64,000 nt of DNA, taken from positions 1-64,000 of the forward strand of contig NZ_JAAALE010000015.1 of NCBI RefSeq assembly GCF_009905735.1. The letters are read 5' to 3'. Source of the DNA: Porphyrobacter sp. SLTP. GTDB lineage: Bacteria; Pseudomonadota; Alphaproteobacteria; Sphingomonadales; Sphingomonadaceae. Each line of letters opens with the position of its first letter. Position 1 is the stretch's first letter. Below the pieces are notes generated by a model. The model was not told where the DNA came from, did not search any database, and worked only from the letters and a program-made list of their open reading frames with translations. A program made the position numbers and the translations under genes. Of the stretch, positions 1 through 64,000 are shown one piece after another.

Positions 1-48
1 GGACGGGAGTGAAGGGGGGCAGCTCGCTGCCCCCCTTCACTCCCGTCC
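1..48. repeat. Perfect long inverted repeat (hairpin) at the window edge
   Basis: Bases 1-23 and 26-48 are exact reverse complements separated by a two-base spacer (tc). The left arm starts ggacgggagt and the right arm ends actcccgtcc. The element overlaps the first codons of the first gene. It could be an intergenic hairpin or terminator of an upstream gene, or a palindromic repeat that has entered the 5' end of the coding region. The window edge prevents seeing whether the arms extend further left. Confidence 0.8.
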
Positions 49-875
49 CCCGCCAGTACGAACGCCACGACGGCTGGACCCCCGAACGCCAGCGCGGCTT
101 CATCGAGGCGCTGGCCGACACCGGCTCGGTCGAGGCAGCCTGCAAGGCGGTCGATATGAGCCAGGCCGGGGCCTACAACCTGCGCCGCCAGCCCGGCGCC
201 GAGAGCTTCCGCGCCGCATGGACCGCCGCGCTCGACCTCGGCATCGCCCGCGTCGAGGATGTCGTCATGGACCGCGCCCTCAACGGCGTGGAGGAGGACG
301 TCTTCTCCTACGGCAAGCACGTCGGCACCCGCCGCCGCTACAACGACCGGCTGCTGATGTTCATCCTGCGCAACCGCGCGCCCGAGCGTTTCGCGGTCGG
401 CGGCGGGCCGAAGGGCCTCAACGCGATCAGCCAGATGCAGCTCGACCGGCTCAAGAAGCAATGGATCAAGGAATACGAGGCCAGCCAGCCCAACGTCTCG
501 GCCGAGGAGGTTCGCCGCAGCATCGACCGCAAGATCGAGGACATCCGCCGCCGCTTCCAGCACGAAGCCGAGGACCGCTGGGCCGCCCTCAGCGAGGAAA
601 CCCGCGCCGCCTGGGCCCACTTCCTGGCCCTGCGCGACCGCGACCTCGACGCGATGAACGCCGACGCCAAGACCCGCGAGCTGCTCGATGCGCCGTGGCA
701 CGCAGAGGCCGATCGCTTTGATCCGCCGGAGCGCAAACGCCTCCCCCCGCCGAAGCACCGGGCGGAGGAGGAGGCAAACCGTCACCCGCCCGAGGGCTGG
801 TCCTACGGCAAGCCCAAGCCCGCCCCGCCGCCGCGGACGGAGTGGACAATCAAGGATGAGAGTTTTGATCCGTAG
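9..875 (+). CDS. Conserved hypothetical protein with terminase-small-subunit-like N-terminal helix-turn-helix
   Basis: A protein of 288 residues if the GTG at 9 is used. That start lies inside a perfect hairpin, and the frame is open to the left edge, so the true start may be outside the window. Residues about 20-70 (GWTPERQRGFIEALADTGSV followed by AACKAVDMSQAGAYNLRR) resemble the helix-turn-helix of phage terminase small subunits and of small chromosomal proteins common in sphingomonads. The middle (about 140-230) is charged and probably helical; the C-terminus is rich in Pro, Lys and Glu. No other phage gene is nearby, so a chromosomal DNA-binding role is as likely as a phage remnant. Function unknown. 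Confidence 0.75.
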   Translation: MKGGSSLPPFTPVPRQYERHDGWTPERQRGFIEALADTGSVEAACKAVDMSQAGAYNLRRQPGAESFRAAWTAALDLGIARVEDVVMDRALNGVEEDVFSYGKHVGTRRRYNDRLLMFILRNRAPERFAVGGGPKGLNAISQMQLDRLKKQWIKEYEASQPNVSAEEVRRSIDRKIEDIRRRFQHEAEDRWAALSEETRAAWAHFLALRDRDLDAMNADAKTRELLDAPWHAEADRFDPPERKRLPPPKHRAEEEANRHPPEGWSYGKPKPAPPPRTEWTIKDESFDP

Positions 876-893
876 GCGGTGAAGGCGCGCAAG

Positions 894-940
894 TCCTCCC
901 CTCAAGGGGAGGGGGACCATCCGCAGGATGGTGGAGGGGC
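894..940 (+). repeat. Dispersed structured repeat, copy 1
   Basis: Two adjacent short hairpins: one around CCCCTCAAGGGG and one of the form ACCATCC-GCA-GGATGGT, ending in GGAGGGGC. A second copy lies in opposite orientation at 3309-3353, with a changed but still pairing second stem. This is an intergenic repeat, not coding. The rest of 876-1134 holds only short GC-rich repeats and the ccdAB control region. Confidence 0.7.
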
Positions 941-1035
941 GGGCGAGGTTATCTCTGCGCGGCAGAGTCCAAGCTGCAAGCTGGTGCGCGTCAGCGCATC
1001 ACCGCCCTCGGCCGGCGGGCGGCGTTAACCGACCC

Positions 1036-1050
1036 GTTCGGAAGCGAAGC
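1036..1050 (+). repeat. 15-bp inverted repeat flanking the ccdAB island, left copy
   Basis: The 15-mer GTTCGGAAGCGAAGC occurs here and, exactly inverted, at 2930-2944. The two copies bracket the ccdAB, HEPN-like and winged-helix genes. They may be boundary repeats of an inserted segment or members of a genome-wide dispersed family. Confidence 0.6.
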
Positions 1051-1102
1051 TGGCCGAAGGCCACCTCCTGGCCGCGGCTTTGCCGGGGCTGCTTTCACCT
1101 TG

Positions 1103-1121
1103 ATGCATACACCCTATGCAT
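1103..1121. promoter_or_regulatory. Candidate ccdAB operator
   Basis: ATGCATA and TATGCAT form a perfect 7-bp inverted repeat with a 5-base spacer, 14 bases upstream of the ccdA ATG in an AT-rich stretch. CcdA-family antitoxins bind palindromes over their own promoter, so this is a plausible autoregulatory site. The assignment is inferred from position and symmetry. Confidence 0.5.
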
Positions 1122-1134
1122 ATACATTAGTGAC

Positions 1135-1395
1135 ATGAACAGCCACACACCTTCACGCCTCAAGGCCCCTAGCGAGCCGCGCAAGCGCACAACCATGACC
1201 ATCCGACCAGATTACCTCGCCGATGCGAAAAGGCTTGGCATCACGGTTTCCGAAGCCGCCGAACGCGGCCTACGCGATGCGATCCGCGAGGCTGAAGCGG
1301 CGCGTTGGCTTGAAGAAAACGGAGATGCGGTCGCGGCGGCCAATGACTGGGTTGAGGCCAACGGCCTGCCACTCGCGGATCATCGCCTGTTCTGA
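1135..1395 (+). CDS. ccdA: CcdA-family antitoxin
   Basis: An 86-residue protein with a basic N-terminal region (about residues 15-55, TTMTIRPDYLADAKRLGI) of the ribbon-helix-helix type. The C-terminal half (EAEAARWLEENGDAVAAAN) has the look of the CcdA segment that wraps and neutralises CcdB. CcdA binds DNA as a dimer and represses the operon. The ATG at 1135 follows the AT-rich palindrome. The frame is open further upstream, but that part runs through repeats and is not protein-like. The stop overlaps the ccdB start (TGATG), the usual coupling of this module. Confidence 0.9.
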   Translation: MNSHTPSRLKAPSEPRKRTTMTIRPDYLADAKRLGITVSEAAERGLRDAIREAEAARWLEENGDAVAAANDWVEANGLPLADHRLF

Positions 1396-1694
1396 TGGCG
1401 CGTTTCGATGTTTACGCGTTGAAGCGCGGCGGGGCGCTAGTGGTCGATTGTCAGGCGGATTTGCTGGCGGGGCTAAAAACCCGCTTGGTTGCGCCGCTGA
1501 TTGCGGAGAGCCAAGCGCCCAAACCTGCGCGCCGACTCAATCCCGTGTTTGAGATTGGCGGAGAGCGTTATGTGTTGATGACGCAGCTTCTCTCGGCGGT
1601 TGAAGTGAGCGAATTGGGGGCGAAGGTCGTTGCGCTCGAGAAGGATGGCGATACAGTTCTGAATGCGTTGGATTTTCTGCTTACGGGGGTTTGA
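1395..1694 (+). CDS. ccdB: CcdB-family toxin
   Basis: A 99-residue cytoplasmic toxin of the CcdB fold, whose F-plasmid relative poisons DNA gyrase subunit A. It starts MARFDVYALKRGGALVVDCQ, in line with the family (MxxFDVY..., then a DCQADLL-type strand). RYVLMTQLLSAVEV in the middle is the conserved central strand and loop. It overlaps ccdA by one base. The C-terminus reads NALDFLLTGV, so the Trp-Gly-Ile end needed for gyrase poisoning by F-plasmid CcdB is replaced by Thr-Gly-Val. Chromosomal CcdB proteins often differ there, and activity cannot be read from sequence. Base composition is intermediate between the GC-rich surroundings and the AT-rich next gene. Confidence 0.88.
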   Translation: MARFDVYALKRGGALVVDCQADLLAGLKTRLVAPLIAESQAPKPARRLNPVFEIGGERYVLMTQLLSAVEVSELGAKVVALEKDGDTVLNALDFLLTGV

Positions 1695-1726
1695 ACGGCT
1701 CGCAATTTCGTATAACGTTGAACCAC

Positions 1727-2569
1727 ATGATTGAGTTAAACGCACCGTCATTTTTGGGCGCAGCCACTTCGCTTGCGCGGATCCATCAAATTTTTTCTGG
1801 GCTTTCGGCTGCCAATGACGAGAAGTTGATTCCCGAAAGCATTTCTCTGATTTTACCTGCAGTCAGATTGTTTGAGGGTGAAACCCAAGCCATCGGAGCA
1901 AGGTTGGCAAGTGTCTCAGCGCATCGCTTTATGGCCTCGTTAGAGCAAAGCCCTTGCGACGTGACCGTCGGAAAAGCGACAATTGCGCTCCACGATATAG
2001 AAAGCCGGTTCGCTGATTATCTTAGCGAAATTAAGCTGTTCACATTATCTTCCCAAGAGTCGCCCTTCATGTCACCAGCAGATGATCTGCTTCAAAATTC
2101 GGGCTTCTCAATACTGTTCCCTAGCGCATCCTTTGAAGTAGAAGAGGCTGCAAAATGCATTGCATTTGGGCGTTATACAGCCTCGGTTTTTCATGCGATG
2201 AGGATGCTTGAGATAGGTATCCGGGCACTGTCAAAGCGACTTGGAATCCCTGATCCCACGAAGCCATCGGAAAAAAACTGGGGGAAGATTCTAACTGCAA
2301 TCAAGGCACAAATCGATCAACTCTGGCCTACCAATTCGAGACTACCTGGGTCTGAAGGAGTAGCGTTCGAAGGTCTTTATGCGCACCTAGATGCAGTTCG
2401 TAATCCGTGGCGCAATTCTACTATGCATGTGGAAACGATTTACGCACCCCACGAGGCACTACACATTATCAGGTGTGCTGCATTCTTTATGACAGCGTTA
2501 TCGAAGCTAACCGACGAAGATGGGACTCCACCTCACGCAACACCTTCCCTACAGCTGGCAGGACCATGA
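1727..2569 (+). CDS. HEPN-like protein of unknown function
   Basis: A 280-residue protein from ATG 1727. A TTG at 1691 overlapping the ccdB stop is an alternative start that would add 12 residues. The C-terminal half holds a helix (FHAMRMLEIGIRALSKRLG) followed by WRNSTMH, which gives the HEPN signature Arg-x4-His at about R229/H234. HEPN proteins are commonly RNases in toxin-antitoxin and phage-defence systems, although some are inactive. The gene is visibly richer in A and T than its neighbours, which points to recent transfer. It follows ccdAB directly and could be co-transcribed. The N-terminal half (1-130) is not recognised. Confidence 0.7.
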   Translation: MIELNAPSFLGAATSLARIHQIFSGLSAANDEKLIPESISLILPAVRLFEGETQAIGARLASVSAHRFMASLEQSPCDVTVGKATIALHDIESRFADYLSEIKLFTLSSQESPFMSPADDLLQNSGFSILFPSASFEVEEAAKCIAFGRYTASVFHAMRMLEIGIRALSKRLGIPDPTKPSEKNWGKILTAIKAQIDQLWPTNSRLPGSEGVAFEGLYAHLDAVRNPWRNSTMHVETIYAPHEALHIIRCAAFFMTALSKLTDEDGTPPHATPSLQLAGP

Positions 2570-2607
2570 TGTGCTATGAAGCCCACATTATAGCTATGAA
2601 TCCACCA

Positions 2608-2850
2608 TCAAAATGCCTTGAAAAGTTTTTTACTTCCCACAGTTTCACGCTTCACCAAACCGCGCGCTATAAGTCCGCCCAAGAGTGAATATGTGAGATA
2701 GTTCTTTTGCCGACCTGCGAAGTCAGACTCAAGGCCAAGGTCACGAGCAATCTCGCTGTTGATCGCGCCCTCAGGTCGCTCCCTCAAATACTCAAGGATC
2801 GCATCCTCAAGTTCGGCGCGACCCTTGGCTGCTTTCTCTCTTGGCTTCAT
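2608..2850 (-). CDS. Small winged-helix DNA-binding protein
   Basis: An 80-residue protein. The start at 2850 is fixed by AAAAGGAG eight bases before the ATG; the frame stays open for 24 more codons upstream, but without such a site. Residues about 10-75 (LEDAILEYLRERPEG, INSEIARDLGLES, YLTYSLLGGLIARGLVKRE) read as a complete winged helix: recognition helix, then a helix leading to the wing. Small proteins like this often sit in accessory loci, sometimes beside restriction-modification genes, but no such partner remains here. The gene converges on the HEPN-like gene with 38 bases between the stops. Confidence 0.7.
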   Translation of the reverse strand: MKPREKAAKGRAELEDAILEYLRERPEGAINSEIARDLGLESDFAGRQKNYLTYSLLGGLIARGLVKRETVGSKKLFKAF

Positions 2851-2929
2851 AGCTTTAGCTCCTTTTGGAAGCACCAAAGCAGAAAAGTAAGCCTCGGCAA
2901 AGTCGCGTGCATGAAATAGCATTTGGCAA

Positions 2930-2944
2930 GCTTCGCTTCCGAAC
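2930..2944 (-). repeat. 15-bp inverted repeat flanking the ccdAB island, right copy
   Basis: Exact reverse complement of 1036-1050. It lies in a GC-rich segment (2930-3060) of short repeated words that is unlike the AT-richer island to its left. Confidence 0.6.
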
Positions 2945-3113
2945 AGGCTCCGCTTCGCGCACCCGCCCCCCAGAATGCTCGCCCTTCCTTCTTGCCGCCA
3001 TTCGCTGCGCGAACCCCAGCGCTAGGCGCAGGGCCTTGTTCTTAACCATCCCCCGCCACCTCTCAGCAACCTTTCACCTCCACCTTCAGCACAACGCATT
3101 GAAAGGGTTAGCG

Positions 3114-3278
3114 ATGTTCACACGGTTGCGGGACGACGACGCGGGGGCGACCGCCATTGAATATGGGCTCATCGTCGCGCTCATCGCGATTGCGGCGCTT
3201 ATCGCGTTTCAGTCGCTCGGGCTGACGCTGTCGGATGTGTTCGATACGATCAGGACGGCGATGGGGAGCACTTTGTAG
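3114..3278 (+). CDS. Flp/Fap-type pilin subunit
   Basis: A 54-residue type IVb pilin. A short charged leader (MFTRLRDDDAG) precedes ATAIEYGLI, the conserved processing and hydrophobic segment, where prepilin peptidase cuts after Gly and the Glu-Tyr pair follows. Residues about 12-45 form one hydrophobic helix that would anchor in the inner membrane and then pack in the pilus. A GAAAGGG site lies a few bases before the ATG. No tad/cpa assembly genes are near, so this is an orphan pilin that would depend on a tad locus elsewhere. Confidence 0.9.
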   Translation: MFTRLRDDDAGATAIEYGLIVALIAIAALIAFQSLGLTLSDVFDTIRTAMGSTL

Positions 3279-3308
3279 GGGTGGTTGTTCGGGGGGTCGG
3301 CTTAGCTT

Positions 3309-3353
3309 GCCCCTCCACCACCTTCGGTGGTCCCCCTCCCCTTGAGGGGAGGA
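3309..3353 (-). repeat. Dispersed structured repeat, copy 2
   Basis: Inverted relative of 894-940: CCCCTTGAGGGG hairpin plus a CCACC-TTCG-GGTGG-type stem. Compared with copy 1 the second stem has changed on both sides while keeping pairing. It lies between the pilin gene and the end of lepA. Confidence 0.7.
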
Positions 3354-3363
3354 TTGAAGGTTA

Positions 3364-3382
3364 GCCGCGGCAAAGCCGCGGC
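3364..3382. repeat. GC-rich hairpin GCCGCGGC-AAA-GCCGCGGC
   Basis: A perfect 8-bp stem with an AAA loop, about 107 bases downstream of the lepA stop (minus strand). No T-run follows on either strand, so a rho-independent terminator is not supported. A related word (GGCCGCGGCTTTGCCG) occurs near 1070, so this is probably another small dispersed element. Confidence 0.5.
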
Positions 3383-3488
3383 CGTGACGTCGAACGCGCT
3401 GGCCTACGGCCACCCGCCGGCCGGAGTTACAGCCTCTCGCTTCTAGCTTGTCGATTGCTGTGCAATCGCCTGCGCTAGGCGCGGGGCC

Positions 3489-5306
3489 TCACTCCTCACC
3501 CATCCGCAGCGCAGCAATGAAAGCTTCCTGAGGAATAGAGACGTTGCCGTATTCTCTCATTCTGGCCTTCCCCTTCTTCTGCTTGTCCAGCAGCTTCTTC
3601 TTCCGGGAAATATCCCCGCCGTAACACTTGGCGGTCACGTCCTTGCGCATCGCCGCGATGGTTTCGCGGGCGATCACCTTGCCGCCGATCGCGGCCTGGA
3701 TCGGGATCTTGAACAGGTGGCGGGGGATCAGGTCCTTGAGGCGCTCGCACATGCCGCGGCCGCGTTCTTCGGCGACGTGGCGGTGGACGATCAGGCTCAG
3801 CGCGTCGACCGGCTCGGCGTTGACGAGGATGTTCATCTTCACAAGGTCGCCCTCGCGCGTGCCGATCTGCTCGTAATCGAAGCTGGCATAGCCGCGGCTG
3901 ATCGACTTCAACCGGTCGTAGAAATCGAACACCACTTCGTTGAGCGGCAGTTCATAGGTCACCTGCGCACGGCCGCCCACATAGGTGAGCTCGGTCTGGA
4001 TGCCGCGGCGGTCCTGGCACAGTTTCAGGATCGCGCCGAGGTACTCGTCAGGCGTGTAGATCACCGCCTTGATCCACGGCTCCTCGATCACCTCGATCCG
4101 GTTGGTATCGGGCCAATCGGCGGGGTTGTGGATGTCGATCACCTTGGCGTCCTCGTATTTCGAGTGGCCGAGGTGGATGCGGTACACCACGGAGGGCGCG
4201 GTGGTGATGAGGTCGAGGTCGTATTCGCGGCTGAGGCGTTCCTGGATGATCTCCAGATGGAGCAGGCCGAGGAAGCCGCAGCGGAAGCCGAAACCGAGCG
4301 CGGCGGAGCTTTCCATCTCGAAGGAGAAGGAGGCGTCATTGAGGCGCAGCTTGGCGATGCTTTCGCGCAGCTTCTCGAAGTCGGCGGCGTCGACCGGGAA
4401 CAGGCCGCAGAAGACGACCGGCTGGACTTCCTTGTAGCCCGGCAGCGGGGTGTCGGAGCCGTTCTTGACCGTGGTGATGGTGTCACCGACGCGGGCCTGC
4501 TCGACCTCCTTGATCTGGGCGGTGATGAAGCCGATTTCGCCGGGGCCGAGTTCGGCCAGGTCGGTGCGCTTGGGGGTGAAGCAGCCGACGCGGTCGACAA
4601 GGTGCTGGGTTCCGCCCTGCATGAAGCGGATGTTGAGCCCCTTGGTGAGCTTGCCGTCGATCACACGCACGAGGATGACGACGCCGAGATAGGGGTCGTA
4701 CCACGAATCCACGAGGCTGGCGGTGAGCGGCGCGTCGATCTTGCCCTTGGGCGCGGGGATGCGCTGGACGACGGCTTCGAGCACGTCCTCGATCCCGATG
4801 CCGGACTTGGCGCTGGTCATGACCGCGTTGGACGCGTCGAGGCCGATGATCTCCTCGATCTCGGCGCGGACCTTCTCGGGTTCGGCGGCGGGGAGGTCGA
4901 TCTTGTTGATGACGGGGACGATTTCGTGATCGTGCTCGATGGATTGGTAGACGTTGGCGAGGGTTTGGGCCTCGACCCCCTGCGCGGCGTCGACGACCAG
5001 CAGCGCGCCCTCGCAGGCGGCGAGGCTGCGGGAAACCTCGTAGGCGAAGTCGACGTGGCCGGGGGTGTCCATCAGGTTGAGCTGATAGGTCTCGCCATCC
5101 TTGGCGGTGTAGTTGAGGCGCACGGTCTGCGCCTTGATGGTGATGCCGCGCTCTTTCTCAATGTCCATGTTATCAAGGACTTGCTCGGACATCTCACGCG
5201 CGGTGAGGCCTCCGGTGAACTGGATCAGCCGGTCAGCGAGGGTCGACTTGCCATGGTCGATATGCGCGATGATGGAAAAGTTGCGGATTTTGGAGAGGTC
5301 AGTCAT
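3489..5306 (-). CDS. lepA: Elongation factor 4 (LepA), back-translocating GTPase
   Basis: A 605-residue translational GTPase of the usual LepA length. The P-loop AHIDHGKST is at about residues 14-22, followed by DTPGH and NKID in the first 135 residues. The domain order is EF-G-like without domain IV, ending in the LepA-specific C-terminal domain ([26 protein letters not shown] is typical of that end). LepA acts on stalled or mis-translocated ribosomes and in ribosome assembly. It stands alone here: the usual partner lepB is absent and the next gene upstream encodes a c-di-GMP protein. Confidence 0.97.
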
Positions 5307-5361
5307 GAACCCGCGACTTAGCGCCCGGTCAGGCGGTTGTCATTCGCCAAAAACGCAACAC

Positions 5362-7539
5362 CTAGGCTGAAGGTGCGGCATAGCCGAACTTGGGGATCGC
5401 GCCGCCCTGATCCATGCCAAGGAACCGGCCCGGTGCCAGCGCCGCGAGCGGGGTTCCGGCAGCGGCGAGGGCATAGGGCGAAACGCGGTTGCGGGTACAC
5501 AGCCCGCCCGACCCGTCCTCGATCAGCGATTGTTCGAACTCGAGCCCCTGCACATCGCCATTGGCACGGGTCACCGTCGCCACCGCCAGCTGTCCGCCGC
5601 CCAGGTCGACCACGAATTGCGTGCCCTTGGGCACGTCGGCCAGTCCCTGGATCAGCGCGCCCGACTTCGAGAGGTTGCGCAGCGTCACCTCATAGGCATA
5701 GTCATCATGGATCACCTGGATCTTGCGGAACACCGTCCGGCGCCGCGCACGACGGGTGCGGTCGGTGCCGGGTTCGATCTTCCACGTGCCGCCAGCCATC
5801 TCTTCCGCCAGCGAATCTTCGTCGAGCGGCTCGCTGAAAATCGGGCCCTCAAGGTAGCGCACCCCGCCGGCGGTCAAAGCTGCCAAGAGGTCCGCGCTTT
5901 CGATGCCGCTCGCGATGGTGTCCATCTGGAGCGCACCGGCCAGCGCCACAATCGCGCGCACCAAACCAAGCTCGCGGCTGTCTTGACGTTCGGCTTCGGC
6001 AATCAGCTTCTGGTCGATCTTGATGCTGTCAAACGGCGCGCGGCGCAGATAGGCGAGCGAGGAATAGCCCGAGCCGAACTCGTCAAGCGTCAGGCGGACG
6101 CCTAGCTTGAACAGTACGGCGAGCGTGCGGTCGACCACGGCGGCATCGCCGAAGAACACGGCTTCGCTGATTTCGAGCTCAAGCCGCGCGGGGTTTAGTC
6201 CGGCGCTGTCGATCGCCTCGCCGATCTGCTCGACGAAGTTATCGGCGAGGAACAGCGCGACCGGCACATTGACCGCCACCCGGACAGTATCGGGCCAGAG
6301 GGCCGCGCGCTGGCACGCTGCGGCAATAGCCCACCGCCCGACATCGGGGAGCAAGGCGGAACCTTCCACGATCTGGGCGAACTCTTCCTCGTCGATCACA
6401 CCGCGCTCGGCATGGGTCCAGCACACATGCGCTTCAAGTGCGCAGACCGATCCGGCGGCGGCTTCGACGATGGGTTCGAAGCGCAGGAACAGCTGCTCTT
6501 CGCGCAGAGCGGTTCCCAGGTCCTGTTCCAGACGGCGGCGGAAAATCGTCTCGTTCTCAAGCTCACCGGAGAAGAACCGATATTGCCCGCGCCCGCCATT
6601 CTTGGAGGCATAAAGCGCAAGGTCGGCAGCGCGCACGATTTCCTCGCGGCTCACGCCGTCATGCGGAGCAATCGCAATGCCGACCGACGCACCGATGACG
6701 CAGCGGCCATCTTCAAGGCTGTAAGGCTGGCGCAGCATGGTGATGATCTTCATCGCCAGATCGCCAAGCACCCCGCGGTCGTCGATATCGGGCAGCATCA
6801 CCTGGAACTCGTCGCCGCCGAGCCGTCCGATCTCGCATTCGCGGTCGATCGCACGGGTCAGCCGTGCGGCGACCTGCTTGAGCAATTCATCCCCTGCGGC
6901 ATGACCGAGCGTGTCGTTGACATGCTTGAACCGGTCGAGGTCGATCATCATCACTGCGCAGTTGCGCCGCGCCGCCTTGAACGCGGTCAGCGTGCTTTCG
7001 ATTTGGTGCGCCATGCGGTGGCGATTGCTGAGGCCCGTGAGCGAATCGTAACGGGCGAGCCGCGCGGTTTCTTCCTCGCGGTGATATTCTTCGGTGATGT
7101 CGACGCCGGTGCCACGGAAACCTGCAAAGCGTCCCTCGCCGGTGGTCACCGGTTGGCCGGAAAGGCGCAGTACCGCGCCTTCGGGCCGCCGTGCCGCGTG
7201 GACTGCGATGCCGCCAAAGGCCTTGTGCGCGCCGAGCATGAGCGGGAGCGACTTGCCGCGCTGCTCGCGGTCGGCGGCTGTGAAGATGGTGCCGAGGGGT
7301 TGGCCCAGCAACTCACCAAGAGGGATATCAAGTCGGGCGGCGATAGCGGCAGACAGATAGGTCAGATGGCCATTCGCATCGCTCGCCCAGAACCAGCCGA
7401 GACCCGATTGCTCAAGCTCATCGAGCATGGCGAGACGCTCGCCATCAGACAGCGCCGAAGCGGCAGCCGGGGCGGCAAGACTGCGCGCACTGCGGGGAGC
7501 CGCGGCGTTGCGGGACGACAGGAGACCCTTCAGGGACAT
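5362..7539 (-). CDS. PAS-GGDEF-degenerate EAL-PilZ protein (likely diguanylate cyclase)
   Basis: 725 residues from ATG 7539, with GGAGG twelve bases upstream; an in-frame GTG at 7644 would add 35 residues. Domains: PAS about 38-150, GGDEF about 160-320 with intact GGDEF at 241-245, EAL-like about 340-580, PilZ about 592-680 (RRTVFRK, then NLSKSGALI). The EAL domain is damaged: EAL reads EAH (369-371), the second Asp of DDFG is Glu (DEFG, 486-489), the Glu of AEGVE is Ser (IASGIE), and the Gln of the QG motif is Glu. These residues hold metal and water, so phosphodiesterase activity is unlikely. The RxxD inhibition site before GGDEF is missing (DREC). No membrane segment. Sister of the next gene. 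Confidence 0.9.
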   Translation of the reverse strand: MSLKGLLSSRNAAAPRSARSLAAPAAASALSDGERLAMLDELEQSGLGWFWASDANGHLTYLSAAIAARLDIPLGELLGQPLGTIFTAADREQRGKSLPLMLGAHKAFGGIAVHAARRPEGAVLRLSGQPVTTGEGRFAGFRGTGVDITEEYHREEETARLARYDSLTGLSNRHRMAHQIESTLTAFKAARRNCAVMMIDLDRFKHVNDTLGHAAGDELLKQVAARLTRAIDRECEIGRLGGDEFQVMLPDIDDRGVLGDLAMKIITMLRQPYSLEDGRCVIGASVGIAIAPHDGVSREEIVRAADLALYASKNGGRGQYRFFSGELENETIFRRRLEQDLGTALREEQLFLRFEPIVEAAAGSVCALEAHVCWTHAERGVIDEEEFAQIVEGSALLPDVGRWAIAAACQRAALWPDTVRVAVNVPVALFLADNFVEQIGEAIDSAGLNPARLELEISEAVFFGDAAVVDRTLAVLFKLGVRLTLDEFGSGYSSLAYLRRAPFDSIKIDQKLIAEAERQDSRELGLVRAIVALAGALQMDTIASGIESADLLAALTAGGVRYLEGPIFSEPLDEDSLAEEMAGGTWKIEPGTDRTRRARRRTVFRKIQVIHDDYAYEVTLRNLSKSGALIQGLADVPKGTQFVVDLGGGQLAVATVTRANGDVQGLEFEQSLIEDGSGGLCTRNRVSPYALAAAGTPLAALAPGRFLGMDQGGAIPKFGYAAPSA

Positions 7540-7698
7540 CGTCTCGGTAAACCTCCAGACCTCAATCCGGTAGCAGCCCGCACGGCCGCCCCCGTTGTTC
7601 GCCAAGGAGTAAAGCCCGATGGTTATTTTTCCGCTAACAGCCACCCTTGCGAGAGATGGCTAAGAGGCCGCTAACTTATCCGCGCTGCGCCGCGATGA

Positions 7699-10437
7699 TT
7701 ACCAGCCGCCAGCGCCAGCGCCTTGGCTGCGTTGCCCCTTCAGCACCGAGTAGGAACCATCGGCCCGGCGGCGCAGGGGCTCGTGGAATTCGACTCCGAC
7801 GCGATTCTCGCGCGACCAGCGCACCTGCGCAGTCACCGATTTGTCGTCCGAAAATTCGATCCGCATCGGACTTCCTGCGGGCATGTTCCACAGGCCTTCG
7901 ATCATCGCGCCGCTTTCGGAAATGTTGCGCAGCGTGGCATTGAGGCGGTTGTTGTTGTGGATCACGGTCACCTTGCGCAGCAGGTTCTGGCGCGGCACGC
8001 GCGCGCATTGCGGGCCATCAGCCTCGGCTACCAGATTGCCCGAAACCAGTGCGGTCGCCTCTGCGGCATTCATTGGCTTGAAGTAGATGTAGCCCTGAAT
8101 GTGGCTGCACCCGAGCAGGCGCACCAGTTCCAGCTCGTCGAGCGTTTCAACACCTTCGGCCGTGGTGTCCATATGCAGCGCTTCGGCCAGGGACGTGATC
8201 GAGGCGATGATCGCGCCGTTGCGGCTGCCTTCCTCGGTGGCGCCCTGCACAAAGCTGCGGTCGATCTTGATCTTGTCGAACGGCGCCTTCTTGAGATAGC
8301 CCAGCGATGAGTAACCGGTCCCGAAATCGTCGAGCGCAAGACGCACTCCGACCCGCTTCAGCGCCTTGAACATGGCATCGGTCCCGGCGCTGTCGTTGAG
8401 GAACACGCTTTCGGTGATTTCCAGCTCCAACCGCGATGGGGCGACCCCAGCATGGGCCAGCGCATTGGCGACGATGGTCGGCAGTTCGGGATTGGCGAAT
8501 TGCAGTGCCGAAACATTGACAGCACAGCGGATCGAGCGGGGCCAGCGGGCGAGATCGGCACAGGCCGTGCGCAGCGCCCATTGGCCCATCCGGTCGATCA
8601 GGCCGGCATCTTCGGCGATGGGGACGAATTTCGAAGGGCTGAGCCAGCCGCGCTTGGGGTGGTTCCAGCGCATCAACGCTTCGAAACCGACGATCTTTTC
8701 GTCGGCGGCGAAGACCACGGGTTGGTAGTGAAGCTCCAGCTCGCCCTTGGCGATCGCCTCGCGCAGGTCCTGTTCCAGCTCGGCGCGTTCTTCTGCGGCG
8801 GCGTGGAGGTCTTCGGCGTAGAAGCGATACACGCCGCGGCCTGCGTCCTTGGCGGCATAAAGCGCAAGGTCGACATTGCGGATCAGCGCATCGCTGGTCG
8901 AGCCATGCTCGGGAGCGAGCGCGATCCCGACCGATGCACCGATGACCACGCTCTGGCCGGTGATCGAATAGGGCTGCGACAGCGAGTTGATGATTTCCTG
9001 TGCCATGTGCCCGAGTGTTTTGCGGTCCTGGTGGCCGGGGACGATCACCTGGAATTCATCACCGCCAAGACGCCCGCAGCGCCCTGCCCCGCCTATGGCG
9101 CGTTCGAGCCGTTGAGCCACCTGCTTGAGCAACGCATCGCCAGCGGGGTGGCCTAGCGTATCGTTGACATGTTTGAAGCGATCGAGATCGAGCATCAGCA
9201 CCGCGCAGGCCCGCTCACGCCCGCTGGGGGCGGCCAGGATTTGCTCGAGCGCCTGACTCATCTGCACGCGGTTGGCGAGGCCGGTGAGGGAATCGTAGTG
9301 AGCGAGGCGCGAGACCTGCTGCTCGCTGCGGCGCTTTTCGGTCAGATCGGTGCCGTGGCCGCGGAAGCCGCAGAAGTTCTTGTAGCTGTCATACACCGGG
9401 CGCCCGGCAAGCGCCCACCAGCGTTCGTCGCCGGTGGTGGCGGCGCGCACCTCAACATCGTGGAAAGCGGAACGGGCCGAAAGGTGGAAAGCGAGCGTGC
9501 GCTCGGCATCGGCTGCGCTCTGGGTGGGGTCGACGATCTCGCTCAGCGGACGGCCGACAATTTCATCGCTGGACTTGCCGAGCGCCATGGCCGCCTTGGG
9601 CGAGATATAGGTGATCAACCCGCGCCGGTCGGTTTCCCAGAACCAGCCTTGCCCGGTCTCCTCGAAACTGCGCAGGATATCTTCGGCGCGCGCTGCGACC
9701 CGCTCGCGTGCTTCGCGGGCGAGGCGGCGCTGTTCTGCCGCTTTCCATTCGAGCCGCGCGATCAGCGACAGGGTTATGGCTGCAGCAATCAGGGCGGCAT
9801 AGGTCAAAAGACCTGGCATGAGCACAGCAAAGCCCGCCCAGCTGGCAATCTTGGCGCAGAACAGCGAGATAATGCGCATGTCGAACAGCGCGGCGGCGGC
9901 CGCGTTGACGCAGATCAGCGTTGCGATGGCCCATTGCCACGGCAGGCCCTCGTTCACCCAGCCGGCCAAGGCATAACCCGCCAGCGCCATCGGCAGGACG
10001 ATGCCCGCCACCACCACCAATGCCCGCGTGGCGAATGACCTATCGCCGCGACGTTCCGTGGCGGCGAACAGCGAGCCACATGCAAACAGCGCCGCCGAAG
10101 CCAACGCTGCGCCGACCGTATGGGTCGACGGCAGGCCCTGAAAGGCCACCGCCGAAACGGCATAGGCGGCCAGCAGGAACAGGGTCATGCCCCCGGCTTC
10201 GCGCGGCAAAAGGAAGCCTTGCTCGCTGGCAGGCTCGTCGATCGCGTGCTTCAGCCCCCCGATCTTTTCGGTCTGGAGCCGCTCAATCCCGCGACGCTCA
10301 CCGCGAGCGCGCAGATCGGCACCGTCAATCTCGGCTGTCGCCTTGGCCTTGGCTCTTGCCACCGAACGCAAATCACGATCCCCGCCAACGGGGCGGGGAT
10401 CAAATGTTGCGAATTTTCGGATCGGATCCCCAGCCAT
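7699..10437 (-). CDS. Membrane PAS-GGDEF-EAL-PilZ c-di-GMP enzyme
   Basis: A 912-residue protein with about five membrane helices between residues 83 and 230, then PAS about 250-365, GGDEF about 380-545 (GGDEF at 458-462) and EAL about 555-800. The EAL domain has all hallmark residues: EAL at 586-588, NVS, ELEITE, DDFGTGYSSL, AEGVET and QGY. A C-terminal PilZ domain follows (about 830-900, with NISESGAMI). Both synthesis and breakdown of c-di-GMP are possible; the RxxD product-inhibition site is not visible. It shares domain order and much sequence with the gene 160 bases downstream, so the pair arose by tandem duplication. The first 80 residues are poorly conserved in character, so a later start is possible. 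Confidence 0.92.
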   Translation of the reverse strand: MAGDPIRKFATFDPRPVGGDRDLRSVARAKAKATAEIDGADLRARGERRGIERLQTEKIGGLKHAIDEPASEQGFLLPREAGGMTLFLLAAYAVSAVAFQGLPSTHTVGAALASAALFACGSLFAATERRGDRSFATRALVVVAGIVLPMALAGYALAGWVNEGLPWQWAIATLICVNAAAAALFDMRIISLFCAKIASWAGFAVLMPGLLTYAALIAAAITLSLIARLEWKAAEQRRLAREARERVAARAEDILRSFEETGQGWFWETDRRGLITYISPKAAMALGKSSDEIVGRPLSEIVDPTQSAADAERTLAFHLSARSAFHDVEVRAATTGDERWWALAGRPVYDSYKNFCGFRGHGTDLTEKRRSEQQVSRLAHYDSLTGLANRVQMSQALEQILAAPSGRERACAVLMLDLDRFKHVNDTLGHPAGDALLKQVAQRLERAIGGAGRCGRLGGDEFQVIVPGHQDRKTLGHMAQEIINSLSQPYSITGQSVVIGASVGIALAPEHGSTSDALIRNVDLALYAAKDAGRGVYRFYAEDLHAAAEERAELEQDLREAIAKGELELHYQPVVFAADEKIVGFEALMRWNHPKRGWLSPSKFVPIAEDAGLIDRMGQWALRTACADLARWPRSIRCAVNVSALQFANPELPTIVANALAHAGVAPSRLELEITESVFLNDSAGTDAMFKALKRVGVRLALDDFGTGYSSLGYLKKAPFDKIKIDRSFVQGATEEGSRNGAIIASITSLAEALHMDTTAEGVETLDELELVRLLGCSHIQGYIYFKPMNAAEATALVSGNLVAEADGPQCARVPRQNLLRKVTVIHNNNRLNATLRNISESGAMIEGLWNMPAGSPMRIEFSDDKSVTAQVRWSRENRVGVEFHEPLRRRADGSYSVLKGQRSQGAGAGGW

Positions 10438-10639
10438 TGCCGCACCCTACCCGATCAGGGTTGAGAAAAGCGTTAATCGGGATGATGAATCCTTTCATCT
10501 TTGGGCCTCACCCCCGCGATACGTCCGCGCGCGCCACGCTTGCAACTTGGCAGCCGAGGCGGCATTCTGGACCACAAGGACCGCGTTAACCGATTGCCAT
10601 GCAGGGCAGCGGACGAGACGGCCTCACAAAGGGGATTCC

Positions 10640-12337
10640 ATGGCACGCAGCGAAGTGAAGCTTGAGAACGAAGCAGCCCAGTCCACCAATGCTCTGGGGC
10701 CGCTGGTCGGCCTGGCCCGCGAGGATTTCGTCAGTGCGGTGGCGCTGCTGCTGCGCGAAACGGCCTCTGATCCCTCGCGCTTCGTGCGCCATTCGACCGC
10801 GATGGCGCAGGACATGGTCAAGATCATGACCGGCAAGAGCGAACTCGCCCCCGATCCCAAGGACAAGCGGTTCATGGACCCTGCGTGGCAGTACAACCCG
10901 TTCTTCCGGGCGGGCGCACAATATTATCTCGCGGTGCAGAAAGGGATGAAGAACTGGCTCGAGGAGCTTGAGCTTGACGAACTGGAGCGCAACCGCGCCA
11001 ACTTCATCGCCAATATCATCCTTGATGGTCTGGCCCCCACCAATTCGCTGATCGGCAACCCGACCGCGCAAAAGCAGATCATCAACTCGGGCGGCCTGAG
11101 CCTGATCAAGGGCCTCCAGAACGCCTACAATGACCTCGTCCACAACAAGGGCATGGTCAGCCAGGTCGACAAGCGCCCGTTCAAGATCGGCGAGAACATC
11201 GCCACGTCCAAGGGCAGCGTTGTCTACCGCGACGAGATCATGGAGGTGCTGCAATATGCCCCCACCACCGATGAGGTCTACGAGATCCCGCAGCTGACGA
11301 TCCCGCCGCAAATCAATAAGATGTACATCAACGACCTGTCGCCGGACAAATCGGTGATCAAATGGCAGCTCGACAACGGCGTGCAGACCTTTGTGATTTC
11401 GTGGCGCAATCCGTCCAAGGATCAGGGTCACTGGGGCATGGCCGATTACATCGCCGCCTGCGAAAAGGCGCTGGAGGTGGTCGCCTCGATCACCGGCTCC
11501 AAGAAGGTTAACGTGTCCGCCGGCTGTTCGGGCGGACAGACCGCCGCAGTGCTCGCATCGAAGCTTGCCGCGACCGGCAATCCGATCCTCGGCACGCTGA
11601 CGCTGATGGTGTGCGTGCTCCATCCCAAGCCGACCGATATCGAGGCCGGTTCGCTGGTGAGCGAGAACGGCATGGCACTGGCCCGCCAGCGGGCAAAGAA
11701 GGCCGGGATCATCAAGGCTGATGACCTCGCGCGCGGCTTCGCGTGGCTGCGCCCGAACGACCTCATCTGGAACTACGTCATCAACAACTACCTGCTCGGG
11801 CAGGACCCGCCGGCGTTCGACGTGTTGTTCTGGAATGCGGACGCGACCAACCTGTCGTCGAGCCTGATGGGCGATTTCCTGACGCTGTTCGAAACCCTCG
11901 CCTTCACCAAGCAGGGCGAGGTCGAGATGGCCGGGCACAAGGTCGATCTCAGCAAGGTGACCGCCGATCTGTTCATCCTCGGCGGGGTGACCGATCATAT
12001 CACGCCGTGGAAGGCGACCTATCGTTCGACCCAGCTGTTCGGTTCCAAGGATGTGACCTACGTGCTCTCGCAGAGCGGCCACATGCAGGCGATCCTCAAC
12101 CCGCCGGGCAACCCCAAGGCCAAGTATTTCGTGCAGGCCAAGAAGGGCAAGCTCCCCGCGACCGCCGACGAGTGGTTGCAGGGCACCGAAGAAGTCAAGG
12201 GCAGCTGGTGGCCGCTGTGGATGGAGTGGGTGCAGGCGCGTTCGGGCAAGAAGAAATCTGCGCCCGCCGCTCTGGGCAATGACACCTATCGTCCGACCGA
12301 TAAGGCGCCGGGACTCTACGTCATCGAAGAAGTCTGA
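10640..12337 (+). CDS. phaC: Polyhydroxyalkanoate synthase, class II-like
   Basis: A 565-residue alpha/beta-hydrolase-fold polymerase that joins 3-hydroxyacyl-CoA units into PHA at the granule surface. The lipase-like box is SAGCSGGQ with the nucleophile at Cys296. The general acid-base residues are Asp452 (GGVTDHITPW) and a His near 481 (SGHMQAI). Length and the GCSGG box match class II (medium-chain) synthases better than class I, whose box is GYCxGG. The ATG at 10640 is preceded by AAAGGGG; the frame is open for 151 codons upstream over the divergent intergenic region, which is not protein-like. phaZ follows 132 bases later. Confidence 0.93.
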   Translation: MARSEVKLENEAAQSTNALGPLVGLAREDFVSAVALLLRETASDPSRFVRHSTAMAQDMVKIMTGKSELAPDPKDKRFMDPAWQYNPFFRAGAQYYLAVQKGMKNWLEELELDELERNRANFIANIILDGLAPTNSLIGNPTAQKQIINSGGLSLIKGLQNAYNDLVHNKGMVSQVDKRPFKIGENIATSKGSVVYRDEIMEVLQYAPTTDEVYEIPQLTIPPQINKMYINDLSPDKSVIKWQLDNGVQTFVISWRNPSKDQGHWGMADYIAACEKALEVVASITGSKKVNVSAGCSGGQTAAVLASKLAATGNPILGTLTLMVCVLHPKPTDIEAGSLVSENGMALARQRAKKAGIIKADDLARGFAWLRPNDLIWNYVINNYLLGQDPPAFDVLFWNADATNLSSSLMGDFLTLFETLAFTKQGEVEMAGHKVDLSKVTADLFILGGVTDHITPWKATYRSTQLFGSKDVTYVLSQSGHMQAILNPPGNPKAKYFVQAKKGKLPATADEWLQGTEEVKGSWWPLWMEWVQARSGKKKSAPAALGNDTYRPTDKAPGLYVIEEV

Positions 12338-12469
12338 TATTGCACTGCAGCGCTCGACCTCGGGGGACAGGGGTCGAAGCGTGCAAACAGCTTATGGGCG
12401 CGCGCGTTTAGGGATCGACGTGCGCGCCCAACCCGCGCCCTTTGCGGCGCTCAGAAAGGACGGGTTTTT

Positions 12470-13330
12470 GTGGCCAATGCAATGGACGGCGCTGTCGTCA
12501 CAATGGAACAAGTGGGCGGTCGGACGCTACGGACTGCGGCATGGCGGCTCGATATGCCGTCCGATCACCTGCCGATCCTGTTCTTCAATGGCATCGGCGC
12601 CAATATCGAGGCGGTAGCCCCCCTCGCCGCCGCTTTGCCGGAGCGTGGGTTTCTGATGTTCGACATGCCGGGAACCGGCGAATCGCCCGATCCGCTGATC
12701 CCCTATAACCCCTTCACCATGAGCTGGACGGCCGCGCAGCTGCTGGCGCGCTATGGCTTGGATCAGGTCGATGTCATGGGCGTGTCATGGGGCGGCGCGA
12801 TGGCGCAGCACTTTGCGCTCCAGCATCCGGGGCTCACCCGGCGGCTGACACTGATCGCGACCACACCCGGCATGATCATGGTGCCGGGCAATCCCGCCGC
12901 CTTCACCAAGATGGCCGATCCGCGCCGCTATATCGACCCTGAATTCATGAACGAACACTTCGCCACGCTTTACGGCGGCGTCGACAAGGACGGGGCCGAG
13001 CACCAGAAGGACAGCCATATCGGCCGTCTGAAACCGCCCAGCCCGCGCGGCTATATGTACCAGCTGATGTGCATGATGGGCTGGAGCAGCCTCCCTGCCC
13101 TGCCCTTCATGAAGAAGGAAACGCTGATCATGATGGGCGAGGATGACCAGATCGTCCCCGTCATCAACGGCAAGATCCTGAAGGCGATGATCCCCAATTC
13201 GCGGCTCCAGACCTTTGCAGGCGGCGGGCATCTGTTCCTGCTGACCCACGCCGATGAAAGCGTGGCTGCGATCCGCGAATTTCTGGATGCGCCCGACACG
13301 GCGAAGGAAGCCAGGCGCGCGGCGGCATAG
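12470..13330 (+). CDS. phaZ: Intracellular PHA depolymerase-like alpha/beta hydrolase
   Basis: A 286-residue alpha/beta hydrolase with GVSWGG (Ser106) as nucleophile elbow, GEDDQIVP carrying the acid, and GGGHLFLLTH carrying the His near the C-terminus. It has no signal peptide. Overall sequence and its place after phaC match the intracellular medium-chain PHA depolymerases that recycle stored polymer. The GTG at 12470 is chosen because AAAGGA lies nine bases before it; an ATG at 12482 is the alternative. Other alpha/beta hydrolase roles are possible, but the context makes depolymerase most likely. Confidence 0.88.
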   Translation: MANAMDGAVVTMEQVGGRTLRTAAWRLDMPSDHLPILFFNGIGANIEAVAPLAAALPERGFLMFDMPGTGESPDPLIPYNPFTMSWTAAQLLARYGLDQVDVMGVSWGGAMAQHFALQHPGLTRRLTLIATTPGMIMVPGNPAAFTKMADPRRYIDPEFMNEHFATLYGGVDKDGAEHQKDSHIGRLKPPSPRGYMYQLMCMMGWSSLPALPFMKKETLIMMGEDDQIVPVINGKILKAMIPNSRLQTFAGGGHLFLLTHADESVAAIREFLDAPDTAKEARRAAA

Positions 13331-13352
13331 TCGCGCGCGTTTTGCGCCGTGA

Positions 13353-13634
13353 TCAGGAAACGACGACCCCACGCCAGAAGGCGATGCGGTCCTTGATCTC
13401 GGCAGCAGCGGATTTTGGTTCGGGATAATACCACGCAGCGTCAGCGTTGGTCGCGCCTCCCACGGTGATGCTGTGGTAATGCGCGGTGCCCTTCCACGGG
13501 CAAACCGTGGTCGTGGCGCTGGTGCTCAGAACCGCCGGATCGACCGCGGAGCGCGGGAAATAGTGATTGCCTTCGACCACCACGGTGTCGTCGCTCTCGG
13601 CAATCACTGCGCCGTTCCATGTTGCCTTGACCAT
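13353..13634 (-). CDS. DUF427 domain protein
   Basis: A 93-residue single-domain protein matching DUF427: WNGAVIAESDDTVVVEGNHYFP near the start, CPWKGTAHYHSI in the middle and AAWYYPEP near the end, all family hallmarks. The domain is a small beta fold of unknown biochemical role, often encoded alone. AAGGAGAACGAGAA before ATG 13634 fixes the start. It ends 22 bases from the phaZ stop in a convergent arrangement. Confidence 0.88.
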   Translation of the reverse strand: MVKATWNGAVIAESDDTVVVEGNHYFPRSAVDPAVLSTSATTTVCPWKGTAHYHSITVGGATNADAAWYYPEPKSAAAEIKDRIAFWRGVVVS

Positions 13635-13670
13635 TTCTCGTTCTCCTTCAGCGCTCCGCACTATGTTCCA

Positions 13671-14624
13671 CTACCCGCCCCGGCTGACCCCGCAAAGTCC
13701 TGCCTTCGGCAAACGCCCCGCCTCGGCCAGCGCAGCGGCGGCTTCGCGGGGACGGTCGGTGGCGAGGATGTCGACGCCTTCCTTGCCGAGTTCGGCGTAG
13801 CGTTTGTCCATGCCGTAACGATCGATCACCGCATCGATCGAGCGCGGCGGGCGGCCCAAAGTGCCGAAGATCACTTCGATGTTCTGGCCGTCAAGCTCAC
13901 GGTAAAGTTCAGGGCGCGGCAGGCGGGTGCCGGTGAAGGCCACCATGCGATCCTCCGGGATGCCCGCCGCTTTCAATGCCGCGACATCGCCGGGCGCATC
14001 AACCGAGACGGACAGCAACATCTCGGGCGCGGCACGGTGGAGCGCGGCGGCCTGTTCGACCGAATAGGCGATCAGGATCACGCTGCCCGCCATCCCCGCT
14101 GCGCGGATTTCTGCCACAACCTTGCCGACATCGGCCGAACGCTTGAAATCGATCTGGAGCACGGTGCGCTCCTTGGCCCATGCCAGCGCCTCGGCCAGCG
14201 TGGGGATCGTATAGGGCGTCACCCAACCCCAATTGTCCTTGAGCTTCAACTGGCTGAGCGCGGCCCAATCCTGCGCGGCGGCCTCGCCCTTACCGGTGGT
14301 GGTGCGATCAAGCCGGTCATCGTGGAGCAGGAACAGCTGTCCGTCCACGCTCTGCCCCACATCCACCTCCATGATCGCCGGATGCGCAGCGAGCAGCGCG
14401 TCCATTGTCGGGATGGCATTTTCCGGCAGGCCCGGAGTCGGCCCGCCGCGATGGGCGGAGATCAGCGTCTGCCCTGCCGCCTCGAAACAGTCGAGCATGG
14501 CCGACAGATCGCTCTCCGGCGCCAACCGCCAAGCACCGCTATCCTGCGCGGCGAGCGGCGTCGCCAGCGCGGCCCATCCAACAAGTCCTACAAACCCTGA
14601 GCGAATATGCTTGTTCAGACCCAT
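13671..14624 (-). CDS. Glycerophosphodiester phosphodiesterase family protein, exported
   Basis: A 317-residue protein with an N-terminal signal peptide (basic start, hydrophobic GFVGLVGWAALATPLAAQ). The GDPD TIM-barrel signatures are present: SAHRGG and PENA near residues 60-70, EVDV for the metal site, and a later His-Asp pair (LLHDDRLDRTT). Such enzymes split glycerophosphodiesters into glycerol-3-phosphate and an alcohol, using a divalent metal. The ATG at 14624 has AAGGGG upstream. It is transcribed away from the amidohydrolase at 14729. Confidence 0.9.
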   Translation of the reverse strand: MGLNKHIRSGFVGLVGWAALATPLAAQDSGAWRLAPESDLSAMLDCFEAAGQTLISAHRGGPTPGLPENAIPTMDALLAAHPAIMEVDVGQSVDGQLFLLHDDRLDRTTTGKGEAAAQDWAALSQLKLKDNWGWVTPYTIPTLAEALAWAKERTVLQIDFKRSADVGKVVAEIRAAGMAGSVILIAYSVEQAAALHRAAPEMLLSVSVDAPGDVAALKAAGIPEDRMVAFTGTRLPRPELYRELDGQNIEVIFGTLGRPPRSIDAVIDRYGMDKRYAELGKEGVDILATDRPREAAAALAEAGRLPKAGLCGVSRGG

Positions 14625-14728
14625 TTTGCTGCCCCTTGGCTTCGCACGCACGTCATAAACTCACGCAGGCACCCCTTGTAGGGGGCCGCGCTTTGCGACA
14701 TTCTGCGCTCCAATAAGGGAGAGACAGA

Positions 14729-16495
14729 ATGGCGCAATACGACCTGATCATCCGGGGCGGCACAATTGTCGATGGCACCGGGGCTGCGGCCTTTACCGGC
14801 GACGTCGCGATCTCCGGCGGATTGATCGCAGCGGTGGGCCGTATCACCGGCAGCGCGGCGGAAGAAATTGACGCCAGCGGCAAGGTTGTCGCTCCCGGCT
14901 TCGTTGATATTCATACCCATTACGATGGTCAGGCCACCTGGGATCAGGAGATGGCGCCGTCCAGCTGGCACGGCGTCACCACGGTGGTGATAGGCAATTG
15001 CGGCGTCGGCTTCGCACCCGCCAAGCCTGACCGTCACGAATGGCTGATCAGCTTGATGGAGGGGGTCGAAGACATCCCCGGCACTGCTCTGGCCGAGGGC
15101 ATCACCTGGGACTGGGAGACCTTCCCCGAATATCTCGACGCGCTGGAGAAGCTTCCTCGCACGGTCGATATCGGCACTCACGTCCCCCATGGCGCAGTGC
15201 GCGCCTATGTGCTGGGGGACCGCGAGCAGCCCGGCGCGGTGCCGACCGCTGACGACATTGCCGAAATGAGCCGGATCGTCGAGGAAGGCGTGCGCGCAGG
15301 CGCCCTGGGTTTCTCGACCTCGCGCACGGTGCTGCACAAGTCGGTCGATGGCGAACTGGTCCCAGGCACCACGGCGACGCCTGAAGAGCTGATCGCGATC
15401 GGCAAAGCCATGGGCCGCGCCCGGGCAGCGGGCGGCCATGCGGTGTTCGAGATCGCCAGCGACCTCAAGCGCGAGTGGAACGAGTTCGGCTGGATGGGGC
15501 AATTGAGCCGCGAGGCCGGCATCCCCGTCACCTTCGCCGCGCTCCAGTCCATCGCCAAGGAGCTCTCGCTCGACGAGCAGATCGCCCAGATGCGCGCCGA
15601 GAACGACAATGGCGCGAACATCGTCGCCCAGATTGCGCTGCGCGGTAACGGCATCGTGATGGCGTGGCAGGGCACGGTGAACCCCTTCGCTTTCCGCCCG
15701 AGCTGGATGGCGATTAAGGAACTGCCTTGGGACGAACAGAAAGCGAAGCTGCTCGATCCGGCGTTCAAGGCCCAGCTGCTCGCCGAGCCCAATGATTACA
15801 CCGATGCCCCCAAAGATATCGGCGGAGTGGTGATGGCGATCTCGATGGGCTGGACGCTGCAATATGAGATGGACCCCGATTTCGACTACGAACCGACGCC
15901 CGAAGCCAGCATCAACGCCCGCGCGGCGGCGGCTGGGGTTTCCCCTCAGGAATATGCCTATGATCTGCTGTGCCGCGATGATGGCAAGGGCTTCATTTAT
16001 CTGCCGATCCTCAACTATGCGGATGGGAACCTCGATTTCCTGCACCCGCTCCAGCACGCCGACGATACCGTGAACTCGCTGTCGGACGGCGGCGCGCATT
16101 GCGGGACGATCTGCGATGCGGCCTCGCCCACCTTCATGCTTGAACACTGGGTCAAGAGCCGCAAGCGCGGTGAGCGCATCAGCCTCGAACAGGCGATCAA
16201 GCGCCAGTGTCGCGACACGGCGGTGCTTTACGGGCTTGAGGATCGCGGCGTGATCGCGCCGGGCTATCTGGCAGATCTGAACATCATCGACATGGACAAG
16301 CTGAAGCTCGGCAAGCCGTGGCTCGCCTTCGACCTTCCGGCGGGCGGCAAGCGTTTGCTCCAGAAGGCCGATGGCTATGTCGCCACCATCAAGAGCGGCG
16401 AGGTCACCTTCCGCGATGGGCAATGGACCGGCGCAGCGCCGGGCGGTTTGATCCGTGGGCCGCAACGGGTGGAGCTGGCCGAAGCGGCGGAGTAA
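14729..16495 (+). CDS. N-acyl-D-amino-acid deacylase family amidohydrolase
   Basis: A 588-residue member of the amidohydrolase superfamily. The N-terminal beta sandwich ([15 protein letters not shown]) leads to the metal motif [12 protein letters not shown] at about residues 58-69. A late SDGGAHCG segment carries the catalytic Asp region, and the chain ends with a typical ADLNIID and GEVTFRDG tail. Characterised relatives remove acyl groups from N-acyl-D-amino acids; many environmental relatives have unknown substrates. It starts 105 bases from the divergent phosphodiesterase gene. Substrate is not predictable from sequence. Confidence 0.9.
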
Positions 16496-16525
16496 TCCGC
16501 CGCCCTGAGGCCTTAGCGCCCCGGC

Positions 16526-17608
16526 CTAGGGTTCGATCACGATCCCCTTGGCCGGGTCGATCTGACCTGCAACCATGGCGGTGAATACAGAGCGGGCTGC
16601 TTCCAGACCGGCGTGCCGTTCGATCGCGACTGTGCCGTCGGCAGCCTTCAGGAAGTCGTGCCATGCCGCCGCGACCAACTTGCCCCCCTCCTCGGCCCCG
16701 TGCGCCTTGAAGAAGGCCACGGCGTGATCCGGCGCGAAGAACAGCGCAGGCTTGGGGCCGGGCAGCGCCTCGCCGCCTCCGAAGGTCGAGCGCGCTTCGA
16801 TATGGGTCATGCCGACCAGCGCCGAATGGGCCAGCGCATCTTCGAAATGGCGGTGGATCCGCCCCAGCAGTTCGGCATTGCCCGCAAAGTCGACGCTGAC
16901 GCTGCGCAGCACCGGAACGCGCTCCAGATCTTCATAGGCGACGACTTCGTCATAAAGCCTGGTCGCTTCGACAAAGCCGACATTGCCCTTCGAGGTGAGG
17001 CCGATCCGCTTGACGCCGGGCGATGAATGCCGCGCCACGCTCGCCAGACCCAGCGCGGTCTTGGACGACGCACTGGTGACGATCAGCTGCTCCGCGCCGA
17101 ACCAGTCCTGCCCGCGCAGGAAGTATTCGATCAGGAAGCCGGTGCGGAACAATGGGCCGAAGATCATCCGCTCCGCTTCGCGCACTGCGTCATGCTCGGG
17201 ATCGGCGGCGAGGCGCGTGTAGCTGTTGTAGACCGGGCTCATCGGCTGGCGATGATCGGTTGTATCGAGGAAACCGCCCGCCGTCACGCGGCCCGGCACC
17301 ACATCCAGATGGCTCGCCATCGGCAGGTAGCCATAGACTCGTTCGCCCACCGCGATTTCGGCACTGTTGCTTTCGATCACCCGCGCATGGCCCCACATCG
17401 GCACGATGCCGAAGTCTTCGGGCGCGGGGAAGAAGTCCCAATACTTGAAGCTGTCCCCCGCCACCGCATAGGTGATGTTGTTCGCCGTGACCGAGAAGCT
17501 CTCGATGGCGAGCCGCACCGCGCCGTCAGCCAGCCGAGCCGGCGGCACTTCCGCCAGCACGGCATCGTTCAGCGCGCCTTTGCGCACGTGAACCTGCATT
17601 ACATTCAT
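16526..17608 (-). CDS. DUF2855 family protein (MDR-like fold)
   Basis: A 360-residue protein of the DUF2855 family. The N-terminal half resembles the GroES-like part of medium-chain dehydrogenases (SFSVTANNITYAVAGDSFKYWDFFP, then VYGYLPMASHLDV), but the zinc ligands and the standard Gly-rich cofactor loop are not evident. Biochemical function is not established. GGAGGGG precedes the ATG at 17608. It ends 30 bases from the amidohydrolase stop (convergent) and begins 28 bases after the dnaN stop, so it may be cotranscribed with dnaN. Confidence 0.85.
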   Translation of the reverse strand: MNVMQVHVRKGALNDAVLAEVPPARLADGAVRLAIESFSVTANNITYAVAGDSFKYWDFFPAPEDFGIVPMWGHARVIESNSAEIAVGERVYGYLPMASHLDVVPGRVTAGGFLDTTDHRQPMSPVYNSYTRLAADPEHDAVREAERMIFGPLFRTGFLIEYFLRGQDWFGAEQLIVTSASSKTALGLASVARHSSPGVKRIGLTSKGNVGFVEATRLYDEVVAYEDLERVPVLRSVSVDFAGNAELLGRIHRHFEDALAHSALVGMTHIEARSTFGGGEALPGPKPALFFAPDHAVAFFKAHGAEEGGKLVAAAWHDFLKAADGTVAIERHAGLEAARSVFTAMVAGQIDPAKGIVIEP

Positions 17609-17636
17609 TGGCGATTCCCCTCCTTGCAGGCGGGGA

Positions 17637-18764
17637 TCACACCCGCATCGGCATCAGCACATACAGCGCGCGGGCCTGTTCGTTCTCACGGATCAAAGTC
17701 GGCGCGCCGGCATCGGCAAGGTGGAGTTCCACCGTGTCGCTGTCGATCTGGCCGAGGATATCCTTGAGGTAATTGGCGTTGAAGCCGATCTCGAGCCCTT
17801 CCGAACGATATTCGGCCGCCAGTTCTTCGGCCGCAGTGCCATTGTCGGGCGAGGTGACCGAGAGCGTGACGCGGTCATGGTCAAGACCGATCTTGACCGC
17901 GCGGGTCTTTTCAGTGGCGATGGTCGCGACGCGGTCGACGCCCGAGAAGAACAGCTTCGGATCGACCTTGAGCAGCTTGTCATTCGCGGTCGGGATCACG
18001 CGGCTGTAATCGGGGAAGGTCCCGTCGATCAGCTTGCTGGTGAGCACCACGCCGCCTTCGCCGCCCATCGTGAAGCGGATCTTGCTGGCCGACAGGTCGA
18101 TCAGGACGTTGCTGTCCAGCGCTTCGTCCAGCAGCTTGCGCAGCTCGCCCACGGCTTTGCGCGGCACGATGACGTCCGGCATCCCGGCCGCGCCTTCAGG
18201 CCGCGGGATGGTGAAGCGCGCTAGGCGGTGACCATCGGTCGCCGCGGCCTTGAGCAGCGGTTCGTCCTCGTCCGTGACGTGCAGGAAAATCCCGTTGAGG
18301 TAGTAACGGGTCTCCTCGGTCGAGATCGCGAACCGGGTGCGGTCGATCAGCTCGGCCAGCAGACGCGCGGGCAGTTCAAAGCTGGTCGGCAGATCGCCTT
18401 CAACGATCACCGGGAAATCGTCACGCGGCAGCGTGGGCAGCTTGAAGTTCGACCGGCCCGCCTTGACCTCCAAACGATTGTCGCTGGTGGTGAGGCTGAC
18501 CTGGCTGCCTTCGGGCAGCTTGCGCGCAATATCGAACAGCAAGTGCGCCGATACGGTAATCGCACCGGGCTGATCCACCGAAGCGGCCGACATGGTTTCG
18601 ACCACCTGCAAATCGAGGTCGGTGGCCATCACCCGCACAGAGCCGCCATCGCTGGCGTCGATCAGCACGTTGGACAGAATGGGAATGGTGTTGCGGCGTT
18701 CCACCACGGATTGAACATGGGAAAGGCACCGCAGCAGCGTCGCGCGTTCGATCGTGGCCTTCAT
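17637..18764 (-). CDS. dnaN: DNA polymerase III beta sliding clamp
   Basis: 375 residues, the usual length for the three-domain clamp that encircles DNA as a dimer and tethers DNA polymerase III. The start MKATIERATLLRCLSHVQSV and the end ALYVLMPMRV are characteristic; the C-terminal MPMR strip forms part of the peptide-binding pocket used by clamp partners. dnaA, recF and gyrB are not adjacent, as is usual in many alphaproteobacteria, so an origin should not be assumed here. Confidence 0.97.
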   Translation of the reverse strand: MKATIERATLLRCLSHVQSVVERRNTIPILSNVLIDASDGGSVRVMATDLDLQVVETMSAASVDQPGAITVSAHLLFDIARKLPEGSQVSLTTSDNRLEVKAGRSNFKLPTLPRDDFPVIVEGDLPTSFELPARLLAELIDRTRFAISTEETRYYLNGIFLHVTDEDEPLLKAAATDGHRLARFTIPRPEGAAGMPDVIVPRKAVGELRKLLDEALDSNVLIDLSASKIRFTMGGEGGVVLTSKLIDGTFPDYSRVIPTANDKLLKVDPKLFFSGVDRVATIATEKTRAVKIGLDHDRVTLSVTSPDNGTAAEELAAEYRSEGLEIGFNANYLKDILGQIDSDTVELHLADAGAPTLIRENEQARALYVLMPMRV

Positions 18765-18926
18765 CGCTTGTCCCTATCGGTCCTGTATGTGGCAGAGGGG
18801 CGAAGGAATCGCCCTCAAGCGCCGGAATCTGCGTAAAACCTTAGCGCAGGCAACACCACGGGCAAGTTGGCGGCTTTGCGAGGGGCGACTCCGCTGGGGA
18901 TAAGGCAGGGCAGAAGCCCTCGCCCC

Positions 18927-19691
18927 CTATCCTAGCATCGCCATTCCGCCGTTCACGTGCAGCGTCTCGCCGGTGACATAGGCGGCTTCACGGCTGGCGA
19001 GGAAAGCAACCGCAGCGCCGATTTCCGCGCCCTCGCCCATCCGGCCCATCGGAATGCGGCCATTGATCGCGGCCTGCTGCTTCTCATCGAGCGCAGCGGT
19101 CATCGCGGTGCGGATGAAGCCGGGGGCGACACAGTTGGCGGTGATCCCGCGGCTCGCGACTTCCTGCGCAAACGCCTTAGTCATGCCGGTCAGCCCCGCC
19201 TTGGCGGCGCAATAGTTCATCTGGCCCGGATTGCCGGTCGCGCCCACCACCGAAGTGATGTTGATGATCCGCCCGAACCGCGCCTTCATCATCGGCTTGG
19301 CACTCGCACGCATCAGGCGGAAGCTGGCTTCGAGGTTGATGCGGATCACCTGATCCCATTCCTCGTCCTTCATCCGCATCCCGAGATTGTCACGGGTGAT
19401 GCCGGCATTGTTGACGAGAATGTCCATCGTTCCGAGCGTATCGAGCATCGCCGGAATGAGCTCTTCGACCTGTGTGGTGTTGCCCAGATCGCAGGTGATT
19501 TCGACATGGCCATCGTGGTCGTGGTGGGGATAGGCTTCGTTCAGCTCATCGCGAAACGCGCGCAGTTTTGCCGAATTGGAGCCCGAAAGCGCCAAACGCG
19601 CACCTTGGCTTGCCAGCGCATGGGCGATTGCCGAGCCGATGCCGCCAGCAGCCCCGGTGACCAGTGCGTTCATGCCTTTGAGTGAGAACAT
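18927..19691 (-). CDS. fabG: 3-oxoacyl-[acyl-carrier-protein] reductase
   Basis: A 254-residue short-chain dehydrogenase that reduces 3-oxoacyl-ACP with NADPH in fatty acid elongation. It has TGAAGGIG near the N-terminus, NNAG, and the catalytic Ser, Tyr and Lys (SVVGATGNPGQMNYCAAK). The C-terminal YVTGETLHVNGGMAM is typical of FabG. The ATG at 19691 shares its A with the fabD stop (TGATG), so the two genes are translationally coupled. acpP and fabF, which often follow, are absent. Confidence 0.95.
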   Translation of the reverse strand: MFSLKGMNALVTGAAGGIGSAIAHALASQGARLALSGSNSAKLRAFRDELNEAYPHHDHDGHVEITCDLGNTTQVEELIPAMLDTLGTMDILVNNAGITRDNLGMRMKDEEWDQVIRINLEASFRLMRASAKPMMKARFGRIINITSVVGATGNPGQMNYCAAKAGLTGMTKAFAQEVASRGITANCVAPGFIRTAMTAALDEKQQAAINGRIPMGRMGEGAEIGAAVAFLASREAAYVTGETLHVNGGMAMLG

Positions 19692-20629
19692 CACACCATC
19701 TCCTTCGCAAAGGCCTCAAGATCGGCCATTGTCACGAGGCTCGTCACCTGTGCTTCCTTGTCGGTCCGGCTGACCATCGGCCCGACCACCTTGCCGCCAA
19801 GTTCGACGAAGCTTTCCACCCCATCTGCGCGCATGGCAAGCACGCTTTCGCGCCAACGCACCCGGCCGGTGACCTGTTCGACCAGCAGCGCGCTTTCGGC
19901 ATCAGGATCAGCGACGGCAGCGGCAGTGACATTGGCATAGAGCGGCAAGGTGAAGGCCTGCGGACGCGTTTCGGCCAGCGCTTCCGCCATACGCGCGGCG
20001 GCGGGTGCCATCAGCGAGGAATGGAACGGGGCCGACACATTGAGGATCATGCCGCGCTTGATCCCGTGTTCCTTTACGAGGGCGACCGCCCGCTCAATCG
20101 CGCCGGTGTGTCCCGACAGCACGACCTGAGTGGGGTCATTGTCATTCGCGACTTCGCACACTTCGCCTTGCGCGGCAGCTTCAGCCAGCGCCTTGGCCTG
20201 ATCAATGTCCGCGCCGAGCAGCACGGCCATCGTCCCCTCGCCCACCGGCACCGCTGCCTGCATCGCCCAGCCGCGCAGCTTGAGGAGACGCGCGGTATCG
20301 GCAAGGCTGAAGGCGCCGATGCTGGCCAGCGCGGTGTATTCACCGAGCGAATGGCCCGCGACGCAGTTCGCCGCCTGGAGCAGCTTCACCCCGAAGTCGC
20401 GCTCCAGCACCCTGAGCGTGGCGATGGCATTGGCCATGATCGCGGGTTGCGCGTTCTCGGTCAGAGTCAGCCGGTCTTCGGGCCCTTCGCGCATCAGCTT
20501 CGAAAGGTTCTGCTTCAGCGCCTCGTCCACCTCGCCGAACACTTCGCGCGCAGCCGCGCTGGCATCGGCAAGGTCTGCCCCCATGCCGACTTTCTGACTG
20601 CCCTGCCCCGGAAAAATGAACGCGCGCAT
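19691..20629 (-). CDS. fabD: Malonyl-CoA:ACP transacylase
   Basis: A 312-residue acyltransferase loading malonyl groups from CoA onto acyl carrier protein. It starts MRAFIFPGQGSQKVGMG, the family hallmark. The nucleophile elbow is GHSLGEY, and the later His and Arg regions (SAPFHSSLM and similar) are present. It is the first gene of fabD-fabG. The upstream gap to ldcA (20630-20663) is only 34 bases, so transcription may begin further up. Confidence 0.96.
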   Translation of the reverse strand: MRAFIFPGQGSQKVGMGADLADASAAAREVFGEVDEALKQNLSKLMREGPEDRLTLTENAQPAIMANAIATLRVLERDFGVKLLQAANCVAGHSLGEYTALASIGAFSLADTARLLKLRGWAMQAAVPVGEGTMAVLLGADIDQAKALAEAAAQGEVCEVANDNDPTQVVLSGHTGAIERAVALVKEHGIKRGMILNVSAPFHSSLMAPAAARMAEALAETRPQAFTLPLYANVTAAAVADPDAESALLVEQVTGRVRWRESVLAMRADGVESFVELGGKVVGPMVSRTDKEAQVTSLVTMADLEAFAKEMV

Positions 20630-20663
20630 CGACGACCCTCTTTATGAGTTTTGGGGCGCGCCG

Positions 20664-21494
20664 TTACGTCCGCGTGGGCGGGCTGGCAAGACCGAAGGGC
20701 ACAACCCTGTTGGCAGAGGTATGGCCGATCAGCGCGCGGCCGAGGTAGGGAATGCCCGCGCGGTCGCACCAGAAGCGGGCAATATCCTCTTCACTCTGAC
20801 CGAATTCGACGTAGTTTTCGGGCACATCGGTCACTGAACCCAATCGCAGCCCGGCCAGCCGCGGGAGCGTTCCGGCAAGATGGAAGAACATCCGGTCGAT
20901 TGCGTAAAGATGTTCGGCCACTTCCTCGACCATCACCACGTGACCGGTCAGATCGGGCATCATCGGCGTGCCCGCAATCATCGCCAGCGTGATAAGGTTG
21001 AAGGCTGCGGCAGGTGTGGTGCCGTCAAGGCTCGGCTCGACCCCACTGGTATCGCCGCCAAGCCATTTGAGCACCCGGCGGATCGCCTCCCGCCCGCCTT
21101 CCGAACGCGCGCTGACCGGCATCGAACCGTGAACACTCTGCCCGATCCCCGCCCGGTACAGCGCAGCGAGCAGGTAACCGCAGTCGGAGAACCCCACGAA
21201 AGTCTTGGCCCGCGCAGCGCCATTCATCTGCGACACCGCCGCCTCGGCGATCCGGTTCGAGCCGTAACCGCCCTTGGCAAACCAGACGACATCGAAGGCA
21301 GGGTCGTTGGCGAATTCGAGCAGCGCCGAAAGGCGGCGCAGATCGTCACCCGCAAAATGGCCGGCGCGTTCAAAGCACTGGTCGTGAAAGGTGACGCGGT
21401 GACCGGGGAATTCGGCTGCGACCAGCTCTTCGAGCGCGGTCTGTTGCTCGCGGGTGATCGGCGTAGCGGGGGCGCAGATGGCGATATTCGTCAT
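20664..21494 (-). CDS. ldcA: LD-carboxypeptidase (peptidase S66)
   Basis: A 276-residue S66 serine peptidase. It starts MTNIAICAPATPIT; a 14-codon extension upstream is possible but would cover the divergent promoter. The nucleophile is Ser103 in VGFSDCG, VEEVAEHLYAIDRM carries the Glu region, and GHTSANRVVPFG near the C-terminus carries the His. LdcA removes the terminal D-Ala from murein tetrapeptides in the cytoplasm during wall recycling. It is transcribed divergently from a Mur ligase 56 bases away, which supports that role over the MccF-type self-immunity role of the same family. Confidence 0.9.
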   Translation of the reverse strand: MTNIAICAPATPITREQQTALEELVAAEFPGHRVTFHDQCFERAGHFAGDDLRRLSALLEFANDPAFDVVWFAKGGYGSNRIAEAAVSQMNGAARAKTFVGFSDCGYLLAALYRAGIGQSVHGSMPVSARSEGGREAIRRVLKWLGGDTSGVEPSLDGTTPAAAFNLITLAMIAGTPMMPDLTGHVVMVEEVAEHLYAIDRMFFHLAGTLPRLAGLRLGSVTDVPENYVEFGQSEEDIARFWCDRAGIPYLGRALIGHTSANRVVPFGLASPPTRT

Positions 21495-21550
21495 GGCGCA
21501 CAGCCTATGGCGCTTGTCAGGGGGCGCGCAAGCCAATAACCACGCCCCAT

Positions 21551-22978
21551 ATGGATAACGGGCTCAAGGCTGGGACACTCACAGGGCGCCCGCTGTTCTT
21601 CTGCGGCATCGGCGGGTCCGGAATGCTGCCACTGGCGCAGATTGCGCAGGGTCTCGGCTTGCCTGTAGCAGGCTCTGACCGCAGCCGTGATCAAGGGCGC
21701 ACCCCTGAAAAGTTCGCGTGGATGGAGGCCAATGGCTTTCCCCTGTTCCCGCAGGACGGGAGCGGGGTGACCTCGCCCGATCAAGTCCTCGTCGCCTCCG
21801 CCGCGATTGAGGATACCGTGCCCGAAGTCGCCCGCGCGAAGGCGCTGGGCTGTGAGCGGTTGAGCCGCGCACAGCTACTCTCGCGCCTGTTCAACGCCGC
21901 CGATGTCTCGGTCGCAGTGGCAGGCACCTCGGGCAAGTCGACCGTGACAGGAATGATCGCGTGGATCTTCAGCGAGGCGGGCCGCGATCCCACGGTGATG
22001 AACGGCGCGGTGATGAAGAACTTCATCTCGCCGACAAACCCTTTCGCCAGCGCCCGGATCGGTTCGCGCGATCTGTTCGTCAGCGAAGTGGACGAGAGTG
22101 ACGGGTCAATCGCGCTCTACCGGCCCAGCGTAGGCGTGCTGCTCAACGTCAGTCTCGATCACAAAAGCATTGAGGAACTGCGGGTGCTGTTCGGCGATTA
22201 CCTCAGCGCTTCCGGCACGGCTGTGATCAACCTCGACAGTGCGGAGGCCGGGAAACTCGCCAGCCGGGCGAACGCGGCGGTGACCTTCGGCGTCAGGGCA
22301 TGCGATGCCGACCTGACGATCGATCCCGACACAATCGCCCAGACCGACCGCGGTATCGAGGCCGTGCTGATCGACAATCGGCGGCGCGAGACCTTTGCGT
22401 TAAGTGTCCCGATGCCAGGGCTACACAACCTCTCGAATGCTCTTGCAGCGATTGCGGCAGCCAGTGCGGCGGGGATCGATATCGCGGATGCCGCCTTCGC
22501 CCTGCGCAGCTTTGCAGGTCTGGCGCGGCGGTTCGACGTGATCGGCACCTCGGCCTCGGGCGTGACCGTGGTCGACGATTTCGGCCATAACCCAGAGAAA
22601 TGCGCCGCCACCTTGCGCACGCTCAAGGCAACGCCGGGCCGGGTGATCGCCTTTTTCCAGCCCCACGGTTACGGTCCCTTGCGCCAGATGGGTGAGGAGC
22701 TCGCCCAGACTTTTGCGCGCGAGCTTTCGCCAGACGACATTACCATCATGTGCGATCCAGTTTATTTCGGCGGCACGGTGGATCGCAGCGTTGGCAGCGA
22801 GCGGATCACGGAGCTCATCACGGTCAACGGCGGCAGGGCTGAGCACATCGCGCTCCGCGACGACTGCGCCGACCGGATCGTCGCCCTCGCCCAGCCCGGT
22901 GACTGGATTGTGGTGATGGGCGCGCGGGACGATACGCTGACGGAGTTCGCCCGATCGATCCTCACCCGCCTGGCTTGA
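21551..22978 (+). CDS. mpl: Mpl-like Mur ligase (UDP-MurNAc tripeptide or L-Ala ligase)
   Basis: A 475-residue Mur ligase. The N-terminal nucleotide loop is CGIGGSGM (18-24), the ATP P-loop is GTSGKST (125-131), HNLSNALAA precedes the C-terminal domain, and DDFGHNPEK carries the later binding residues. It resembles MurC and Mpl. Because no dcw cluster is present and ldcA is divergent, the recycling ligase Mpl (joining a murein tripeptide to UDP-MurNAc) is more likely than MurC. The stop overlaps the next small gene. Confidence 0.82.
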   Translation: MDNGLKAGTLTGRPLFFCGIGGSGMLPLAQIAQGLGLPVAGSDRSRDQGRTPEKFAWMEANGFPLFPQDGSGVTSPDQVLVASAAIEDTVPEVARAKALGCERLSRAQLLSRLFNAADVSVAVAGTSGKSTVTGMIAWIFSEAGRDPTVMNGAVMKNFISPTNPFASARIGSRDLFVSEVDESDGSIALYRPSVGVLLNVSLDHKSIEELRVLFGDYLSASGTAVINLDSAEAGKLASRANAAVTFGVRACDADLTIDPDTIAQTDRGIEAVLIDNRRRETFALSVPMPGLHNLSNALAAIAAASAAGIDIADAAFALRSFAGLARRFDVIGTSASGVTVVDDFGHNPEKCAATLRTLKATPGRVIAFFQPHGYGPLRQMGEELAQTFARELSPDDITIMCDPVYFGGTVDRSVGSERITELITVNGGRAEHIALRDDCADRIVALAQPGDWIVVMGARDDTLTEFARSILTRLA

Positions 22979-23262
22979 GCCTTTACGCCCGTGCAGTGCG
23001 CCACGCTTGGCGGATGCTGGGCGGGGTGGGCTTCGGCGTGCTGCTGGTGGCGACGGTCGACCGGCTATACGGCCACTCGAATATCGCCTTTGCCGCGGCC
23101 ATCCTGCTGCTGCTGATCACCAATGCGCCGATGCTGCGCTTCAATTGCCCGCGCTGCGGCAAGAATGCCTTTTTCCGCGGTGTGTTCGTGGTCCCCTGGC
23201 CCAATCGCGTCTGCTCGCGCTGCCACCTCGATCTGACTGAGACGCATACCCAAAATCGCTGA
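22975..23262 (+). CDS. Small membrane protein with zinc-ribbon-like Cys pairs
   Basis: Up to 95 residues. The TTG at 22975 overlaps the preceding stop (TTGA); an ATG at 23014 is the alternative and would leave 82 residues. Two membrane helices are likely between residues about 14 and 52. The rest holds CPRC (NCPRCGKNAF) and CSRC (VCSRCHLD), 22 residues apart, as in a zinc ribbon on the cytoplasmic side. Function unknown. Coupling to the Mur ligase suggests co-expression, not necessarily a shared role. Confidence 0.7.
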   Translation: MSLYARAVRHAWRMLGGVGFGVLLVATVDRLYGHSNIAFAAAILLLLITNAPMLRFNCPRCGKNAFFRGVFVVPWPNRVCSRCHLDLTETHTQNR

Positions 23263-23289
23263 TGGCTGACGGGTCTGCGCAGCGCTAGC

Positions 23290-24840
23290 ATGGCGATAAT
23301 GCACCCCCGCGATTTCAGCCTCGATACCCTGTTGGCAAATTGCGCCGCGCGCCATGCTCATCGGTTGGCGACGGTTGACGGTGAGCAACGCCTAACCTGG
23401 GCCGAGCTCGATGCGCGCGTCACCAACCTCGCCCGATGGCTGCTGGCGCGCGGGATCGGGCCGGGAGACCGGATCGCATTGCTGCTGACCGACGGCGCGC
23501 CGTTCGTCACGACGCTGCTGGCGGCGGGGCGGATCGGCGCCATCGCGGTGCTGCTCAACTGGCGGCTCGCCCCTGCCGAAATCGCGTGGATCTGCGGAAA
23601 TGCCGAGCCGGCCATGACCTTCGTCAACCCGCGCTTTTCCAGCCTTTTGGCCGAGGCCGCAGCAGGTGAAGTCCATCACGTCGACGAAACGCATGCAGTG
23701 GGTGGGTTTTTTGAAACGGTTGCCAAAACCGCCCTCGGCTCCACCCCACACGCCTATGATTTTGGACTCAACTTGGCTCCGGATCGCCCGCTTTACATGA
23801 TGTATACCAGCGGCACGACCGGGCGGCCCAAGGGGTGCCTGCAAGCGGGCAGCGCGGTCGCGGCATCGGCGCTCGGCTTTGCGCAGCATCGCGGCTTTGA
23901 CCACACCGAGGTGCTGCTTTCGGTCAATCCGCTGTTCCATGTGGTCGGAATGCAGCAATTCGCCGCCATGCTCGCCTGCGGTGGCGCCGGCGTGTTCGCG
24001 GGTCGCGATGATAGCAACGCCGCGATCCTCGACCTGCTTCACCGCGAGGGCTGCACCACCACCAGCGCCTTTCCCACGATCTGTTTCCCGTGGCAGGCCA
24101 TGGAGCCGATCCGCGACGGCGTGATGCCGCTCACCAACTACACCGGGGGCGCAGGCATGGGCCGCCCGCAGATGTATGACTTCATCGAGCGCGAGTGGGA
24201 CGCCCGCGTCGTCGGCGGCTATGGCCAGACCGAGATCTGCGGCTTTGCGACCTTCATCGATTATCCCGACATGCTAGAAGCCCCACGTTCGATCGGGTGG
24301 ACGCTGCCGCATGTGACGATGACCGTGCTCGATCCCGACGGGCAGCACCTGCCGCCCGGCGAGGAAGGCGAGCTGTGCCTGCGTGGTCCTTCGGTCATGC
24401 TCGGCTATTGGCGCAACCCCGAAGCGAGTGAGGCCGCGCTCGGCCACGGCTGGCTGCGCACCGGCGACTTGGGCACGATGGACGCACGCGGACGCGGCTA
24501 TCTGCTCGGCCGCGCCAAGGAGCTGATCAAGACCGGGGGCGAGAATGTCTATCCGGCGGAGGTCGACGCCATCTTTGCCGCCATGCCCGAAGTCGCCGAC
24601 GCAGGTTGCTGCGGCGTGCCGGACAAGCAGTGGGGCGAGGCGGTGAAGGCCTTCGTGGTGCTGAAGCCCGGCCAGACCCTCACCCGCGCAGACATCACCG
24701 CCCGCTTCAAGGGCCAGATCGCGGGCTACAAGCGCCCGCGCTATATTGAGTTCGTGGACCAGCTCCCGCGCGATCCCATCGGGAAATTGCTGCGGCGAGA
24801 ACTCTCGGCAAGGCCGGTGACGCCCGATCAGGCAGCTTGA
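23290..24840 (+). CDS. AMP-dependent acyl-CoA synthetase/ligase
   Basis: A 516-residue class I adenylate-forming enzyme that activates a carboxylic acid as acyl-AMP and then acyl-CoA. The P-loop is MYTSGTTGRPKG; GGYGQTE is motif A5; LRTGDLG and GRAKELIKTGGENVYPAEVD mark the hinge; PIGKLLRREL carries the catalytic Lys near the end. The acid is not predictable, but medium- or long-chain fatty or aryl acids are usual for this length. A second ATG three codons in is equally possible as start. Confidence 0.92.
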   Translation: MAIMHPRDFSLDTLLANCAARHAHRLATVDGEQRLTWAELDARVTNLARWLLARGIGPGDRIALLLTDGAPFVTTLLAAGRIGAIAVLLNWRLAPAEIAWICGNAEPAMTFVNPRFSSLLAEAAAGEVHHVDETHAVGGFFETVAKTALGSTPHAYDFGLNLAPDRPLYMMYTSGTTGRPKGCLQAGSAVAASALGFAQHRGFDHTEVLLSVNPLFHVVGMQQFAAMLACGGAGVFAGRDDSNAAILDLLHREGCTTTSAFPTICFPWQAMEPIRDGVMPLTNYTGGAGMGRPQMYDFIEREWDARVVGGYGQTEICGFATFIDYPDMLEAPRSIGWTLPHVTMTVLDPDGQHLPPGEEGELCLRGPSVMLGYWRNPEASEAALGHGWLRTGDLGTMDARGRGYLLGRAKELIKTGGENVYPAEVDAIFAAMPEVADAGCCGVPDKQWGEAVKAFVVLKPGQTLTRADITARFKGQIAGYKRPRYIEFVDQLPRDPIGKLLRRELSARPVTPDQAA

Positions 24841-24996
24841 ACCCAAGCGGCAACGCCAAGCACGGATTTGGCCGTTTCGGGCATAGCAACCTGTGACACT
24901 GTCCTGACTTAAGATTGACAAGTGTGCCTGTGCGCGCCACTGCGCCGCCCGTCCTGTTCTATCGTGGCAGACCAAACGCTTGCCCGGACCGGACAA

Positions 24997-25953
24997 ATGC
25001 ACAGTATCAACAGCGCCGCGCGGATCGACGCGGTTATCACCTGGGTCGATGGTGACGACCCGGTGCACAGCGCCAAGCGCCAGCACTATCAGCCGCAAGC
25101 ACCGCGCAACGCCAACGCCGTCAATCCGCACCGCTGGGCCTGCAATGACGAACTGAGCTATTGTCTGCGCTCAATCGCCAATCACGCGCCGTGGATCGCG
25201 CGGATCTGGATCATCACCGACGCGCAGACTCCCGACCTTTCGGCCCTGCCCGCCGAGCTGACCGGGCGGATCGCGATTGTCGATCATTCCACCCTGTTCG
25301 CAGGGCACGAAAGCGCGCTGCCGACCTTCAACTCGATGGCGATTGAAACCTTGCTGTGGCGCATCCCCGGGCTCGCCGAACGCTTCGTCTATTTCAACGA
25401 TGATGTGTTCCTGACCGGGCCGCTGGCGCCGGGCGACGTGTTTCGCGAGGATGCGCCGGTGCTGCGCGGGGCCTGGGTCGATCAGTGCGCGATTGCTGCC
25501 GATCCTGCCAGTCGCGATGATCCGGCGCTGCTCAACGCCCTGACCCAGATCAATGCCGCAAATCTGGCGGGCTTCGGCGCGGAGCGGATGTTCCGGGCAG
25601 CGCATGTCGTCCACCCGCTGCGCCGGTCAGTGCTGGCGCGGCTCAATGATGAGCACCGACAAGCTTTCCTCGCCAATATCCACCATCGGTTCCGGTGTGT
25701 ATCGCAGTTTCTGCCGCAGGGCTTGCACAACCATGCCTGCATCGCGGCGGGCGAGGCCGTGGTTCAGACGGCGGAGGATCATCTCCACCTGCGCACGGGC
25801 GCGGTGCTGGATTACCCGCTGCCGCAGGTCCGCGCCTATCTCGCCCGCGCGCTTTCGCCGCAGTTCAAATTCCTGTGCGTGAATGATCTGCCGCAGGTTG
25901 AAGCCGTGATCCCAGATACGCGGGACTGGATCGAACGCGCCATCGCTGCGTGA
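24997..25953 (+). CDS. Stealth-family sugar-phosphate transferase
   Basis: A 318-residue Stealth protein. Conserved region 1 is IDAVITWVDGDDP at about residues 9-21. Region 2 follows (NDELSYCLRSIANHAPWIARIWIITDAQTP, then RFVYFNDDVFLTG), and LPTFNSMAIE is the region-3 hallmark. Bacterial members transfer sugar-1-phosphate in capsule or exopolysaccharide synthesis; the human relative is GlcNAc-1-phosphotransferase. No polysaccharide gene cluster is around it. The ATG at 24997 is chosen because the open frame before it is not family-like. No strong ribosome site is visible. Confidence 0.88.
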   Translation: MHSINSAARIDAVITWVDGDDPVHSAKRQHYQPQAPRNANAVNPHRWACNDELSYCLRSIANHAPWIARIWIITDAQTPDLSALPAELTGRIAIVDHSTLFAGHESALPTFNSMAIETLLWRIPGLAERFVYFNDDVFLTGPLAPGDVFREDAPVLRGAWVDQCAIAADPASRDDPALLNALTQINAANLAGFGAERMFRAAHVVHPLRRSVLARLNDEHRQAFLANIHHRFRCVSQFLPQGLHNHACIAAGEAVVQTAEDHLHLRTGAVLDYPLPQVRAYLARALSPQFKFLCVNDLPQVEAVIPDTRDWIERAIAA

Positions 25954-25960
25954 GAGGGGC

Positions 25961-26602
25961 CTAGGAGGCGAGCGCCAGGCGCCCTTCTTCCTCGCGCGCA
26001 AATGCCCGCTGGTAAGCTTCGCGCGCCGTCAGCCGGGCGCGATAGGCCTTGAGGCTGTCAGGCACGCCGTCATCCAGCCCCACGCTCTCTGCCAGGATCA
26101 ACGCATAGCCAACGCATATGTCGGCCACGGTGAAGCGGTCTGCACACAGGAACTCGCGGTTCCTGAGGCGTTCTTCAACCTTCACCAATCGCTTGTGAAA
26201 CCACTTGGCATAGGCGACCCCTGCCTCGGCGAGGCCCTTGTCCTTCTCGAAGATCGCGAACCGCATGTAGACCGTCTGCGGGAAGGTGATCGTTGCATCG
26301 GCGTGGTAGGTGTAGTCGAGGTAAGCCCCGTAATCCCGCTCGCCCGGCGCAATCGCGAGGTCTGTGTAACCGTCGCGAGTGGCGAGGTAATGGGCGATGG
26401 CGCAGCTTTCCGTCATGCGCGTTTCGCCATCCACCAGCAGCGGCACCGTGCCGAGCGGGTTCAGCGCCATGAACTCGGGCGCAAGGTAACGCGGCGGGAA
26501 CGGCAGAATCTTGAGCTCAAGCGCAACCCCCGCCTCCTCGGCCGCCCAGGTCGCGCGCAGGCCGCGTGAGCGGGCGCAGGTGTAGAGAACAAGTGTGGTC
26601 AT
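25961..26602 (-). CDS. Glutathione S-transferase family protein
   Basis: A 213-residue GST. The thioredoxin-like N-terminal domain (1-80) has LYTCARSRGLRATWAAEEAG, LNPLGTVPLL with the cis-Pro, and the ESCAIAHYL glutathione-binding segment. An all-helical C-terminal domain follows, with the conserved FTVADICVGYAL capping helix. It catalyses glutathione conjugation or related thiol chemistry; the substrate is unknown. The start at 26602 is preferred because the open frame upstream overlaps the DUF808 gene and is not GST-like. It follows DUF808 by 10 bases and probably shares its transcript. Confidence 0.9.
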   Translation of the reverse strand: MTTLVLYTCARSRGLRATWAAEEAGVALELKILPFPPRYLAPEFMALNPLGTVPLLVDGETRMTESCAIAHYLATRDGYTDLAIAPGERDYGAYLDYTYHADATITFPQTVYMRFAIFEKDKGLAEAGVAYAKWFHKRLVKVEERLRNREFLCADRFTVADICVGYALILAESVGLDDGVPDSLKAYRARLTAREAYQRAFAREEEGRLALAS

Positions 26603-26612
26603 GCGGGCGGGC

Positions 26613-27560
26613 TTAGTGGGCCTTGTCCGCGCCCACACCCAGCACTTTGTGCAGGACGAAGGCGATGATGCCTCCCAGCACCAGCCCGACCACTGCCGAC
26701 ATCGCGGCATAGGTGAGCCAGCCTGCCACGCCGCCCAGCGCTCCGGCAGCGGCTGCCACTGCGCCTTCTGCTCCGTGAATGACATCGTAGAGGCCGTGGA
26801 AGCCTACCTCATGCGTGCCATGGACGATGATTCCGCCCCCGACCCACAGCATTGCCACCGTCCCGATGATCGAAAGCGCAACCAGCAGCTTGGGCACGAA
26901 ACGCAGCAAGAAGTGACCGACACTTTGCCTCCACGCCTCGGCCTGCTTGGTCAGATAGAGGCCAACATCGTCAATCTTCACGATGATCGCGACCGCGCCG
27001 TAAACCGCCACGGTGACGATGATCGCCACCAGAGCAAGCGCAAGGCCCCGCTCCCACCAGCTGGGAAGTTCCAGCGCAGCCAGCGTGATCGCCATGATTT
27101 CGGCCGAGAGAATCAGATCGGTGCGGATGGCGCCGGCCACACGTTCATTCTCGAAGGCGACGGGGTCGGTGATCTCGTCCTCCAGAGTTTCCCCGTGCTT
27201 CCCGAAGCCGAGTTTCTCCATCACCTTCTCCGCGCCTTCGTAGCACAGGAAAGCCCCGCCCAGCATCAGCAGGTAGATGATCGCTTGCGGCAGGAATTCG
27301 GAGAGCAGCAATGCGCCCGGCAAGAGAAACAGCAGCTTGTTCTTCAGGCTGCCCTTGGTAATTTTCCAGATGATCGGCAATTCGCGTGCCGGGGAAAGGC
27401 CCGTGACATAGCTCGGCGTGACAGCCGCATCGTCAATCACCACGCCCGCGGTTTTGGAGCCCGCCTTGCCCGCAGCCAGAGCAATATCGTCAATCGAGGC
27501 GGACGCGGCGCGCGCGATGACCGCCACGTCGTCAAGCAAAGCGACCAAACCTGATGGCAC
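26613..27560 (-). CDS. DUF808 family inner membrane protein
   Basis: A 315-residue YedI/DUF808 membrane protein. The GTG at 27560 is chosen: it gives the family start (Met)PSGLVALLDDVAVIAR and has AGAGGAG seven bases upstream. An N-terminal conserved block (ASIDDIALAAGKAGSKTAGVVIDDAAVTP) is followed by about six to eight membrane helices, including LLFLLPGALLLSEFLPQAII and LALALVAIIVTVAVYGAVAI. Role not established. The GST gene follows directly. Confidence 0.88.
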   Translation of the reverse strand: MPSGLVALLDDVAVIARAASASIDDIALAAGKAGSKTAGVVIDDAAVTPSYVTGLSPARELPIIWKITKGSLKNKLLFLLPGALLLSEFLPQAIIYLLMLGGAFLCYEGAEKVMEKLGFGKHGETLEDEITDPVAFENERVAGAIRTDLILSAEIMAITLAALELPSWWERGLALALVAIIVTVAVYGAVAIIVKIDDVGLYLTKQAEAWRQSVGHFLLRFVPKLLVALSIIGTVAMLWVGGGIIVHGTHEVGFHGLYDVIHGAEGAVAAAAGALGGVAGWLTYAAMSAVVGLVLGGIIAFVLHKVLGVGADKAH

Positions 27561-27715
27561 GACAATCTCCTCTGTTGCGAATCGTTCAACCTGAACCGCT
27601 CGCCTGCCCGTCCAGTTCCCGCGCAGCAAGTCTTGCAATTGCGCCTGAAAGCTGTAAGGGCCGCCGCTTCGCATGGGAACCGCCCGGCGATTGTTTGAAG
27701 AAAGCCGGAGGGGCC

Positions 27716-27732
27716 CCGTTCTTGTCGAACGG
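27716..27732 (+). promoter_or_regulatory. Hairpin in the rpsF leader, possible S6:S18 binding element
   Basis: CCGTTC and GAACGG pair around a TTGTC loop about 40 bases before the rpsF start, next to a GCCGGAGGGGCCCC stretch. Many bacteria have an S6:S18-binding leader that represses this operon. The position fits, but the motif was not matched base by base, so the assignment is tentative. Confidence 0.25.
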
Positions 27733-27769
27733 ATAAGCCAGCGATCGGCATGGAGTGAAAGGACGCGAG

Positions 27770-28135
27770 ATGGCTCTGTACGAGCACGTCTTTCTCGCGC
27801 GTCAGGATCTGAGCCAGGCTCAGGTCGACGCGCTGGCAGCGCAAGCTACCGAAATCGTCGAGGCCGGTAACGGCAAGGTCACCAAGACCGAAACCTGGGG
27901 CCTGAAGTCGCTCGCCTACAAGATCGAGCGTAACCGCAAGGCGCATTTCGTGCTGCTCAACATCGACGCCCCCGGCTCGGTTGTGGCAGAACTCGAACGC
28001 CAGACCCGTATCAACGAAGACGTCATCCGCTACATGACCATCCGCGTGGAAGAGCACGAGGAAGGTCCCAGCGTGATGATGCGCAAGAACGAACGCGAGC
28101 GTAAGCGCCGCGAAACCCGTGAGGAGCGCGACTGA
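27770..28135 (+). CDS. rpsF: 30S ribosomal protein S6
   Basis: A 121-residue S6 that pairs with S18 on the platform of the small subunit. [20 protein letters not shown] and the [21 protein letters not shown] strand are diagnostic. The tail is basic and ends EERD rather than the Glu-Glu end that E. coli RimK extends; a rimK homologue lies 4 kb away. AAAGGA precedes ATG 27770. The stop overlaps rpsR (TGATG). First gene of rpsF-rpsR-rplI. Confidence 0.97.
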
Positions 28136-28359
28136 TGGCACGCCCGTTTTTCCGCCGCCGCAAGTCCTGCCCGTTCGCGGCCAAGGACGCCCCGAAGATC
28201 GATTACAAGGACGTGCGCCTGTTGCAGGGCTTCATGTCCGAGCGTGGCAAGATCGTGCCGTCGCGCATCACCGCCGTTTCGGCGAAGAAGCAGCGTGAAC
28301 TGGCTCAGGCGATCAAGCGCGCCCGTCAGATCGGCCTGCTTCCCTTCATCGTGAAGTAA
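28135..28359 (+). CDS. rpsR: 30S ribosomal protein S18
   Basis: A 74-residue S18, the binding partner of S6. [13 protein letters not shown] at the start and the basic [13 protein letters not shown] end are typical. Its start overlaps the rpsF stop. A site of the form AGAGGAG lies in the 14-base gap before rplI. Confidence 0.97.
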
Positions 28360-28373
28360 GAGGAGAAGAGACA

Positions 28374-28979
28374 ATGGATATCATTCTCCTTGAGCGCATC
28401 GAAAAGCTCGGCTCGATCGGTGACGTTGTCACCGTGAAGGACGGCTATGCGCGCAACTTCCTGCTGCCGCAGAAGAAGGCCCTTCGTGCCAACGACGCCA
28501 ACCGCAAGGTGTTCGAAGCCAACCGTGAGCGGCTGGTTACCGAGAACGCCGAACGCCGTGCCGCTGCTGAAGCGCAGGGCGAAAAGGTGGCAGGCGCAGA
28601 AGTGGTGCTTATCCGCGCTGCTTCGAATGCTGGCCAGCTTTATGGTTCGGTGAGCGTGCGTGACATCGTCGCCGGTCTTGCCGATCAGGGCCACGACGTT
28701 GACAAGCGCATGGTCATCCTTGGCGCGCCGATCAAGAACATCGGCATGCATAACGTGACCGTTGCCCTGCACCCGGAAGTGCGCGTCACCGTGAAGGCCA
28801 ACGTGGCCCGTTCGGACGACGAAGCCAAGCTGCAGAGCGAAGGCGTCGACGTGCTCGCCGCGATGTTCGAAGACGAACAGCGTGAAATCGAAGAACAGGC
28901 CGATGCCACTCGCATCGACACCAACCTCGAGCCCGGCGAGATCCCGGCCGAGCTGTTCGACGGCGACGACGAAGACTGA
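28374..28979 (+). CDS. rplI: 50S ribosomal protein L9 with acidic C-terminal extension
   Basis: A 201-residue L9. The N-terminal RNA-binding domain ([19 protein letters not shown], then [16 protein letters not shown]) and the connecting helix are standard. The C-terminal domain is followed by about 45 extra residues rich in Asp and Glu, ending FDGDDED, beyond the roughly 150 residues of E. coli L9. Similar tails occur in other alphaproteobacteria. Last gene of the operon, followed by a clear terminator. Confidence 0.97.
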
Positions 28980-29016
28980 CACGCGCGGCCTTTCCGGCCC
29001 ACATGATGCAAAGAAC

Positions 29017-29047
29017 GGGCGCGGGGATCGGCATGATCCCCGCGCCC
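29017..29047 (+). terminator. Rho-independent terminator of rpsF-rpsR-rplI
   Basis: A perfect 13-bp stem (29017-29029 with 29035-29047, GGGCGCGGGGATC) with a 5-base loop, followed by TTCTTGT. It lies 38 bases after the rplI stop and before the AMP nucleosidase gene. Confidence 0.9.
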
Positions 29048-29122
29048 TTCTTGTAAACAGACCATGTCTCAAGCAAAGGTTCTGTCGCACAACGATAACA
29101 AGAAAGGAGCAGAACAACTGCC

Positions 29123-30559
29123 ATGATCGACATTCCGACCATCCTCACCCAGTTGCAGCAGCATTATGACGAAGCGGTCCGCTGCTTGCGCGATGATGTG
29201 ATCGCTTTCGGGCGCGACGGCACCTTGCCGGCCCCGTCGAAGCGCACTGACGGCAGCTATGCCTATCCCCAGATCACCTTGCGCTATGCCGGGGTCGGCG
29301 CCCAGCGCGATCGCAGCCGCGCATTCGGGCGGTTGGAGATGCCGGGGACCTATTCCACCACCGTCACCCGGCCTGACCGCTTTGCCGAATACCTGACCGA
29401 ACAGCTCCAGCTGATTGCGGCCGAATACGAGATCGAGGTCACGGTCGAACGCTCGCGTCAGGAAATTCCCTTCCCCTACGTGCTCGATGGCGAGGCTGGT
29501 GCCGCGATGGTCGGCATCGCGGCGCAGGATATTGCCGCGCATTTCCCTTCGACCGATCTGGCCCTGATCGGCGACGAGCTGGCCGACGGGATCGAGTTCG
29601 ATGGCGATCACGATATGCCGCTGTCGCTGTTCGATGGTCTGCGCACCGATTATTCACTTGCGCGGCTCAAGCATTATACGGGCAGCGAAGTCAGCGACTT
29701 TCAGGACTTCATCCTGTTCACCAACTATCACCGCTATGTCGATGAGTTCGTCAATTGGGGTGCGCAGCAGATCGGTCAGGACGGCTATGTCGCGCTGACC
29801 GGGGCGGCTGGCCTCGACATCCGGGTGGCGACGCCGCACGCGCAGGATCAGCTCAACGACACCGCCTGGCGCAAGCACCAGATGCCCGCCTATCACCTGA
29901 TCCGCGAAGACGGTCGCGGGATCACGCTCGTGAATATCGGCGTCGGCCCGTCCAACGCCAAGACGATCTGCGATCACCTCGCGGTGCTGCGTCCGCACGC
30001 ATGGATGATGATTGGCCACTGCGGCGGGCTTCGCTCGACGCAGAAGATCGGCGATTTCGTTCTGGCTCACGCTTACCTGCGCGACGATCATGTGCTCGAT
30101 CCGGTGCTCCCACCCGAAGTGCCGATCCCGCCGATTGCCGAAGTGCAGCAGGCCATGGCAGCGGCCGCTGAAAGCGTGGCGGGTGTGCAGGGCGCGAATC
30201 TCAAGCAGCGGATGCGCACCGGCACGGTCGTCACCACCGATGATCGCAACTGGGAACTGCGTTACTCCTCCTCGGCCAAGCGCTTCTCGCAAAGCCGCGC
30301 GATTGCGATCGACATGGAGAGCGCCACCATCGCCACGCAGGGTTACCGCTTCCGGGTGCCCTACGGGACGCTGCTCTGCGTCTCGGACAAGCCACTGCAT
30401 GGCGAGATCAAGCTGCCCGGTCAGGCCAACAAGTTCTACGAGGAAGCCATCGCGGCCCACTTGCAGATCGGGATCGTCGCCTGCGCGATGCTCCGCGATG
30501 AAGGCGATCGGCTCCATAGCCGCAAGCTGCGCGCCTTCAACGAACCGCCGTTCCGTTAA
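29123..30559 (+). CDS. amn: AMP nucleosidase
   Basis: A 478-residue cytoplasmic enzyme splitting AMP into adenine and ribose-5-phosphate, matching the usual Amn length. The N-terminal Amn-specific domain covers about 1-190. The C-terminal domain is nucleoside-phosphorylase-like, with NIGVGPSNAKTICDHLAVLRP, GHCGGLRSTQKIGDFVL and AIDMESATIATQGYRFRVPYG; the Met-Glu-Ser segment lines the ribose pocket. GAAAGGAG lies just upstream of the ATG. It is separated from rplI by a terminator, so it has its own promoter. Confidence 0.95.
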   Translation: MIDIPTILTQLQQHYDEAVRCLRDDVIAFGRDGTLPAPSKRTDGSYAYPQITLRYAGVGAQRDRSRAFGRLEMPGTYSTTVTRPDRFAEYLTEQLQLIAAEYEIEVTVERSRQEIPFPYVLDGEAGAAMVGIAAQDIAAHFPSTDLALIGDELADGIEFDGDHDMPLSLFDGLRTDYSLARLKHYTGSEVSDFQDFILFTNYHRYVDEFVNWGAQQIGQDGYVALTGAAGLDIRVATPHAQDQLNDTAWRKHQMPAYHLIREDGRGITLVNIGVGPSNAKTICDHLAVLRPHAWMMIGHCGGLRSTQKIGDFVLAHAYLRDDHVLDPVLPPEVPIPPIAEVQQAMAAAAESVAGVQGANLKQRMRTGTVVTTDDRNWELRYSSSAKRFSQSRAIAIDMESATIATQGYRFRVPYGTLLCVSDKPLHGEIKLPGQANKFYEEAIAAHLQIGIVACAMLRDEGDRLHSRKLRAFNEPPFR

Positions 30560-30570
30560 AGAGGCACCGG

Positions 30571-30597
30571 GCCGCCGTTCCGCAAAGGAGCGGCGGC
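30571..30597. terminator. Hairpin between convergent genes, possible bidirectional terminator
   Basis: GCCGCCGTTCC pairs with GGAGCGGCGGC (one G-T pair) around GCAAA. It sits between the amn stop and the stop of the convergent gene at 30611. No T-run follows on either strand, so termination would be weak or rho-assisted. Confidence 0.45.
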
Positions 30598-30610
30598 TCG
30601 CTGCTCTCGC

Positions 30611-31099
30611 CTACAGTTCGTCCCCGCCGCCAGTCAGTTCGATTTCCTTGTTATCAGCGGATTCGGCCGCAATCTTGGCCAGCGTGGCAAGCTCGGTCGA
30701 GGTCAGGCTTTCAGGCACCTTGATCACGAAATAGAGCACGTTGCCCCGGATTTCCCAGCTGCCGACCTTGTTGGTGCTCGAATCCTCCAAGAGTACGAGC
30801 GCCTTGCTGCCGGTGACCTTATCCTCCTCGATCCGGGCTGCTGGCGCGAAGATTTCGCGGATCGTCATGCCGCTCACGGTCTGCGTGGCGCCAGAGACGA
30901 ACACGATCTGGGTGCGCCCTTCTTCGGTGTAATCGAACAACAGCTTGTAATCGCCGTCCTTGTCGACCTCGTACTTGAGTCCCTCCTTGTCGAGGCGCGT
31001 CGCCACGCTCCGGTCCTGTGCTGCAGCAGGGACCGCGGATACGAGCGCAAGTCCGGTCAATGCCAAGGCCGACAATGACGGGCGGTAACGTGTGGTCAT
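30611..31099 (-). CDS. Exported YbjN-domain-like protein
   Basis: A 162-residue protein with a clear signal peptide (SLSALALTGLALVSAVPAAAQ, cut after about residue 28). The mature part (LDKEGLKYEVDKDGDYKLLFDY, and a helical end ELATLAKIAAESADN) resembles YbjN-type sensory/chaperone-like alpha-beta domains. Several such exported small proteins are found in sphingomonads; function is not established. Convergent with amn. Confidence 0.75.
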   Translation of the reverse strand: MTTRYRPSLSALALTGLALVSAVPAAAQDRSVATRLDKEGLKYEVDKDGDYKLLFDYTEEGRTQIVFVSGATQTVSGMTIREIFAPAARIEEDKVTGSKALVLLEDSSTNKVGSWEIRGNVLYFVIKVPESLTSTELATLAKIAAESADNKEIELTGGGDEL

Positions 31100-31281
31100 G
31101 CAAATTCTCTCCCTCAGGCATGCAGCGATCCCACTCCCCGATAGCGGGTTTGCGGCGGCAGGGCTTGGACCAAATGGTCAGTTGTAAGACGAAATCGGCA
31201 TTGCATAGGTGCGCGTCGCCAAGGTGACGGGCCGGGAGGCTTCAGCTAGCCTTGGGCGATCAGAACTTGCGGAGAGCCCCC

Positions 31282-32049
31282 ATGACCAGCCCCAGTCTGT
31301 CGCGATCAATTGCGGGACGCGTTGCGATTGTCACGGGCGCTGCCAGCGGCATGGGGCGCGCAACGGCGCGGCTGTTTGCCGCCGAAGGGGCGCATGTCGC
31401 AGTGGTTGATCTCGACTTGGCGGCCAGCGCTGCGGTGGCGGCAGAGTGCGGTCCTGCCGCACGTCCCTACGCGCTCGATGTGGCGGATGGCAACGCTATC
31501 ACCCGCACGGTCGCGCAGATTGCAGCGGACTTTGGCCGGATCGACATTCTGGTGAACAATGCCGGGGTATCGAGCTTCTGCGCGCTGGATGATCCCGCTT
31601 ACGAGGACATCTGGGCCACCGCGCTGGCTGTGATGCTGACCGCGCATCAGCGGATGGTCCGCGCCGCCTTGCCGTGGTTGCGCCAGAGCGACGCTGCCCG
31701 GATCGTCAACATCGCCTCCACCGAAGGCCTCGGCGCGACCCCCGGTGATACGCCCTATGTCGCGGCCAAGACCGGCGTGATCGGGCTGACGCGGGGCTTG
31801 GCGGTCGATCTCGGCCCGGAAGGCATCACGGTCAACTGTATCTGCCCCGGCCCGATCCGCACCGCGATGACTGATGCTGTCGCCGAGGAGCACAAGGTGA
31901 TCTTCGCGAAACGCCGCACCGCACTCCGCCGCTATGGCGAGCCGGAGGAAGTCGCGCATATGACGCTGTCCCTCGTACTCCCGGCGGCAAGCTACATCAC
32001 CGGGGTCGCGATCCCCGTTGATGGCGGACTGATGGCGCGTAACGCCTGA
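31282..32049 (+). CDS. Short-chain dehydrogenase/reductase
   Basis: A 255-residue classical SDR: TGAASGMG cofactor loop, DLD at the end of strand 2 (suggesting NAD preference), NNAG, catalytic Ser in NIASTEG, and Tyr-x3-Lys in YVAAK. The C-terminal YITGVAIPVDGGLMA is typical. The ATG at 31282 has GGAGAG just upstream. Substrate unknown. It ends 8 bases before the stop of the convergent rimK. Confidence 0.92.
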   Translation: MTSPSLSRSIAGRVAIVTGAASGMGRATARLFAAEGAHVAVVDLDLAASAAVAAECGPAARPYALDVADGNAITRTVAQIAADFGRIDILVNNAGVSSFCALDDPAYEDIWATALAVMLTAHQRMVRAALPWLRQSDAARIVNIASTEGLGATPGDTPYVAAKTGVIGLTRGLAVDLGPEGITVNCICPGPIRTAMTDAVAEEHKVIFAKRRTALRRYGEPEEVAHMTLSLVLPAASYITGVAIPVDGGLMARNA

Positions 32050-32056
32050 TCGAGCG

Positions 32057-32962
32057 CTAACCCCGCCCCTTGGTCTTCGTCGCCCCGCCTTTGGCGTTGG
32101 CGGCGATGAAATCGATGATCTGACCGGCGATGTCCTTGCCCGTCGCGCTTTCGATCCCTTCGAGGCCGGGGGACGAATTGACCTCCATGATCACCGGGCC
32201 GTGATTGCTGCGCAGCATATCGACCCCGCAGACGTTCAGCCCCATGCGCTTGGCTGCGCGCACCGCGGTCGAGCGTTCTTCGGGCGTGATCTTGATGACG
32301 TCTGCGCTGCCGCCGCGGTGGAGGTTGGAGCGGAACTCGTCTGGCGCGCCGGTGCGCTTCATCGCCGCGACCACCTTGCCGCCCACCACCAGCGCTCGGA
32401 TATCGGTGCCGCCGGCTTCCTTGATGAACTCCTGCACCAGAATGTTGACGTTGGCCCCGCGAAACGCCTCGATCACGGACTTCGCGCTGCTCATTGTTTC
32501 GGCGAGCACCACGCCGATGCCTTGGGTGCCTTCGATCAGCTTGATTACCACCGGCGGACCATTGACCGCCTTGATGATCTCCTCGGCCTGCTTGGGATCA
32601 TTGGCATAGGCGGTGAGCGGCAGGCCCAAGCCGTGCTTGGCGAGGATCTGCAAACTGCGCAGCTTGTCCCGGCTACGGCCAATCGCCACGCTTTCGTTGA
32701 GCGACCAGATGCCGCGCATCTCGAACTGTCGCAGGATCGCGAGACCGTAGTTCGTGATCGAGGCCCCGATGCGCGGGATGACCGCATCATAGGCCGGGAT
32801 CGGGGCGCCGTTGTAATAGACCTCGGGCCGGTGGCTGGCGATGTGCACCGTGCAGCGCAGGGTGTTGAGAATATCGAGCGTGTGGCCGCGCGCCTCGGCG
32901 GCCTGCTTGAGCCGCTGGTGCGAATAGAGGTTGGCGTTGCGCGCCAGCATCGCGATTTTCAT
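32057..32962 (-). CDS. rimK: RimK-type ATP-grasp glutamate ligase
   Basis: A 301-residue ATP-grasp ligase of the RimK family, which adds Glu residues to the C-terminus of ribosomal protein S6. The family start is [38 protein letters not shown] is the ATP-binding loop region, [15 protein letters not shown] follows, and [15 protein letters not shown] holds the metal ligands. It is the last gene of a four-gene operon and follows a RimB-like protease by 24 bases. Nearby S6 ends in Arg-Asp, so the local substrate may differ from the E. coli pattern. Confidence 0.95.
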
Positions 32963-32986
32963 GAAGTACCTTTCGTGTCCGGCGAC

Positions 32987-33454
32987 TTAGCGGCGGATGC
33001 GCCCCATATGCGCTATCGCAGGTGATTGCAGCCACGAATGACCGCTATCCACCACCATCCGCCGCCGGAGCGCGGTGCGCCCGATCAGCATCGGGAATTG
33101 CATCTGGGACCGATTCGCCAGACTGATCTCCGCCCGGAAGGTGAGATTACCGATGGTCAGCGGCGACTTTATGACAAAGCGGGTCTGCTGGTCGCCATTG
33201 CTGCTGGTGATCCCCCGCAGATCAACATTCACCGCCTCGCAGACATGCCGCGTCCCGTCCCAGTCGACGGCAAAGCGCACAAACCGCTCGCCATCCCTCA
33301 CGAAGTCTTCGAGCACATGGCCGTGGAGCGACGACGTGCGTGCGCCAGTGTCGATCTTCGCTGGGATGCCCGCAAGCCCAAGCTCGGGCAGGCTGACCAG
33401 TTCGCGCCAGCCAACGACCAACAGGGGCTTGGGCAGAGGCTTGGGACCCTTCAA
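32987..33454 (-). CDS. rimB: RimK-associated retropepsin-like protease (RimB type)
   Basis: About 155 residues if the TTG at 33454 is used; that start overlaps the previous stop (TTGA). A TTG at 33421 is the other candidate. The core VVGWRELVSLPELG then AKIDTGARTSSLHG carries a DTGA aspartyl-protease-like motif (Asp35), and FPMLIGRTALRRRMVVD follows near the end. These proteins pair with RimK; in Pseudomonas RimB modulates RimK-made S6 modification. They were earlier annotated as ATP-dependent zinc proteases. The gene order supports that pairing. Confidence 0.85.
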   Translation of the reverse strand: MKGPKPLPKPLLVVGWRELVSLPELGLAGIPAKIDTGARTSSLHGHVLEDFVRDGERFVRFAVDWDGTRHVCEAVNVDLRGITSSNGDQQTRFVIKSPLTIGNLTFRAEISLANRSQMQFPMLIGRTALRRRMVVDSGHSWLQSPAIAHMGRIRR

Positions 33455-34467
33455 GGCAGGATCGCCATCCCGTCCCCGCCCTCGCCCACTTTCAAGCGGC
33501 GCAGGACTTTGCCGCTGGCGTAATCGACCTCGGCGACAGTGTCGCTGGCGGTTTCGGCCACATAGACTTTTGAGCCGTCGTCGGACCACAGGATCGTCAC
33601 CTGAAAGCGCTGCTGCGCCTCGGCAGGGCTGGAAACGGGAATCGTGCGGATCACCTTGGCGGTTGCCGTATCGATCACGCTCAGGCTGCCGTCCTGAAGA
33701 TCGGAGGTCACCGCGACATCGCCTTGCGGGCGAACCGCAATGCGCAGCGGGAATCGGCCTGTGGCGACCGTTTCGCGCACTTCCATCGTCTGCGGATCGA
33801 GCGCGAAGGCCTGGTTGGAACCTCTCGCCGAAACCCACAAAGTCTTGCCATCGGGGCTAAGGGCGATGCCCTCGGGCTCCTCACCCACCGTGACAGACAG
33901 CGGTGCGCGGCGTGTGCGCAGGTCAATGCGCGTGACCGTTCGCGAACCGAGGTCGGTGGTCCATGCCGTGCGCTCGTCCGGGCTGACGGCGAGCATGTGG
34001 CTGCCCTGCTGCCCGGTCGCAAATTCGAAGGTGACAGTCGCCCCGGTCAGCGGGCCGACAATCTGGAAGATCGAACGGCGTCCCTCGGCCGTCGCATAGA
34101 TATTGCCGTTTTCGTGCCAGACGATCCCGTGCGGCCGCGCATTGTCACCGAGGTTGATGCTCATGACCCGCTCAAGCGTGTCGGTGCGGAACACGTCCAC
34201 GCTCGTCCCGCCATAGCAGGCGAGCGCGACATGCTGCCCATCGGGCGATGTGGCGAGTTCGTGCGGGTTGGTGCAGCTTGGCAGTCGCAGCACCTCCTCG
34301 CCGGTGGCCAGATCGACCTTGGACAGCGTGTTGCCGCGCTTGGCCGCGACGAACAGGGTGGGCGGCATGGCAGCCGCCCCTGCACCCTCAACCTCGGCAA
34401 CCGGCGCACAGGCAGCAAGCGCCACCAGTGCCGCCGCCCCGGCGAGTGATCCACCCCCGCGCCGCAT
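33451..34467 (-). CDS. YVTN beta-propeller lipoprotein
   Basis: A 338-residue lipoprotein: the signal peptide ends in LVALAAC, with the lipidated Cys at about residue 20. The rest is a seven-bladed-type propeller of YVTN repeats (LFVAAKRGNTLSKVDLATGE, VALACYGGTSVDVF, LWVSARGSNQAFALDP, VYVAETASDTVAEVDYASG). Such propellers bind partners or small ligands in the periplasm; no active site is evident. The ATG at 34467 shares bases with the peptidase stop (TGATG), and its own stop overlaps the rimB start. Confidence 0.88.
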   Translation of the reverse strand: MRRGGGSLAGAAALVALAACAPVAEVEGAGAAAMPPTLFVAAKRGNTLSKVDLATGEEVLRLPSCTNPHELATSPDGQHVALACYGGTSVDVFRTDTLERVMSINLGDNARPHGIVWHENGNIYATAEGRRSIFQIVGPLTGATVTFEFATGQQGSHMLAVSPDERTAWTTDLGSRTVTRIDLRTRRAPLSVTVGEEPEGIALSPDGKTLWVSARGSNQAFALDPQTMEVRETVATGRFPLRIAVRPQGDVAVTSDLQDGSLSVIDTATAKVIRTIPVSSPAEAQQRFQVTILWSDDGSKVYVAETASDTVAEVDYASGKVLRRLKVGEGGDGMAILP

Positions 34468-36320
34468 CACCAGCCCGCCTTCTCGCCCTTGTTCTGCTTT
34501 TCGAGCCATTTCATCAGCGGGGCGAAATACTCGACCATCGCGGTGCCGTTCATCTGACGCTCGCCAGTGAAGGCTTCGAGCGCGTCGGGCCAGGGCTTGG
34601 ACGCGCCCATCTCCAGCATCGCGTTCAGCTTCGCGCCGACATCCTTGTTGCCGTAGATCGAGCAGCGGTGAAGCGGCCCCTTCCATCCGGCGGTGTCGCA
34701 GGCCGCCTTGTAGAACTGGAACTGGAGCAATCGCGCCAGGAAGTAGCGGGTGTAGGAGACGTTGCCTGCGATGTGATACTTGCCCCCGGCATCAAAACCG
34801 GCGGCATCGCGCGGCACGGGTGGGACAATGCCCTGATACTCCAGGCGCAGATCGTTCCAGCCGGTATTGGTCGCCGCTTCCGGAATCGAGCCGTCGAACA
34901 GCCCCCAGCGATAGCGATCCAGCAGCAGGCCGAAGGGCAGGAAGGCGACCTTGTCCATCGCCTGACGCAGCAAGAGGCCGATATCCTTGTCAGCACTCGG
35001 CACGTCCTTGGGATCGAGCATGTCGATCTGCACCAGATATTCGGGCGTGATCGACAGCGCGATCATGTCGCCGATCGCTTCGTGGAATCCGTCATTGGCG
35101 CCGTTCAGGTGCAGCGTGTCCTGCTTGTTATAGGCGCGCTGGTAGTAGTTGTGGCCAAGCTCGTGGTGGATCGTGATGAAGTCATCCGCGTTGGGCTTGA
35201 TGCACATCTTGATGCGCAGATCATCGACATTGTCGATGTCCCAGGCCGAAGCGTGACACACCACTTCGCGGTCAGCGGGCTTGGTGAACTGGCTGCGCTC
35301 CCAGAAGGTGGCAGGCAGCGGGGCAAAGCCCAGCGAGGAGAAGAACTGCTCACCCACCTTGGTCATGCCAACGGCATCGAGGTTCTTCTTGGCGATCAGA
35401 TCGGTGAGGTCATAGCCGATGTCGCCAGCCCCCGCCGGCGCGACCAGCGGGTAGATATTGCCCCATTCCTGCGCCCACATATTGCCGAGCAGGTCAGCGC
35501 GGATCGGGCCCGTGCGCGGCTGGACGGCGTCGCCGTACTTCTCGTTGAGCTTGCGGCGCACATAGGTGTGGAGCGCGATGTAGAGGGGTTTCACCTCCTG
35601 CCACATCCGCTCGGTCTCGGCGGCGAATTGTTCGGGCGGCATGTCATAGCCCGAACGCCACATCGCACCGAAATCGGCAAAGCCCAGCTCCTTGGCGCCC
35701 TCGTTAGCTAGCGCGGTCATGCGGGAATAATCCTCCCGCATCGGCGCACCGACATTGTCGTGCCAGCTGGCCCACATTTCCTTCAGCTCTGCGGGGGTGC
35801 GCTCGAGATTGCCCATCTCGGCCTCGATATCGCTGCCATTGATCGGCTGGCCATTCAGCGTGCCCTTGCCGCGCCCATAGGCCGAGCCCAGACGGGTGGC
35901 GATGGCGTTGAGCTCCTCGGCCGCGCCGGGACGTGACGGTGCTGGCAGGGCGATGCCGTTGCGCAGCATGTCGAGCTTGCGCCCGGTTTCTTCATCAAGG
36001 CCTTCGATCTTGGCATAGCGCGCAGCCTCGGTTGCATAGCCGACCTGCTTCAGCGTCAACTCCGCGCCATACTTGGCGGCGAGTTCGTCACTGTCATGCG
36101 TGATGTAGGTCGCGTTGATCCACGAGACGCGCGAATATTCGACGATGAAGGCGCCAAATTCGGCCTCGACCTTGGCGATCCACGCGCTGGCATCGGCAGG
36201 CGTGAGCGCTTCGGCAGCAGCAGCAGCGGGCGCGGCGTTGTCCTGCGCGGCCAAGGGCGCAGCAACAGCAATGGCAAGCGCAGCGCAGCAGCAGCGCAGC
36301 AGGGGGGCGGCAAGTTTCAT
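34467..36320 (-). CDS. M2 family metallopeptidase (ACE-like)
   Basis: A 617-residue exported zinc peptidyl-dipeptidase-like enzyme. A signal peptide ends near AAPLAAQ. The zinc motif HHELGHNYY is at about residue 383, with the downstream Glu in DGFHEAIGDMI. The length is near that of one ACE catalytic domain. Relatives clip dipeptides from peptide C-termini in the periplasm. The ATG at 36320 is chosen because it starts the signal peptide; the open frame further up is not protein-like. First gene of the M2 / YVTN / rimB / rimK operon. Confidence 0.92.
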   Translation of the reverse strand: MKLAAPLLRCCCAALAIAVAAPLAAQDNAAPAAAAAEALTPADASAWIAKVEAEFGAFIVEYSRVSWINATYITHDSDELAAKYGAELTLKQVGYATEAARYAKIEGLDEETGRKLDMLRNGIALPAPSRPGAAEELNAIATRLGSAYGRGKGTLNGQPINGSDIEAEMGNLERTPAELKEMWASWHDNVGAPMREDYSRMTALANEGAKELGFADFGAMWRSGYDMPPEQFAAETERMWQEVKPLYIALHTYVRRKLNEKYGDAVQPRTGPIRADLLGNMWAQEWGNIYPLVAPAGAGDIGYDLTDLIAKKNLDAVGMTKVGEQFFSSLGFAPLPATFWERSQFTKPADREVVCHASAWDIDNVDDLRIKMCIKPNADDFITIHHELGHNYYQRAYNKQDTLHLNGANDGFHEAIGDMIALSITPEYLVQIDMLDPKDVPSADKDIGLLLRQAMDKVAFLPFGLLLDRYRWGLFDGSIPEAATNTGWNDLRLEYQGIVPPVPRDAAGFDAGGKYHIAGNVSYTRYFLARLLQFQFYKAACDTAGWKGPLHRCSIYGNKDVGAKLNAMLEMGASKPWPDALEAFTGERQMNGTAMVEYFAPLMKWLEKQNKGEKAGW

Positions 36321-36396
36321 GGTCCAGATTCCCGTCAGTCGTGTGACAATGCCGTGCGGTTTGGACGCCCCTGCAGCCGGAATCAACCCGCGTGCG

Positions 36397-37158
36397 TCAG
36401 GCCGCAAGGAAGCGGGCAAGCGCCTCGCCAAGGTCAGGCTTGGTCACGCTGTTGAGGTGGGTGCCGGGCACCTCGATATAGCGTGCATCAGGCAGCTGCG
36501 CGGCAAGCTCCTCGGCCGAGCCATTGTCCTGATCCTCATCGCCGCAGATGACAGCGGTCGGCATGGTAATGGCGGCAAGGCGGGCGAGATCGAAATCGTC
36601 CATCGCGTCCAGCAGCAACCGCGCGGCGACCCGGTCGACGCCTTGGGACTTCAGGAAGGTGCGCGCGGTGTAGGTCGGATCGCCGGGCTTGATCGTGTCA
36701 AACTCGTCGATCACCCGCTTGAAGTGATCCGCGCGCCGTTCCCAATCGGACAGGCCCGCCACCCCCATCCCGCAGATCGCCAGACGGCGCGGCTCGAGAA
36801 TGCCGTAGCCGACCGCGTGGATCGCGGTGCGCGCGCCCAGCGAAAAGCCGACCAGATCGAAGCCGCCTGGCTCCAGCCCGAGATGCTCGGCCAGCGCGAC
36901 GGCATCGCGCACCAGGACACCGGGCGGATAGGCGCGCGCCTCACGCGGCGCTTGGCTTTGGCCGTGGACGCGAAAATCGAGCATGATTGCCTTGAAGCCG
37001 GCCGCTGCGAGCCGCGCGCCGTGGCCCCACTTGATCCAGTTCATCTGGGCCGAGGAGAACAGTCCGTGAAGCAGCAACACAGGGCGGCCCTCGCCTTCCG
37101 TGTGAACAGCAAGGCGGGTGCCGTCGAAGCTGGCAAAATGCTCGGTCGTGATCGTCAT
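36397..37158 (-). CDS. Alpha/beta hydrolase
   Basis: A 253-residue alpha/beta hydrolase: oxyanion loop LLLHGLFSS, nucleophile in GFSLGAR, Asp in CGDEDQD, His in PGTHLNSV. No signal peptide. Substrate unknown (esterase or lipase type). The ATG at 37158 gives a usual N-terminus; an extension to 37221 would overlap the MarR operator. Divergent from marR with 80 bases between the starts. Confidence 0.88.
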   Translation of the reverse strand: MTITTEHFASFDGTRLAVHTEGEGRPVLLLHGLFSSAQMNWIKWGHGARLAAAGFKAIMLDFRVHGQSQAPREARAYPPGVLVRDAVALAEHLGLEPGGFDLVGFSLGARTAIHAVGYGILEPRRLAICGMGVAGLSDWERRADHFKRVIDEFDTIKPGDPTYTARTFLKSQGVDRVAARLLLDAMDDFDLARLAAITMPTAVICGDEDQDNGSAEELAAQLPDARYIEVPGTHLNSVTKPDLGEALARFLAA

Positions 37159-37215
37159 GCCGCGCCTGCTAGCGCGGTTCGGTGCGGGGGGCCAGCCGGT
37201 GCTTGTAGATAGTAA

Positions 37216-37236
37216 GCACACTTATTATAAGTGCGC
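37216..37236. promoter_or_regulatory. Candidate MarR operator
   Basis: CACTTAT and ATAAGTG form a perfect inverted repeat around one central T (37219-37233), extended by G-C pairs at the flanks. It ends three bases before the marR ATG and lies in the shared divergent region, so the regulator could repress its own operon and possibly the divergent hydrolase. Confidence 0.65.
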
Positions 37237-37238
37237 GT

Positions 37239-37682
37239 ATGATTATCGAGACAGGCTACCGAGTCGCCGACAATTCGCGCCAGCTGCGCCGCCTGTTTGA
37301 CGAGCGGGTGCGCGGGCTGGGCATTACCGGCCCACAGGCGCGGCTGCTGCTCTCGCTCGAACGCAATCCGGACGAGAATCAGGCCTTCTATGCCGAGCGG
37401 CTGGAGATCGAGCCAATCACCCTCACCCGGATTGTTGACCGGCTGGAAGAGGCTGGCTGGATCGAACGCCGCAGCGACCCGGGAGATCGGCGTGCGCGCA
37501 TCCTTCACCTCACGGACAAGAGCCGGGGGATCGTAACCCGGCTGCGGGTCAGTGTGGAAGGGCTGTTCGAAGACATGCTTGCCGGGTTCGACGCGGGCGA
37601 GCGGGCGGTCTTTGCCGATCTGCTCGAACGGATTGCCACTAACCTTGCCGCCGCGCGTCAGCCCGAGGTGGCCCATGGCTGA
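37239..37682 (+). CDS. MarR family transcriptional regulator
   Basis: A 147-residue winged-helix regulator: LGITGPQARLLLSLERNPDEN, then RLEIEPITLTRIVDRLEEAGWIERRSDPGDRRARILHLT, the classic recognition helix and wing. MarR dimers release DNA when they bind a small aromatic ligand. The start lies directly beside a palindrome, so transcripts may have a very short leader. The stop overlaps the emrA-like gene by 8 bases, which places it as the local regulator of the efflux pump. Confidence 0.93.
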   Translation: MIIETGYRVADNSRQLRRLFDERVRGLGITGPQARLLLSLERNPDENQAFYAERLEIEPITLTRIVDRLEEAGWIERRSDPGDRRARILHLTDKSRGIVTRLRVSVEGLFEDMLAGFDAGERAVFADLLERIATNLAAARQPEVAHG

Positions 37683-38751
37683 AGCCGATCCCGCCATCGC
37701 CCGCGACAGCGTGAGCGAGGCTCCTTCAGTCCCCACCCCATCCCGCAAGCCATGGGCCCGCTGGGCGCTGATGCTGGTCGTGCCACTGGTGCTCGCCGCT
37801 GGCGCGCTGCTCTATTGGCAGAGCCTTGCGGGCAAGGTCTCGACCGACAATGCCTATATCAAGCAGGACATGGTCGCGGTCAGCGCCGAAGTCGGCGGGC
37901 GGATTGTCGAGGCGATGGTGACAGACGGCGCGGTGGTCCAGCCGGGCCAGCTGCTGTTCCGTATCGACCCCGAACCCTTCCGCTTGCAGATCGCCGAAGC
38001 CAACGCCGCCATCGCCGGTGCGCAGGCGAATGTAATCGCGCTCAGCAACGCGCCCGAACTCACCGGCACCGACATAGAAGCCGCACGCAGCGATGTCGCC
38101 TTTGCCGAAGCGCGGTTCGAACGGGTTGCGGCGCTCAGGCAAAAGGGCTTCTCGACCAAGGCCGATTACGAGGCGGCGGAGCAAGCGGTGGTGCAGGCGC
38201 GCGAGGCGGTGCGGCAGGCGGAAGACCGCCAGCGTGAAGCGCGCGCGCGGCTTGCGACCGGAGCCGCCGTGCCCGGCGTCAACCCGCAGGTCGCCGCCGC
38301 CGAAGCTCGCCGCGCCAATGCCCAGCTCGCCCTGCGCCGCACCGAAGTACGTAGTCCTGCGGCGGGCCGTATAGCGCAGGCCGACCGCTTGCAGGTCGGC
38401 CAGCAGGTCGTCCCCAACCTCCCCGTACTGACGCTGGTGCGCGAGGGATCGACCTATGTCGAAGCGAATTTCAAGGAGACCGATCTGGCTGACATGGCGG
38501 TCGGCCAGCGCGCTGAGGTGCGCTTCGACGCCTATCCCGATCTGGTGTTGAAGGGCCGCGTGGCTGCGATTGGCGCGGGAACGGGCGCTGAGTTCTCTGT
38601 ACTCCCGGCCCAGAATGCGACCGGCAACTGGGTCAAGGTGACGCAGCGCGTCCCGGTCAGGATCGCGCTGGACGGCATCAGCCCGCGCCGCCTGATCGCC
38701 GGGCTTTCGAGCGAAGTCACCGTGTTCACCGACACAAGCGCCCGCAATTGA
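37675..38751 (+). CDS. emrA: EmrA/HlyD family efflux adaptor
   Basis: A 358-residue membrane fusion protein. One membrane helix near residues 28-50 (WALMLVVPLVLAAGALLYW) is followed by VSTDNAYIKQDMVAVSAEVGGRIVEAMV, the EmrA-type lipoyl start, a coiled-coil hairpin rich in Ala, Glu and Arg, and the second lipoyl half (TEVRSPAAGRIAQ). It links an inner-membrane MFS pump to an outer-membrane channel. Start within the end of marR; the pump gene follows 3 bases after its stop. Confidence 0.93.
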   Translation: MAEADPAIARDSVSEAPSVPTPSRKPWARWALMLVVPLVLAAGALLYWQSLAGKVSTDNAYIKQDMVAVSAEVGGRIVEAMVTDGAVVQPGQLLFRIDPEPFRLQIAEANAAIAGAQANVIALSNAPELTGTDIEAARSDVAFAEARFERVAALRQKGFSTKADYEAAEQAVVQAREAVRQAEDRQREARARLATGAAVPGVNPQVAAAEARRANAQLALRRTEVRSPAAGRIAQADRLQVGQQVVPNLPVLTLVREGSTYVEANFKETDLADMAVGQRAEVRFDAYPDLVLKGRVAAIGAGTGAEFSVLPAQNATGNWVKVTQRVPVRIALDGISPRRLIAGLSSEVTVFTDTSARN

Positions 38752-38754
38752 GCC

Positions 38755-40341
38755 ATGGCAAGCCGGGCCGAGCCTGCCGCTGGCATCGGCCAAGACCGAC
38801 CAAGCGTCCCGCTGGACGCGCCCGAGCTGGAAACGGGCAATTACCCGCTGATGATCGTCGGGGTCATGGCGGCATCGCTGCTCCAGATCCTCGACACCAC
38901 CATTGCCAATGTCGCCCTGCCGCATATGCAAAGCTCATTGGGGGCGACGGTTGACACGATCACCTGGGTGCTGACGAGTTACATCATCGCCTCCGCCGTC
39001 GCCCTGCCGATCACCGGTTGGCTCGCGGATCGCATCGGCGCACGGCGGTTGTTCATCGGCTCGGTCGCGGGGTTTATCCTCGCCTCGATGCTGTGCGGGC
39101 TGGCGCAGAACCTTGAGGAAATGGTCGCCTTCCGCGCGCTGCAAGGCGTGGCCGGAGCCTTCATCGCGCCGCTGAGCCAGTCCTTCATGCTCGACGCCAC
39201 GCGCCCCAGTCGCCACCCGCAGATCATGGCAATCTGGGGCATGGGGATCATGATCGGCCCGATCCTCGGGCCCATCCTCGGCGGCTGGCTGACCGAGACC
39301 GCGAACTGGCGTTGGGTGTTCTATGTCAACCTGCCGGTCGGAATCGCCTCATTGGCGATCCTGATCGCCTACCTGCCCAAGCGTCCCCGGCGCGAGCGGC
39401 GCTTCGACATCACCGGGTTCCTGCTGTTGGCCGTCGCCCTCGCATCATTCCAGCTGTTGCTTGATCGCGGCGCGCAGGAAGACTGGCTCGCGTCGGTGGA
39501 AATCTGGACCTACCTCGTCCTCACCCTGTCAGCGACGTGGATGGTGTTGATCCACTTCGCCAAGGCACCGGCCCCGATGTTCGAGCGCAAGCTGTTCGCC
39601 GACCGCAATTTCGCGATTGCGCTGTCGTTCATGGTGGTGATCGGGATCGTGATGTTCGCGGTCATGGCGTTGCTGCCGCCGATGCTGCAAAATCTGTTCG
39701 GCTACGGCGTGATCGACACCGGGATTGTCTTGATGCCGCGCGGGGTCGGCATCCTCGTCTCGATGCAACTCTCCGGCCTGATGATGCGCCGGGGGATCGA
39801 CGCGCGGCCCGTGGTGGCGAGCGGGTTCCTGATCTGCGCCTTCTCGCTGTGGCAGATGGCGCACTGGTCGCTGGAAGTGGACGAGGCGCATGTGATTATC
39901 AGCGGGTTGCTGCAGGGGCTCGGCATGGGGCTGGTGTTCATCCCCTTGCAGGTCAGCGCCTTTGCTACGCTCAGTCCGGCAATGCGGACGGATGGGTCGA
40001 GCCTGCTCAACCTGTTCCGCTCTCTGGGCGCTTCAGCGGGGATCGCGTGGATGACGGTGCTGCTCGCCCGCAATATCCAGACCAGCCACGCGGACCTCGG
40101 CCAGCATGTCACCGCGGCAACGGGGAGCGTGGTGGATTTCTCGACCATCGACCGGTTCCAGGCGCTGGGCGATACGGCGATGACGCTGATTGATGCCGAG
40201 GTGAACCGGCAGGCGGCGATGATCGCCTATGTGGATGATTTCTGGCTGATGATGTGGATCACGCTGGCCGCCGCGCCGCTTGCCTTCCTGATGCGCGGCA
40301 ACAAGGGGCGCGCCGCCGGGCCAATCGCCTTGTCAGAATAA
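38755..40341 (+). CDS. emrB: DHA2 family MFS multidrug transporter (EmrB/QacA)
   Basis: A 528-residue, 14-helix proton antiporter. LQILDTTIANVALP is the DHA2 motif in helix 1, GWLADRIGARRLF is motif A, and GPILGPILGGWL is the antiporter motif C. It exports hydrophobic drugs or toxins with the emrA product. Its outer-membrane partner is not in the window. The three-gene marR-emrA-emrB operon ends here; the next gene is convergent at 6 bases. Confidence 0.94.
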   Translation: MASRAEPAAGIGQDRPSVPLDAPELETGNYPLMIVGVMAASLLQILDTTIANVALPHMQSSLGATVDTITWVLTSYIIASAVALPITGWLADRIGARRLFIGSVAGFILASMLCGLAQNLEEMVAFRALQGVAGAFIAPLSQSFMLDATRPSRHPQIMAIWGMGIMIGPILGPILGGWLTETANWRWVFYVNLPVGIASLAILIAYLPKRPRRERRFDITGFLLLAVALASFQLLLDRGAQEDWLASVEIWTYLVLTLSATWMVLIHFAKAPAPMFERKLFADRNFAIALSFMVVIGIVMFAVMALLPPMLQNLFGYGVIDTGIVLMPRGVGILVSMQLSGLMMRRGIDARPVVASGFLICAFSLWQMAHWSLEVDEAHVIISGLLQGLGMGLVFIPLQVSAFATLSPAMRTDGSSLLNLFRSLGASAGIAWMTVLLARNIQTSHADLGQHVTAATGSVVDFSTIDRFQALGDTAMTLIDAEVNRQAAMIAYVDDFWLMMWITLAAAPLAFLMRGNKGRAAGPIALSE

Positions 40342-40347
40342 CGCGCT

Positions 40348-40914
40348 CTACCGGAAGAAGCACTGCGTCCCGGCGTAGAGCATCTCGACAACATCACCCT
40401 TGATGAAGCCGCCGATGTTGCTGCCAAGGGCGAATTCCTCGCCCAGAGTGCTGCCCTCAACCTTGGAGAACCCGGGCGCGGTCTCGATCACCGCGCGGGC
40501 CGAGCCGAGTTGCACGGTCCCCGGCAGCTTGACTGTGCCGGTCGCTGGCGCATCGCCATCCTGCGGCGCGTGCCAGTTCCAGCCGACCAGGCGGCCCTTC
40601 TGGAAATGCGCCGTCAATCCGCCCGCAAAGTCGGTGAAGGTGATCGGCCCGGCCCCGCATTCGGCATTCTCGCCCGAACGCAGCGGTTTGCCGAGCGCCG
40701 TGCCAAGCGCGGCTTCGACTTCGGCCTGCCCGGCGGCGAAATAGAATGCCTCCGCACCGGCCGAAAGCCCATCACCGCGAAGCTCGACCGCGTTGGCCGT
40801 CACCGGAGCCTCAGCTGCTTCGCCCTGCTGGCGTTCAGCCGGGCTCGGCACGTCACCGCTGTCGCAGCCTGCCAGAGCGAGCGCACCCGCCAGCACGAGG
40901 AAAGGAGCCCGCAT
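40348..40914 (-). CDS. Predicted lipoprotein, unknown function
   Basis: A 188-residue protein with a lipobox LALAGC (Cys at about 17) followed by an acidic, Pro-rich linker. The mature domain (AEAFYFAAGQAEVEAALG, GPITFTDFAGGLTAHFQKGRLVGW) is small and beta-rich and is not recognised. The ATG at 40914 lies 5 bases after the asd stop, so it is probably cotranscribed with asd. AAGGGCTAAGG upstream, overlapping the asd end, can serve as ribosome site. Confidence 0.8.
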   Translation of the reverse strand: MRAPFLVLAGALALAGCDSGDVPSPAERQQGEAAEAPVTANAVELRGDGLSAGAEAFYFAAGQAEVEAALGTALGKPLRSGENAECGAGPITFTDFAGGLTAHFQKGRLVGWNWHAPQDGDAPATGTVKLPGTVQLGSARAVIETAPGFSKVEGSTLGEEFALGSNIGGFIKGDVVEMLYAGTQCFFR

Positions 40915-40919
40915 CGGCC

Positions 40920-41945
40920 TTAGCCCTTCTTCAAATGGCGCCGCCCGAGCAGCTCGGCGATCTGGACGGCGTTGAGCGCAGCGCCCTTGCGCAGGTTGTC
41001 CGAGACGCACCACAGCGTCAGGCCGTTCTCCACCGTCGGGTCTTCACGCACGCGGCTGACGAAGGTCGCCGCATCGCCCACGCACTCGATCGGGGTGATA
41101 TAGCCGCCGTCTTCGCGCTTATCGATCAGCATGACGCCGGGGGCTTCGCGCAGAATGTCCATCGCCTGCTGGGCGCTGATTTCATTCTCGAACTCGATAT
41201 TGACCGCTTCGGAGTGGCCCACGAAAACCGGCACGCGCACGCAGGTCGCGGTCAGCTTGATCTTGGGATCGAGGATCTTCTTGGTCTCGACCATCATCTT
41301 CCACTCTTCCTTGGTCGAACCATCGTCGAGGAAGCTGTCGATGTGGGGGATCACGTTGAAGGCGATCTGCTTGGTGAACTTCGACGGTTCGACCGGATCG
41401 CCTACAAAGATCGCGCGGCTCTGCTGGAACAGCTCGTCCATGCCCGCCTTGCCCGCGCCCGAGGTCGATTGATAGGTCGAGACGACGACGCGCTTGATTG
41501 TGGCAAAGTCATGCAGCGGCTTGAGCGCGACCACCAGCTGCGCGGTCGAGCAGTTGGGATTGGCGATGATGTTGCGCGCGGTGTAGCCGTCGATCGCGTC
41601 GGGGTTCACCTCCGGCACCACCAAAGGCACATCCGGGTCCATACGATACAGCGACGAGTTGTCGATGACGATACAACCAGCCGCCGCCGCCTTGGGGGCA
41701 TATTCCTTGGCCGGGCCGGAGCCTGCGGCGAACAGCGCGATGTCCCAGCCGGCGAAATCGAAGTGCTCGATATTCTTGCACTTGAGCATCTTGCCGGTGT
41801 CGCCGAATTCGACTTCCGTGCCGACCGAACGGCTGGAGGCCACCGCGGCGACCTCGTCACACGGAAATTCACGCTCGGCGAGAACCATCATCATCTCGCG
41901 CCCGACATTGCCGGTCGCGCCGACCACTGCCACCCGGTAACCCAC
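40920..41945 (-). CDS. asd: Aspartate-semialdehyde dehydrogenase
   Basis: A 341-residue NADP-dependent enzyme reducing aspartyl phosphate to the semialdehyde, for Lys/DAP, Met and Thr synthesis. VAVVGATGNVGREMM is the cofactor loop; the catalytic Cys is in NPNCSTAQLV at about residue 131; GHSEAVNIEFE carries the later His region. The start is GTG 41945, supported by AAGGAG eight bases upstream; the nearby ATG at 41952 is out of frame. Confidence 0.96.
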   Translation of the reverse strand: MGYRVAVVGATGNVGREMMMVLAEREFPCDEVAAVASSRSVGTEVEFGDTGKMLKCKNIEHFDFAGWDIALFAAGSGPAKEYAPKAAAAGCIVIDNSSLYRMDPDVPLVVPEVNPDAIDGYTARNIIANPNCSTAQLVVALKPLHDFATIKRVVVSTYQSTSGAGKAGMDELFQQSRAIFVGDPVEPSKFTKQIAFNVIPHIDSFLDDGSTKEEWKMMVETKKILDPKIKLTATCVRVPVFVGHSEAVNIEFENEISAQQAMDILREAPGVMLIDKREDGGYITPIECVGDAATFVSRVREDPTVENGLTLWCVSDNLRKGAALNAVQIAELLGRRHLKKG

Positions 41946-42026
41946 TTGGCATTCTCCTTTGACTTCGGACTGCGCGAGATAGCGATGCGTGCCTATTGCG
42001 CAACCGCTAACCTTGCCAGTGCAGAC

Positions 42027-44270
42027 CTATTCGCTCGCAGGCGGCGTCACGCCGTGGGCCGCAAGGAAGCGCATGATCGCGTTCCATACATGCGGCCCGA
42101 TCTTTTCGCCCGACACGCGGTGGGTGTAGCCGGGGTAGAGCATCATCTCGAACGGCGTGTTGCTTTCCTGGAGCACGCTGATGAGCTCCGACGAGTTTTC
42201 GAACACCACATTGTCGTCCGCCATGCCATGGATCAGCAGCAGCGGATCGCTGATCTGGGTCGCAGCGGGGATGGCGCTGGCCTTTTCATAGGCTTCGGGC
42301 ACCTCGCGGGGATCGCCCATGTAGCGTTCGGTGTAGTGGGTATCGTAGAGTTCCCAGCGGGTCACCGGAGCGCCGGAAATGCCCGCCGCATAGAGCCCGG
42401 GGTCCGCCTCCAGCTGCTTCAGCGTCATGTAGCCGCCATAAGACCAGCCATAGATGGCCACCTTGGCCGGATCGACATAATCCAAGCTCTTGAGGAACAA
42501 CGCCCCCGCCTTCTGGTCGCGCACCTCAGCCCCGCCCATCGCCCGGTAGAGCGGCTGTTCGAAATCGACGCCACGGTTGGCCGAGCCGCGATTGTCGAGC
42601 TGGAAAAAGATATAGCCCTTGTCGACAATCGACTGGGCGAGCGCCCCGCCCCAGCCCTTCGTCACCGTCTGCGGCCCCGGCCCGCCATAGTGCTGGAAGA
42701 ACACCGGATAGCGTTTGCCACGCTCCATCTTGGGCTTGAGCATCATCCAGTGCAGCGGCGTGCCGTCCTCGGCCGCAATCGTGCCGAATTCGGGCGTGAC
42801 ATGGCTGGCAAGATAGGGCGCGTAGGGGTGCGCGCCTTCAACCCGGTTCTCCTCGATCCAGGCGACCTGCTTGCCGTCCGGCGTCGCGAGATAGGACTGC
42901 GGCGGCTGGTTCGGGCTTGAGCGCGTGACATAGAGCAGCTTGCCCGCCCCATCCATGCTGGCGCTGTTGGTGAAGGCGGGATCGGTCAGCAGCTGGGCGC
43001 CGCCCTGCCCGCCAAGCTGCGCGCGGTAGATCTGCTGGGTCAGAACGTCAGTGGTCGCCTGATAGGTGAAGGTGCCCGCCGCCTCGTCCACGCCGACCAG
43101 TGCGGTGATTGGCTCAAGTCCGCTGGTGATCCGCAGCCAGTTCTGCCCGTCAAAGCGGTAGAAATGGCCATAGCCGTCCCGCTCCGACCACCACAGCAGG
43201 CTGCCGTCCTTGAGGAAGCGGTAATTGTCGGAGAGGTTCACCCAGTAATCGGGCCGCGCGGCGGTTTCGGTGAACCAGATCGTGCTCGCGCCCGTGGCCG
43301 GATCGACCTTGAGCATATCGATCTTCGTCTGCGCGCGGTCTTGCCGCTGGACATAGATCGCACTGCCATCCGGCGCCCAGTCGACGCGGGCGACATAGAT
43401 ATCGAGATCGAGCCCGAGATCGACCTGCACTTGGCCCGAGCCATCGGGGTTCATCACGAACAGTTCCACCACCGCATTGTCGGTGCCGGCTGCCGGGTAG
43501 CGCTGATCGAACACCTTGGTGCCCTTGGCGCCGATGGCAGCGCGGGTGACGATGCCGACCGCCGCCTCGTCGGTGCGTTGGACGACGATACGGGTGTCAT
43601 CGGGGCTCCACCAATATCCTTGCAGGCGCGCCATTTCCTCCTGCGCGACGAATTCGGCTTCGCCCCAGCGGATGGTTTCGCCTTCCTGCGGCGTGATTGG
43701 GTTGGCCTCGCCGCCAACCTTCCCGACCCACAGTCGCCGGTCCCTCACGAAACTGACGTAAGCGCCCTTGCTCGACAGCTTGGGGTTGAGTTCGGTGCCT
43801 TCGGTATCGGTCAGGCGGGTGACCGTGCCATCGAGCTTGGCGAGGAACAGATCGCCATCCAGCGGCACCAGTACGCCGCTGCCATCGCTGGCCCATTGGT
43901 AGGCGATGATCCCCTTGAGGCTGCCGACGCGGGCGCGCTCGCGCTGCATCTTCTCGTCCTCGGAGAGTTCCCGCCCGCTGCCGAGCTTTTCCGAATCCAC
44001 CAGCATCCGCCATTCGCGGGTGTCGATGTCATAGCCCCACAGGTCATACCGCTCGCGGTCGTCAGTCCGGTTGCGCAGCAGGGTGAGGTAGCGACCATCG
44101 GGCGAAAGCTTCACCTGCCGGGGTGCGGGGCCATCAAGACCGGGGGAGGCAAAGACGCGTTCAAAGCTCAGCGCAGGGGCGGCCTCAGTCATGGCGGGCG
44201 TTTCCGCCAGAACGGGCGATGTCAGACAGGTCGTCAGAGAAAGGGCAACCGCAGCAAGAACCGAACGCAT
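42027..44270 (-). CDS. S9 family dipeptidyl peptidase IV-like exopeptidase
   Basis: A 747-residue exported serine peptidase. It has a signal peptide (SVLAAVALSLTTCLTSPVLA), an N-terminal beta-propeller, and a C-terminal hydrolase domain with Ser in GWSYGGY (about residue 610), Asp in GMADDNV and His in YPGYTHRV. The double-Glu segment (AEFVAQEEMAR) that binds the substrate amino end in DPP4 is present, so release of X-Pro or X-Ala dipeptides in the periplasm is likely. An 81-base gap separates it from the asd start. Confidence 0.93.
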   Translation of the reverse strand: MRSVLAAVALSLTTCLTSPVLAETPAMTEAAPALSFERVFASPGLDGPAPRQVKLSPDGRYLTLLRNRTDDRERYDLWGYDIDTREWRMLVDSEKLGSGRELSEDEKMQRERARVGSLKGIIAYQWASDGSGVLVPLDGDLFLAKLDGTVTRLTDTEGTELNPKLSSKGAYVSFVRDRRLWVGKVGGEANPITPQEGETIRWGEAEFVAQEEMARLQGYWWSPDDTRIVVQRTDEAAVGIVTRAAIGAKGTKVFDQRYPAAGTDNAVVELFVMNPDGSGQVQVDLGLDLDIYVARVDWAPDGSAIYVQRQDRAQTKIDMLKVDPATGASTIWFTETAARPDYWVNLSDNYRFLKDGSLLWWSERDGYGHFYRFDGQNWLRITSGLEPITALVGVDEAAGTFTYQATTDVLTQQIYRAQLGGQGGAQLLTDPAFTNSASMDGAGKLLYVTRSSPNQPPQSYLATPDGKQVAWIEENRVEGAHPYAPYLASHVTPEFGTIAAEDGTPLHWMMLKPKMERGKRYPVFFQHYGGPGPQTVTKGWGGALAQSIVDKGYIFFQLDNRGSANRGVDFEQPLYRAMGGAEVRDQKAGALFLKSLDYVDPAKVAIYGWSYGGYMTLKQLEADPGLYAAGISGAPVTRWELYDTHYTERYMGDPREVPEAYEKASAIPAATQISDPLLLIHGMADDNVVFENSSELISVLQESNTPFEMMLYPGYTHRVSGEKIGPHVWNAIMRFLAAHGVTPPASE

Positions 44271-44282
44271 CCAAAGCTCACC

Positions 44283-44375
44283 TCGTCATTGCGAGCCGCC
44301 GAAGGCGGCGCGGCAATCCAGGGTCAGCGCGCGCCGCTCTGGATTGCTTCGTCGCTACGCTCCTCGCAATGACGA
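44283..44375. repeat. Dispersed palindromic intergenic repeat, copy A
   Basis: Ends in perfect 12-bp inverted repeats TCGTCATTGCGA / TCGCAATGACGA, with nested GCAATCCA / TGGATTGC arms; the whole unit can fold into one long hairpin. Copy B is at 58032-58135. Repeats of this design are widespread in alphaproteobacterial intergenic regions. It lies between the peptidase start and the rplS end. Confidence 0.85.
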
Positions 44376-44404
44376 ACGGGAATGGCAAGTGCCCCAAAGC
44401 AAAA

Positions 44405-44428
44405 GGGCGGCCCGTTGCCGGACCGCCC
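44405..44428 (-). terminator. Terminator of the ffh-rpsP-...-rplS cluster
   Basis: GGGCGG (44405-44410) pairs with CCGCCC (44423-44428); on the minus strand the stem is followed by CTTTTGCTTT. It lies 26 bases beyond the rplS stop, as expected for the end of the operon. Confidence 0.85.
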
Positions 44429-44454
44429 TTCGCAATTTCGGTGGCTGGAAAGCC

Positions 44455-44823
44455 TTACGCCTTGGGGGCGCTCATCTTGCGCTCGACGATACGTGCGCTC
44501 TTGCCGGTGCGGCCGCGCAGGTAATAGAGCTTGGCGCGACGCACCACGCCGCGGCGGACCACGGTGATGCTTTCGACGATCGGCGAGTAGAGCGGGAAAA
44601 CGCGCTCGACGCCTTCGCCAAAGCTCATCTTGCGCACGGTGAAGTTGCTGCCCATGCCGCGGTTCGAACGGGCGATCACGACGCCTTCGTAGTTCTGAAC
44701 ACGCTCACGGTTGCCTTCCTTCACCTTCACGCCGACGCGGACGGTGTCGCCTGCGCGGAATTCGGGAATGTCCTTGCCGGACTTGGCGATTTCTTCGGCT
44801 TCAATCTGCTGGATCAGGTTCAC
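44455..44823 (-). CDS. rplS: 50S ribosomal protein L19
   Basis: A 122-residue L19, at the interface of the ribosomal subunits. The sequence [31 protein letters not shown] and the basic [18 protein letters not shown] are diagnostic. The start is GTG 44823, which overlaps the trmD stop (GTGA). Followed by a clear terminator. Confidence 0.97.
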
Positions 44824-45563
44824 TGGTCCGGTTCCTTGTCTTTTCGCCGCGCGCCAGAGGCAGGTTGGACCCGAGCGCCCTCATAGCGCTCCCACAAGTC
44901 CGGCCTGCGTGACCGTGTATCATTTTCGCTTTGCAGCTTGCGCCACGCCGCGATCTTCGCATGATCCCCCGATCGCAGCACTTCGGGGATCGTGCGCCCT
45001 TCCCATTCCTGAGGTCGGGAATAGTGCGGGTATTCGAGGAGGCCGTTTTCGTACGACTCCTCCTCCCCGCTCAAGGTCGCGCCCATTACGCCGGGAAGCA
45101 GCCGAATGCAAGCGTCAAGGATGGTCAGCGCAGCCATCTCACCCCCGCTGAGAACGATGTCGGCGAGGGAGACCTGTTCGATGTCAGGCCGCGCTTCGAA
45201 GAGGCGCTCGTCAAAGCCCTCGAACCGCCCGCACAGGATGACGACCCCGGGGCCTTGCGCGAGTTCGCGGATGCGCGCCTGGGTGATGGGTTTCCCGCGC
45301 GGAGTCATGGCGAGGATGGGGCGGCCAGCGGCGGGCGCGCTGTCCAAAGCCCGCGCCAGCACATCGCACTTGAGCACCATCCCCGCCCCGCCGCCTGCGG
45401 GGGTATCATCGACCGTGCGGTGCTTGTCGGTGGCAAAGTCGCGGATCTGCACCGTCTCGCAGGCCCACTTGCCCTCAGCCATGGCACGGCCTGCCAGCGA
45501 AACGCCAAGCGGGCCGGGGAACATCTCGGGATAGAGCGTGAGGATGGTGGCGGCGAAGGTCAT
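44820..45563 (-). CDS. trmD: tRNA (guanine-N1-)-methyltransferase
   Basis: A 247-residue SPOUT knot enzyme methylating G37 of tRNAs. [15 protein letters not shown] at the start, [11 protein letters not shown], the knot segment [16 protein letters not shown], and [22 protein letters not shown] are hallmarks. The ATG at 45563 overlaps the stop of the upstream membrane-protein gene (ATGA). The C-terminus is extended and basic ([12 protein letters not shown]). Usually trmD follows rimM directly; here four genes intervene. Confidence 0.97.
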
Positions 45564-46060
45564 TTGCGGCGCAGGAACTGCCAGACGGCCTTCCAGAACC
45601 GCGCTTCGAGCACCATCAACTTCGCGATCCATTCCGGCATCGCGAACTCGCGTTCAAGCGTCTTCGCATCGGCGTCGTGGCGATACACCGCGCCAATCAC
45701 CTTCCAGAGAACCCATCCCTCGAATGCCACAATGCCGACCATCGCAATTTTCCGCACCGCTGAAAGCTCGCCGATGATGAACTGGTTGGGCTCGGGGACG
45801 ATGAAGCTTGAAGCGAACAGTCCGGCTCCGGCGACCCCGAGGCAGCGCAGCAAACGCGCTTTTCGGGTCAGTTCGCTGGTGAAAGCGGTCAGATATAGCA
45901 TCGGCATAAAGACGCACAGGTCGAACAGCGCGACCCACTCGCTCCGCGGATACGCCGACCAGTCGAGCGTTCGCGCGAAAGCCCATTCGATGGCGATTGC
46001 CAGCGGCAGAGCGATCAGGAAGAACCATTTTTCGCGCGGCTTGCTCACTCTGAGTTCCAT
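45560..46060 (-). CDS. Small membrane protein of unknown function
   Basis: A 166-residue protein with about four membrane helices: [52 protein letters not shown], and [19 protein letters not shown]. The C-terminal part is amphipathic and basic ([15 protein letters not shown]). No family recognised. It overlaps the nitrilase gene by 16 bases and trmD by 4, so its translation is coupled to both. Confidence 0.75.
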
Positions 46061-47001
46061 TGAACGCCCTCCCTCGCCCGCGTATCAACCGACAGCTCGA
46101 ACACATCGGGCCGCGCGTAGTGTCCATCGGTATCGAGATTCGCCAGCCCCGCCGCCACTTCGGCTAGGTCGAGTTCCGCGAGCAGCGTCTCCTCCCCATC
46201 GCCTGCCTGCGCGATTACGCGGGTGTCGGGTGCCGCGATCAGCGAGCCGCCGCGGTTGAGCACCTCGCCGGGGATCGCCTCCAGCAACTCGCGGGCAACA
46301 TCCGACCCGCCCACGCGCTCCAGCCCGTCGAGCAAATCGTCCTTCATCTGCACGAGCCCCGCCGCCAGCACGAAGCAGCGGCCCTCCATCGCATAGTGCC
46401 GCGAGGCGATCTGGTGGCTCTCGCGCACCGTCGGCCAGGCGGCGATGTGCACATCCTCGGCGAGATTATGCATCGCCGCGCGGGCGAGCGGCATCCAGTG
46501 CTCCCAGCAGATCAGCGTGCCGAGACGGCCCCACTCGGCCTGATGCACGCCCAGCGTCGACCCATCGCCGCGCGCCCAGATGAGGCGCTCGCCGTGGGTG
46601 GGCACCAGCTTGCGGTGGTCGAGCACCGGGAGGCCGGGGCGGAAGGTCAGTTGGTTGTTGACGAGGCTGCGCCGCACCCGTTCATGCGCGCCGATGCTGA
46701 TGATCGCGCCGCTTGCATCAGCGAGTTCCTGCAAGGGCAGCAGCCGCTCGTCATGGGCGACCACGGCCTGTTCGAGCATGATCGCGTGGAGCGCCTTGGT
46801 GCCGGGGTGGTCCCACAGGGCCGCGCCGGGTGCCTCGTCGAGCCACAGCGGGTAACCGCCGAGGAATGTCTCGCCAAACGCCACCACGCGCGCACCGCCA
46901 TCAATGGCCGCGCGCGCCAGACGTAGCGCCTTGTCGATCCCGGCCTGAAAATCGAGCGGGATCGGCGCGGCTTGGACAACGGCGACAGTGAGCTTCGTCA
47001 T
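46045..47001 (-). CDS. Nitrilase/cyanide hydratase-type carbon-nitrogen hydrolase
   Basis: A 318-residue C-N hydrolase with the catalytic triad Glu44 (FGETFLGGYP), Lys131 (DHRKLVPTHGERL) and Cys165 (GTLICWEHWMPL). The CWEHW context is typical of true nitrilases acting on organic nitriles rather than amidases. It starts 22 bases after the TIGR04222-type gene, inside the rimM-trmD interval. The substrate is not predictable. Confidence 0.9.
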   Translation of the reverse strand: MTKLTVAVVQAAPIPLDFQAGIDKALRLARAAIDGGARVVAFGETFLGGYPLWLDEAPGAALWDHPGTKALHAIMLEQAVVAHDERLLPLQELADASGAIISIGAHERVRRSLVNNQLTFRPGLPVLDHRKLVPTHGERLIWARGDGSTLGVHQAEWGRLGTLICWEHWMPLARAAMHNLAEDVHIAAWPTVRESHQIASRHYAMEGRCFVLAAGLVQMKDDLLDGLERVGGSDVARELLEAIPGEVLNRGGSLIAAPDTRVIAQAGDGEETLLAELDLAEVAAGLANLDTDGHYARPDVFELSVDTRAREGVQWNSE

Positions 47002-47023
47002 GGCGTGCGCTTACGCCGGGAAA

Positions 47024-47836
47024 TCAGCCCCCGCAACCGCCGCAGCCACCGCCGCCGCAGCCGCCATCGCTGCTGCCGTCGGCACCGCCGCCGTCGCCAT
47101 TCTTCTGGCGCAGGGCGTGAACCGGCTCCCACGGGGTGCCGACCAGAACGCTGGTGCCGAACAATGCCACCGCCATCGCCGCCTCGTCAGGCCGGGGAGC
47201 GCGAGCGAAGCGGCCGTTGCTGACGCGCATTTGCTGCACAGTCGCCATGCCGGCCGCAGTGCGCGGATCACAGGTCAGGAAGCGGATCACCGCTAGTGCG
47301 ACGGTCACGCCCAGCAGCACAACCAGAAACCCCGTTGGCTCGTCCAGCGCGCTCCCGGCCCGCTGGCGATAGAGGCCCAGCATGAGCAGCGCGCCAAAGG
47401 GCGCCACCGATAACAGGCGCAAGCGGTTGTGCTCCTCGGGGCGCAGCAGCAGGCCTGCGCGGCGCAGGCGGGCCGCGACCCGATCGGCATGGATATGGAT
47501 TGCGCGGCGTGCCTCGGCGAGCGTCACGGGGGCATCAATGGCCAGCAAGGCCTTGCCGCCCGGGCTGACGGGCAGATCGCGTGCAGCGACGTGAAGCTTG
47601 CCCTTCTCGGCCGGAACCAGCGCGCCGCGCACGTAGAGATCGGCCAGAAGCGAATCGGCCATGCGCTGGCGGCCACCTACGAGCAATGCGATGCTTTCAA
47701 GATCATCGGTCTCGCCCTGCCGCCCCGGCTCGCGCAGATGCACCGGCAGCCACCATGCAGCGAAGGTCGCAAGACCAAGCAACATCGTGTAAAACAGCAG
47801 GAAATCGCTGCCCGTCCAGGACGAGAACAGCTGCAT
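47024..47836 (-). CDS. TIGR04222-type membrane protein with Gly/Cys tail
   Basis: A 270-residue protein. It has a membrane helix near the N-terminus (FLLFYTMLLGLATFAAWWLP), a soluble helical central part (LLVGGRQRMADSLLADLYVRGALV), two more helices around residues 145-190, and a C-terminal tail of Gly, Asp and Cys ending GGCGGGGCGGCGG, with Cys at about 260, 265 and 268. This layout matches the uncharacterised TIGR04222 group. The tail may bind metal or be modified; neither is shown. Its ATG overlaps the stop of the GRDP-like gene (TAATG). Confidence 0.8.
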   Translation of the reverse strand: MQLFSSWTGSDFLLFYTMLLGLATFAAWWLPVHLREPGRQGETDDLESIALLVGGRQRMADSLLADLYVRGALVPAEKGKLHVAARDLPVSPGGKALLAIDAPVTLAEARRAIHIHADRVAARLRRAGLLLRPEEHNRLRLLSVAPFGALLMLGLYRQRAGSALDEPTGFLVVLLGVTVALAVIRFLTCDPRTAAGMATVQQMRVSNGRFARAPRPDEAAMAVALFGTSVLVGTPWEPVHALRQKNGDGGGADGSSDGGCGGGGCGGCGG

Positions 47837-48381
47837 TACATCATCCTTCCCGCGATGAACCCTGCCAGAAAGACAATCAGGCCCAGCGCCAGAGCGACCC
47901 GGCGTTTGAGGACAATATCATCGAACAAGTTAACGCGAATACCTTTGGGATCGACGGAGAACCGCCTGCTGGCGGCCGGCCAGATGTCGGCAGGCGGCGG
48001 CGCGCCGAAGGCGGCCTCGTAGGCGGCGAGCGTATCGGCATATTGGCGGTAGAACCGCGTCCGCTCGATTTCGCCGCCCTGCGTGGGCCCGTGGTGCAAG
48101 GGGGACGCCAGCACGACGGGGCAGAACTGCTCCCAATAGTCGCGGCTGTAGGTGAGGTGGAGGTGCCAGGCCTGATCCACCGCGTCAGACGGCGTGACCT
48201 CGTGCCCGGCGGTCATCGCGAGATAGCAGAAGCGCTTGTACTCATCGATCACGCGTTGGGCGTATGGCTCGCTCCAACGGTTTTCGCGGGCAAGCCGGGC
48301 GGCGAAAGTAAGCGATGCGTCCGCTGGGCCGATCCGGTGGTCGGCGATACGCTGCCAGAGGGCGTCGTCAGGCGGGCTCAC
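47836..48381 (-). CDS. Glycine-rich-domain (GRDP-like) protein
   Basis: A 181-residue protein. Residues about 35-115 (YAQRVIDEYKRFCYLAMTAG, then VDQAWHLHLTYSRDYWEQFC) match the conserved block of the GRDP family, in which the HLH-containing segment follows VDxxWH. One membrane helix lies at the C-terminus (VALALGLIVFLAGFIAG), so it is a tail-anchored protein. Function in bacteria unknown. Coupled to the TIGR04222-type gene by overlap, and 4 bases after rimM. Confidence 0.8.
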   Translation of the reverse strand: MSPPDDALWQRIADHRIGPADASLTFAARLARENRWSEPYAQRVIDEYKRFCYLAMTAGHEVTPSDAVDQAWHLHLTYSRDYWEQFCPVVLASPLHHGPTQGGEIERTRFYRQYADTLAAYEAAFGAPPPADIWPAASRRFSVDPKGIRVNLFDDIVLKRRVALALGLIVFLAGFIAGRMM

Positions 48382-48385
48382 GCCG

Positions 48386-48886
48386 TCAATCTTCGGCGAA
48401 AGCGGCTCCGATCACAAGCCTTGCTTGATCCCACTCGATCACAGCGGTGGGAATCATCGGCACCATGAAGGTCTTCGGACCCTTTTCGGGCACCGGGGCG
48501 CGGGTGATTTCAATGATGTCGGTCGCGCCGAAGTTCTCGACCGCAAGTACGGTGCCGACGCTCTCTCCGGTGTCGGTGACGACCGGCAGCCCGAGCAGAT
48601 CGGCGTGGTAGAACTCGCCCTCGGCCAAGGGCGGCAAGGCATCGCGGGGGACGGTCAGCGCCGTGCCGCGCAGTTTTTCCGCATCCCCGCGGGAGGTGCT
48701 TTCGGCCAGCCGCGCAATCGCGCCGCCTTTCCCGTCATCCCGCACCTTGATCAGGGTAAGCGCACCGTCATTGAAGCTCTTGTGGGTCGAGAGCGTCTGG
48801 GCACCCTCCCCGAACAGCTTCAGACGCACCTCGCCCGCCACCCCATGCGCGCCGATGATGGCGGCGAGGGTGACGGGCTTGGTCAT
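48386..48886 (-). CDS. rimM: 16S rRNA processing protein RimM
   Basis: A 166-residue assembly factor for the head of the 30S subunit; it binds S19 and 16S rRNA. VTLAAIIGAHGVAGEVRLKLF is the family start, GEFYHADLLGLPVVT marks the junction to the PRC-barrel domain, and the end has MVPMIPTAVIEWD. It begins 6 bases after rpsP. Confidence 0.96.
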   Translation of the reverse strand: MTKPVTLAAIIGAHGVAGEVRLKLFGEGAQTLSTHKSFNDGALTLIKVRDDGKGGAIARLAESTSRGDAEKLRGTALTVPRDALPPLAEGEFYHADLLGLPVVTDTGESVGTVLAVENFGATDIIEITRAPVPEKGPKTFMVPMIPTAVIEWDQARLVIGAAFAED

Positions 48887-48892
48887 ATCAGC

Positions 48893-49402
48893 TTAGCCTT
48901 CGGCCTGTTCTTCGGTCGCAGCGTCTTCAGCAGCCGGGGCTTCCTCAGCGGCAGCTTCTTCAGCGGCGGGCGCTTCTTCAGCAGCCGCTTCTTCGGCAGC
49001 CGGAGCCGGGGCAGCAGCAGCGGCTTTGGCTTCTTCTTCAGCGGCGCGGGCCGCTTCTTCGGCTTCGGCGATCTTGGCAGCACGCTCTTCAGCGCGCTCC
49101 TTGGCCTTTTCGCCGGGCTCACCCTTCTTGGGGTTCACGCGAGCGGTACGCTCAAGGATGCCCGCAGCATCGAGGAAGCGGGCCACACGGTCGGTCGGCT
49201 GCGCGCCAACGCCGAGCCAGTAACGGGCACGGTCTTCGGTGATCTTCACGCGCTCACCCGAATCCTTGGCGAGCAGCGGGTTATAGGTGCCGATCTGCTC
49301 AAGATACTTGCCGTCGCGCGGGCTGCGGCTGTTGGCGACGACGATGCGGTAATAGGGACGCTTCTTGGCACCGCCGCGCGAAAGCCGGATGGAAATGGAC
49401 AT
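48893..49402 (-). CDS. rpsP: 30S ribosomal protein S16 with Ala/Glu-rich tail
   Basis: A 169-residue S16, about twice the E. coli length. The first 85 residues are standard ([26 protein letters not shown], then [12 protein letters not shown]). The rest is a basic linker, then a low-complexity tail built on repeats like [11 protein letters not shown], which is likely disordered or a flexible helix. Such tails occur in sphingomonad S16 proteins; role unknown. It sits between ffh and rimM. Confidence 0.96.
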
Positions 49403-49463
49403 GGAATGCTACCTTTCGATTGGAATTGAGTTTGATATTTGAACTTAAACGATTGAATTGAAA

Positions 49464-50933
49464 TTATTTCTTGCCACGTGGAGGGCCGCCGAGGCCAGGC
49501 AATCCGCCCATGCCTCCGGGGCCGCCGAGACCGGGAAGACCGCCTGCGCCGCCGCCCATCCCGGGCATTCCGCCCATCGGGCCGCCAGCACCGCCGCCGC
49601 CGAACATGGCCGCCAGCCCCTTGAGGCCGCCCATCTTCTTGATCTGCTTCATCGCGCGGGCCATTTCCTGATGCATCTTCAGCACCTTGTTGACCGTCTG
49701 CACATCGGTGCCGCTGCCGGCCGCCACGCGCTTCTTGCGCTTGGCGTTCATCAGATCGGGATTGGCGCGTTCCTTGGCGGTCATGGAGGAGATGATCGCT
49801 TCCATGTGGACGAGGACCTTGTCGTCCATGCCCGAACTGGCCATCGCCGCCTTGGCCTTCTTCATGCCCGGCATCATGCCCGCCAGCATCCCGAGGCCGC
49901 CCATGTTGCGCATCTGCTTCAATTGCATGGCGAGATCGTCGAGGTCGAACTTGCCCTTTTCGAGGTTGCGCGCCATCTTTTCGGCGTCGGCTTCCTTGAT
50001 CGTGGCCGCCGCGCGTTCGACCAGGCTGACGACATCGCCCATGCCGAGAATACGGTCAGCGACAGAGCCGGGACGGAAGGGCTCGATCGCGTCGAGCTTC
50101 TCGCCGGTCCCTGCAAACTTGATCGGCTTGCCGGTGACCGCACGCATCGAAAGCGCCGCGCCGCCGCGGGCATCGCCGTCCATGCGGGTCAGCACCACGC
50201 CGGTCAGCGGCACTTCATTGGTGAAGTTCTGCGCGACGTTGACCGCGTCCTGACCCGTCAATGAATCGACAACCAGCAGCACTTCATTGGGCGACGACAC
50301 GCCCGCGACCGCCTTCATCTCGGCCATCAGCGCATCATCGACATGCAGGCGACCCGCCGTGTCGAGCAGCAGCACGTCAAAATTCTGGAGGCGCGCCGAT
50401 TCCATCGCGCGCCGGGCAATGTCGACCGGCTGCTGGCCGGGGACGATCGGCAGCGTCGCGACGTCGACCTGGGTGCCCAGCACCGCGAGCTGTTCCTGCG
50501 CGGCCGGACGGTTGACGTCGAGCGACGCCATCAGCGCCTTCTTGCCGTGGCGTTCGCGGATCAGCTTGGCGAGCTTGGCGGTGGTGGTCGTCTTGCCCGA
50601 ACCCTGCAGGCCGACCATCATGATCACGACCGGCGGCTTAGCATCGAGCTTGAGGCCTTCGACCTCCATCCCGCCCAGCGTTTCGACCAGCTCGTCATGG
50701 ACGATCTTGATGACCATCTGGCCCGGCGTAACCGAGCGCAGCACGTCCTGGCCCACGGCCTTTTCGGTGACGGCATCGATAAAGCGGCGGGCAACGGGGA
50801 GCGCAACGTCGGCTTCGAGCAGCGCGATCCGCACTTCGCGCATGGCATCGCGCACGTCCTGCTCACGCAGCGCGCCGCGGCCCTTGAGCTTGTCAAAGAC
50901 CCCGCCAAGACGGTCAGACAGCGTGTCGAACAT
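49464..50933 (-). CDS. ffh: Signal recognition particle GTPase
   Basis: A 489-residue SRP54 homologue. The N domain (MFDTLSDRLGGVFDKLKGRGALREQDV) is followed by the G domain with GLQGSGKTTT and DTAGR, then a Met-rich M domain binding signal peptides and SRP RNA, and a Gly/Pro tail ending PPRGKK. It targets nascent membrane proteins to FtsY. The ATG at 50933 has GGAGAAG upstream. First gene of the translation cluster; rpsP starts 61 bases downstream. Confidence 0.97.
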   Translation of the reverse strand: MFDTLSDRLGGVFDKLKGRGALREQDVRDAMREVRIALLEADVALPVARRFIDAVTEKAVGQDVLRSVTPGQMVIKIVHDELVETLGGMEVEGLKLDAKPPVVIMMVGLQGSGKTTTTAKLAKLIRERHGKKALMASLDVNRPAAQEQLAVLGTQVDVATLPIVPGQQPVDIARRAMESARLQNFDVLLLDTAGRLHVDDALMAEMKAVAGVSSPNEVLLVVDSLTGQDAVNVAQNFTNEVPLTGVVLTRMDGDARGGAALSMRAVTGKPIKFAGTGEKLDAIEPFRPGSVADRILGMGDVVSLVERAAATIKEADAEKMARNLEKGKFDLDDLAMQLKQMRNMGGLGMLAGMMPGMKKAKAAMASSGMDDKVLVHMEAIISSMTAKERANPDLMNAKRKKRVAAGSGTDVQTVNKVLKMHQEMARAMKQIKKMGGLKGLAAMFGGGGAGGPMGGMPGMGGGAGGLPGLGGPGGMGGLPGLGGPPRGKK

Positions 50934-51065
50934 CGCCAACTTCTCCACTCGGACACCGAAGTGGCCGAAAAATGCGAAAAACGCCGGCGGACGAAACCTC
51001 GTCGGCCAGCGTTGCGGAAGGTGCTCCCTGAGGGATGCGAGCCTTTCGACTTTGATCAGGATGAC

Positions 51066-51141
51066 TGGTGGAGCCTAGCGGGATCGAACCGCTGACCTCA
51101 ACACTGCCAGTGTTGCGCTCTCCCAGCTGAGCTAAGGCCCC
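51066..51141 (-). tRNA. tRNA-Ala (GGC anticodon)
   Basis: Read on the minus strand: acceptor GGGGCCT / AGGCTCC, D arm GCTC-AGCTGGGA-GAGC, anticodon stem CAACA-CTGGCAG-TGTTG with anticodon GGC, T arm AGCGG-TTCGATC-CCGCT, and an encoded CCA end. All stems pair. It lies between ffh and the TIGR02300 gene. Confidence 0.97.
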
Positions 51142-51321
51142 GAGCCAGTCATCATGCGAGCAAGGCTAAGTGCCCTGCTTGCGGGAGGCGGCCATTAGTG
51201 GGGCCGCCCTCCCTTGGCAAGCGTATTTTGATCGACCGGGCCCAATAATCGCAGCTTCAGCGGTAAAGTAGTGGTCCGGCCGCATCGCGGCCGCGAGCGC
51301 AAGCGCGCGAGCCGCAGGCGC

Positions 51322-51340
51322 CCCGCCGCATGGCGGCGGG
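51322..51340. repeat. GC-rich hairpin CCCGCCGC-ATG-GCGGCGGG
   Basis: Perfect 8-bp stem, three-base loop, within the 243-base gap between the tRNA and the TIGR02300 gene. A second hairpin follows at 51355-51376. The rest of the gap shows nothing else. Confidence 0.5.
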
Positions 51341-51354
51341 AACAGCGCCGAGGA

Positions 51355-51376
51355 CGGGCCCGCGGAGGCGGGCCCG
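51355..51376 (-). terminator. Hairpin downstream of the TIGR02300 gene
   Basis: CGGGCCCGC and GCGGGCCCG pair perfectly around GGAG, 8 bases beyond the stop of the minus-strand TIGR02300 gene. There is no T-run, so a factor-dependent or weak terminator is more likely than a classical one. Confidence 0.5.
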
Positions 51377-51384
51377 CAATTCGA

Positions 51385-51726
51385 TCAATTCTCGTGATCT
51401 TCGTCGTCACCCGAGGTGGCAACGCCCAGATCGTCATCGCCGCCGAGGTCGACATCATTGTCGGGCGAATCGCCGTCCTCGTCGATGTCCTCGATGTCTT
51501 CCAGATCATCGATATCGTCGTCGCCGCCGAGATCGGCGTCAGCATCGACATCCTTCTTCTTTTCGACTTCCTCGAAGGGAATCGGCTGCTTCGACTTGAG
51601 CACCGGCTCCGGCGACCAGGTCTCACCGCATTCAATGCAGGTGACCGGATCTTCCTTGCCGAGATCGTAGAAGCGCTCCCCGCACTTGGGGCAGGTACGC
51701 TTGGTACCCCATTCGGGCTTTGCCAT
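51385..51726 (-). CDS. TIGR02300 family (FYDLN acid) zinc-ribbon protein
   Basis: A 113-residue protein. The N-terminal zinc-ribbon-like part has CPKCGERFYDLGKEDPVTCIECG with two CxxC pairs and the family FYDL motif. The second half is a run of Asp and Glu (DDDIDDLEDIEDIDEDGD). The family is found across alphaproteobacteria, often beside aroA as here; function unknown. It is divergent from aroA, sharing a roughly 200-base promoter region. Confidence 0.92.
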   Translation of the reverse strand: MAKPEWGTKRTCPKCGERFYDLGKEDPVTCIECGETWSPEPVLKSKQPIPFEEVEKKKDVDADADLGGDDDIDDLEDIEDIDEDGDSPDNDVDLGGDDDLGVATSGDDEDHEN

Positions 51727-51924
51727 CTGTATTCCTCAAACTGGCCGCCCCGAAGCAGGGCGGGCGAAGCGCGGTTGCGAATTCGCGGGATTGCACGAGA
51801 ATTGTGGGTTCCGGCCTCACTTGATTCAAGGGCCTTGGTATTGAGCGCCTTGAATCAACGGGTCGGGCCCGATGCGCGGCGCGCCTTGCCAGAAGCGCGG
51901 GGCGCTGTCAAAGACCGCCGCCTC

Positions 51925-53241
51925 ATGACCAGCCACCGTTTCTCAGCCCTGGGCCCGCTCACCGGCGCGATCAGCGTCCCCGGCGACAAGTCGATCAGCC
52001 ACCGATCGCTAATGTTTGCCGGGCTCGCGGTGGGTCGCAGCACCATCACCGGCCTGCTCGAAGGCGAGGATGTGCTGGCCACAGCCGCCGCGATGCGAGC
52101 CTTCGGCGCGAAGATTGCCCGCAATGTGGATGGCACCTGGACGGTCGACGGCGTCGGCGTCGGCAGCTTGCTTGAGCCCAAGACCGCGCTCGACATGGGC
52201 AATTCCGGCACCTCGACCCGGCTGCTGATGGGGCTGGTCGCCAGCCATGCCATCACCGCGACCTTTATCGGCGATGCGAGCCTGTCAGGCCGCCCGATGA
52301 AGCGCGTGATCGACCCGCTGGCGATGATGGGCGCAGGGATTGAAGCCTCGGCGGGCGGCACTTTGCCGCTAATGCTGCGCGGCGCATCCCCCGCTGTGCC
52401 GATCACCTATCGGCTCCCGGTGGCGAGCGCGCAGGTCAAAAGCGCGGTGCTGCTCGCGGGCCTCAACACCCCCGGCATCACCCGCGTGATCGAACCTGTC
52501 CCGACCCGCGACCACACCGAACGGATGCTGACCGGCTTCGGCGCGAAGCTGGAAGTGGGCGAGGAGAACGGCGAGACGATCATCGCGATCCACGGCGAGG
52601 CTGATCTCAAGCCAATGGATGTGACCGTGCCCGGGGATCCGTCCTCCGCCGCCTTCTTCATGGTCGCGGCGAGCATCGTGCCGGGCAGCGATCTCACCAT
52701 CCGCAATGTCGGCCTCAACCCGACCCGCGCCGGACTGCTCGAAGTGCTGCGCCAGATGGGCGCGGATATCGAAGAGGTGAACCCCCGCGAAGTCGGCGGC
52801 GAACCGGTGGCGGATTTGCGCGTGCGCCATGCGCAGCTGACCGGCGTCGATGTCGATCCGGCGATTGCGCCGAGCATGATCGACGAATTCCCGGTGCTGT
52901 TCGTCGCCGCCGCCCTCGCCAAGGGCACCACGCGCACCAGCGGGCTCGACGAGTTGCGCGTCAAGGAAAGCGACCGCCTCGCGACCATGGCCGCCGCGCT
53001 CACCAGCGTGGGCGCGCGGGTCGAGGAGCACGAAGACGGCCTCACCATCCACGGCACCGGCGGCGAACCGCTGCGGGGCAGCGCCAATGGCCAGGTCAAG
53101 ACCATGCTCGACCACCGCATCGCGATGAGCATGGCAGTAGCCGGATCGGTCAGCCGCGACGGCGTGATGGTGGACGACACCGCACCGATCAACACCAGCT
53201 TCCCGACCTTCATGGGCCTGCTTGAAGAGGCCGCGCGGTGA
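51925..53241 (+). CDS. aroA: 3-phosphoshikimate 1-carboxyvinyltransferase (EPSP synthase), class II-like
   Basis: A 438-residue shikimate-pathway enzyme joining PEP to shikimate-3-phosphate. VPGDKSISHRSLMFAGLAVG, ASAQVKSAVLLAGL, TRDHTERML, LRVKESDRL and LDHRIAMS are hallmarks. Overall it follows the class II, CP4-like form. The PEP loop reads GNSGTS (Gly95), keeping the Gly that is Ala in CP4. The ATG at 51925 is chosen; the open frame upstream runs over the TIGR02300 gene. It overlaps the next gene (GTGA). Confidence 0.96.
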   Translation: MTSHRFSALGPLTGAISVPGDKSISHRSLMFAGLAVGRSTITGLLEGEDVLATAAAMRAFGAKIARNVDGTWTVDGVGVGSLLEPKTALDMGNSGTSTRLLMGLVASHAITATFIGDASLSGRPMKRVIDPLAMMGAGIEASAGGTLPLMLRGASPAVPITYRLPVASAQVKSAVLLAGLNTPGITRVIEPVPTRDHTERMLTGFGAKLEVGEENGETIIAIHGEADLKPMDVTVPGDPSSAAFFMVAASIVPGSDLTIRNVGLNPTRAGLLEVLRQMGADIEEVNPREVGGEPVADLRVRHAQLTGVDVDPAIAPSMIDEFPVLFVAAALAKGTTRTSGLDELRVKESDRLATMAAALTSVGARVEEHEDGLTIHGTGGEPLRGSANGQVKTMLDHRIAMSMAVAGSVSRDGVMVDDTAPINTSFPTFMGLLEEAAR

Positions 53242-53507
53242 CCACTCCGCTTGATTGGCCGAGCATCATCGGCCTGTGCGGCACGGCCTGCATCATCGGC
53301 GCCTATGCCTATCTGACGCTGGCCAAGGCGACCAATCCCTTCCTGCTCCACGGCACCAACCTGCTAGGCGCCGCGCTGCTGACCGTTTCCTTGATCTACC
53401 ATACCAATTGGGCGAGCCTGGTGCTCGAAGGCTTCTGGGCCTCGATCGCGATTTTCGGGCTGGTGCGCGCGTGGCGCGCCCGCTCTGCTGAGGGAGAACA
53501 GCCGTGA
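53238..53507 (+). CDS. CBU_0592-type small membrane protein
   Basis: An 89-residue protein with three likely membrane helices (IIGLCGTACIIGAYAYLTL, LLHGTNLLGAALLTVSLIY, and LVLEGFWASIAIFGLVRAW), matching the CBU_0592 family layout. Function unknown. Its GTG start overlaps the aroA stop and its end overlaps the next start, so it is translated as part of the aroA operon. Confidence 0.82.
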   Translation: MTTPLDWPSIIGLCGTACIIGAYAYLTLAKATNPFLLHGTNLLGAALLTVSLIYHTNWASLVLEGFWASIAIFGLVRAWRARSAEGEQP

Positions 53508-54517
53508 GACTGACCGACTTTGCCGCCGCCCTCGCCCTCCTTCCGCTCGCCGCACAGGCCCAAACCGCCGCCCTCCCCACCGATCCCGCCGCCGATTGGT
53601 CGGTCGCCACCTCCGAGCATCGCATCGCTGTCGAAGGCGGCAAGGTCTGGGCGCGGGTGAATGGCACCATCGGTGAAGGCGCGACCCCGGTGATCATCAT
53701 CCACGGCGGCCCCGGCGGGACGCATGTGAACTTTGGCGGCCTCCTCAGTCTCGCCGACACGCGGCCCGTGATCCTTTACGACCAGCTCGACAGCGGCATG
53801 TCCGACCGGCCGGAGAACCCCGCCAACTGGAAGCCGGAACGCTTCGTTGCCGAGCTTGAGGCGATCCGCAAGGAACTGGGCGTCGAGCGGTGGCACGTCA
53901 TCGGCCACAGTTGGGGCTCGGCCCTCGCGCTCGAATATGCCGCGGCCTATCCCGAGCATACCGCATCGGCGGTGCTGAGCGGCACCTTCCTCTCGACCTC
54001 ACACTGGATCACCGGCACCAACCTGTTGATCCGCGACCTGCCCGATGATGTCGCCGCGGCGATCCGCGCGTGTGAAGGCCCCACCCCGCCCGCCGCCGAG
54101 GTCTGCGAGCCTGCCACAGCCGCCTTCTACGCCGCCTATAATGGCCGCGCTGACCGCCCTGTCCCCTCGCCCGAGGCGCTCGCTTACCGCGCGCGCTATG
54201 GCGGCAAGGGGTTCAACGCCACCGTCTACAACGCAATGTGGGGGCCGACCGAATTTCGCGCCTCGGGCTCGCTGGCGAGCTATGACGCCAGCGGGTTGCT
54301 GCACCGCGTCGATGGCAAGCGAATCCTGTTCGTGGTCGGCCAGTATGACGAAGCGCGGATCGACACGGTGCAGGATTTCCTCGCCCTGACCCCCGGCGCG
54401 GAGCTGGCAGTCGTCCCCGGCGGGAGCCACGCCTTCATTGCGGAACGGCCCGAGGTGTCCGAAGCGATCTACCGCGACTGGATGAACCGCATCGATGGCC
54501 GAGAGAGCGCCGAATGA
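53504..54517 (+). CDS. Exported S33-type (proline iminopeptidase-like) alpha/beta hydrolase
   Basis: A 337-residue protein with a signal peptide (FAAALALLPLAAQAQ). IIHGGPGGTHVNF is the oxyanion loop of proline iminopeptidases; the nucleophile is in GHSWGSALAL; Asp lies in VVGQYDEARI and His in GGSHAFI. It probably removes N-terminal Pro or acts as a related esterase in the periplasm. GTG start. Overlaps both neighbours by four bases. Confidence 0.88.
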   Translation: MRLTDFAAALALLPLAAQAQTAALPTDPAADWSVATSEHRIAVEGGKVWARVNGTIGEGATPVIIIHGGPGGTHVNFGGLLSLADTRPVILYDQLDSGMSDRPENPANWKPERFVAELEAIRKELGVERWHVIGHSWGSALALEYAAAYPEHTASAVLSGTFLSTSHWITGTNLLIRDLPDDVAAAIRACEGPTPPAAEVCEPATAAFYAAYNGRADRPVPSPEALAYRARYGGKGFNATVYNAMWGPTEFRASGSLASYDASGLLHRVDGKRILFVVGQYDEARIDTVQDFLALTPGAELAVVPGGSHAFIAERPEVSEAIYRDWMNRIDGRESAE

Positions 54518-55134
54518 TCATCGCCGTCGACGGCCCCACCGCATCGGGCAAAGGAACCATCGCCAAGGCGCTGGCCGCGTATTTCAGGTTGCCGCATCTC
54601 GACACGGGCTTGCTCTACCGCGCTGTCGGTCGGCAGGTGCAATTGCTGGGCGGCAATCCCGATGATCCGCACGATGCCATCGCCGCCTGCGACTTTGCCG
54701 AGGGCCTGCTGGAGGATGACATCCTGCGCTCCGAGGACGTCGGCGGCTATGCGAGCCGCGTGTCTGTGCATCCGGCGGTGCGCCAGGCGCTTTACGAACG
54801 GCAGCGTGCCTTCGCCCTGCAAGAAGGCGGCGCGGTGCTCGATGGACGCGATATCGGCACGGTCATTGCGCCCGAAGCGCGGGTGAAGCTGTTCGTCACC
54901 GCCAGCGTTGCCGAGCGCGCGCGCCGCCGCTGGGCCGAGATGACCGGGCGCGGGATCAACGTCGCGCTCGCGACAATCGAGCATGACATCGCTGCCCGCG
55001 ATGCGCGCGACATGAACCGCAAGGACGCCCCGCTGATGGCGGCACCCGGCGCGCTGGTGATCGACACCACCCACTTCGGCCGCGATGCGGCTATAGAGGC
55101 GGCGATCGAGGCAGTCGAAGCTCGGCTCGGCTGA
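54514..55134 (+). CDS. cmk: Cytidylate kinase
   Basis: A 206-residue kinase phosphorylating CMP and dCMP with ATP. The P-loop is DGPTASGKGTIAK near the start; LDTGLLYRAVG binds the nucleotide base; LDGRDIGTVIAPEA and the Arg-rich lid (ASVAERARRRW) follow. Its ATG overlaps the stop of the S33 gene (ATGA). cmk precedes rpsA in most proteobacteria, as here. Confidence 0.96.
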   Translation: MIIAVDGPTASGKGTIAKALAAYFRLPHLDTGLLYRAVGRQVQLLGGNPDDPHDAIAACDFAEGLLEDDILRSEDVGGYASRVSVHPAVRQALYERQRAFALQEGGAVLDGRDIGTVIAPEARVKLFVTASVAERARRRWAEMTGRGINVALATIEHDIAARDARDMNRKDAPLMAAPGALVIDTTHFGRDAAIEAAIEAVEARLG

Positions 55135-55350
55135 CGGGCGGTTTTCCTTGCATTTTGGCCCGCCCTCGCCTAGGCGCGCGGCCGTTCACGCAATCCTCGT
55201 TGATTGAAGAACCTTCGCGCAATCGCATTCGGCGGCGCGGAGACGTCGGCCTCTTGCCCTGCCAGCCCGCGCAATGGTGCACGGGAAGCAGTTTAAGACC
55301 CCGGAAAAACCGGCGGCCGGTAGCACAACGAAACAGGACCAAATCAGCCT

Positions 55351-57057
55351 ATGGCAACCCAGATGCCCACGCGCGCCGATTTCGAGGCGATGCTCAATGA
55401 ACAACTCGGCGGTGCCGGCGAAGATGGCTTTGAAGGCCGCGTCGTCAAGGGAACCGTCACTGCGATCGAAAACGGCTTTGCCGTGATCGACGTCGGCCTC
55501 AAGAGCGAAGGCCGCATCTCCCTCAAGGAATTTTCGCGCGGCGAAGACGACCACGGCCTGACCGTTGGCGGCGAAGTCGAAGTCTTCGTGGACCGCGTCG
55601 AGAACGCTGACGGCGAAGCCATGCTTTCGCGTGACCGTGCCCGCCGCGAAGCGGCGTGGGACAAGCTGGAAAGCGAATTCGGCGAAGGCAAGCGCGTCGA
55701 AGGCCGCATCTTCGGCCGCGTCAAGGGCGGCTTCACCGTCGATCTTGACGGCGCCGTGGCGTTCCTCCCCGGCTCGCAGGTCGACATCCGCCCCGTGCGC
55801 GACGTCACCCCGCTGATGGACGTGCCGCAGCCCTTCCAGATCCTCAAGATGGATCGTCGTCGCGGCAACATCGTCGTCTCGCGTCGTGCCGTGCTCGAAG
55901 AGACCCGCGCCGAACAGCGCAGCGAACTGATCAATGACCTGGTCGAAGGCCAGATCATCGATGGCGTGGTTAAGAACATCACCGATTACGGTGCCTTCGT
56001 GGATCTCGGCGGCATCGACGGCCTGCTGCATGTCACCGACATGAGCTACAAGCGCGTCAATCACCCGAGCGAAGTGATCGCCATCGGCGATACGGTGAAG
56101 GTGCAGATCGTCCGCATCAATGCTGAAACCCAGCGCATCAGCCTCGGCATGAAGCAGCTGGAAAGCGATCCGTGGGATGGCGTCGCCGCCAAGTACCCGG
56201 TCGGCATGAAGCTTCAGGGCCAGGTGACCAACATCACCGAGTATGGCGCATTCGTCGAACTGGAAGCGGGCATCGAAGGCCTCGTCCACGTTTCGGAAAT
56301 GAGCTGGACCAAGAAGAACGTCCACCCGGGCAAGATCGTCTCGACCTCGCAGGAAGTCGATGTGATGGTGCTCGAAGTCGACAGCGACAAGCGTCGCATC
56401 AGCCTCGGCCTCAAGCAGGCCCAGCGCAATCCGTGGGACGAGTTCGCCGAGAAGCACCCGGTCGGCAGCGAAGTCGAAGGCGAAGTCAAGAACGCCACCG
56501 AATTCGGCCTGTTCATCGGTCTGGACGGCGACGTGGACGGCATGGTCCACATGTCGGACATCGCCTGGGGCATCTCGGGCGAGGACGCGCTGGCGCTTCA
56601 CCGCAAGGGCGAAATGGTCAAGGCCATCGTGCTCGACGTCGATGTCGACAAGGAGCGCATCAGCCTCGGCATGAAGCAGCTCGAAAAGGGTGCGCCCTCG
56701 GCTGAAGGCGCCACCAGCGGCGGTTCGCTGCGCAAGAACCAGACTGTCACTGTCACCGTGCTCGAAGTGCGTGACGGCGGGCTGGAAGTGCAGGTTGGCG
56801 AAGACGGTGCGACCGGCTTCATCAAGCGCGCTGACCTTGGCCGTGACCGCGACGAACAGCGCCCCGACCGCTTCCAGGTCGGCAGCAAGATCGACGCGAT
56901 GGTGATCGGTTTCGACCGTTCCAAGAAGCCGAACTTCTCGATCAAGGCGCGTCAGATTTCCGAGGAAAAGGAAGCTGTCGCTCAGTTCGGTTCGTCGGAT
57001 TCGGGCGCTTCGCTCGGCGACATCTTGGGCGCCGCGCTCAAGAAGGGCCAAGATTGA
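55351..57057 (+). CDS. rpsA: 30S ribosomal protein S1
   Basis: A 568-residue S1 with six S1 RNA-binding repeats. GTVTAIENGFAVIDVGLKSEG is the first; VVKNITDYGAFVDLGGIDGLLHVTDMSYKRVNHPSE is the classic third repeat. S1 brings mRNA to the 30S subunit. The 216-base leader (55135-55350) has only a weak ribosome site (CAGGACC), which is usual for rpsA genes, often self-regulated. Followed by two GC-rich hairpins. Confidence 0.97.
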   Translation: MATQMPTRADFEAMLNEQLGGAGEDGFEGRVVKGTVTAIENGFAVIDVGLKSEGRISLKEFSRGEDDHGLTVGGEVEVFVDRVENADGEAMLSRDRARREAAWDKLESEFGEGKRVEGRIFGRVKGGFTVDLDGAVAFLPGSQVDIRPVRDVTPLMDVPQPFQILKMDRRRGNIVVSRRAVLEETRAEQRSELINDLVEGQIIDGVVKNITDYGAFVDLGGIDGLLHVTDMSYKRVNHPSEVIAIGDTVKVQIVRINAETQRISLGMKQLESDPWDGVAAKYPVGMKLQGQVTNITEYGAFVELEAGIEGLVHVSEMSWTKKNVHPGKIVSTSQEVDVMVLEVDSDKRRISLGLKQAQRNPWDEFAEKHPVGSEVEGEVKNATEFGLFIGLDGDVDGMVHMSDIAWGISGEDALALHRKGEMVKAIVLDVDVDKERISLGMKQLEKGAPSAEGATSGGSLRKNQTVTVTVLEVRDGGLEVQVGEDGATGFIKRADLGRDRDEQRPDRFQVGSKIDAMVIGFDRSKKPNFSIKARQISEEKEAVAQFGSSDSGASLGDILGAALKKGQD

Positions 57058-57067
57058 CTCTGATGGC

Positions 57068-57087
57068 GCCCGCCCCTCCGGGCGGGC
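57068..57087. repeat. Hairpin GCCCGCCC-CTCC-GGGCGGGC after rpsA
   Basis: Perfect 8-bp stem 10 bases past the rpsA stop, without a T-run. It may protect the transcript end from exonucleases. A stronger terminator follows at 57199. Confidence 0.55.
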
Positions 57088-57198
57088 GTCCTCGGTGCGT
57101 TTCGCGCTTTGCGCGAGCACCTGCGGGCGGCCAGTCGGCCTTGCGACACCTGCGGTGTCGACGCCGTCCTCAAGTAGCGCAGCGATAGGACAACATGG

Positions 57199-57234
57199 AA
57201 GGCCCGCCCGCTCAACCGAGCAGGCGGGCCTTTT
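57199..57234 (+). terminator. Rho-independent terminator before gloB
   Basis: AAGGCCCGCC pairs with GGCGGGCCTT around an inner GCTC-AACC-GAGC stem, followed by TT. It is 141 bases past the rpsA stop and 32 bases before the gloB start. Confidence 0.88.
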
Positions 57235-57266
57235 CACATGCCGCCTGCGCGCGTAAGGTCGCCCGC

Positions 57267-58022
57267 ATGATCCATGTTCACCAGTTCCCGTGCCTTAGTG
57301 ACAACTACGGCTACCTCATCCACGACACCGACAGCCATGAAACGGTTGCGATCGATACGCCCGATGCCAAGGCCTATCTGCTCGAAGCCGATATGAAGGG
57401 TTGGAAGATCACCCAGATCTGGAACACCCACTGGCACCCCGATCACGCCGGCGGAAATGCGGCGATCCAGGAGGCGACCGGCTGCACCATCACCGGTCCG
57501 GCCGAAGTCGCGGGCAAGTTCCCGGTCGATCGCATCATTGCCCACGGCGACACGGTGACGCTGGGCGGCGTGGAAGCGCAGGTGATCGACGTCTCGGGCC
57601 ATACCAATGGCCACATCGCCTTCCATCTGCCCTCGGCGGGCATCGCTTTTGTGGGCGATTCGGTCTTTGCCTTGGGCTGCGGGCGGATGTTCGAAGGCCA
57701 GCCCCAACAGTTCTGGGACAGCCTCAGCCGCATTAAGGCACTGCCGCCGGAAACCCTGCTCTACTGCGCGCATGAATATACCGCGTCGAATGCCAAGTTC
57801 GCGCTCCACGCCGATCCCGATAATGTCGCCTTGCAGGATTACGCTGCCGAGATCGCCGACAAGCGGGCCAAGGATACGCCCACGGTGCCGACGACGCTCC
57901 GGCGTGAGCTGGCGACCAACCCCTTCCTGCGCGCCGACGAGCCCACGATGATGGCCCGCTGGGGCGGCGCGGCTCCCCACGAGACCTTTGCGGCGCTGCG
58001 GGCGGCCAAGGACAATTTCTAA
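57267..58022 (+). CDS. gloB: Hydroxyacylglutathione hydrolase (glyoxalase II)
   Basis: A 251-residue metallo-beta-lactamase-fold thiolesterase that splits S-lactoylglutathione. The metal motif is THWHPDH (His55, His57, Asp59, His60), followed by SGHTNGH, FVGDSVFALGCGR and the late His in YCAHEYT. The HAGH C-terminal domain ends with NPFLRADEP. The ATG at 57267 is chosen because the frame upstream runs through the terminator. Confidence 0.95.
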   Translation: MIHVHQFPCLSDNYGYLIHDTDSHETVAIDTPDAKAYLLEADMKGWKITQIWNTHWHPDHAGGNAAIQEATGCTITGPAEVAGKFPVDRIIAHGDTVTLGGVEAQVIDVSGHTNGHIAFHLPSAGIAFVGDSVFALGCGRMFEGQPQQFWDSLSRIKALPPETLLYCAHEYTASNAKFALHADPDNVALQDYAAEIADKRAKDTPTVPTTLRRELATNPFLRADEPTMMARWGGAAPHETFAALRAAKDNF

Positions 58023-58031
58023 ACTCCAATC

Positions 58032-58135
58032 TCGTCATTGCGATGAGCCGCAGGCGACGCGGCAATCCATGGGCGAACGCAGCGACAGGTGGCGAAGTCA
58101 GTCCATGGATTGCTTCGCTTTGCTCGCAATGACGA
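58032..58135. repeat. Dispersed palindromic intergenic repeat, copy B
   Basis: Same 12-bp ends as copy A (TCGTCATTGCGA / TCGCAATGACGA) and nested GCAATCCATG / CATGGATTGC arms, with a different central part. It lies between gloB and the next gene and contributes a spurious in-frame extension of that gene. Confidence 0.85.
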
Positions 58136-58145
58136 AAGGCAAATG

Positions 58146-59126
58146 ATGCAGGCCCTGCGCGTCACTGCGCTCTCGCCCGATCTGTCCGGTGTGACGCTCG
58201 CCGAAATCCCGGAGCCTGCCCGCGCACCGGGCGAGGTGCTGGTGCGGGTTCGGGCGGCTTCGCTCAACTTTCCCGATCTGCTGATGACGCGGGGCGAATA
58301 TCAGTTCAAGCCGCAGCCACCTTTCACTTCGGGCCTCGAATTTGCGGGCGAGGTGCTGGAGGCTGACCCGGCGAGCGGTTTTGCTCCCGGTGACCGGGTC
58401 ATGGGCGGCAACAAGACCGGCGCCTTTGCCGAGATCGCCAGTGTGCCGGCCGACAAGCTCTCGATGATGCCGCAAGGCATGGACTTCCCCGCCGCAGCGG
58501 CGATGGGCGCGGCCTATTCGACCGCCTTTACCGGGCTGGTCGAACTGGGCGGGTTGCAGGAGGGCCAATGGGTGCTGGTCCACGGCGCAAGCGGCGGCGT
58601 GGGCCTTGCCGCCTGCGACCTGGCCCGCGCGCTGGGCGCCCATGTCATCGCCACGACCGGCAGCGCAGCGAAGGCAGAGCGCATCAATGCCCTCGCCCGC
58701 CCTGAGGCGGTGGTCGTAGCCGAGGGGCGCTTCCGTGAAGCTGTGGCAGACCTCACCGGCGGCGCACTCGCCGATATCGTGTTCGATCCCGTGGGCGGCG
58801 ATGTGTTCGACGAATCGACCCGCTGCGTCGCTTTCGGAGGCAAGCTGATGGTGGTCGGATTCACCTCGGGCCGGATCGCCGGCATTGCGACCAACATCCC
58901 GCTGATCAAAGGCTTCAGCATCGTGGGCCTGCGGGCCGGGGAATATGCCCGCCGCTTCCCCGAACGCGGCCGCGCGATCCAAGGAGCAATCACCCGGTTA
59001 GCGGAAGCGGGGGCAATCACGCCCGCGATTGATCGTATCCTGCCCCTTTCGCGTTGGCGAGAAGGCTTCAACGCGATGGCCCAGCGCGAGTTGGTGGGCA
59101 AAGTCGTGTTCCTGCCGGGCAGCTAA
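58146..59126 (+). CDS. NADPH:quinone oxidoreductase family protein
   Basis: A 326-residue zinc-free medium-chain dehydrogenase. The GroES-like N-terminal domain has SLNFPDLLMTRGEYQFKP and FTSGLEFAGEV; the Rossmann loop is HGASGGVGLAACDLA; the end has LSRWREGFNAM and GKVVF. Such enzymes reduce quinones or enones with NADPH. Two adjacent ATGs (58143 and 58146) are possible; the second has the better spacing from AAAGG. The open frame further upstream is the translated repeat. Confidence 0.92.
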   Translation: MQALRVTALSPDLSGVTLAEIPEPARAPGEVLVRVRAASLNFPDLLMTRGEYQFKPQPPFTSGLEFAGEVLEADPASGFAPGDRVMGGNKTGAFAEIASVPADKLSMMPQGMDFPAAAAMGAAYSTAFTGLVELGGLQEGQWVLVHGASGGVGLAACDLARALGAHVIATTGSAAKAERINALARPEAVVVAEGRFREAVADLTGGALADIVFDPVGGDVFDESTRCVAFGGKLMVVGFTSGRIAGIATNIPLIKGFSIVGLRAGEYARRFPERGRAIQGAITRLAEAGAITPAIDRILPLSRWREGFNAMAQRELVGKVVFLPGS

Positions 59127-59139
59127 GAACGCGCCAACG

Positions 59140-59166
59140 AAAAAGGGCGGCCTCGATGGACCGCCC
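59140..59166 (-). terminator. Terminator of the ATP synthase Fo operon
   Basis: On the minus strand, GGGCGG ... CCGCCC (59145-59166) is followed by a run of five T. It lies 28 bases beyond the atpF stop and 19 bases from the stop of the convergent oxidoreductase gene, so it may serve both directions. Confidence 0.85.
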
Positions 59167-59193
59167 ATTCTGTAACAGGATTTTTGTTCGGGC

Positions 59194-59724
59194 TCAGAGC
59201 GAGGCGATCACCTCGTCGGCGAGCTTTTTGTCCGCTGGGCCGTCATGGCGCTCGGCAATCAGCTTGCGCGATGCGGCTGCTGCTGCGGTTACCGCCTTGG
59301 CCTTTACCTCGGCAATCGCAGCGCGCTCGGCTGCCGCGATCTTGTCTTCGGCCATCTTCTGGCGGCGGGCGACCATCACTTCGCTGTCTGCTTCGGCCTT
59401 GGCGAGGATCGCATCAGCCTCTTCGCGCGCGCCAGCCAGCATCGCTTCGGCGTCCTTCTCGGCGCTGGCGATCTTGGCGGCGTATTCGGCCCTCAGCGCT
59501 TCGGCTTCGGCACGCAGGGTCTTGGCTTCATCAAGCGCCGAACGGATCGCCGCGATCTTGGCATCGAGCCCGCCGGTGATGATGCCGGGGACCTTCTTCC
59601 AGATGAAGACCGCAATCAGCACGCTCATCGCCAGTGCGACCCACTGGTACGAATCAAGGCCCAGCACGCCGGGTTCGGCATGACCTTCGGCCCCGCTGGC
59701 GAGCAGCATCAGAATATCAGCCAT
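59194..59724 (-). CDS. atpF: ATP synthase Fo subunit b
   Basis: A 176-residue peripheral-stalk subunit. One membrane helix near residues 26-45 (WVALAMSVLIAVFIWKKVP) is followed by a long Ala/Glu/Lys coiled coil. The N-terminal part before the helix has the short acidic lead typical of alphaproteobacterial b. It overlaps the atpF' end by 8 bases. Fo order here is atpI-atpB-atpE-atpF'-atpF; the F1 genes are not in the window. Confidence 0.94.
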   Translation of the reverse strand: MADILMLLASGAEGHAEPGVLGLDSYQWVALAMSVLIAVFIWKKVPGIITGGLDAKIAAIRSALDEAKTLRAEAEALRAEYAAKIASAEKDAEAMLAGAREEADAILAKAEADSEVMVARRQKMAEDKIAAAERAAIAEVKAKAVTAAAAASRKLIAERHDGPADKKLADEVIASL

Positions 59725-60211
59725 GCGCCATCACCTCCTTGACCGCGGCCTGGGCTGCGGCGGGTTCCACATCGGCGCCGGCGACACGGGCAACGATGTC
59801 GCGCGCGGCATCGGCAGCGACCGCTTCGATTTCGGCCATGGCGCTGGTGCGCGCGGCATCAATCGCGGTTTCGGCTTCAGCCAAGCGCCCGTCGAGACGG
59901 GTCTGCGCCTCGGCAAGCTTGATGCTGCTGGCGGCAGCAGCCTTGGCTTTGGCTTCACCGATCACGCCCTGCGCCGCGGCACGGTTGGCGTTTTCACGCT
60001 TGCGCCAGGCTTCTTCCTGACTCGTCGCTTCATCGCGTGCGGCCTGCGCCGCCGCCAGATCGCCCGCGATCTGCTGGTCACGCAGGTCGACCGTGCCCAT
60101 GATCTTGGGCACCATTCCAAGGCCCACGAACACAAAGGTGAGGCCGAAGAACACCAGCAGCCAGAAGACCTGGCTTGAGAGTGTTGCAGCGATTTGTTCG
60201 ATCTGAGGCAT
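59717..60211 (-). CDS. ATP synthase Fo subunit b' (second b-type subunit)
   Basis: A 164-residue b' subunit: helix at residues about 10-30 (LSSQVFWLLVFFGLTFVFVGLGM), then a charged coiled coil (AAAQAARDEATSQEEAWRKRENANRAAA). Together with atpF it forms the heterodimeric stator stalk found in photosynthetic and many alphaproteobacterial enzymes. Placed between atpE and atpF, as usual. Confidence 0.93.
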   Translation of the reverse strand: MPQIEQIAATLSSQVFWLLVFFGLTFVFVGLGMVPKIMGTVDLRDQQIAGDLAAAQAARDEATSQEEAWRKRENANRAAAQGVIGEAKAKAAAASSIKLAEAQTRLDGRLAEAETAIDAARTSAMAEIEAVAADAARDIVARVAGADVEPAAAQAAVKEVMAHG

Positions 60212-60245
60212 GATGGGCCTTTGTTACCGGCAGTTCAGCAGCGCA

Positions 60246-60283
60246 CGCCGGGCGCGGCGGGACCTGTCCCACCCCGCCCGGCG
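60246..60283 (-). promoter_or_regulatory. Stable hairpin between atpE and atpF'
   Basis: CGCCGGGCG (60246-60254) and CGCCCGGCG (60275-60283) form a 9-bp stem with an inner GGGAC/GTCCC pairing. It lies just after the atpE stop on the minus strand, with no T-run. Such a structure could stabilise the atpE part of the transcript or partly stop transcription, which would fit the high demand for subunit c. This role is inferred. Confidence 0.55.
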
Positions 60284-60294
60284 CAGCACGGATC

Positions 60295-60519
60295 TTAGCG
60301 GAAGATCAGCAGAACGGCGATGACGAAGGCGAGCAGGCCGAGAAGTTCGGCGGCCGCGAAGCCGATGAACAGGCGGCCCTGCTGGCCATCAGCGGCACCC
60401 GGGTTACGCAGCGCGCCTTCGAGGAACGAAGCGAACACGTTGCCCACGCCGAGGGCGGCGAGGCCCGCACCGATCGCCGCGAGACCGGCACCGAGGAGAG
60501 CTGCAGCAGTAGCGTCCAT
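60295..60519 (-). CDS. atpE: ATP synthase Fo subunit c
   Basis: A 74-residue two-helix subunit of the rotor ring. The Gly/Ala-rich first helix ([17 protein letters not shown]) is followed by the polar loop RNPGAADGQ and the second helix with the proton-carrying Glu58 ([12 protein letters not shown]). No sodium-binding residues are evident, so proton coupling is expected. Confidence 0.96.
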
Positions 60520-60584
60520 GATTATAAACTCCTTGAGAAAAAATCTGTTTGTTATCGGGGGTAGTCGAGAGGGCGTCTCAGCCC

Positions 60585-61418
60585 TCAGTGAAGGTTTTCC
60601 GCGTCGTTGATGTAGAGCGAAGTCAGCAGGGCAAACACATAGGCCTGAATGCCCGCAACGAGGATTTCGAGCGCGCTGATCGCGACCATCAGCACGAAGC
60701 TCGGCACGCCGACCAGAACGCCGGTGCCGATCCCGCCGCTGCCACCGGCAATGACGAAGCTCGCCAGCACCTTAAGCAGGACGTGACCCGCCATCATCGC
60801 CACGAAGAGTCGCAGCGCGAGGCTGAAGGGACGGACCATGAAGGACACGAGTTCGATCAGGCTGATCGGCAGCGCGAGGAACGCGGGCGTGTTCGACGGC
60901 CAGAACAGCGAGAAGAAGTGGAAGCCATGCTTGGCAAAGCCGACGATCAGCACGATCGAGAAGCTCATGATCGCCAGCACGCCGGTCACGGTGAAGTGGC
61001 TGGTGAAGGTGAAGGCATGCACCCCGGGGATCAGACCGACCGGCACGAGGCCGAGCAGGTTCCCGAACAGGATGAACATGAAGAGGGTAAAGATGTAGGG
61101 GACATACTTGCGCCCTGCCGCGCCGACATTCGCTTCGAGCAGGTCGTCGATGAAGCCGGTCATGCTTTCGACCGCCATCTGCCAGCGCCCGGGCACCAGC
61201 TGGCGCTTCATGCCGCCTGCGACAAACACCCACACGAGAATAGCGGTGATCGCCATCCAAAGCGCGGAGTTGGTGAACGCGATGTTGATCCCGTCAGCCA
61301 GTTGCCAATCGGAACCCAGAATGGGCTCGATGGTGAACTGCTTCATCGGATCGACCTTGCCGGCCTCGGCCGCTTCGAGATTCTGCACAGCCGCAGCCGC
61401 GCTTCTTTCAGCTGCCAT
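60585..61418 (-). CDS. atpB: ATP synthase Fo subunit a
   Basis: A 277-residue proton-channel subunit with about five or six helices. The essential Arg lies in [14 protein letters not shown]; the C-terminal helix has [22 protein letters not shown]. The ATG at 61418, with GAAGAAGG upstream, is chosen; GTG 61439 and ATG 61346 are the other options, and 61346 still keeps the conserved MKQFTIEPI start. It follows atpI by about 90 bases. Confidence 0.95.
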
Positions 61419-61510
61419 GATGCCTTCTTCGGCTGCCACGATCGAAAGATCCCCAAATGTTTCACATGAAACGCGCCCCTAGGTGGGGCCTAACGCGGTC
61501 TGGAAGGGGT

Positions 61511-61858
61511 CTAACCCTCACCATCCGGCCGCTGGGCCTCATCTGCGGGACGCGTATTCGCACCTTGCATAATCGTCCTGAAAGCCGACGCCGTTCCGAG
61601 GAACAGTCCGGCCAACAGACCCCAGGGCGCGATCCCGAACAATGCGTCAATCGCAAAGCCGATCACCAGGCCGCCGATAATCCCGCCCAGAAGACTGGCC
61701 AAAGCGCGGTTGCCGCTGCGGTAATTCGCATCGGTTCCCTTCACCGTTGGCCGGTTGCGTTGTTCTTCACGCTCGCGTGCGGCCTGAAGCCGCGCTTCGA
61801 GCGCGTCGATCCGCGCATCCTCGTGAATGGGTTCTCGTGCAGGTTTCTCGTCGCTCAT
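61511..61858 (-). CDS. atpI: ATP synthase assembly protein I (AtpI/AtpZ-like)
   Basis: A 115-residue protein: acidic and basic N-terminal half, then two helices (LASLLGGIIGGLVIGFAIDALFG and GLLAGLFLGTASAFRTIM). It helps assemble the c ring or load magnesium. First gene of the Fo operon, in the usual place. Confidence 0.9.
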   Translation of the reverse strand: MSDEKPAREPIHEDARIDALEARLQAAREREEQRNRPTVKGTDANYRSGNRALASLLGGIIGGLVIGFAIDALFGIAPWGLLAGLFLGTASAFRTIMQGANTRPADEAQRPDGEG

Positions 61859-61918
61859 GCCGTGGTCTCTAAAGGGAAGGCCACGCCATGTGCAACAAGG
61901 TGCCCGCCGAGGGCGCCG

Positions 61919-61934
61919 CCCCCTTAGAAGGGGG
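61919..61934. repeat. Short hairpin CCCCCTT-AG-AAGGGGG
   Basis: Perfect 7-bp stem with a two-base gap between the atpI start and the end of ydbL (gap 61859-62022). It has no T-run; probably a small repeat. Nothing else is seen in the gap. Confidence 0.4.
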
Positions 61935-62022
61935 GCTGTTCAGTGTCAACATCACGCAGCCCGAGTTTTGTGCACCTGCGAAGAGAGCTGTTGTCCCGCC
62001 GCCCGGATGGGCTGCGGACAAA

Positions 62023-62403
62023 TTACGGACAGCGCACGTCGCGAACCGGCGGTTCGGCGGTGCGGGTCTGCCAGCTGCCATCGGGTGCGCGATACTTTTC
62101 ACCCGCCACGGTACGGGCAATCGCCTCGCATCCGGCGGTCAGCGAATAGGCTTCCAGCGTGGTCTTCTTTTCCTTGGCCTTTTCGGCATAGATCGAGCGG
62201 CGCTTGATGTTGATGTCATCAACCAGACGCTGGAGCGCCGGATTCGCATCGCCGACAATGCCGAGATAGCCGTCAGGCTGCTCGCCCACCTTGCCGGCCT
62301 CGCGGGCGGCGGCATAGGCCGGGTCGCGCTGTGCCAGCGCAGGCGTGGCCACCAGGCCAATCGCGGCCAGAGCGGCAAGCCCTGCAAGAACTGAATTGCG
62401 CAT
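62023..62403 (-). CDS. ydbL: YdbL family (DUF1318) periplasmic protein
   Basis: A 126-residue exported protein: signal peptide ending in VATPALAQ, then AYAAAREAGKVGEQPDGYLGIVG and INIKRRSIYAEKAKEKKTT, diagnostic of YdbL. In E. coli YdbL acts with YnbE and YdbH in phospholipid transport between membranes, probably as a chaperone-like factor. GAGGAGGAA precedes ATG 62403. Last gene of the operon. Confidence 0.92.
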   Translation of the reverse strand: MRNSVLAGLAALAAIGLVATPALAQRDPAYAAAREAGKVGEQPDGYLGIVGDANPALQRLVDDINIKRRSIYAEKAKEKKTTLEAYSLTAGCEAIARTVAGEKYRAPDGSWQTRTAEPPVRDVRCP

Positions 62404-62432
62404 TGGAGTTCCTCCTCGAAGCGGCACATCCA

Positions 62433-62609
62433 TCAAAAGATGTCCGCGTTCTCGTCAATCGTATTCGCCGCGTCTTCCGCGAGGGCATAGAGAACCTCTG
62501 CCCTGATATTGATGTCCAGCTGGATCACGATCGGCTTGTCCGGTGCCTGAATATTGATGCACCCTGACAACATCGCCCCCAGCCCCGTCAACGCGGCCAT
62601 TGCCTTCAC
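62433..62609 (-). CDS. ynbE: YnbE family lipoprotein
   Basis: A 58-residue lipoprotein from GTG 62609 (AAGGGGA upstream; ATG 62600 is the alternative). The lipobox LSGC is at about residue 17. The mature part IQAPDKPIVIQLDINIRAEVLYAL is the family core; in E. coli YnbE strands stack onto YdbH to bridge to the outer membrane. Lies between ydbH and ydbL. Confidence 0.9.
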   Translation of the reverse strand: MKAMAALTGLGAMLSGCINIQAPDKPIVIQLDINIRAEVLYALAEDAANTIDENADIF

Positions 62610-62740
62610 ACCTGTTCCCCTTGCGCCGCCTCGGCTGTCGCTTGCTCTGGCATTGCAGAGGGATCGGGTCAAATTCAGGTGCGGCATGACAGAGGATCGC
62701 TTTCTGGAGGTTGAACGGATCAAGGGCGGGACACGGCGCG

Positions 62741-64000
62741 TCATGGCTTCGGCGGCGGCGTAGCGGGGTCTGGCGGCGGCGGCGCAGGCTCGGTCTGGCG
62801 CATGATCAGCTTGCCGTTTTCCATACGCAGCAGGCCCATATCGAACGGATCGCCCCAGGCGGTCGGGTCGGAATAGCCGCGCGCGATAATCGCCAGCTGC
62901 GAGAAGTTCTGCGAGCGAACATTGATCTTAAACTGGATCGGAAGTTTGGCGAGTCGCCTTGTGATGAAGTTCTGGCTGGTCCCGGCGCCCTGCCGCACCC
63001 CGTCAAAATCGAAGCTGGTGATGATCTCGCCCGCCAGATCGCCCGCAAGTCCGATGCGCATCTGCCGGTAATCGAGCGAACGCAGCGCGGAGAAGGCATA
63101 ATTGCCCATCGCGCCCAGATCCTCGTAGGTCAGCTCGCCGATATAGGCGACATTGCCGCCGCCCGCGCGGCTGAGCAGCAGCCCGCCCTCGATCCGGCCA
63201 TTGCCATTGGCATCGAAGATGATCGGCACGGTGCCGTCAAAGGTGCCGGTGGCGCTGAGGTTGGTCAGCTCCATCTCGGACACGAAGGTCGCCGCATCCA
63301 CCGCGATGATCTCGAACACATAGCGGCGTTCTTCGGGCTGGCCGAAGTCCATCACCAGCGGGCGCATTTGCAGCGTGCCGCCCATGAACGGGAAGCGCGC
63401 GTCTTCAAGGCTGAGGAGCGTCCCGTTTTTCAGCTCGAACTGCACTCTGCCGGCCAGCACTTCGACGCCGGGATTGATGGCAGCGATGGTGACAGTCTGA
63501 TCGGGCGCGGTGGTGAGGTTGATGAGATCAGTGAAGACGATCTTCCCTGCCAGCCCGCGCACCGGGCCAAAGGCGGCGGCCAGATCGAAGCCGTCCGAGC
63601 CAAAGGTGCCGTTGCTGGTGATCGCCTCCCCGTTCCAGTCCACCCGGCCTTCGCCCGTGATGGTGCCATCGGCGAGAGCGATGACCCCCTTGGCAAGATA
63701 GGTCAGGTCTTCGGGCTGGAGTGTCTTGTCGAACACCAGCCCCGGCACGGACAGCAGCGCGCGGCCCGCAGCGGTATCGAGATTGTGGGTGATCGCGACA
63801 TTCGCGACACCGCGGCCCGATTCGGGGTGGCGCAGCAACGCGTCGGCCGTGATGCGGTTGTCAGCCAGCATAAGGCTCGCGCCCTTGGCGGTCAGCGGAA
63901 CAAACCGCGCCTCGCCTTCCGCCGGACGATCGGAGAGGGTGAAGGCGGCATTATCGAGCCGCAGGATGCTATCGGCAAAGCTCCAGCGTCCGGTGATTGC
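62741..64000 (-). CDS. ydbH: YdbH family intermembrane phospholipid transport protein, 5' end beyond the window
   Basis: At least 419 C-terminal residues; the frame is open to the right edge, so the N-terminal part with the membrane anchor is missing. The visible part is AsmA/TamB-like: repetitive beta strands (GRVDWNGEAITSNGTFGSDGFDL, ATGTFDGTVPIIFDANGNGRIEGG) and the YdbH end LPIQFKINVRSQNFSQL. Such proteins form a hydrophobic groove spanning the periplasm. The tail after residue 400 is Pro-rich. It precedes ynbE and ydbL. Confidence 0.9.
   Translation of the reverse strand, partial: AITGRWSFADSILRLDNAAFTLSDRPAEGEARFVPLTAKGASLMLADNRITADALLRHPESGRGVANVAITHNLDTAAGRALLSVPGLVFDKTLQPEDLTYLAKGVIALADGTITGEGRVDWNGEAITSNGTFGSDGFDLAAAFGPVRGLAGKIVFTDLINLTTAPDQTVTIAAINPGVEVLAGRVQFELKNGTLLSLEDARFPFMGGTLQMRPLVMDFGQPEERRYVFEIIAVDAATFVSEMELTNLSATGTFDGTVPIIFDANGNGRIEGGLLLSRAGGGNVAYIGELTYEDLGAMGNYAFSALRSLDYRQMRIGLAGDLAGEIITSFDFDGVRQGAGTSQNFITRRLAKLPIQFKINVRSQNFSQLAIIARGYSDPTAWGDPFDMGLLRMENGKLIMRQTEPAPPPPDPATPPPKP

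Follow-up and report, generated by a model that had tools for sequence, protein, structure and literature searches.

A GRDP-like protein and a Gly/Cys-tailed TIGR04222 membrane protein form a bacterial gene pair: a candidate tail-maturing partnership

We know of no bacterial function for the GRDP-like family, whose domain is known from plants and giant viruses, or for the TIGR04222 family. In a 2025 study, TIGR04222 proteins are membrane proteins whose tails contain Cys, and subsets of these tails, encoded adjacent to MNIO genes, have been proposed as MNIO substrates (Antoine et al. 2025, PMC12452194). According to the sections of that paper drawn on here, MNIO is absent in a third of TIGR04222 genomes. 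A TIGR04222 peptide is also mentioned in a Pseudonocardia bacteriocin-type cluster, in the portion of PMC5183585 used here. In plants, the PF07173/DUF1399 protein AtGRDP2 carries a Gly region in its C-terminal part in which Cys residues are scattered, with the consensus [CG]GGGCGG[GC], as given in the relevant part of PMC4299439.

We analyzed a 64,000-nt stretch of Porphyrobacter sp. SLTP (contig NZ_JAAALE010000015.1), hereafter the window, in which a gene pair at 47024-48381 joins these two families. Its features are:

47836..48381, minus strand: gene A, an ORF with a GTG start encoding a GRDP-like protein of 181 aa
47024..47836, minus strand: gene B, encoding a TIGR04222-domain membrane protein of 270 aa (NCBIfam match and AlphaFold)
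47834..47838, minus strand: TAATG overlap, stop of A and start of B
48386..48886, minus strand: rimM, directly upstream of A
47842..47904, minus strand: C-terminal membrane helix of A, residues 160-180 (AlphaFold and hydropathy scan)
48085..48177, minus strand: conserved motif of A, residues 69-99, D-x2-W-H...Y...C...L-H-H-x-P (alignment)
47027..47098, minus strand: Gly/Cys-rich tail of B, residues 247-270, predicted disordered

The minus-strand ORF coordinates bear out the TAATG overlap that a sequence-only reading of this DNA had described, with one base common to both genes. Compared with the MNIO-linked proteins covered in the cited parts of PMC12452194, B shares the domain family, the membrane helices and a Gly/Ser-rich, Cys-bearing C-terminus, and in both cases the tail is proposed as the target of a modifying enzyme. 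Unlike them, it comes from a genome without MNIO, and its partner is a GRDP-like protein, adjacent or, in other genomes, fused. The pair had been put forward as an undescribed membrane system, which holds in part: TIGR04222 proteins with Cys tails were already on record in that paper, but its main text contains neither the word GRDP nor DUF1399. Among the open-licence papers listed in our searches, none connects a GRDP-like protein of bacteria with TIGR04222 or with a Cys tail.

AlphaFold models A as an all-helical domain followed by a C-terminal membrane helix (mean pLDDT 88.5). The hydropathy scan flags a single strong hydrophobic segment at the C-terminal end (residues 162-180), coinciding with the modeled helix at 160-180 and preceded by a net charge of +2, which fits the earlier suggestion that A is tail-anchored. 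Within the motif, D69, W72, H73, Y82, C87, H96, H97 and P99 are invariant in 47 aligned sequences (homologue alignments of A held 44-47 sequences), and the pattern D-x2-W-H/R...Y/W...C...HH-x-P is kept in 44 of 48 diverse relatives.

The GRDP label given to A earlier fails by Pfam and stands by fold and through intermediate relatives. PF07173 does not match A itself at E≤1 or E≤10 and has no match in genome G000. At E≤1 it matched eight places in 18 genomes, six inside A matches and two weak ones (G127, G080) outside; among those inside, the match in G057 was above the cut-off and those in G399 (twice), G306, G295 and G320 were below. The top BFVD fold match of A is a Harvfovirus protein named glycine-rich domain-containing protein-like (probability 1.00, E 8.3e-4, TM 0.51/0.64), a feature that A shares with PF07173/DUF1399. 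Because the fold points to a viral GRDP-like protein and the Pfam model failed, we call A GRDP-like kin and stop short of formally assigning it to PF07173. A differs from plant GRDP proteins in falling below the Pfam model and in that a distinct membrane protein bears the Cys tail; plant GRDP proteins, in the source portions used, carry an RNP motif. Scans with Pfam, NCBIfam, PHROGs and PADLOC found no function for A, and PADLOC found none for B. A had no PDB match by sequence, a PDB fold search with A and B returned nothing at E≤0.001, and a second PDB fold comparison of A reached Z of at most 2.3.

B matches NCBIfam TIGR04222 over the whole model with 125 bits (cut-off 43, E 3.5e-36). Its AlphaFold model has a pLDDT of 90.7, dropping below 50 in most of residues 248-270. 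This tail ends in ...SSDGGCGGGGCGGCGG and holds Cys 260, 265 and 268, exactly the three positions that had been given as approximate. The last 12 residues include CGGCG in 79 of 80 B homologues; the exception, L076, seems to have a frameshift in this part. Across 43 aligned B proteins with 32-76% identity to the window protein (the window plus 42 of 80 loci, without L076), Cys 265 and Cys 268 do not vary. Since the CGGCG codons vary, with 25 different 15-base strings in 79 genes and all four Gly codons in use, the tail is conserved as protein and not just as DNA. B tails hold 1 to 5 Cys per last 45 residues (three in 51 of 80). Tails with at least two Cys and at least 40% Gly+Ser occur in 1 of 793 other ORFs of the same 80 loci, and the Gly/Cys tail of B is more than chance.

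The two genes are tightly linked in the order. Among its 118 genomes, TIGR04222 is above the cut-off in five, and A is adjacent in all five; one further genome, G065, has an A match at E<1e-40 without TIGR04222. The unit is patchy, as the same-genus genomes G012 and G091 have neither gene. A contig scan gave 517 A relatives, and in the best 80 of these, a selection that favors the closest kin, B directly follows A in 80 of 80 fetched loci.

We also examined 299 Pseudomonadota genomes, in which all A-profile matches were read. The A profile matches 15 genomes (17 places), and TIGR04222 is above the cut-off in 13. Six genomes have both, as neighbors in three and as one ORF in three. These single-ORF fusions of a GRDP-like domain, TIGR04222 and a Cys tail (L132, L133 and L134, from G267, G377 and G256) recur on two cyanobacterial plasmids, L152 of Gloeothece and L153 of Planktothrix, and all five exceed the TIGR04222 cut-off. 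The window B protein had no match among plasmids; the fused plasmid forms were found through A. TIGR04222 matches below the cut-off, in six genomes of the order, four of the 299 and five of a further search, are left uncounted.

The proposed check on co-occurrence thus gave a divided answer. A is present in five of five TIGR04222 genomes of the order, but outside it 7 of 13 genomes have TIGR04222 above the cut-off without an A match, and 9 of 15 have A without TIGR04222 above the cut-off. Where TIGR04222 stands without A, a radical SAM gene directly follows it in G173 and G250, the tails are Cys-free in G299 and G297, and in G165, G216 and G254 the contig breaks off within the gene or shortly behind it. 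Variable, Cys-free tails had been named in advance as a finding that would speak against the system; within the pair the core is constant (CGGCG in 79 of 80), but the two Cys-free tails do occur outside the order. The claim that A and B are partners is strongly supported by the five genomes of the order, the 80 adjacent loci and the five natural fusions. Gene order, co-occurrence and fusion show A and B to be one functional/genetic unit.

MNIO as the missing enzyme is disfavored for the window genome: PF05114 has 0 matches there, at a completeness estimate of 100%. SPASM radical SAM (TIGR04085) was likewise not found in this genome. MNIO occurs anywhere in the genome in 16 of 38 distinct pair-bearing genomes (G423 equals G068 and is counted once), versus 66 of 118 genomes of the order. 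By tblastn none of 192 loci, among them the 80 pair loci, contained it, with two sound queries out of four; the other two ORFs were antisense, and the sound two recovered MNIO-positive loci. On these counts MNIO does not travel with the A-B pair, and pair-bearers show no enrichment.

These data bear directly on the idea that the B tail is an ordinary MNIO substrate whose enzyme is encoded elsewhere, with A a bystander or chaperone. The sections of PMC12452194 cited here do treat MNIO-adjacent TIGR04222 proteins as putative substrates, and 16 of 38 pair-bearing genomes have MNIO somewhere. However, 22 of the 38, the window genome included, are without an MNIO match, the two sound queries found none in the pair loci, and the order as a whole (66 of 118) shows no enrichment in pair-bearers. 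We consider this explanation very improbable.

A radical SAM gene directly follows the TIGR04222 gene in L146 and L147, resembling radical SAM/SPASM maturase arrangements of a kind not found in the window genome. The SPASM part is above the cut-off in L147 only, and the best NCBIfam model for both is TIGR04082 (SbtM), below cut-off; a literature search for SbtM gave nothing relevant among the matches listed. At these loci (L146 5120-7099, L147 5009-7186) the TIGR04222 gene has a CGGCGG tail and precedes the radical SAM gene. Separately, L145 (6375-7229) encodes a TIGR04222 protein without a Cys tail, about 1 kb from what by eye is a PQQ biosynthesis-like cluster.

The slot beside a TIGR04222 tail is taken by MNIO in published loci, by a radical SAM enzyme in L146 and L147, or by a GRDP-like domain, so we read A as the partner of the tail. 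Specifically, we propose that the GRDP-like domain is a dedicated partner of the Gly/Cys tail that matures or charges it at the membrane, a proposal whose chances we judge to be even. The GRDP-like domain of A would probably sit at the cytoplasmic membrane face, while the membrane domain of B would anchor the disordered tail. Given direct contact in a common compartment, the conserved D-W-H...C...HH site of the domain may be where the tail binds, and the bound tail would then be matured or charged, either by aided Cys modification or by metal loading. A would in this way take the slot held by MNIO or radical SAM enzymes in other TIGR04222 loci. The physiological purpose might involve metals or thiols at the membrane, which is a guess.

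Several results count against the partner proposal. The conserved motif Cys is replaced by Thr or Ser in two relatives (L163 and L166), a motif His by Arg in L139b, and the pattern fails in L156 and L164. Co-evolution between A and B shows no excess over the rimM-trmD control: the A-B partial correlation is 0.23 given rimM and trmD, and that of rimM-trmD is 0.44 given A and B. In addition, no evident enzyme neighbor accompanies the window pair, whose neighbors by eye are rimM and a nitrilase-like gene.

Membrane topology bears on whether domain and tail could meet. Six relatives (L007, L135, L136, L138, L139a and L154) combine a GRDP-like domain, two membrane helices and their own Cys tail, and in all six the net charge after the second helix is +4 to +7. 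By the positive-inside rule, domain and tail in these two-helix forms would be cytoplasmic. For B, two segments of the window protein stand out in the hydropathy scan, against as many as four in homologues, and AlphaFold gives three long helices (9-34, 133-163, 169-187) plus shorter ones, with low confidence at 248-270. Three crossings would place the tail inside and a fourth would place it outside. GRDP-linked tails may be cytoplasmic, unlike the TIGR04222 tail that the cited sections of PMC12452194 predict to be periplasmic, and that prediction counts against a common compartment.

GRDP-like proteins carry Cys tails also where TIGR04222 is missing. Among 12 A-type proteins read from nine TIGR04222-less genomes, at least two Cys fall in the last 45 residues in 10 and at least three Cys follow the conserved motif in 11; L139b has no such tail Cys and adjoins a tailed copy, and a second weak A match in L137 (3712-4206) was left out of the count. 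From these 10-11 of 12 proteins, it seems to be a Cys tail, more than TIGR04222 itself, that the GRDP-like domain is linked to.

Plasmid and phage searches, for which the records fetched were 9 of 12, 3 new of 11, 3 new of 42, 2 of 2 and 9 of 21, extended the kin of A to Cyanobacteriota, Deinococcota, Actinomycetota, Bacillota, Pseudomonadota, a Klebsiella phage and a 595-kb uncultured phage, which places the GRDP-like domain in phages as well as in bacteria. We assembled a partly hand-picked set of 43 GRDP-like proteins outside the pair, which with five pair members makes 48, all matching the A profile at E≤2.8e-8. Two candidate relatives were discarded by eye, L188 as XdhC-like and L010 as a false match to a TonB-type receptor.

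In this partly hand-picked set, the last 45 residues hold at least two Cys in 33 of 43 proteins and at least three in 27 of 43, the latter versus 46 of 793 other ORFs of the 80 loci. At least three Cys follow the motif in 35 of 43, a looser measure that counts other domains in fused proteins. Tails with at least two Cys and at least 40% Gly+Ser are found in 17 of 43, against the single such ORF in 793, a rough comparison because the ORF background contains spurious frames. A separate, unpicked sample of the class covered 289 genomes; 13 had matches and yielded 11 new proteins, of which by eye five have at least two tail Cys, four have one near the end and two have none. The link between GRDP-like domain and Cys tail is weaker in this unpicked sample, which counts against the partner proposal.

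The tails themselves are diverse. In L140, two genes have many (Y/F)CAGPH units after the domain, YCAR-like and WCSLEA-like repeats occur in L171 and L176, and His- and Cys-rich GRDP tails are found in Paenibacillus L166 and the 595-kb phage L177. The two L140 genes form an adjacent GRDP-like pair with (Y/F)CAGPH arrays at 6272-8638. On the reverse strand of L186 (628-1785), a GRDP-like gene with ALCVPSKE-type repeats is followed by what by eye is a cysteine peptidase-like gene. L177 (2605-3609) and the alphaproteobacterial L185 (552-2037) each have a tailed GRDP-like gene after a small Cys-rich gene, YkgJ-like by eye, and in Klebsiella phage 05F01 (L169, 3884-4744) the GRDP-like protein has a hydrophobic segment at its N-terminal end and a tail of (SSC)n type.

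The peptide can also be detached. Plasmids of Halomonas (L163) and Pseudomonas (L165, L173) carry an ORF of 42-44 aa whose product ends in GGGHCQGGGSW or GGGGHCQGGGGW, then a GRDP-like gene that has no tail, then a gene for a membrane protein of roughly 440 aa; only in Halomonas did the last of these show a MatE match, weak and below cut-off. The three genes likely form a peptide system. They span L163 3710-5691, L165 3643-5631 and L173 2503-4595, the tiny ORF ending in GGGHCQGGG(S/G)W.

Some neighborhoods contain genes of peptide-modification type. On an E. coli plasmid (L161), genes for an ABC transporter and a JmjC protein come after a GRDP-like gene with a Cys tail, a cassette that looks like peptide modification plus export. 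This plasmid is pHUSEC41-3, a small mobilizable plasmid with the cassette at 391-3592 and the tail VCGCSGKGCGAGCSC; 25 E. coli records match. A TauD-type protein lies near the GRDP-like gene in L160, annotation places a methyltransferase and a TauD-type gene nearby in L172 and a radical SAM gene nearby in L167, and for an L170 neighbor an ATP-grasp ribosomal peptide maturase model scores best, with E 4.4e-33 but under the curated cut-off. Many GRDP-like genes, however, have no modification-enzyme neighbor recognizable by eye, a point against the partner proposal.

It could instead be that the tail is structural or anchoring, its Cys cross-linked or acylated, and that A only assembles or stabilizes B. 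A predicted disordered, Gly/Ser-rich tail with Cys at the very end would suit such a role. Yet detached peptides, Cys repeats such as YCAGPH in L140 and peptide-modification-type neighbors would all go unexplained, and we regard a structural tail as unlikely.

Extending the partner proposal, the GRDP-like domain, as DUF1399 kin, might be a new module for handling peptides, with Cys-rich Gly/Ser peptides as its targets in cis or in trans, a generalization we put forward only tentatively. The module could be an unrecognized peptide-modifying enzyme fused to its substrate or a folded leader domain that serves modifying enzymes of several kinds, both of which we regard as conjecture. The window pair would then possibly be the membrane form of such a module, with TIGR04222 as substrate carrier, though we lean against asserting this. 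Borosins, in which a peptide N-methyltransferase is fused to its own core peptide and which exist in split forms too, offer a parallel: an N-terminal domain and a C-terminal peptide are encoded in one chain or in two genes. In contrast to borosins, no search marks the GRDP-like domain as a methyltransferase.

A further explanation dispenses with modification: the His/Cys/Asp site of A and the Cys tail of B would form a putative membrane metal-handling device for copper, zinc or iron, the tail acting as a flexible chelator that takes metal from the GRDP-like domain. The conserved D, H, C and HH of A, the conserved Cys of B and the His/Cys-rich GRDP tails of Paenibacillus L166 and the 595-kb phage L177 agree with such a device, as does the copper binding of bufferins, related Cys-rich MNIO products, reported in the cited parts of PMC12452194. 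The genomic context speaks against it, as the conserved arrangement ffh-rpsP-rimM-trmD-rplS includes no conspicuous metal gene. The usual context of the pair is ffh-rpsP-rimM-[A-B]-(nitrilase-like)-trmD-rplS; at least one of these six context genes is present in 75 of 80 pair loci, rimM and trmD together in 70 of 80 and the nitrilase-like gene in 35 of 80. The remaining five loci (L079, L083, L094, L097 and L099) lack all six, and the A-B pair is still intact. We view a metal device as a possibility on the doubtful side.

Adjacency, fusion and detached peptides tie the GRDP-like domain to Cys tails, turning the functions of both families into one testable question. The association may account for part of the TIGR04222 genes without MNIO. 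It may also bear on plant GRDP proteins, which likewise have a Gly/Cys segment: if the kinship holds, the segment of AtGRDP2, as described in the cited portion of its source, would carry the association beyond bacteria.
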